Positions 1 to 26,849 of a stretch of 26,849 nt of DNA are shown here, piece by piece. The stretch is from a virus, in IMG/VR virus record IMGVR_UViG_3300030329_006262, positions 1 through 26,849 of that record; one strand, written 5' to 3'. Position 1 is the first letter of the stretch, and each line of letters begins with the position of its first letter. Below the pieces are notes generated by a model, which made no database searches, had not been told where the DNA came from, and saw only the letters and a list, made by a program, of their open reading frames with translations. Position numbers and translations under genes: made by a program.

Positions 1-2475
1 ACCGAGATATTCCTGTCGCAAGATAAGGAGTGGAATATAAATGGCTTTTTTGGGGTGGACAAAAAGAATTTAGTTAAAAATTCTTCAGCAATGCCTTTTT
101 TGCTTGAAAATGCTGCCAAAGTAGCGCCTGACACCCTTGAACAGATGCTCCGCGCCGCGGAATTAAAATTATTAACCATTCATGAAGATAATAAACTTTT
201 AGGCACCTTAGAGGGAAATAAAAACTCGAATGTGATTTACAATGAAGACGATCCCCCGGCAGGTTTAGCGGCGCTTCCTTCTACTGCACAGGCTCAAGCC
301 ACGCAAGCCTTTCAAGCCAAAGACGCGAATACTCGACAAGTGCCTTATTTTTATGTAAGTCGCAAAGATATTACTTATGCAACCAACGGGGAAGGAATAG
401 AAAGCTATTGCTTTAAGAAAAAAAATCATTCTTTGACAGAGAAAACATATAAAATAAAAGTTTCTTATAGCGACCCTACGGTCTCTTATGCTCAGGGGGT
501 TTTAACCACGGTCAAAGCCGCCTTCCAAGATATGCAAAAATTTGTAACTTGGCTCCAAAAAAGTCGCGCCAATTCTTTCGGTAAGACAACCAGCGCTATT
601 GATCCCGGCACCGAACAGATTAAAGATTGGGCAATATCTCAAATTAAAGCAGGCGGTCAGGCTCCGGTTTCTTTTCGCGCTTATTTTTTAGGGACAGGCA
701 ATACAGTACTTGTTCCCAGGGGGGTATTCAATCTTCTTGGTCCTGAAAGTTCCTTTTTTCTGTACTTTTATTCCCCCGATATCTCACGCAAAGAAATGAT
801 AAACTATATTTGTAATTTGTGTAATATAAACACTACTACCATTTCTTCGCTACTTGTTTTAGAAAGCTTTTTGAAAAATGCAGTCAATCAAATTGAAAGT
901 GACTTAAGAAGTGTAGGAAAAGGCGGAATTTCAGGTGGGGGTACCGGATCAGACAATCAATACGGCACCGCCAAGGGAAAAGGAAATGTGTATTCATCTA
1001 AGCCTCCCGCGGTGATAGAAGCAGAAAAACAAGCTAAAATAAAAGTAGAGGATCATGGCTATGATTTTACTGCGTTTATGCAACGTAACACTCAGAAATT
1101 TCCAGCTATCAATAAAAACAATTATAGAGCAGGTTGTCTTCAAGTTTTATATCAACTAGTTCCCGAAGGAAACAAAAATCCGGGGACTCTTTCGATGGGT
1201 TTCAAACCCAAAGGACTCAATACCCAACTGGTAAGTGATAGTGTTTATTCTTATCTTAGTCTTCCCATTGCGAATTTAAAATCGTGTGTGCTTCTTCCCC
1301 CAACAGTAATGAGCAATCAAGTTTTGGCTTCAAATTCAATGGCGACAATTACTTTAGAAAATCTTTTCATGACCATTCTCAAGTTCAATAAATTATTATG
1401 GGATAATAAATCTAAAGGCACCTCCACTGCAATAAGCGAACGCCAGATCTATAGGGAAAATCTAGATCTTTTATTGGCACAAAGCCATGCAGCTAGCCTT
1501 CCGGAAGTTGCCATGATAAAGGATGTGAGCAAAACTCCTCCTGCAAAAACTTCATCCAAAAAGAAAAAGGATAGCGGTTGGGGAACAGGAGTGGGAGGAA
1601 TAAATCCCGTACCACAGCCTTTCAAGACGGGAGGCAGCGGGGAAATTGATATTTATTCTTCCCCGGCTTCATCTTTTAACTATGAAGCCACCTATTCTAA
1701 ACAACAAAATCAAAATTTTCTTTTAGCTAGTATTGCGAATAAATTTGCCTTGGGGGGTTCCCACCGTTGGATATGCCCTATGGGAACGGCTAACTTTACA
1801 CCTTTTCCTCCTCAACCCCAAACACTCCAAGGGTTTGCACCCATAAACACCGAAAATCAATCTACTGAATCGACAGCTGCAGGACCTTGGTTCGGGGTTG
1901 CGCTTGGAAATATCACGTACAAATCCCTAAATAAACATACTACGGACGCTGCACAATTTGTACAAGTTCATTCGGGTCGCTTTCCCCCTTTACAAGTCAC
2001 AAGCTTGTCGTTAGATACAGGAATGGGTCCTACATTGGAAATCTTTAAGGATTTTACAACGGGAAATCAAATTTATATCAATAACAATGTTATTAACCCT
2101 CTTCTGCTCTGTTATTATTGGTTTATCCATCAAAACATTGTAAAAGTGGAATATTTAAATGGGTATGAGATTACAACGGATGATGTTAGTGTGCTCAATC
2201 CTGATGATCCCTATGGAGAAGGAAATATTCAGCAAGTGCAGACGAGAAATGTGGGTGATGCCAAATGGTCTATTTTAACCGCAGATGTTTTAAATAAGCC
2301 CGGTGCCTCGCGACTTTTATGTAAAATTACACGCTATGAATATCCGCACTATATTGATAAACACTTATTAAAAGAATTAAATTTACCTTTAATAAATAAT
2401 TATTTTATATTAGAGGGGGAAACTGCTGACTTCACAACCATTCCACCCCTCATTTTGGGTGAAGGGCTTATATAA
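1..2475 (+). CDS. Large virion structural protein, 5'-truncated by the window edge
   Basis: The reading frame is open from the first base, encoding at least 824 residues. A GTG at 55 is the first possible start inside the window, but the 18 codons before it look coding and no ribosome binding site sits at the right distance from it, so the gene most likely begins upstream. I recognise no catalytic domain. Visible are a Gly/Ser-rich linker (about nt 920-1010), a Lys-rich stretch (about nt 1545-1575, containing SSKKKKDSGWG) and a Gly/Pro-rich segment just after. The protein is otherwise rich in Asn, Thr and aromatic residues, as in baseplate or tail proteins. It is followed after 5 nt by the small gene at 2481 and heads a run of structural genes, so a structural role is inferred from context only. 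Confidence 0.7.
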   Translation, partial: TEIFLSQDKEWNINGFFGVDKKNLVKNSSAMPFLLENAAKVAPDTLEQMLRAAELKLLTIHEDNKLLGTLEGNKNSNVIYNEDDPPAGLAALPSTAQAQATQAFQAKDANTRQVPYFYVSRKDITYATNGEGIESYCFKKKNHSLTEKTYKIKVSYSDPTVSYAQGVLTTVKAAFQDMQKFVTWLQKSRANSFGKTTSAIDPGTEQIKDWAISQIKAGGQAPVSFRAYFLGTGNTVLVPRGVFNLLGPESSFFLYFYSPDISRKEMINYICNLCNINTTTISSLLVLESFLKNAVNQIESDLRSVGKGGISGGGTGSDNQYGTAKGKGNVYSSKPPAVIEAEKQAKIKVEDHGYDFTAFMQRNTQKFPAINKNNYRAGCLQVLYQLVPEGNKNPGTLSMGFKPKGLNTQLVSDSVYSYLSLPIANLKSCVLLPPTVMSNQVLASNSMATITLENLFMTILKFNKLLWDNKSKGTSTAISERQIYRENLDLLLAQSHAASLPEVAMIKDVSKTPPAKTSSKKKKDSGWGTGVGGINPVPQPFKTGGSGEIDIYSSPASSFNYEATYSKQQNQNFLLASIANKFALGGSHRWICPMGTANFTPFPPQPQTLQGFAPINTENQSTESTAAGPWFGVALGNITYKSLNKHTTDAAQFVQVHSGRFPPLQVTSLSLDTGMGPTLEIFKDFTTGNQIYINNNVINPLLLCYYWFIHQNIVKVEYLNGYEITTDDVSVLNPDDPYGEGNIQQVQTRNVGDAKWSILTADVLNKPGASRLLCKITRYEYPHYIDKHLLKELNLPLINNYFILEGETADFTTIPPLILGEGLI

Positions 2476-2480
2476 AAAAG

Positions 2481-2873
2481 ATGAAAATAGAAGACTTCAT
2501 AACAACTAAGTATAATATTTTGCTTTCTCAACTTAAGATTAAGCCTGATGAGGGTGCTTCTCCCTATGGTTCTTTTGCTTCCGAGCAGGGACTTGTAGAG
2601 GCAGACTACAATGAGGAAATGGCGACCGGCTACATTCCCTCTGCATATAATGAAACTCCTGCTGCCGATCCTACACAAGATCGCCCTACGGGAATGTCCA
2701 CAACCCAAGGAAACAGACCCGCAGGAGACACCCGCAGCGCAGCCCGATCCTCTTCCCCAGCTACGGGACAAAAGAAAGGCTATGATGCAACGGGCAAAAA
2801 GAAAACCAAAAAGAAAGGCAAAGTTAATATGCCCGCGGGCATCCCCGGTGGCAGCACAGGGGGGCTTTATTAA
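2481..2873 (+). CDS. Small disordered Lys-rich protein, unknown function
   Basis: This encodes 130 aa with no recognised domain. The first 25 residues (MKIEDFITTKYN onward) could fold as a helix. The rest is rich in Pro, Thr, Ser, Ala and Gly, followed by a basic block (GKKKTKKKGK near residue 105) and a Gly/Pro tail ending GGSTGGLY. It starts 5 nt after the preceding gene and ends 3 nt before the 1294-aa gene, so it is translated with the large structural genes. Low complexity and charge suggest a linker, scaffold or nucleic-acid-contacting virion component, but this is a guess. Overlapping reading frames on both strands look like composition artefacts. Confidence 0.65.
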   Translation: MKIEDFITTKYNILLSQLKIKPDEGASPYGSFASEQGLVEADYNEEMATGYIPSAYNETPAADPTQDRPTGMSTTQGNRPAGDTRSAARSSSPATGQKKGYDATGKKKTKKKGKVNMPAGIPGGSTGGLY

Positions 2874-2876
2874 AAT

Positions 2877-5800
2877 ATGTCTAAACAAAGTACCGTAACT
2901 GAAGGAATATATCAGGGCAATTATCAAAATTATCTTTACCTCTTTAATGATTATGAATCGGTCAAAATCACAGGTCCTTTAAAAGAAGGTAAGGGTTCTC
3001 AAGTGGAAGGAAGTATTGTTCCCCTGGATGTGGGATACACCCTTGAAGGCTTGGCGGGTCTCCTAAAGGGTGGCGAAGACACCCAATATCAGCATTTTGC
3101 GACTGGAACAACCTTTTTCCCCTTTGCCCAATATGCCCAAGAAAAAGGCGCGGAAGAGGTGCTCGTGGGAGAGACTTGGGAAAACACCATGCGCACTCCC
3201 CCCATCCCAGTTGTCAAAAAAACCAACGATCCTCTTTGCCGACCCTTTAGTTTTCATGGCTTTAGTGTGGAGTTAGATGAAGAAGTCAACGCTGGGAAAA
3301 AACAACACTTTGTGCATGACGTGACTATGCCAAACGGGTGGTATTTTAAAATACCGCCGTCTATAACATATGCAGGCACAGGCGTTGCTCCTCCTGCAAG
3401 ACCAAAACATATTCCGAAGAGCCTTCGAATTATAGCGCCCACTCAGACTGAACGAGAAAACTACACATTGCTTCCTCCCAACCCTCCCCTAAGAGATCCC
3501 GAAGCGTCAGACATTTTCTTTTATCAAGATCTGGTCTTTGGTACTCCTATAGCTGAATTATCGACTGATAATGTTGATGCAGCAGCCATCATATTAGGAC
3601 AATCGTTTGAGTGGATGTTTACCAGTTTGGAATACATGAGCGGTTTGGAAACAATGAAAAACAATGCTTGTGAGGTGGGAGTTCCTTATGATTTTGAAAC
3701 AGTTTTAATGGACGACCTAAAAAATAAAAATATGGGTATAAAATTTATGCAACCTGTATATGAGAAAATTTATAATTATTATGACCCTCAATACAACCCC
3801 ATGGCATATGCAATAGCTGAAGAAATTTCGGATGAAAAAGCACTTCCAAGTATCTATGATTTTCTCTACCTCCCAGATAACGATTATTTGCGTAGCTTTT
3901 TGTTGTTTCAAGGAATGACAGAAGAGGAACTAACCTTGGGAAACCTTAATCAATATTTAGATAATTTTTCTAAGTACTACGAAAAATTTATAGGCGAACC
4001 AGAAGAGGCAGCAGTTGGAATGACTTTTGAACAAGCCATTGCCTCGTTTACCACCCCCGCCAGTCTTCTATACGGCACTAATACTCATATATCTGAATTG
4101 GTAAACAACTACCAGCCGAAATTTTTGGAAATGGGGGTGACGTTAACACAGCCAACACAAAAAGAAATATTTATTGATAGTTTGAAATCGATTGCCACCG
4201 ACGATGAGTCTTTAGCTATGTTAAAAACAGAAAAGCCCATATGGATCAATCAATCTAAACAAGGGATCTATTTTTCCGAAAAATCTATGGACATCTTCAA
4301 CCAAACCATAGATAAAGATGGATTGTTTCCTCAATTGATCAAAATAAACATTCCCACTGAGAAGCGCGGACCTCTTACTAAACTTTTTTCTAAAAGAAAT
4401 TTACTGGATAATCTAAATGGTTATGCCGCCTCCCAGGTCGTCTCGCAAGTGCCCAACCAAAGCACGTATAGCAATTATTATGGTGCAGTTATAAATGGGA
4501 AAAATTCTACTAATTTTAATTCTCTATTTGATACCAAATTTAAGAGCTTTAGAATTTATTTTGAAAACTGGAAAGCGCTTTCGTTGGATGATATTATGGG
4601 ACTTACGGTGTCGTCGGATATTATCGCGCCCTACGACAACCCCGCTTACACTGACAAGCCGGTCACGACCGATGCAGTGACAACAACAGGAATGAACCTT
4701 ACCCAAACAGCCACAGACACAGCACAGGAAATAGGAACATTTTTTCAAGATCAGGAAATTGAAACTTCATGGGTAAGGAGACAGATTGATGATTTTGTGG
4801 AAAAAGTTATTACTCCTGAGGGAATTCAAATCGATGGGGAACAAGTACAGCTAGTTTATACTTGGTTTACAGATGCAACCATTTCAAAAGACATCTTCGG
4901 GACTGAGACCACGACTAAGTTATATGAATATGAAGAAGGCAAGGTCCTTGTTCCTCCCGGCACAGGCGCAAAATTAAAAATATTTGCTAAATGTATGGAT
5001 ACTAGCAGTGAATGGTGCCAGGGCGCCAATGAGTCATCACTATTGGACTTTATTCCCGATTCAGTTGATTATGAAGCTGAAACTATTTTTGATAAAGATC
5101 CCGAAGTTAATGTGGGTAGCTTTTCTACGGGAAGCGTTGACTATCTCGTCGCAAAAAATCGCGGCTTCGGGTTAGTGAATAACACTATTGAGACTGTTGA
5201 TTGGACGCAGGAAGCATATGATGAAGAGTTAGCCAAAATGGAAAAATTCCAAATGATGTATGAAATGAAAAATGCCCTTCCTAAAGATTTTGTAGTAACT
5301 ATCCCACCGGAAACGGTGAATGCTGTAAAAGGAATAGATAAAGCTTTTGAAGGATTTTTTAGAGAAAGTTATGCGAGTGATGTATATATAGATGATTTTC
5401 TCACACAGCCCTTTAAAAGCGTGGTGGTTTATAACGATAAAAAGACTCTATTATCAGATAATAGTAGTTTGCAAGCGCTTATTAGCAAGCTTCAAACGTT
5501 GGCATTCAAAAAAGAACTGAAAAAGCTTTTCCTACATGAAAACCTCTTAAGGACTGCTGCCGATATTCAAAATAGTAAGCTAGCCCATCAAGAAACTCTC
5601 ATGTATGAAATTGCTAAATATGAAGTGGATTCTCAAGGTACTCAGACATTTATTCAAAGTTTTTTCTTACCTTCCGTTGAGCAAGAGATGTTGTCTTATT
5701 ATGATACACAGGTAATACCCGAAAAAGATTATTTCTATAAAATTTTTACTCATAAGATAATTGTCGGAACGGAATACTCACCAGTTCGCAGCAATATTGA

Positions 5801-6761
5801 GCAAGGAGATCACCCCATCGAGTTTGTCGCTGCGAGTACGGTAGGAGATCCAGCAGTACCAGAAAATTTTTATTGTAACTTACGATATAAGATTTCCCCT
5901 TATTTTGAGATTGTAAGGCTACCTTTTTATAATCAAGAGGTAGTAAACATAAAGCAAGATAAGTTAAATTACTCACGGGTGGAAGATAGCCCTCCACTAC
6001 CTCCACAAGTTCAGGTGGTTCCTTTTAGAAATATTAACAATAAAATTATGTTTCTATTCAATAATTCTATAGGAAGCGTAGAAGAGTATCCCCAAATCGT
6101 CTTTGAACAAGAAAAAATGTTTTTTGAAAATGTTGCCCTCTCGCAAGATAAATTACCAGGGCAAAAACTTCTCTTCAAATCTGACGATTCTCTCGGCAAA
6201 TTTCAAATTTATAGAATGGAGTCGCTCCCTGAATCTTATATTACCGCTCCCGAAGCAACTAATTTTGCCGTTATTACCGTCGACAATGGCACCAACGCAA
6301 AAGACACGTCGCATATTGAAACTATTGTACCCAATAAAGAATATTATTTTTTCTTTAGATTTGTGGATATGCATGATAAAATTTCCAACCCCACTACAGT
6401 TTATAAAATAAAGATGGTAGCACACCGAGATATAACCCCTTATCTTACTATGGAAACGGTAGATATAAACCAAAAACAAAAAGATAAATATGAGGAAAAT
6501 TTTTCTCCTATTAAAAAATTACAAAAATACTTATATATAGAACCAAGTGTGGTTCAAAACACTGTAACTACTCCCTCTATTGAGGATTTTGAGGAGGCTG
6601 TAGGAAGTTATTTGAAAGAACCCGTTTTCCTGGGGGATCCCAAAGGAGATGCAGTCTTTGGTAAGAAATTTAAACTTAGAATAACTTCTAAGCAAACAGG
6701 AAGAAAAATGGATATTAATTTAACAATTAAAGAACCGGAAACAACATATAACGACACCTAA
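2877..6761 (+). CDS. Very large virion structural protein (1294 aa), unrecognised
   Basis: A 1294-residue acidic protein with few cysteines and no catalytic motif that I can name. ATG at 2877 is 3 nt after the previous stop, with a G-rich AGGGGGG stretch about 11 nt upstream. Roughly the last 300 residues contain beta-rich segments, including HIETIVPNKEYYFFFRFVDM and a following NPTTVYKIKM strand, that resemble a fibronectin type III-like fold used for binding or connection in tail proteins; this is a weak pattern call. The central region has mixed helical and coil stretches. Position between large structural genes, size and the beta-sandwich-like end suggest a baseplate, tail-tip or fibre-connector protein. 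It is not an obvious tape measure: no transmembrane segments and little long coiled coil. Confidence 0.7.
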   Translation: MSKQSTVTEGIYQGNYQNYLYLFNDYESVKITGPLKEGKGSQVEGSIVPLDVGYTLEGLAGLLKGGEDTQYQHFATGTTFFPFAQYAQEKGAEEVLVGETWENTMRTPPIPVVKKTNDPLCRPFSFHGFSVELDEEVNAGKKQHFVHDVTMPNGWYFKIPPSITYAGTGVAPPARPKHIPKSLRIIAPTQTERENYTLLPPNPPLRDPEASDIFFYQDLVFGTPIAELSTDNVDAAAIILGQSFEWMFTSLEYMSGLETMKNNACEVGVPYDFETVLMDDLKNKNMGIKFMQPVYEKIYNYYDPQYNPMAYAIAEEISDEKALPSIYDFLYLPDNDYLRSFLLFQGMTEEELTLGNLNQYLDNFSKYYEKFIGEPEEAAVGMTFEQAIASFTTPASLLYGTNTHISELVNNYQPKFLEMGVTLTQPTQKEIFIDSLKSIATDDESLAMLKTEKPIWINQSKQGIYFSEKSMDIFNQTIDKDGLFPQLIKINIPTEKRGPLTKLFSKRNLLDNLNGYAASQVVSQVPNQSTYSNYYGAVINGKNSTNFNSLFDTKFKSFRIYFENWKALSLDDIMGLTVSSDIIAPYDNPAYTDKPVTTDAVTTTGMNLTQTATDTAQEIGTFFQDQEIETSWVRRQIDDFVEKVITPEGIQIDGEQVQLVYTWFTDATISKDIFGTETTTKLYEYEEGKVLVPPGTGAKLKIFAKCMDTSSEWCQGANESSLLDFIPDSVDYEAETIFDKDPEVNVGSFSTGSVDYLVAKNRGFGLVNNTIETVDWTQEAYDEELAKMEKFQMMYEMKNALPKDFVVTIPPETVNAVKGIDKAFEGFFRESYASDVYIDDFLTQPFKSVVVYNDKKTLLSDNSSLQALISKLQTLAFKKELKKLFLHENLLRTAADIQNSKLAHQETLMYEIAKYEVDSQGTQTFIQSFFLPSVEQEMLSYYDTQVIPEKDYFYKIFTHKIIVGTEYSPVRSNIEQGDHPIEFVAASTVGDPAVPENFYCNLRYKISPYFEIVRLPFYNQEVVNIKQDKLNYSRVEDSPPLPPQVQVVPFRNINNKIMFLFNNSIGSVEEYPQIVFEQEKMFFENVALSQDKLPGQKLLFKSDDSLGKFQIYRMESLPESYITAPEATNFAVITVDNGTNAKDTSHIETIVPNKEYYFFFRFVDMHDKISNPTTVYKIKMVAHRDITPYLTMETVDINQKQKDKYEENFSPIKKLQKYLYIEPSVVQNTVTTPSIEDFEEAVGSYLKEPVFLGDPKGDAVFGKKFKLRITSKQTGRKMDINLTIKEPETTYNDT

Positions 6762-6780
6762 ATAGTTGAATATACTATTT
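6760..6780. repeat. AT-rich inverted repeat at a gene boundary
   Basis: AAATAGT (6760-6766) is the reverse complement of ACTATTT (6774-6780), separated by 7 nt. It begins at the stop codon of the 1294-aa gene and lies just before the AAAGGAG ribosome binding site at about 6786-6792. With only one G-C pair the hairpin is weak and there is no T-run, so it is a poor terminator. It could be a protein-binding dyad or chance in AT-rich DNA. Confidence 0.35.
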
Positions 6781-6801
6781 ATATACAAAGGAGAGAATTA
6801 G

Positions 6802-7806
6802 ATGGCTTTTTTAGACAATTCTGGAGATATTATTTTAGATGCGGTATTGACCGACACGGGACGAATGCGCCTAGCAAAAGGGGATGGCTCGTTTAAAATT
6901 TCTAAATATGCATTTGGAGATGATGAGATAGATTATAGTTCTTATAATGGAAATAATTCTAGTGGATCGGCTTATTACGATCTAGAGATCTTACAAACCC
7001 CGATTTTAGAAGCATTTACCAACAATTCCGCTAACATGAAATCTAAACTAGTCAGTCTCACTAACAACAATCTTCTTTATCTTCCGGTTATTCAACTGAA
7101 TGAAGGAACTTATGGAGGAGCAAATTTTAAACCCGCACCATCGGATCAATATGCGGCATCGGGATCCCATGTATTGATGGTAGATCAAGACACGCAAGAT
7201 GCTCTCTTGGGGGTCGGCTTGCCTGGTACTAGCTGGGACGACACACCTGCACTTATTCAGGCAAACACCGAAGGGTTCATGAATGGCGCCATCCCCACGA
7301 CAGATGGAAATATGATTCGTGCAGATCAGGGACTCAACACTACTGAAGTTTCCCCCGCTTTAATTCTAGATCCCGAGTTAGTAGAAACTCAATATATTGT
7401 GGAAATGGACTCTCGCTTTTGCAAGCCTTATGACAAAGCAGCATCGGGCACACCCGTAGCACAGCCTTCATTTATTGATGACGATTTGTTAGCCACTTAC
7501 TATTTCACTAGTAACGTAGGGTCATATGTACAAAACTCAATATCAGGCAAACTCAAGGATGCAAGTGTCAAGCAAAATAATGAAACCATTCAAGGTCCCC
7601 GTGGAACTAATATTCGCTTTGGACTTCTCGCCTCCACAGATGTGGTAACTAGTGATTATTTGTTTACCACTTTGGGAAATGAACTTCCAGCAACCTCGGA
7701 TCGTACATTTTATTATATAGATACAATGATACGTATCACGGGGGTAACCACAGGGTACCGTTTGGATGTACCTTTACGATTACTAAAAATAAAACAAGGC
7801 TCATGA
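6802..7806 (+). CDS. Conserved marine-phage structural protein (334 aa)
   Basis: The start is well supported by AAAGGAG about 10 nt before the ATG. The N-terminus (MAFLDNSGDIILDAVLTDTG, then RMRLAKGDGSF and the GDDEIDY segment) is a sequence type I recall from T4-like marine phage genomes, where it is annotated only as a virion structural protein. No enzymatic motif is visible. The remainder is beta-rich with many Asn, Thr and Ser. It is followed after 23 nt by the 363-aa gene and sits in a three-gene block of medium-sized structural genes. A neck, tail or baseplate-fibre connecting role is possible; the exact part of the particle cannot be told from sequence. Confidence 0.72.
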   Translation: MAFLDNSGDIILDAVLTDTGRMRLAKGDGSFKISKYAFGDDEIDYSSYNGNNSSGSAYYDLEILQTPILEAFTNNSANMKSKLVSLTNNNLLYLPVIQLNEGTYGGANFKPAPSDQYAASGSHVLMVDQDTQDALLGVGLPGTSWDDTPALIQANTEGFMNGAIPTTDGNMIRADQGLNTTEVSPALILDPELVETQYIVEMDSRFCKPYDKAASGTPVAQPSFIDDDLLATYYFTSNVGSYVQNSISGKLKDASVKQNNETIQGPRGTNIRFGLLASTDVVTSDYLFTTLGNELPATSDRTFYYIDTMIRITGVTTGYRLDVPLRLLKIKQGS

Positions 7807-7829
7807 TATAAACATAAAGGATAAAAAAA

Positions 7830-8921
7830 ATGGCTAATACGTTCAAAACTTTTCTAAACAATGATATTGCAAGTGCGCGCACCCTCTTGCATGAGGCAAT
7901 CCCCATCACAGGGACAATTGTGTCGGGTACCTATGAAGTCAGCAAGACAACGGCGGCGCCTAATATTAAAACTTTTGCGCATGGAATGTTTGAATCTGTA
8001 TATGATTATCCTTATCTGAGTTCATCAGCCAATCATATTTTTGATCTAACAGCAGGGTATTCAGCAAAGAGTGGATTATCCGCGTCTAGCAACACTCAAA
8101 ATGCGAAGAAAATAAATGTCTATAATCAAATGGCACAAGTGTTGGTGGGGTATGATGTGACCGGAGCTATTGACCTTTTTGATAAGGATGGGGACGTAAC
8201 AGCGGGCGGTACAAAAATGAAAGAATGTTTTTTCGTCAACTTTGCTAGGCTTCTAACAAAAGATGAAATCAAGAAAGATTCTTTTAGGCTTGAATTATAT
8301 ACTACTGCCAGTGGAGTAAATTTGGGCACCCGGCGAGCGGGTCGTAAAACATTAGGTGATTATGGTGCCGCAACAAGCTATAAAGTCAACTCCCCTACTG
8401 GAGAATATGGACTTCTTTATACTGCCTCGGCAGACCCTAAAGGAGAAATTGTAGGTCACGTATATTATCAAGCAGGTATTGCAGTACTCACTGCATCAAT
8501 TTTTAGTGGCGCCTTTGGCGATCCTAATGGACCGGCTAGTGGTACCTATTCTCCCGAGCATAGCCCTTTGGCACGCCAAGTCAACAACCAACTAACTGGC
8601 TCAACGATAACAGAATTATCAAATGGTTTTCGTTTTACGATGGATAATGTAGAATATAACAATACCACGGAACTTAATTCAACCATTTATTTCTGTCGAG
8701 CAAATACCCAAGATTATAATTACAGCTCTAATCCCACATATTTAACTGCCAGTAAAATTAGAGTTAAAAATGACAATCCCAAAGCTGAGCCTGTTTCTTA
8801 TATTACCACAGTAGGGTTGTATTCGGCGGATAATGAACTTTTAGCAGTTGCTAAACTTTCGGAGCCATTGAAGAAATCTCCATCTAACGAATTGACATTG
8901 AGAGTAAGACTCGATTATTAA
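7830..8921 (+). CDS. Structural protein (363 aa), paralogue of the next gene
   Basis: ATG at 7830 follows AAAGGA at 7816-7821. The N-terminus MANTFKTFLNNDIASARTLL is a type I recall from uncultured marine phages. Matching blocks show it is related to the 400-aa product that follows: IKKDSFRLELY against IKKNSLKLSFY, NYSSNPTYLT against NYSANPTFVT, and a final strand VGLYSADNELLAVAKLSEPL against IGIYDKDKNLIAVANLAKPI. The N-terminal regions differ. The shared C-terminus ends in alternating hydrophobic beta strands (LTLRVRLDY), suggesting a common assembly interface with different partners at the N-terminus. It is probably a tail or baseplate component; no enzymatic motif is seen. Confidence 0.72.
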   Translation: MANTFKTFLNNDIASARTLLHEAIPITGTIVSGTYEVSKTTAAPNIKTFAHGMFESVYDYPYLSSSANHIFDLTAGYSAKSGLSASSNTQNAKKINVYNQMAQVLVGYDVTGAIDLFDKDGDVTAGGTKMKECFFVNFARLLTKDEIKKDSFRLELYTTASGVNLGTRRAGRKTLGDYGAATSYKVNSPTGEYGLLYTASADPKGEIVGHVYYQAGIAVLTASIFSGAFGDPNGPASGTYSPEHSPLARQVNNQLTGSTITELSNGFRFTMDNVEYNNTTELNSTIYFCRANTQDYNYSSNPTYLTASKIRVKNDNPKAEPVSYITTVGLYSADNELLAVAKLSEPLKKSPSNELTLRVRLDY

Positions 8922-8926
8922 AAAAA

Positions 8927-10129
8927 ATGCCTTTTTACAAGTTCAAACCAAAAGATATCTTAATCAATCGCATTAAAACGTATGCGGATAATACTTTTTT
9001 TATTAATAATAAAAACGTTTATTACAATAATAGAAACCAGATTGCAGGAGCTTTTACTGATAATGTAGGCAATATTCCTACTGGTTCTATAAGTCTTTAT
9101 GAGTTAAATGTGGATAGAGATTTTTCTAAAAACACTTATGATCCGGATACCAATACTGGTGTAAAAGCCAAAATATTTCCTTTTATTACTAAAAACTCTT
9201 CACTCAATTCTTTTGGTACTACTTCCACTAATTCTTTTAACCAGTTTCAATATGGAGATATAATCACCGGAAGTTATCCACTCTCTTCGTCGATGATTAG
9301 ATCATCTTCAATTGCCTCCGCTCCCCGTAAAGAGATAAAAGCATTACAAAATATTTTAAACGATTATAAACCTCTCAGCCCTCATTATGCTTATTCTTCT
9401 TCTCTGGGAAACAAAGCCACTCAGGCTCTTACTCTTATAAGTATCCCGAGTATATTCTATGGAAGTGGTATTAAGAAAAATTCCCTTAAATTGAGTTTTT
9501 ATATTTCGGGAACTCTGGTGGCAACTTGTGAAGACGTCAAACAAAATGGAGAATTAGTGCAAACTAGTGGGAGTGCTTATGCTCAAACCAATGGTTCGGG
9601 ATCGACGGCAGGTGTGGCTCTTTATAGCGAAGGGTTTATTATATTGACCGGAAGTTGGAATTTAACTGAGGAAACTTGGCAATTAGGTGATGCATCAGCT
9701 ACTCAAGCCACATGGAAAGATTTCGCAGTGGGAGCGCACTATGGGGAAACCCCAGTAACACCTTCAGCAAGTTTTTCTTTAAATTTTAAAGGAACAAATT
9801 ATATTAATACTATAACGATGTTTGCCGATGCTCCAAAAGGTAAACTCAATTACTCAGCCAATCCTACCTTTGTGACGTATGGCAGCACGGGCAAAACGAC
9901 GACCAATACTGGTAGTTTAGGATATTTTGAAAACGCCTATAGTCCTCTTAAAAACACTATAAGCTCTTCTTTTTATGATTATAAAGCGGATTTTAAAAGG
10001 CAAACATTTATAAGTAAAATAGGCATATATGATAAAGATAAAAATCTTATTGCTGTCGCTAACCTTGCGAAGCCTATAAAAAAATTGGAAGAACGCGACT
10101 TCACCTTTAAACTAAAACTAGATATTTAA
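8927..10129 (+). CDS. Structural protein (400 aa), paralogue of the previous gene
   Basis: The start lies 5 nt after the previous stop in an A-run. No Shine-Dalgarno sequence is visible in the 20 nt before it, so translation may depend on ribosomes finishing the upstream gene. The N-terminus MPFYKFKPKDILINRIKTYA is distinct from the neighbour. The C-terminal half shares the block order described for the 363-aa protein: a KKNSLKLSFY strand, GVALYSEGFIILTG, NYSANPTFVT and a final beta strand ending FTFKLKLDI. The middle is low-complexity, rich in Ser, Thr and Asn. A virion structural role is inferred from the tandem arrangement and the absence of catalytic motifs. Confidence 0.72.
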   Translation: MPFYKFKPKDILINRIKTYADNTFFINNKNVYYNNRNQIAGAFTDNVGNIPTGSISLYELNVDRDFSKNTYDPDTNTGVKAKIFPFITKNSSLNSFGTTSTNSFNQFQYGDIITGSYPLSSSMIRSSSIASAPRKEIKALQNILNDYKPLSPHYAYSSSLGNKATQALTLISIPSIFYGSGIKKNSLKLSFYISGTLVATCEDVKQNGELVQTSGSAYAQTNGSGSTAGVALYSEGFIILTGSWNLTEETWQLGDASATQATWKDFAVGAHYGETPVTPSASFSLNFKGTNYINTITMFADAPKGKLNYSANPTFVTYGSTGKTTTNTGSLGYFENAYSPLKNTISSSFYDYKADFKRQTFISKIGIYDKDKNLIAVANLAKPIKKLEERDFTFKLKLDI

Positions 10130-10143
10130 GGAAACACAAACAA

Positions 10144-10656
10144 ATGATTTTAGGATTAGATGTAAGCACCAGCATAACTGGTTATTGTATTCTTGATGGA
10201 ACCGGCGAGATTATACGTAGCGACGCTTGGGACATGAGAAATAAAAAATATTTTTCTTCTATGTTTCGCAAGGCTGAGTATATAAAAGAAGCCATATTTG
10301 ATATGAAAGTTCAATATCCCATTCAAAAAGTTTTTATTGAAAAACCTTTTATGTTTTTTGGCTCTGGAGGATCAACGGCAAAAACTATGGCTACCTTACA
10401 ACGATTCAATGGTATGGTTTCATGGATTTGTTATGACGCCTATAAAATAACTCCGGAATATTTTACCGCCCAGCAGGCTCGAAAGCTTAATGAAATTAAT
10501 ATTTCGCGAGGATCTAATACGAAAAAAGAAATATTGAATTGGGTGATGGAAAGGTATACAGATTTCAAGGTAGAATATACCCCCAAAGGTAATCCCAAGC
10601 CTAAATACTTTGACATTGCTGATGCTATCGTGGTAGCCAACGCGGGTATTAGATGA
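10144..10656 (+). CDS. RuvC-like Holliday junction resolvase
   Basis: A 170-aa protein with the RNase H-fold layout of RuvC-type resolvases. The first strand is ILGLDVSTSITGY with catalytic-type Asp6; the second acidic site is VFIEKP with Glu66; the C-terminal helix FDIADAIVVA carries Asp157 and Asp160. A helix with Gln and Lys/Arg residues (TAQQARKLNE) lies between. Length fits RuvC (about 170 aa). Enzymes of this kind cut four-way junctions and branched DNA, which in a T4-type phage resolves recombination intermediates before packaging, a job done in T4 by the unrelated endonuclease VII. AAGGA lies 7-11 nt before the ATG. The stop overlaps the next start in an ATGA, so it is coupled to the nuclease and primase downstream. 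An alternative is another RNase H-fold nuclease with branched-DNA preference. Confidence 0.88.
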   Translation: MILGLDVSTSITGYCILDGTGEIIRSDAWDMRNKKYFSSMFRKAEYIKEAIFDMKVQYPIQKVFIEKPFMFFGSGGSTAKTMATLQRFNGMVSWICYDAYKITPEYFTAQQARKLNEINISRGSNTKKEILNWVMERYTDFKVEYTPKGNPKPKYFDIADAIVVANAGIR

Positions 10657-11114
10657 ATTGGAAAGATGGCGCCAACAACGATACAACCCTCTATGAAATA
10701 CTTCAAAAAATTAAATCTCATCATCAAAACGCTGGACAAGTCTTTGTAGGAACCGACTCCCTCATTCACTCGGGAAAATGTACTTTTGCGACGACCATTG
10801 TGTTGTTGGGCGCAACGGGTCAAAGAGGAGGGCTTTACTTTTATAAAAAAGAAAAATATAATGAGCCTACAAGGTTTTACACAAGGATACTAAAAGAAGT
10901 AGAAAAATCTATAAATATTGCCATGAGTATTACTGAGATGTGTCCTAATATCAATTTAGAAATCCATATAGATGTTTCTCCGGAAGACGGGAATGAAAAG
11001 ACGTCTCGTATGGCTAAAATGTTATTGGGGTATGCCAAAGGCTCAGGATTTAAATGTAAAGTCAAACCCAACGCTTTTGCTGCTTCATCAGTAGCCGATA
11101 AACATACCAAATGA
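10653..11114 (+). CDS. YkuK-like (DUF458/PF04308) RNase H-fold nuclease
   Basis: A 153-aa protein matching the YkuK/DUF458 family pattern that I remember: an N-terminal strand VFVGTDS (Asp35), a central strand EIHIDVSPEDG (Asp107), and a C-terminal signature KPNAFAASSVADKHTK with Asp149. These acidic positions correspond to a ribonuclease H-like active site. The biochemical role of this family is poorly defined. The gene overlaps both neighbours by 4 nt (ATGA at each end), so resolvase, this protein and primase are produced together, which suggests work on replication or recombination intermediates such as RNA primers or branched DNA. No separate RNase H is seen in the window, so primer removal is one hypothesis. 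Confidence 0.82.
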   Translation: MNWKDGANNDTTLYEILQKIKSHHQNAGQVFVGTDSLIHSGKCTFATTIVLLGATGQRGGLYFYKKEKYNEPTRFYTRILKEVEKSINIAMSITEMCPNINLEIHIDVSPEDGNEKTSRMAKMLLGYAKGSGFKCKVKPNAFAASSVADKHTK

Positions 11115-12037
11115 ATACACCAAACAAAGAACATATATTACAAGCCATCTTGGGAGATCCCTATTCGTCCAGAGATGAGCTTTTATTCTATTGTCCCTTT
11201 TGCAAACATCATAAAAAAAAGCTTTCTATAAATTTAGAAAAGTTAGTTTTCAAATGCTGGGTTTGCGACACGAAAGGGGGCGCCGCCTATTTGGTAAAGC
11301 GTTTCGGAACCACCGAGGATAGACACCAGTGGGAACTTCTAACTCAAGAAATAGACATGTCTTCGGGTGAAAACATGTTTGAGGTGGAGGAAACTACGAC
11401 TCCTCAAATTATTGAACTTCCTAAAGAGTATTTTTGTTTGGCGCGCAAAGACCTACCCTACTCAGCTAGAGAGCCCCTGGCGTATCTATGGAGCCGCGGC
11501 ATATCTGCGCGTGATATACTGTACTACAAAATTGGATATTGCGATAGGGGAAAATATAGAAAACGCATTATCCTCCCTTCTTTCAATTTAGAGGGAGAGT
11601 GTAACTTTTTTTCTGCGCGTACGTACACGGGCGATTGGCTTAAATATAAGAACCCCCCTGCTTCTAAAAATATTATTTTTAATGATCTTTTGGTTGATTG
11701 GGATGCTCCCATTACTCTAGTGGAAGGGGTTTTTGATGCCATAAAAATAGAAAACTCTATTCCTATTTTGGGATCCACACTAACGCAAAACAACATACTT
11801 TTCAAGAAATTAGCCGAGAAACAACCCAAGGTTTTTCTGGGATTAGATAGGGATGCTTTATCTAAATCTTTACAAATGATTTTTTCTATGTTAGAGTATG
11901 GAGTAGAAATTTGTCTTTTGGACACGTCGAAGATAGATGATATTGGATCTATCACTAAAAAAGAGGCAGAGCAATTGAAAAAAACTGCATTGCCTATGAA
12001 CACAGAGAATATTTTTAATATTTATTGGAGAGATTGA
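11111..12037 (+). CDS. DNA primase (CHC2 zinc finger plus TOPRIM)
   Basis: A 308-aa primase. The N-terminal zinc-binding module has Cys28-x2-Cys31 (YCPFC) and Cys49-x2-Cys52 (CWVC). A central basic segment (KYRKRIILPSFN, about 149-160) leads into the TOPRIM domain, with ITLVEGVFDAI (Glu205, Asp209) and VFLGLDRDA (Asp246, Asp248) as metal-binding acids. Primases of this type make short RNA primers for lagging-strand synthesis together with a replicative helicase. Length is close to T4 gp61 (about 340 aa) and shorter than bacterial DnaG, so the bacterial helicase-binding domain is absent. No helicase gene is in the window. The start overlaps the nuclease stop (ATGA) and the stop overlaps the next start (TGATG). 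Confidence 0.93.
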   Translation: MNTPNKEHILQAILGDPYSSRDELLFYCPFCKHHKKKLSINLEKLVFKCWVCDTKGGAAYLVKRFGTTEDRHQWELLTQEIDMSSGENMFEVEETTTPQIIELPKEYFCLARKDLPYSAREPLAYLWSRGISARDILYYKIGYCDRGKYRKRIILPSFNLEGECNFFSARTYTGDWLKYKNPPASKNIIFNDLLVDWDAPITLVEGVFDAIKIENSIPILGSTLTQNNILFKKLAEKQPKVFLGLDRDALSKSLQMIFSMLEYGVEICLLDTSKIDDIGSITKKEAEQLKKTALPMNTENIFNIYWRD

Positions 12038-15000
12038 TGGTTAGAATAGCGCATATTAGCGATACTCATATAAGAAATTTGCGATATCACAAAGAATATC
12101 GCGAGATTTTTAAAACACTTTTTGAGCGCTTGCGTCAAGAAAAAGTAGATTACATTATCCATTGCGGGGATATAGCACATTCCAAAACTCAAATCTCTCC
12201 CGAATTTGTAAAATTATGTTCTGAATTTTTAATTGGGCTTTCAGGGGTTGCTCCAACCTATATAATATTAGGGAACCATGACGGAAACTTGAAGAATAGC
12301 AGTCGCGAAGATGCTATTTCTCCCATTGTTGACGCTTTAAAATTACCTAACTTATATCTGTTAAAAAACTCAGGGGAGACACAGCTTAATGCTGAAATTA
12401 CTCTTAATGTACTTAGCGTCTTTGATCGCAGCAACTGGGTTAATCCTACTAATACCAGTAGGATTAACGTGGCTCTTTATCACGGATCTATCTCCAATTG
12501 TCAAACGGATTTGGGCTGGACTATGGAAAACGGAGAAAACGACATCTCCATCTTCGAAGGTTTTGATTTTGCCTTCCTCGGAGACATCCATAAAACAAAC
12601 CAATCCCTTGATAATGAAGGAAGAATAAGATACTGCGGTTCGACAGTACAGCAAAATTTTGGGGAAACCAACGATAAAGGTTTTCTTATTTGGGATATTA
12701 AAAACAAAAATGACTTTAAAGTCAAACATGTTGGTATACCCAATCCCAAACCTTTCGTTACTATTCGCCTCACTAAAACCGGGCGCTTGCCGAAGAATGC
12801 CCAATGTCCCTTGGGGGCAAGATTACGTCTTGTTTCCGAAAATAATTTACCCCTCCACACAATGAAGCGCGCCATTTCCGCTGCGCAACATCGTTTCAAA
12901 GTGGAAAGAGTCACCTACCTTAATAGAGCCGCAGGAGAACGTGGAGACGTTTCTGCCCATACAAATAATCTTGCTATAGATAATTTACGGGACGAATCAG
13001 TACAGAAAAAACTTATCAAGGAGTACCTTAAAGATTATCAACCAACTGAGGAACAGTTGGAAAAAGTGTATGCTTTAAATAAAAAATACAATCAAATTAT
13101 CAATGAAAATGAAGAAGTAAATCGTAATGTAAATTGGAAACTTTCCACCATAACATGGGACAATCTATTTAACTATGGAGAACAAAATAGTATTGATTTT
13201 GCCAATCTAAGTGGCATTGTGGGAATTTTTGGCAAAAACTATTCTGGTAAGTCTTCTATAATTGATAGCTTACTTTACATCCTATTCAACTCCACAAGTA
13301 AAAATGAAAGAAAGAACCTTAATATTATTAATCAAAATAGAGAAAACGCGCTGGGGAAAGCTATTGTTACGATTGGTGATAAAGAGTATACAGTGGAAAG
13401 AAAAAGTGAAAAGTATATTAAAAAACTTAAAGGAGAAGAAACCCTCGAAGCAAAAACCACAGTAGATTTTTATGTGACGGATTTGGTTACTGAAAATGTA
13501 CAAATTCTCAATGGTACAACAAGAAATGAGACGGATAAAATTATTCGCAAACATTTCGGGACTTTGGAAGACTTCCTTTTAACCTCTATGTCCTCTCAAC
13601 TGGGAGCGTTACAATTTATTAGCGAAGGCTCAACCAAAAGAAAAGAAATTTTAGCTAAATTTCTTGATTTGGAAATATTTGATAAAAAGTTCAAATTAGC
13701 CAAAGAGGATGCTACTGATTTGCGGGGAGCTTTGAAACGCATTGAAGAAAAAAACTATGACGATGAAGTCTATGAAATTGAGAAGCAGCGCCTTCATTTA
13801 GAAAATGAAACGACCGTACAAAACAAAAAATGTGAAGAACTCGGAGAGGTGATTAGTACATTAAACTCGGAGGCGAACACCCTGCAGGGCAAGATCGATC
13901 AAAGCCCAGCGGAAATCATCAATATAAAGAACGTCACTAAACAAATAAAAACCAAAAGAGACACCCTAGAAACTTATTCTATTTGTATAGCGGAGTGTGA
14001 TCAAAAACTTACTCAAAATAAGCAAATTTTGGATAAGATTTCCATTGTAGAAGATTCTTTTAGGTTGGATGAGTATAAGAAGAAAAAGGAACAAATAGAC
14101 CAAATACTTGACGAAATAACATCACTTGATAAAGATCTCGAAAGCTCTCAAAAATTGTTAGATATAAATTATAAAAAAGTTTTACTTTTAGATGAGGTAC
14201 CGTGCAGTGATAAGTACCCTACGTGTAAATTTATAAAAGATGCGCACGAAGCTAACGAAAAATACTTTAATCTCACTCAACGAGTAAAAGATTTACAAAA
14301 GCAAAACGATGAGAAACAAGAGCAGGTGAAGGAACTAAATGAAAAAGAAACCAACTCTTATCTTGAAAAATATAATCAAGTTATGCAAAAGAAAAACATT
14401 GCTGAGAAGACCGCCCTCGAATTAGAAGTGGAGAGAAAAGGTTATGAAAATAATATCCTCACCAATCAAAAGGAACTTAAAGAGCTTTTAAATAAAAAAG
14501 AAGAATATGAACAAAATAAAGAACTCATTGAAAATAAAGAAGTGTTTCTTCGCACTCTTGCCAACATTACCAATGCTTTATCTACCAAAGAAAAAGAAAA
14601 GAAAGAGTGTCAAAATATTCTCTTAGAATATTATAAAGAGCACGGCTCCCTCGAACAAAAGATAAAAAGCCTAGAGGAAAAAAAACAAGAAGTTATAAAT
14701 CTCCAAGAAGAATACTCAGCCTATGATTTATTTATGAGATGTGTACACACCAATGGTATTGCTTATGATATTATCAAGCGTCAACTCCCTGTAATCAATG
14801 ATGAAATTGCTAAAATTTTAGCTAATGTGGTGGATTTTGAGGTTTATTTTGAAGCAGATAATAAAAATCTAAATATCTTTATCAAGCATCCCAAATATTA
14901 TGGGAGACCTTTGGACTTGGGAAGCGGTGCCGAAAAAACTCTTGCTGCGATGGCAATACGGCTGGCACTCCTCAGTGTTTCTTCTCTTCCCAAGTCGGAT

Positions 15001-15192
15001 ATATTCATTTTAGATGAACCAGGAACAGCGCTAGATGTGGACAATATGGAAGGCTTTATTTCTATTCTAGAACTAATTAAAACATACTTTAAGACGGTTA
15101 TATTGATCTCTCATCTTGACGGTCTAAAAGATTGTGTGGATAAACAAATTATGATTGATACAAAAGAAGGATTCGCACACATATCTATTTGA
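12037..15192 (+). CDS. Single-chain SbcD-SbcC (Mre11-Rad50, gp47-gp46-like) fusion
   Basis: A 1051-aa protein combining both subunits of the recombination nuclease. Residues 1-240 are a calcineurin-like phosphoesterase: SDTH (8-11), CGDI (43-46), GNHD (79-82), YHG (148-150) and GDIH (182-185). After a linker (about 330-365) comes an SMC-type ATPase: P-loop GKNYSGKSS (399-407), Q-loop region near 521, long coiled coils (about 560-900) with a hook CSDKYPTC (723-730), signature LGSGAEKTLA (961-970), Walker B FILDEP (990-995) and His1026. In T4, gp46 and gp47 are separate and process ends for recombination-dependent replication. I chose ATG 12037, with GGAGAG 5 nt upstream, over a TTG 12 nt earlier because the protein then begins MVRIAHISDTH as in the family. 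The start overlaps the primase stop by 1 nt. Confidence 0.93.
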   Translation: MVRIAHISDTHIRNLRYHKEYREIFKTLFERLRQEKVDYIIHCGDIAHSKTQISPEFVKLCSEFLIGLSGVAPTYIILGNHDGNLKNSSREDAISPIVDALKLPNLYLLKNSGETQLNAEITLNVLSVFDRSNWVNPTNTSRINVALYHGSISNCQTDLGWTMENGENDISIFEGFDFAFLGDIHKTNQSLDNEGRIRYCGSTVQQNFGETNDKGFLIWDIKNKNDFKVKHVGIPNPKPFVTIRLTKTGRLPKNAQCPLGARLRLVSENNLPLHTMKRAISAAQHRFKVERVTYLNRAAGERGDVSAHTNNLAIDNLRDESVQKKLIKEYLKDYQPTEEQLEKVYALNKKYNQIINENEEVNRNVNWKLSTITWDNLFNYGEQNSIDFANLSGIVGIFGKNYSGKSSIIDSLLYILFNSTSKNERKNLNIINQNRENALGKAIVTIGDKEYTVERKSEKYIKKLKGEETLEAKTTVDFYVTDLVTENVQILNGTTRNETDKIIRKHFGTLEDFLLTSMSSQLGALQFISEGSTKRKEILAKFLDLEIFDKKFKLAKEDATDLRGALKRIEEKNYDDEVYEIEKQRLHLENETTVQNKKCEELGEVISTLNSEANTLQGKIDQSPAEIINIKNVTKQIKTKRDTLETYSICIAECDQKLTQNKQILDKISIVEDSFRLDEYKKKKEQIDQILDEITSLDKDLESSQKLLDINYKKVLLLDEVPCSDKYPTCKFIKDAHEANEKYFNLTQRVKDLQKQNDEKQEQVKELNEKETNSYLEKYNQVMQKKNIAEKTALELEVERKGYENNILTNQKELKELLNKKEEYEQNKELIENKEVFLRTLANITNALSTKEKEKKECQNILLEYYKEHGSLEQKIKSLEEKKQEVINLQEEYSAYDLFMRCVHTNGIAYDIIKRQLPVINDEIAKILANVVDFEVYFEADNKNLNIFIKHPKYYGRPLDLGSGAEKTLAAMAIRLALLSVSSLPKSDIFILDEPGTALDVDNMEGFISILELIKTYFKTVILISHLDGLKDCVDKQIMIDTKEGFAHISI
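12439..12468. repeat. Perfect 12-bp inverted repeat inside the SbcDC gene
   Basis: GTTAATCCTACT (12439-12450) and AGTAGGATTAAC (12457-12468) are exact reverse complements separated by 6 nt. The repeat lies within the phosphoesterase domain, encoding residues about 135-144 (VNPTNTSRIN). The mRNA would form a stable hairpin. There is no T-run, so it is not a terminator. Confidence 0.8.
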
Positions 15193-15203
15193 GGTAATAT
15201 TTT

Positions 15204-16427
15204 ATGTCTTTTGATTGGGGCGCCGGTACCACTTATTATGTAGCTAAGTGGGGAAATGATAGCAATGCAGGCACTTCCCCAGTTACTCCCAAACTCACTA
15301 TTGATGGGGCTTTAACAGATGCGACGACCGATGGCGACAACGTAGAAATAATTGATGAAGGAACTTATGTTGAATCTGTTACAGTGCGCGCCAACGATAT
15401 TACAGTTGCACACACAGCCAGCACCCTTGGACGTCCCGTAATGCAAGGCGCAGGCGCACTAGCCTGGGCATTTAATACAATAGGGGGTCCCTACAATAAC
15501 CTCACCATTGATGGCTTAGAAGTAAAAAATTATGTTACTGACCCCGGAAACGACGACGGAGGCTTTGTTAAAAATGCGGCGGGCATGACCGGACTTACAA
15601 TTAAAAATTGCTTTGCCCATCAAATTTCGCGAATCAATTACAACCAGCTAGGGGGAACCCTTACCAATCCCACTCTTATTGAAAAAACTATAGTTTTTGC
15701 TGATGACTTAGCAACGGATGATGTCATAGAAAGTCAAGTCTCTGCTTATATAAAAGTTGTTAATTGTCTCATTACGGGAACCACGGGAGGTTATGATCAC
15801 AATCAGGCTCTTTATAACGCTAATGGTTCCGTCCATTCCACAGCTAGTTTCTCGACTTTTATTCACCGGGGGACAAAAACTGAATCCCAAGTGATAGTAG
15901 AAAAAGTAGCCAAGGTTATAGACTGTATTGTTTCTGGTGCAGGCTATGGCATTCAAACCAATGATCACACTTATAACGTAGTAGATACCTCACAAACTAA
16001 TTTTTTAACTGCTGGGGGCGCCTCCGCTTCTGCGGGTACGGGAGATCAAAACGACACTAACCCTCTTTTTGTAGATGGAGATTCTATGGGAAATACGATA
16101 GCAGTGGCGGAAAATTATAAAATTCAAGCTGATTCTCCTGCATATGCGGCAGGTATTGCTTTTGATTCGATTAATGAGGATTTAGCTAGTGAGACTCGTG
16201 TCAATCCTCCTTCAATCGGAGCGTATGAGTATATCCGAGCTTGGAGTGATTATTACGACTCCGGGAAGCGCTTTACTGGGGCGTTTGTAGATAGGAAATT
16301 TGAAAGAGTCAAGGGGGATTATAAATATAAGTGGACTGTCCCCAATCGTCAAGGACCCTTTTCTCTAAACATACCAGGGGTCCCTTCGTTGCGTAATCGT
16401 AGTAGTGCTTATTCAGGGAGTATCTAA
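15204..16427 (+). CDS. Beta-helix tail spike/fibre protein, copy 1
   Basis: A 407-aa protein with a right-handed beta-helix pattern. The start has the YYVAKWGNDSNAGTS-type motif common in secreted and phage beta-helix proteins, followed by TIDGAL, VEIIDEGTY, GLTIKNCF, VVNCLIT and KVIDCIVSG repeats, each one rung long, and closing with NPPSIGAYEY, typical of such domains. A terminal unit of about 60 residues (WSDYYDSG, then GAFVDRKFERVKGDYKYK, then LRNRSSAYSGSI) is shared with the next gene. Such proteins usually trimerise and bind or degrade host surface polysaccharide; no catalytic residues can be assigned. GAGG is about 10 nt before the ATG. It follows the recombination operon by 11 nt. Confidence 0.8.
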   Translation: MSFDWGAGTTYYVAKWGNDSNAGTSPVTPKLTIDGALTDATTDGDNVEIIDEGTYVESVTVRANDITVAHTASTLGRPVMQGAGALAWAFNTIGGPYNNLTIDGLEVKNYVTDPGNDDGGFVKNAAGMTGLTIKNCFAHQISRINYNQLGGTLTNPTLIEKTIVFADDLATDDVIESQVSAYIKVVNCLITGTTGGYDHNQALYNANGSVHSTASFSTFIHRGTKTESQVIVEKVAKVIDCIVSGAGYGIQTNDHTYNVVDTSQTNFLTAGGASASAGTGDQNDTNPLFVDGDSMGNTIAVAENYKIQADSPAYAAGIAFDSINEDLASETRVNPPSIGAYEYIRAWSDYYDSGKRFTGAFVDRKFERVKGDYKYKWTVPNRQGPFSLNIPGVPSLRNRSSAYSGSI

Positions 16428-16438
16428 TTATTAATAAT
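16427..16438. repeat. 12-bp perfect palindrome between the two spike genes
   Basis: ATTATTAATAAT is self-complementary and starts at the last base of the first spike stop codon. It could be a protein-binding site or a chance AT palindrome; there is no adjacent T-run to make it a terminator. Confidence 0.3.
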
Positions 16439-16452
16439 CACAGGGTTTTACC

Positions 16453-17640
16453 ATGACTATATATTATGTTTCCGACACCACAGGCAATGATGCCAACGCT
16501 GGAACCTCCCTCGCGTCGCCTAAAAAAACCATAGCCAATGCATGTGCAGTTGCGGACGGGGGTACAGGCAATATCGTGGAGATTATTGATTCTGCAACTT
16601 ATGAGGAAGGTGATATTGCTATATACACCAATCCCATTAAAGTTCGGGCTACTGGAAGCAACAAGCCGGTTATGGACGGAGACCCCAACAACAATGATTA
16701 TGCATTCACTTCTAATTGCAGCGGCAATGTGTTCCAAGGGTTGACTATGCGTAATTACGATGATGGAATTATGGGAACTTTTGGCTGGCCAGTTAATAGT
16801 TATGCTTTTATGTTATCCGGCTGCATTTGTCATTTTATACAAGGACCCCAACAGATTGGTGCTGGAGGGATGGCAGAGGTTCAGCGCTCCTTGGTAGTGA
16901 GCGATACTCGCAATGCCTTTACCGTATATGAAAACCAACACGTGTGGTTTAACAATAGTGTCCTAGCTTCCAATGCAGATGGCTACCCGGTTATTGATTC
17001 TACACAGGCAATGGTAAATGTTACAGCTAGTTTCTGTACTTTTCTTGGAGATGGATACACCACCGCAGGCGGCGCCAGATCTTGGAATTTATTAAATCAA
17101 GTATCTAAAGTAATAAATTGTATTGTTTCCGGTACAGGTGATGGTATAAATGCGGATAGCAGTACTTATAATTTAGTACATGTAAGTGGAGATCCTTTTA
17201 TTACGTGGTCCGCAGCAGATTATGATGGCACACCGAGATCTGCGAATACTGGAGAGATCACGGGCAACCCACTCTTTGTTACCGGAGGTGTTCCGGGTGA
17301 AATAATCTTTACGTCTCAAAATTATGATCTACAAGTGGGTTCCCCAGCTATAGGGGCTGGTGTGGCTTTCGCGGGGGTTTCAATTGATCAAAGCGGAACA
17401 GTGCGTGTGGATCCCCCTAGCATTGGTGCGTACGAAGGTCCAGGCGCACAATGGAGTGATTATTATGATACAGGAAATAGGCGCTATACGTCAGCTTTTG
17501 TCGACCGACGTTTTGAAAAAATACGAGGAGACTATAAATACAAATCTACATTGGACAACCGCCAAGCTCCGTTTTCCTTGAATGTCCGCGGCGTCCCCTC
17601 TTTACGAAATAGACAAAGTGCCTATTCGTCGAGCATCTAA
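16453..17640 (+). CDS. Beta-helix tail spike/fibre protein, copy 2
   Basis: A 395-aa paralogue of the preceding gene. Shared features in order are an N-terminal IYYVSDTTGNDANAGTS, VEIIDSATY, KPVMDGD, a VTASFCTFL rung, KVINCIVSGTGDGI, NPLFV, an NYDLQVGSPAIGAG rung, VDPPSIGAYEG, and the C-terminal unit WSDYYDTG ... SAFVDRRFEKIRGDYKYK ... SLRNRQSAYSSSI. The middle of the helix has diverged most, as expected if the two copies recognise different surface ligands while keeping a common end. AGGG lies about 8 nt before the ATG. Host-surface binding as a trimeric spike is inferred; depolymerase activity cannot be shown from the sequence. Confidence 0.8.
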   Translation: MTIYYVSDTTGNDANAGTSLASPKKTIANACAVADGGTGNIVEIIDSATYEEGDIAIYTNPIKVRATGSNKPVMDGDPNNNDYAFTSNCSGNVFQGLTMRNYDDGIMGTFGWPVNSYAFMLSGCICHFIQGPQQIGAGGMAEVQRSLVVSDTRNAFTVYENQHVWFNNSVLASNADGYPVIDSTQAMVNVTASFCTFLGDGYTTAGGARSWNLLNQVSKVINCIVSGTGDGINADSSTYNLVHVSGDPFITWSAADYDGTPRSANTGEITGNPLFVTGGVPGEIIFTSQNYDLQVGSPAIGAGVAFAGVSIDQSGTVRVDPPSIGAYEGPGAQWSDYYDTGNRRYTSAFVDRRFEKIRGDYKYKSTLDNRQAPFSLNVRGVPSLRNRQSAYSSSI

Positions 17641-17685
17641 CACATACGTACACTATTTACAGGTGACTAATGGAGGTATAATAAA

Positions 17686-17883
17686 ATGAGTACGATAAAA
17701 CCAGTTTTAGATAAAGCTATGGAGAAATTATTATCTCGCAAGCTAATGGTGTGGTCCACAGCCACTTACCTGATGTTATTTACTTCTTCGCTTGCTAGCG
17801 AAGACTGGGTAGCTATTTCTTTGGCTTACATTGGCATTCAAGGACTTGCTGATATTGCTACGAGATGGAGGCATGGATCATGA
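17686..17883 (+). CDS. Small two-helix membrane protein, holin candidate
   Basis: A 65-aa protein with two hydrophobic stretches (about residues 22-38, VWSTATYLMLFTSSL, and 41-57, WVAISLAYIGIQGLAD), a charged N-terminus (KAMEKLLSRKL) and a basic tail (RWRHGS). Size, hairpin topology and position at the head of a run of small membrane genes after the spikes suggest a class II-like holin, but no family signature proves it. GGAGG lies 8 nt before the ATG. The last codons overlap the next gene in an ATGA. An alternative is an anti-exclusion or envelope-associated small protein. Confidence 0.6.
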   Translation: MSTIKPVLDKAMEKLLSRKLMVWSTATYLMLFTSSLASEDWVAISLAYIGIQGLADIATRWRHGS

Positions 17884-18197
17884 AAATAACAAAAACTAGA
17901 TTAAAACAACTTATTAAAGAAGAAATGATAGTCCTAAGAGAAGATCGCTTTACTCGGGATTGGGAAGAAATAAAGAGAAGACTGATGCAGGATTGGGAAG
18001 AAAACGATCAGCAAACTGCCGAAACCTTTATCAATCCCGATGAGTTAACTGCCGCAGTTTTAGAGGATTACCGCTATGAGTGGGAAGATCTAGATCGCAT
18101 TGTGGATGATGCAGTAGAAGATTATAATAAAGTTCACGAAGACGAAATCAATATTGAGAACGATGTAGTCTATGACATCTTATACAGGAAGAGATAA
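17880..18197 (+). CDS. Small acidic protein with MKITK...LIKEE N-terminus
   Basis: A 105-aa soluble, strongly acidic protein. I chose the ATG at 17880, which overlaps the preceding stop as ATGA and gives the N-terminus MKITKTRLKQLIKEEM; an in-frame ATG at 17865 would sit inside the previous gene. The first 16 residues match a recurrent N-terminal helix that I have seen on otherwise unrelated marine phage proteins. The rest is predicted helical and rich in Asp, Glu, Trp and Tyr (DWEEIKRRLMQDWEEND). It is encoded within the membrane-protein cluster and followed after 1 nt by the coiled-coil membrane protein. Function unknown; a cytoplasmic partner of that cluster or a scaffold-associated protein is possible. 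Confidence 0.65.
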   Translation: MKITKTRLKQLIKEEMIVLREDRFTRDWEEIKRRLMQDWEENDQQTAETFINPDELTAAVLEDYRYEWEDLDRIVDDAVEDYNKVHEDEINIENDVVYDILYRKR

Positions 18198-18198
18198 G

Positions 18199-18603
18199 AT
18201 GTTAGATTTCCTTAAAATAAAAACGTTTTTTAAAAAAATTTGGGTGTGGCTCAAACATAACTGGAAAGTTCCCTTGGTAATACTTTATACTTTGGTTTTG
18301 TGGATCTTTTTTAGACGAAAAGATGCTGCTTACAGAGTATTGGAAGAAAGAAACACCAGTTATAAAAAACAGATCGCTGCAATTAACGAGATTCATGATG
18401 AAGAAATTAACAAAAGAAATGAAATTTTAGAAAAATATAACACTATTCTTAAGGAACTTGAAGAACAATATTTGAAAGAAAGTCTAGAACTAGATAAAAA
18501 AAAGAAAAAAGAAATTAAAAAGCTTGTGGAAAAATATAATGAAAAACCAGATGAGCTAGCAAAATTATTAGCAGAGAGGTATAATTTAGAATATGTGGAA
18601 TAA
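18199..18603 (+). CDS. Membrane-anchored coiled-coil protein, inner-membrane spanin-like
   Basis: A 134-aa protein. A basic N-terminus (KIKTFFKKIWVWLKHNWK) precedes one transmembrane helix (about 23-38, VPLVILYTLVLWIFF), then about 85 residues of charged coiled coil rich in Glu and Lys, ending NLEYVE. This single-anchor plus periplasmic coil design is that of Rz-type inner-membrane spanins, but other membrane coiled-coil proteins share it and no outer-membrane lipoprotein partner with a convincing lipobox is present. I chose ATG 18199 (1 nt after the previous stop, AGGAAGAG upstream) rather than an in-frame ATG at 18172 inside the previous gene. Its end overlaps the next gene by 11 nt. Confidence 0.6.
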   Translation: MLDFLKIKTFFKKIWVWLKHNWKVPLVILYTLVLWIFFRRKDAAYRVLEERNTSYKKQIAAINEIHDEEINKRNEILEKYNTILKELEEQYLKESLELDKKKKKEIKKLVEKYNEKPDELAKLLAERYNLEYVE

Positions 18604-19057
18604 ACTTTTATCCGTAATATTAGTAGGAGTGATGTTGTGCACCCCCATGGTGGTGTATGCAAATAACACATCAGTGCCATCGGCAGGTAAAATTACCGGC
18701 TTACAGGCAGGGGAAAAAGCGCCTTATTCGGGCGTATTACTCAACAGTACAGCGGCGGCAAAATTATTAGCTGAACAAAATTATACCACGGATCAATGGA
18801 AACTGAAACTGGAGTATGAGTTGGCTAAACAATCCACTCAATTAAATTTAACCATTGAGTCGCAAAAAATATCATATGTGGCTTTGGAAAAAAAACACTG
18901 GACTTTGATGAGAATTAAAGACCAAGAACTTAAACGTCTTTCTAAAATCGTTTCTAATAAAAATGATTATTCAATATGGTGGGCATCCGGAGGTGTTATA
19001 GTAGGGATTGGTCTTACTATTGCCGTGGTTTATGCTGTCCATGCAGGACCGAAATAA
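18593..19057 (+). CDS. Exported protein with signal peptide, coil and C-terminal membrane helix
   Basis: A 154-aa protein. Residues 1-23 form a typical signal peptide (LLSVILVGVMLCTPMVVYA, likely cleavage after Ala23). A short segment (GKITGLQAGEKAPYSGVLLN) is followed by a helical coil (about 55-120), then a hydrophobic C-terminal helix (about 128-150, WWASGGVIVGIGLTIAVVYA). Cys16 lies in the signal sequence but lacks a proper lipobox, so this is probably not a lipoprotein. I recall similar proteins in marine phages near small membrane genes, without known function. It could act with the coiled-coil protein encoded immediately upstream in envelope disruption. Its stop overlaps the next start (TAATG). 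Confidence 0.62.
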   Translation: MWNKLLSVILVGVMLCTPMVVYANNTSVPSAGKITGLQAGEKAPYSGVLLNSTAAAKLLAEQNYTTDQWKLKLEYELAKQSTQLNLTIESQKISYVALEKKHWTLMRIKDQELKRLSKIVSNKNDYSIWWASGGVIVGIGLTIAVVYAVHAGPK

Positions 19058-19833
19058 TGGGTGTAAGAGGTCGAATTGGAGATTATAGCCGCGCTAAATT
19101 AATTAATATTATTGATGGTCGCGTCGGTGGAGGACAGGGAGATATCACAGCAGTGACGGCTGGTACTGGTCTCTCGGGAGGCGGCTCGAGCGGCAACGTC
19201 ACCTTGAATTTAGATGTTTCGGAACTTAGCGCACTGGGCGAGACAGCAGCTAATACAGATTATGTGGTGATTGAAGATGCTGGCGACAATAGCACTAAAA
19301 AAGTTTTGATATCCAGGCTACCTTTCAGCAACGTGGCAGGCGCCGACACCCAAATCCAATTTAATAATGAGGGTCAAGGAGGGGGAGCTTCAGGGTTAGT
19401 ATATAATACCTCTAGAGGTTATGTAGGCGTAGGCGTAACCGCAGCGAATGCCACTCATGCTATTACTCTTCCGGACACCGCTAGTGAAGCAGGGCAAATA
19501 AAAGCAAATGCCTATATAACCTACTCTTCGGCACGACTCAAAGAAAACGTTTGTCAAATAGATAATCCTATTCAAATCTTAAATAATCTTCAAGGAGTTA
19601 CGTTTGATTGGAAAGAAAACAAGAAAAAGGACATTGGATTTATTGCGGAAGATGTGGGAAAACATCTACCTCAAATAGTACAATGGGAAACCAACCAACA
19701 AGATGCTCAAGGTTTGGACTATAATAAAATTATACCTATTTTAGTTGAAGCCATTAAAACTCAACAACTACAAATCGATACACTGCGCGATGATTTGTCC
19801 TATTATAAAAAATTCTTTCCCCCCTTTGCATAA
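19057..19833 (+). CDS. Short tail fibre with peptidase S74 intramolecular chaperone
   Basis: A 258-aa protein. The start at 19057 overlaps the preceding stop by one base; a longer in-frame reading from 18976 would lie inside the previous gene. The N-terminal part is a Gly/Ser/Thr-rich beta segment (TAVTAGTGLSGGGSSGNVTL). Residues about 155-245 form the S74 chaperone: TYSSARLKENV with Ser157 and Lys162 as the self-cleavage pair, DIGFIAEDVGKHLPQIV, and LDYNKIIPILVEAIKTQQLQ. Such domains trimerise the fibre and then cut themselves off. Usually Asp follows the catalytic Ser; here it is Ser158. The shaft is short (about 150 aa), suggesting a small fibre or an accessory tip. Confidence 0.85.
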   Translation: MGVRGRIGDYSRAKLINIIDGRVGGGQGDITAVTAGTGLSGGGSSGNVTLNLDVSELSALGETAANTDYVVIEDAGDNSTKKVLISRLPFSNVAGADTQIQFNNEGQGGGASGLVYNTSRGYVGVGVTAANATHAITLPDTASEAGQIKANAYITYSSARLKENVCQIDNPIQILNNLQGVTFDWKENKKKDIGFIAEDVGKHLPQIVQWETNQQDAQGLDYNKIIPILVEAIKTQQLQIDTLRDDLSYYKKFFPPFA

Positions 19834-19857
19834 ACTCTTTTAACCTCCTACTTATCT

Positions 19858-19871
19858 CCCCCCTCGGGGGG
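19858..19871. other. GC-rich hairpin in the leader of the 540-aa fibre gene
   Basis: CCCCCC (19858-19863), TC, then GGGGGG (19866-19871): at least a 5-bp all-GC stem with a CTCG loop, 27 nt upstream of the fibre start and before its AAAGGAG (19882-19888). No T-run follows, so it is an imperfect terminator. It may instead protect the 5' end of the fibre mRNA. A CTCCT upstream (about 19845-19849) could pair with the AGGAG and mask it. Confidence 0.4.
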
Positions 19872-19898
19872 CATAAAACATAAAGGAGAAAAAATTTT

Positions 19899-21521
19899 AT
19901 GTCTACACAATATGGAAAAAATGCGGTGTTGGAGAGGCTGGTTAGTGGCTCGACAGCAACGCATACAAGTGGTTCTGCCACACTTTTCTGCAGTGCATCT
20001 GCTGCCGGAGCCGTACAGAGTCTTTACTTTTTTAAAGGTAATGGTGATGTAGTGGATATCGGCGGTGGTAGCACTCTTTCAGTTGATGGCGACAGCGGCT
20101 CGGGTGACATCAACTTAGCTACCCAGGAGTTTACAATTGCTGGTGGTAGTGGCGTCGACACTTCAATGTCGGGACAAACTTTAACAATTGAGGTTGACCT
20201 TGGAGAAGCTACTGAGGCAGCAATTGATGTTTCTACTGACTATGCTCTATTCTTGGATGGTGGTGCCACAGGCAGCACTAGAAAAGATTCTTGGGCTGAC
20301 ATTGCTACTGCAATGGCTGGTACGGTTACCACAACCGGTCTGGCTGCATCTTCGGGTGTTTTCGAGTGGGATCTCCACAACTGGACTGCGAGCACAACTA
20401 TCGATGATTCTGACTTGGTTGGTGTTGATGATGGTGCTAATGGCACGTTGCGCAAAATGACTCGTGCTAACTTCTTGGGATCCGCTGCTGCTGCTTTCAG
20501 TAGTGGCATGACGGCTACTACCGGTGACTTTTCAAGCACTCTAGAGTGTGACGGTGTGTTTACTGCTAACGCCAACGTTAATCTTGGTAATGCAGGTTCA
20601 GACGTGACTACGGTTACTTCACAGCTTACTTGTTCTCAAGGTGCTGTTTTTAGTGCAGAAGTCTCTTCTTCGGCGGCAATTGAAGCGCTGAGTCTGACTG
20701 TCAATGAAGATTATAGCTTTAGCAGTTCTGGTGTTCTTACTATTGCCTCCATGGGTGGTAACTGGACGAACGCTGGTCGAACTATTGCTGATCTGGGTAC
20801 AGTGAGCACAGCAGTTATCTCGGGTGGTACTATTGATGATACCATTATTGGTGGATCTACTGCTGCCGCGGGTACATTTACTACTATTGTAGGTACAAGT
20901 CTCAACTGTTCGGATGGCAACATCACGAATGTTGGGGTCCTCGAGGCTGATACAATTCAGTCCGACGCTGATGCAGCTGGCTTGAACATCAATTTTGACG
21001 GTAACACTGGTACCAACAAGATTACTTTGACAGATAATCTCGCTAGCGCGCTTGACATCACTGAAGGTGCGAACTCTTACATGAAGTTCTCTACTGACAA
21101 TAGTGATGCATATGTTGAGATTTCTCAGCAATTGCTGATGGACGACAACATTATTCAAACTGGAAGCTATTATGTTGATGGCGACGTTACTTTAGAGAAT
21201 GATCACGATGTTACGGCACGTGCTTTTATCACTTATTCAGACGTTGCTCTCAAAGAGAACATTGAAACAGTTGACAATGCCATGGACATGATCCAAGGTC
21301 TACGCGGTGTTTCTTATGATCTTAAAGAAGGTGGAAAGCGTGAATTTGGCTTTATCGCTCAAGAGGTTAATGATGTTGTTCCTGAAGTTGTTCACACTAG
21401 CGGTGACACGATGGGTATTGATTATACTCGTATTACTTCCTTACTGGTTGAGGCGGTAAAAACACAACAGGCTGAAATCGAGGCGCTGAAAAGCAAACTT
21501 GAAGACAAACTGGACAAATAA
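19899..21521 (+). CDS. Major tail fibre with peptidase S74 intramolecular chaperone
   Basis: A 540-aa fibre. ATG 19899 follows AAAGGAG. The shaft is a long Ser/Thr/Gly/Ala-rich beta region (for example SGGTIDDTIIGGSTAAAGTF). The C-terminus is a canonical S74 chaperone: TYSDVALKENI with Ser447 and Lys452, FGFIAQEVNDVVPEVV, IDYTRITSLLVEAVKTQQAE, then a coiled-coil tail. The domain assists trimerisation and self-cleaves between shaft and chaperone. Codon use differs from the neighbours: GGT/GGC, AAC, GAC, ATC and CGT dominate where the others use GGA, AAT, GAT, ATA and AGA. That fits very high expression or recent acquisition. It is bounded by a GC hairpin upstream and a strong terminator downstream, so it may be its own transcription unit. 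Confidence 0.88.
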   Translation: MSTQYGKNAVLERLVSGSTATHTSGSATLFCSASAAGAVQSLYFFKGNGDVVDIGGGSTLSVDGDSGSGDINLATQEFTIAGGSGVDTSMSGQTLTIEVDLGEATEAAIDVSTDYALFLDGGATGSTRKDSWADIATAMAGTVTTTGLAASSGVFEWDLHNWTASTTIDDSDLVGVDDGANGTLRKMTRANFLGSAAAAFSSGMTATTGDFSSTLECDGVFTANANVNLGNAGSDVTTVTSQLTCSQGAVFSAEVSSSAAIEALSLTVNEDYSFSSSGVLTIASMGGNWTNAGRTIADLGTVSTAVISGGTIDDTIIGGSTAAAGTFTTIVGTSLNCSDGNITNVGVLEADTIQSDADAAGLNINFDGNTGTNKITLTDNLASALDITEGANSYMKFSTDNSDAYVEISQQLLMDDNIIQTGSYYVDGDVTLENDHDVTARAFITYSDVALKENIETVDNAMDMIQGLRGVSYDLKEGGKREFGFIAQEVNDVVPEVVHTSGDTMGIDYTRITSLLVEAVKTQQAEIEALKSKLEDKLDK

Positions 21522-21545
21522 TCTAATTTTTTAGTTTTTTTTGGG

Positions 21546-21574
21546 GAGGAGAGCCTTCGGGCTCTCCTCTTTTT
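21546..21574 (+). terminator. Rho-independent terminator after the major fibre
   Basis: GAGGAGAGCC (21546-21555), TTCG loop, GGCTCTCCTC (21560-21569), then five T residues. The stem is 10 bp and perfect, with a stable UUCG tetraloop. It ends transcription 25-50 nt after the 540-aa fibre gene and is the only strong terminator I see in the window. Confidence 0.93.
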
Positions 21575-21599
21575 ACTTTAAAAGTCTAATTATTATATT
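21572..21599 (+). promoter_or_regulatory. Possible sigma70-like promoter before the 202-aa fibre gene
   Basis: TTTACT (21572-21577) and TATATT (21594-21599) are separated by 16 nt; an alternative pairing is TTTAAA (21577-21582) with TATTAT (21601-21606), spacer 18 nt. The position just after a strong terminator makes a restart of transcription sensible, but the region is AT-rich and the match is weak. Confidence 0.25.
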
Positions 21600-21628
21600 C
21601 TATTATCTAAGATCGCGAGGGGAACTAA

Positions 21629-22237
21629 ATGTCTAGATACGGCAACAATGCTCAAATAACAGGAACATTAAATGTAGATGGAGAAACCGATATTGGCTCC
21701 GGAGACGACAACATTGATTTAGATGCAGGAACGCTTTATGTTGATGCTGCGCAAGATCGGGTGGGAATAGGCACAGAAAGTCCAGATTACACGCTACACG
21801 TTGCGGGAAATGTGGGTGTCGATGAATTCATTTATCACAACGGAGATAGTAACACTTATATTCGATTCCAAAACAACGATATAAATGTGCAGGCTGGCGG
21901 CAAATCCTTTATAAAAATAGATGAAGGCGATGGAATTATTAAAATCAACAACGGAAATAATAATATTGATTTTAGAATTAAAGATGATAATGCAAATGTT
22001 TTATTCCATGCTGATGCTGGAAACTCCAATATTGGTGTAGGTACTAATGCCCCCGATACGACGGCAATACTTGAATTATCCTCAAGCAACAAAGGACTTA
22101 TGCTGCCGCGAGTTTTGAGCGCAAATAAGCCTACCGCCACTTCCGCTATTAATGGTTTAATGCTATATGAAGAAGACACTCATCGTTTGAAAATTGTGGC
22201 AAACGGGGAATGGCATACTATCAAATATGACGAATAA
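21629..22237 (+). CDS. Fibre-like structural protein without S74 chaperone
   Basis: A 202-aa protein. GAGGGG lies about 9 nt before the ATG. It contains beta repeats typical of phage fibres and S74-associated shafts: LYVDAAQDRVGIGTESPDYT, LHVAGNVGVDEF, then a second VGTNAPDTTAILELSSSNKG unit. It ends NGLMLYEEDTHRLKIVANGE, a common fibre tip of the kind found where the chaperone has been lost or is supplied by another protein. No catalytic motif. Its N-terminus (MSRYGNNAQITGTLNV) resembles that of the preceding fibre (MSTQYGKNAVLERLV) in type, so both may attach to a similar site. The end overlaps the next gene by 11 nt. Confidence 0.75.
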   Translation: MSRYGNNAQITGTLNVDGETDIGSGDDNIDLDAGTLYVDAAQDRVGIGTESPDYTLHVAGNVGVDEFIYHNGDSNTYIRFQNNDINVQAGGKSFIKIDEGDGIIKINNGNNNIDFRIKDDNANVLFHADAGNSNIGVGTNAPDTTAILELSSSNKGLMLPRVLSANKPTATSAINGLMLYEEDTHRLKIVANGEWHTIKYDE

Positions 22238-22628
22238 AAATAAAAAAGACCCCAATCAAATAGCCTATATAGAAAAGGCAATTGCTAAAAAATTCGGCAA
22301 AGAGGCTATTATCAATCCTAAGTCTGGATGGACTGATGAAAAGGAAAAAGAATATCTAGAACAGCTTAATGAATTCTATTCTAAAAAACGCAAGAAATCA
22401 GATGAGAATGAGAAAGTAGATAAAGAAGGGTTTTTATTATCTAAAAATCTACTTACTAAGGAAAGCGACCGAGTATGTCCTACATGTGAGGAATATTCCT
22501 TTAGCATGAGAGATGATCTCTATATGAACAAGTTTGAGTGTTGCTGGAAATGTTACATTCAATGGGTAGAAGGTCGAGAAGAAAGATGGACAGCAGGGTG
22601 GAGACCTATTGAAAATGAAGAAGAATAA
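22227..22628 (+). CDS. Zinc-ribbon protein of unknown function
   Basis: A 133-aa charged protein. ATG 22227 overlaps the previous gene by 11 nt; a longer in-frame start at 22194 would overlap more and adds no recognisable sequence. The first 60 residues are a basic, probably coiled helix (DEKEKEYLEQLNEFYSKKRK). Cys84-x2-Cys87 (CPTC) and Cys106-x2-Cys109 (CWKC), with an extra Cys105, form a likely zinc ribbon. A Trp-rich tail (RWTAGWRPIENEEE) follows. Position at the head of the packaging block suggests a DNA-binding or adaptor role, but I cannot name the family. Confidence 0.68.
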   Translation: MTNKNKKDPNQIAYIEKAIAKKFGKEAIINPKSGWTDEKEKEYLEQLNEFYSKKRKKSDENEKVDKEGFLLSKNLLTKESDRVCPTCEEYSFSMRDDLYMNKFECCWKCYIQWVEGREERWTAGWRPIENEEE

Positions 22629-22872
22629 AAAAAGACTTGATCCGCGATATTTTTTAAATGAATCACTGTGGGATGACTGGGGCGACGGGAGATATGTAGT
22701 TTATTTTGTACGCAAGGGAAAAACTCACGGACAAATAGACACTGATAGACTAGATTTAGCAAAACTAGAAGCAGACGAATTTTTTGCTTCTCCCGGTGGC
22801 AAAGAATCAGAGTCGGTCCATATCTATGACAAAGATAAAGGCGAAACCATTTTAACAAAGAAACGCAAATAA
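22615..22872 (+). CDS. Small conserved-looking hypothetical protein
   Basis: An 85-aa protein starting at ATG 22615, overlapping the zinc-ribbon gene by 14 nt; a TTG at 22609 is an alternative start. The basic N-terminus (MKKNKKRLDPRYFLNE) is followed by a compact alpha/beta stretch (RYVVYFVRKGKTHGQIDTD) with alternating hydrophobic residues, an acidic helix (LDLAKLEADEFFAS) and a Lys-rich end. No family is recognised. It is the second gene of the packaging block, 15 nt before the next gene. Confidence 0.6.
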   Translation: MKKNKKRLDPRYFLNESLWDDWGDGRYVVYFVRKGKTHGQIDTDRLDLAKLEADEFFASPGGKESESVHIYDKDKGETILTKKRK

Positions 22873-22887
22873 TAGGAGCAAAAGCAA

Positions 22888-23430
22888 ATGGCAACAGTAT
22901 ATGATATAGTAAAGGGAATTAACCAAGCAGCAGCAAATGTTTATGATGGTTCTCATGATAAAAGATTTGTAGAAGAAGGCGAGGAAAAACTTACTGGACT
23001 TAAACGAGAAGAAGGGTGTCCTATCAATGATTCCCGCGTAATCGATGGTTTTAGTGTGCGTATGGCAGGACCTAGACTTATTGTTTCATATCAGTCTGAA
23101 ATGCCCATGGCGGCTTTTCACAATACGAAGCTAGATCAAGAATTAGAACAAACATATGCGGATATTATCAAGTTTTTAAAGAAAGAATATAAAAAAATAA
23201 CTGGTGATACTTTGTCTCTTACTGAAGATGGAAAGGTGGATTTTATTCTTCAAAACATGTCTCAGATTCGAACATGGGTGCAAGCCACAAAAGTTTATAC
23301 GGTAGGAAATATGACTGATGTAATCCCCGTAGGCGAGCCCTCAGAAAATCGCTTGGAAGCCAATTTTAAAAAGTTTTTAGAACTTGAGAGTGACAAAAAG
23401 CCTGACAATGTAACCAGAAAAGATGCCTAA
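22888..23430 (+). CDS. Conserved phage protein in the small-terminase position
   Basis: A 180-aa protein with AGGAG 10 nt before the ATG. The N-terminus MATVYDIVKGINQAAANVYD and the segment DSRVIDGFSVRMAGPRLIVS are of a type I recall directly upstream of terminase genes in marine phages. The middle has helices (ELEQTYADIIKFLKKEYKKI) and the tail is charged. No helix-turn-helix is evident, so calling it TerS rests only on its position; it could equally be a structural or completion protein. The stop overlaps the terminase start by one base (TAATG), so the two proteins are produced together. Confidence 0.65.
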   Translation: MATVYDIVKGINQAAANVYDGSHDKRFVEEGEEKLTGLKREEGCPINDSRVIDGFSVRMAGPRLIVSYQSEMPMAAFHNTKLDQELEQTYADIIKFLKKEYKKITGDTLSLTEDGKVDFILQNMSQIRTWVQATKVYTVGNMTDVIPVGEPSENRLEANFKKFLELESDKKPDNVTRKDA

Positions 23431-25007
23431 TGGGTTACCAACTAACCAAAGATAAAATAGTTCAAGAGATTGTAAAATCTGGCAAAAAACCAGTTTATTT
23501 TATTAACACTTATTGCAAAATACCCCATCCCAAAAAAGGTCTTATTCCCTTCAAGACCTATGACTTTCAGGGGGAATTAGTCGACAATCTGGCGCTTCAT
23601 CGTTTTATTGTAGTTCTCAAAGCACGCCAGCTAGGTATTTCTACTATTACCGCCGCCTATATTGCGTGGTTGGTTCTTTTTCATCGTGACAAGAATGTTC
23701 TCATTGTTGCTACCAAACTTTCCACAGCGGCTAATCTTGTAAAGAAAGTTAAAATTATTCTTAAAAATCTACCTGAGTGGATACGGATTGCTACTCTCAC
23801 CATTGACAACAAAAACAGTATTGAACTTTCAAATGGATCGCAAGTTAAAGCTTCTTCTACGTCGGGCGACGCGGGTCGTTCGGAAGCTTTATCTCTCTTG
23901 GTTATTGATGAGGCTGCACATATTGACGGCTTGGATGACTTATGGACGGGGTTGTATCCTACTATTTCGACGGGTGGAAGATGCATCGCTATTTCAACTC
24001 CTAATGGTGTGGGCGACTGGTTCCATGAAACTTTTGTAGGTGCGGAAAGTGGAGAAAATGAATTTTTCCCTGTCACTCTCCCCTGGGCTGCGCACCCCGA
24101 AAGAGATAAAAAATGGTTCGACATAGAAACTAAAAATATGAGCCAACGCCAAATTGCTCAAGAGTACGAATGTAATTTCAATACATCGGGAGATACGGTT
24201 ATCCATGGTGATGATATCGCTCGGATAAAATCTATGATTAAAGAGCCTATTTATCGCGTCGGCTTTGATCGCAATACTTGGATCTGGGAGGAACCTAAAG
24301 ATGAAAATAGATACTTATTGGTTGCTGACGTGGCACGAGGCGACGGCGCTGACTCTAGCACATTTCATGTTTTCAAATTAGAAACCATGGAGATAATCTG
24401 TGAGTATAAAGGGAAACCTACACCGGATATTTTTGCTGAAATAATTTATTCAACTGGTTTACAATATAACACTGCTATGGTGGTTATTGAAAATAATTCG
24501 GTAGGGTTTCATGTTTTAGAAAAAATCAAAGAAAAGGGTTATAACAATATTTACCACTCTAAAAAGGGAAGCCACCAATATGTAGAGCAGCATGCGGCAT
24601 TGGGAAATTCCTCGGTGGTGCCCGGATTTACTACTTCTCACAAAACGAGACCTCTTATCATTGCTAAGTTTGAAGAATTTATAAGAAATAAAGTAATAAC
24701 TATTTATTCTAAACGATTGGCAAATGAACTAGATACTTTTATTTGGAAAAACGGGAGACCGGAGGCACAACGCTCCTACAATGATGACTTGGTTATGGCT
24801 GCTTCTATCGGTTGTTGGGTGAGGGATACGGCAATAGTGGAAAACAAACGCGATCTAGAATATAAAAAAGCTTTTTTGAATGCTATGATTTCCACCAATA
24901 CTACATTGGATACGCGCGCGCCAGGACAAGTAGGTGCAAATATGAAAGATAGAATGCATGAAGAACGCAGAAAAATGAAAGAATTTGGTTGGATCATAAA
25001 AGGATAG
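23430..25007 (+). CDS. Terminase large subunit (gp17-like packaging ATPase/nuclease)
   Basis: A 525-aa TerL. In the N-terminal ATPase, the adenine/Q-type region (FKTYDFQGEL) precedes a P-loop KARQLGIST (64-72) of the deviant kind, with the lysine at the start rather than before Ser/Thr. Walker B is LLVIDEAAHI (156-165) with Asp160 and Glu161, and the coupling motif is AISTPNG (187-193). The C-terminal RNase H-fold nuclease has Asp300 (VADVARGDGAD), Glu354 (VIENNS) and Asp452/Asp453 (YNDDLVMA). It pumps DNA into the prohead through the portal and cuts concatemers. Length is somewhat below T4 gp17 (610 aa). The portal gene follows after 3 nt, and no tail sheath or tube gene separates them as in T4. 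Confidence 0.96.
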   Translation: MGYQLTKDKIVQEIVKSGKKPVYFINTYCKIPHPKKGLIPFKTYDFQGELVDNLALHRFIVVLKARQLGISTITAAYIAWLVLFHRDKNVLIVATKLSTAANLVKKVKIILKNLPEWIRIATLTIDNKNSIELSNGSQVKASSTSGDAGRSEALSLLVIDEAAHIDGLDDLWTGLYPTISTGGRCIAISTPNGVGDWFHETFVGAESGENEFFPVTLPWAAHPERDKKWFDIETKNMSQRQIAQEYECNFNTSGDTVIHGDDIARIKSMIKEPIYRVGFDRNTWIWEEPKDENRYLLVADVARGDGADSSTFHVFKLETMEIICEYKGKPTPDIFAEIIYSTGLQYNTAMVVIENNSVGFHVLEKIKEKGYNNIYHSKKGSHQYVEQHAALGNSSVVPGFTTSHKTRPLIIAKFEEFIRNKVITIYSKRLANELDTFIWKNGRPEAQRSYNDDLVMAASIGCWVRDTAIVENKRDLEYKKAFLNAMISTNTTLDTRAPGQVGANMKDRMHEERRKMKEFGWIIKG

Positions 25008-25010
25008 AAA

Positions 25011-26849
25011 ATGGCTGATAACAATACAAAAAACCCCGAATCTCCACTGTTTAAAAGACTAACACGTCTTTTCTCTGGACCAATTATCAATTACCGATCA
25101 CAGAACACTCGGCAGCTTCGTCGCCGCCGCTTGGATAAATATGCTAGAACGTTTAAGGATGTTCTAGGACAAAAATTTGAAAGAGCAGGTTATAATCCCC
25201 TGGATGGCTTTAGCTCTTATAGCATGGACACTCAAAGCCGCCTGACACGATATTCCGATTTTGAACAGATGGAGTACATGCCTGAACTGGCATCGGCATT
25301 GGATATATATGCCGACGAGATGACCACTTTTAATGTATACAATAGAATGCTCCGTATCCAATGTGCCGATGAAGAAATAAAACAGATTCTAGAAACCCTT
25401 TATTACAAAGTCCTAAATATAGAGTTTAATCTTTTTGGGTGGTGTCGTACGATGTGTAAATATGGAGATTTTTATCTCTATTTAGACCTAGATTCCGAGC
25501 TTGGTATTACTAATGCCATCGGGCTTCCTTCAAGAGAAATTGAAAGACTTGAAGGGCAAGATAAAAACAATCCCAATTATATTCAGTTTCAATGGAATAG
25601 TGCGGGTGTGACATTTGAAAATTGGCAAGTTGCCCAATTTCGCATATTAGGGAATGACAAGTTTGCACCTTATGGAACCTCAGTTCTAGACCCTGCACGG
25701 CGTATCTGGCGCCAACTTACATTATTAGAAGATGCGATGATGTCTTATCGTATTGTGCGTTCTCCTGAAAGAAAAGTCTTTTATGTAGATGTAGGAAATA
25801 TACCTTCTCAAGATGTAGAACAATTTATGCAGCGTTTTATTACTTCTATGAAACGCAACCAGATTGTAGATCCGGATACGGGACGAGTGGATTTACGCTA
25901 TAACCCAATGTCCGTGGAAGAAGATTATTTTATTCCTGTGCGTGGTGATATAAAAACCGAAATTCAATCTCTTCCAGGAGGCGCCTTCGTGGGAGACATT
26001 GATGATGTAAAATATTTGCGTGATAAATTGTTTGCCGCTATTAAAATACCTCAATCTTATATGGTTAGAGGTGAAGGCGCAGAAGAAGAGAAGGGTGCAT
26101 TAGCTCAAAAAGATATTCGTTTTGCCCGGACGGTCCAACGCCTTCAGCGCTCAGTGGTCACTGAATTAGAAAAAATAGGAATCATCCATCTTTATACATT
26201 AGGATTCAGAGGAGATGATTTAATCAATTTTAGTCTAAGACTTAATAATCCCTCAAAAATATCTGAACTCCAAGAGTTAGAAACATGGCGCACTAAGTTT
26301 GACGTAGCCGGTGCAGCCACGGAAGGATTTTTTAGTAAGCGCTGGATTGCTCACCACTTGTTTGATATATCCGATGAAGAATTTTTACGTAATCAACGGG
26401 AATTATTTTTTGATCGTAAGATATCTACCCAATTGGAACAAATTGCCGAGGAGGAAGCTAGTGGGACTCCCGCCCCTCTGGGTGGGGGAGATTTAGGTGA
26501 TGATCTCGGCGGCGAAATGGGAGGCGATTTTGGTGACGACTTGGGCGATGACCTGGGGGGCGAGTTGGAAGGAGGGCTTGATAGTCCGGAGCCCGAAGAA
26601 GGCGGTGAAGAGGATGTTCTTTTAGCGTCACCGGGCATGAAACGAGATGATATACCACCCACAGTTTTTAAAGATGACGACGGGAACACCACCACTCGTG
26701 ATTCTAAACATAGCATGTATCGTCCGGTAAAAGATGATAAGCGTCGTAGTACGGGACCCCGAAATCGCCAGATGAAGGCTTTATCCCGACATGAATTAGC
26801 TAAGATGCCCTCTCGTCAGGTAAGAATGAACCTTCCATCGGGGGCAAAA
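25011..26849 (+). CDS. Portal vertex protein (gp20-like), 3'-truncated by the window edge
   Basis: The frame is open for 613 codons to the last base with no stop. ATG 25011 lies 3 nt after the TerL stop, with AAAGGA upstream. Family hallmarks of T4-type portals are YMPELASALDIYADEMT (89-105) and the signature IVRSPERKVFYVDVGNIP (248-265), followed by the stem/wing region (LRYNPMSVEEDYFIPVRGD). The dodecameric portal is the DNA channel, motor dock and head-tail connector. After residue 485 comes an unusual acidic Gly/Asp repeat (about 490-525, units such as GDDLGGE) and an acidic/basic tail not seen in T4 gp20, and the protein is already longer than T4 gp20 (524 aa). Confidence 0.94.
   Translation, partial: MADNNTKNPESPLFKRLTRLFSGPIINYRSQNTRQLRRRRLDKYARTFKDVLGQKFERAGYNPLDGFSSYSMDTQSRLTRYSDFEQMEYMPELASALDIYADEMTTFNVYNRMLRIQCADEEIKQILETLYYKVLNIEFNLFGWCRTMCKYGDFYLYLDLDSELGITNAIGLPSREIERLEGQDKNNPNYIQFQWNSAGVTFENWQVAQFRILGNDKFAPYGTSVLDPARRIWRQLTLLEDAMMSYRIVRSPERKVFYVDVGNIPSQDVEQFMQRFITSMKRNQIVDPDTGRVDLRYNPMSVEEDYFIPVRGDIKTEIQSLPGGAFVGDIDDVKYLRDKLFAAIKIPQSYMVRGEGAEEEKGALAQKDIRFARTVQRLQRSVVTELEKIGIIHLYTLGFRGDDLINFSLRLNNPSKISELQELETWRTKFDVAGAATEGFFSKRWIAHHLFDISDEEFLRNQRELFFDRKISTQLEQIAEEEASGTPAPLGGGDLGDDLGGEMGGDFGDDLGDDLGGELEGGLDSPEPEEGGEEDVLLASPGMKRDDIPPTVFKDDDGNTTTRDSKHSMYRPVKDDKRRSTGPRNRQMKALSRHELAKMPSRQVRMNLPSGAK
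26481..26582 (+). repeat. In-frame Gly/Asp-rich tandem repeat in the portal gene
   Basis: Imperfect repeats of a GG-D/E-L/F-GDD-type unit encode portal residues about 491-524. The DNA is G-rich (runs such as ggtgggggag and ctggggggcg). It could vary in length between related phages. It makes a misleading Pro/Ser-rich open frame on the other strand. Confidence 0.7.

Follow-up and report, generated by a model that had tools for sequence, protein, structure and literature searches.

A phage SbcD–SbcC (Mre11/Rad50) fusion of the Mimivirus R555 kind, a member of a large family in environmental phage contigs

The window analysed here, a stretch of 26,849 nt (positions 1 to 26,849 of the IMG/VR virus record IMGVR_UViG_3300030329_006262), contains at 12037–15192 on the plus strand a single open frame without a stop, coding for 1051 aa. 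The reverse strand of this interval is packed with stop codons, and GGAGAG, a ribosome-binding-like sequence, lies ahead of the ATG. Pfam assigns to the protein Metallophos (residues 3–153, E 2.5e-14) and AAA_23 (374–591, 8e-11); the PHROGs matches are phrog_100, SbcD-like (1–379, 4.7e-33), and phrog_77, SbcC-like (179–1047, 3.8e-56). A sequence-only reading had taken the gene for a fusion of SbcD and SbcC, and the single frame with Pfam and PHROG matches for both halves bears this out. The start codon overlaps by 1 nt the gene of a DnaG-like primase (11111–12037, plus strand; phrog_47, E 3.7e-40). The same cluster contains genes, also on the plus strand, for an RNase H-like protein (10653–11114; PF04308 in Pfam) and a RuvC-like Holliday junction resolvase (10144–10656; phrog_159, E 1.9e-14). 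For the two proteins encoded downstream of the fusion, at 15204–16427 (407 aa) and 16453–17640 (395 aa), Pfam and PHROG searches gave no match; the 407-aa protein has a relative (36%) at the equivalent place in another locus, L114.

The fusion protein starts with an Mre11/SbcD phosphoesterase domain carrying motifs I–V (12037–12735, residues 1–233; Pfam Metallophos, AlphaFold model and SbcD structure match). A capping-like domain follows (12754–12924, residues 240–296), delimited by secondary structure in the model and by the SbcD nuclease and capping match that ends at residue 296. A helix–loop–helix (HLH; 12994–13107, residues 320–357) is, judging by its position and by PMC3175470, the likely counterpart of the Rad50-binding element of Mre11. 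A short linker (13108–13131, residues 358–365, from the AlphaFold model) joins the two halves. The second half comprises the ATPase N-lobe with Walker A (13132–13671, residues 366–545; Pfam, model, structure match and alignment), the ascending coiled coil (13672–14196, residues 546–720), the hook apex C723-x6-C730 (14197–14235; motif inspection and family alignment), the descending coiled coil (14236–14754, residues 734–906) and the ATPase C-lobe with the signature SGAEK, Walker B ILDEP, D-loop and switch His (14755–15189; motifs, structure match and alignment), both coils being delimited in the AlphaFold model.

The AlphaFold monomer model, made from 44 sequences (mean pLDDT 83, pTM 0.51), places the phosphoesterase, the capping-like domain, the HLH, a linker of ~8 residues, the Rad50 N-lobe from residue 366, the coils and the C-lobe in this order; the HLH is formed by two helices, 320–334 and 338–357, and the coiled-coil apex lies near 721–733. 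The capping domain and HLH are thus retained in the model with a short linker to Rad50, as in R555-like fusions. Heads of E. coli SbcCD and of Mre11-Rad50 were the solved structures closest to the model (Z ~28), and S. aureus SbcD nuclease and capping domains matched the range 1–296 (VIA Z 24.6). Among viral predicted structures (BFVD) the top matches were similarly long DNA repair proteins of giant viruses (Tupanvirus, E 3.4e-62, Yasminevirus, Harvfovirus and Catovirus); Tenacibaculum phage proteins of ~1310 aa came next.

All motifs expected of SbcCD/Mre11-Rad50 in the broad sense (nuclease motifs I–V, Walker A and B, signature and D-loop) were found in the window protein. In the nuclease half they are I D9xH11, II G44D45xxH48, III G79N80H81D82, IV H149 and V G182D183xH185; in the ATPase half, Walker A GKNYSGKSS (G404/K405), signature S963G964xE966, Walker B D993E994, D-loop D1000 and switch H1026. 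The nuclease comes first and the Rad50/SbcC ATPase follows in a single chain, the arrangement that defines R555-like fusions. Three features are non-canonical: GDIAH as motif II, GDIH as motif V and PCSDKYPTCKF, a Cx6C, at the apex. The earlier statement that both halves carry complete motifs therefore holds in that every nuclease and ATPase motif is there, and has to be amended in that motif II reads GDxxH and motif V GDxH (not GDxxD and GHxH) and the hook, PCSDKYPTC, is Cx6C (not CxxC).

A scan of IMG/VR with an alignment query matched at least 599 stretches, at least 586 of them coding for a relative. Both halves were in one frame in all 80 of the best 80 among these at least 586 relatives (68–47% identity), and the protein of Microcystis phage Mel-JY01, used as a query, added 20 further loci, 19 of them fused. 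In a ranking by the nuclease half only, begun from a distant member and chosen so as not to favour fusions, 79 of 80 viral loci were fused and the remaining one stops at the end of its locus. Pooling gave a set of 189 fused proteins, that of the window included and the rest from independent contigs, with near-uniform length (mostly 1030–1075 aa). The catalytic positions tested are at or near 100% across the set; H48 of motif II is kept in 183 of 184 proteins and D183 of motif V in 189 of 189. In most relatives a same-strand primase match was seen upstream of the fusion.

The apex is more variable. A CxxC hook is typical of the SbcCD/Mre11-Rad50 apex and does not strictly define it. The window protein has at this place PCx6C (14203–14226, C723-x6-C730) instead of the CXXC motif named in two papers on the Rad50 hook. 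Cx6C is the commonest apex of the fused clade, in at least 129 of 189 proteins, a lower bound because a further Cys after the pair makes the automatic classification take some Cx6C apices, such as that of L013, for Cx3C. CxxC, Cx7C and Cys-poor apices are also present within the clade, and the unfused SbcC of a Moorella phage has PCx7C. With CxxC variants present in the clade itself and PCx7C in an unfused phage SbcC, the window protein still belongs to the broad SbcCD family.

Fusions of Mre11 and Rad50 were described by Yoshida, Claverie and Ogata in 2011 in Mimivirus (R555), Bacillus phage 0305phi8-36, plasmids, bacteria and eukaryotes (PMC3175470). These authors found aquatic metagenomes to be rich in R555 homologues, with enrichment in the viral fractions; the homologues probably come in part from phages, and primases share some metagenomic scaffolds with them (PMC3175470). 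In R555, H replaces the last D of GDxxD and D replaces the residue corresponding to P. furiosus H206, the first H of GHxH; the order of fusion and the linker were argued to suit the known complex, with the linker need estimated at 9–12 residues (PMC3175470). Both R555-type substitutions, GDxxH and GDxH, were found in the window protein. As in R555, its Mre11 part precedes Rad50 within a single chain, and it shares with R555 the length of the capping and HLH region and the short linker; further likenesses to R555 and its aquatic-phage kind are primase neighbours, seen on some metagenomic scaffolds, and being the only SbcCD of the virus. It differs from R555 in length (1051 versus 1351 aa) and in belonging to a phage rather than a giant virus. 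The window gene is a phage member of the R555-like fusions, a kinship indicated by the structural matches to giant-virus proteins and by the residues quoted in PMC3175470. The type has been known since 2011, and the gene comes from a large family spread over hundreds of environmental phage contigs. The idea that the fusion might be new to phages must therefore be given up: many phage homologues share it, as seen in the IMG/VR scans (at least 586 relatives, the best nearly all full-length fusions) and the nuclease-half ranking, and it occurs in Mel-JY01 and Xanthomonas phage XacN1 as well as in the 2011 description.

Among annotated genomes of cultured phages, those of Mel-JY01 and XacN1 carry such fusions. 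The Mel-JY01 protein (WWT39521.1, 'AAA domain containing protein') is a 1066-aa fusion of the same clade with a primase upstream, and the terminase and portal of the window are related to those of this phage (43% and 37%) and of the metagenomic huge phage LR756508; the window portal also matches Portal_T4. Mel-JY01 differs from the window in a small ORF separating primase and fusion and in a CxxC-type apex, the fusion proteins being 30% identical. T4 gp47/gp46 have the same domains and a probable shared role but are encoded by two genes with two small ORFs between them, and have GDxxD, GHxH and CxxC; the contrast drawn earlier with the separate genes of T4 is thus correct. XacN1 ORF305 (1099 aa) and the MT837445 fusion are also single-chain SbcD–SbcC proteins, unlike that of the window in their GHxH motif and in their place in the tree with unfused phage proteins. 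The fusion is the only strong match to SbcD and SbcC in Mel-JY01, in XacN1 and in eight large contigs (147–204 kb) related to the window, which may be incomplete.

Two metagenomic huge phages extend the distribution: LR756501 (735 kb) encodes a fusion of 1202 aa, and in LR756508 (484 kb) the fusion copy is broken by another ORF. In LR756508.1 this ORF (L001, 6665–7582) comes right after motif V (GDIH) and has a TnsA-like endonuclease domain (PF08722) and zinc-finger-like cysteines; the insert looks like a mobile element. An Rfam search for an intron in this interrupted copy gave no match. In CP070664.1 (L116), a 'chromosome' of a WOR-3 MAG, a phage-like fusion gene is tied to bacterial sequence via a run of unknown bases, and the MAG chromosome appears to contain a misplaced phage contig. 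A Vibrio campbellii plasmid match that looked fused in one alignment was rejected, as it actually consists of two adjacent genes.

In trees built by FastTree (SH-like supports, limited taxon sampling) the window's clade came together with support 0.989 when the nuclease and the ATPase head were used jointly. The same fused clade was obtained from each half separately, weakly for the nuclease half (0.416). The XacN1 fusion joins a group of unfused T4-like proteins (0.996), and that of MT837445 falls near the unfused Moorella phage pair (0.80); these two are probably fusions independent of the window's clade. Because they group with or near unfused proteins, the trees suggest, within the limited sampling, at least three separate fusion events among phages.

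The best explanation, and in our judgement very probably the right one, is that the gene encodes a phage R555-like Mre11/Rad50 fusion acting as a 2:2 homodimer, a recombination nuclease that does the job of T4 gp46/gp47; its function is read from homology and gene context. The homodimer would form via the ATPase heads and nuclease domains, giving a 2:2 assembly in which ATP-driven closing of the heads would gate a Mn-dependent nuclease at DNA ends or hairpins. Recombination-dependent replication would be fed by the 3′ single strands that the resection of ends leaves, and the fusion may also assist degradation of host DNA. We propose that the capping domain, the HLH and the short linker could allow the nuclease half to rest against the base of the coiled coil in the same chain.

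The unfused SbcCD complex is already 2:2. The fusion homodimer would be 2:2 likewise, so stoichiometry is unchanged, and the earlier suggestion that fusion fixes it adds little. What fusion probably does is ensure co-expression and a 1:1 supply, and turn the pair into one transferable unit.

The altered GDxH site could change metal use or activity. One may ask if the protein has another role, e.g. in degradation of the host chromosome or in counter-defence against hairpins or ends, with GDxH altering metal use or specificity; the near-fixation of GDxH and GDxxH in the fused clade, and the annotation of T4 gp46 as needed for host DNA degradation too, speak in its favour. We regard such a role as unlikely: clustering with the primase, the RNase H-like protein and the RuvC-like resolvase indicates replication and recombination, and GDLH is also found in an unfused SbcD of T5-like type, so that GDxH alone is no mark of a new role. 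It is similarly improbable that the PCx6C apex and the GDxH site make up a variant differing in apex dimerisation or metal chemistry, the metal site perhaps lying within one chain instead of between two.

In pairwise comparisons of the window with three relatives pN was far below pS in every region, the junction included, with pS near saturation, a pattern of purifying selection spanning the nuclease–ATPase junction. That a stop or frameshift lost in assembly or sequencing merged two adjacent genes has hardly any probability left: SbcD and SbcC genes are separate yet close in T4, Bacillus, Staphylococcus and T5-like phages, but the same uninterrupted one-frame fusion recurs in independent contigs of many metagenomes, which rules out an assembly artefact, and both the nuclease-half ranking and the selection continuous over the junction argue the same way.

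Short metagenomic reads had led in 2011 to the inference that the R555-like fusions abundant in aquatic metagenomes are largely phage-borne; this is supported here with far more data, and a single-chain phage version of 1051 aa could suit structural work on Mre11-Rad50. Apart from these two points the fusion is an ordinary one.

Two loci showed individual peculiarities. At L111 (3304–6544), a distant relative (26%), we saw frames of 224 and 860 aa, split inside the phosphoesterase domain, possibly by a frameshift or sequencing error. At L012, the closest viral relative among the matches listed, the 3′ end of the fusion gene is repeated in part directly downstream (8186–8365; residues 992–1051, 80% identical).
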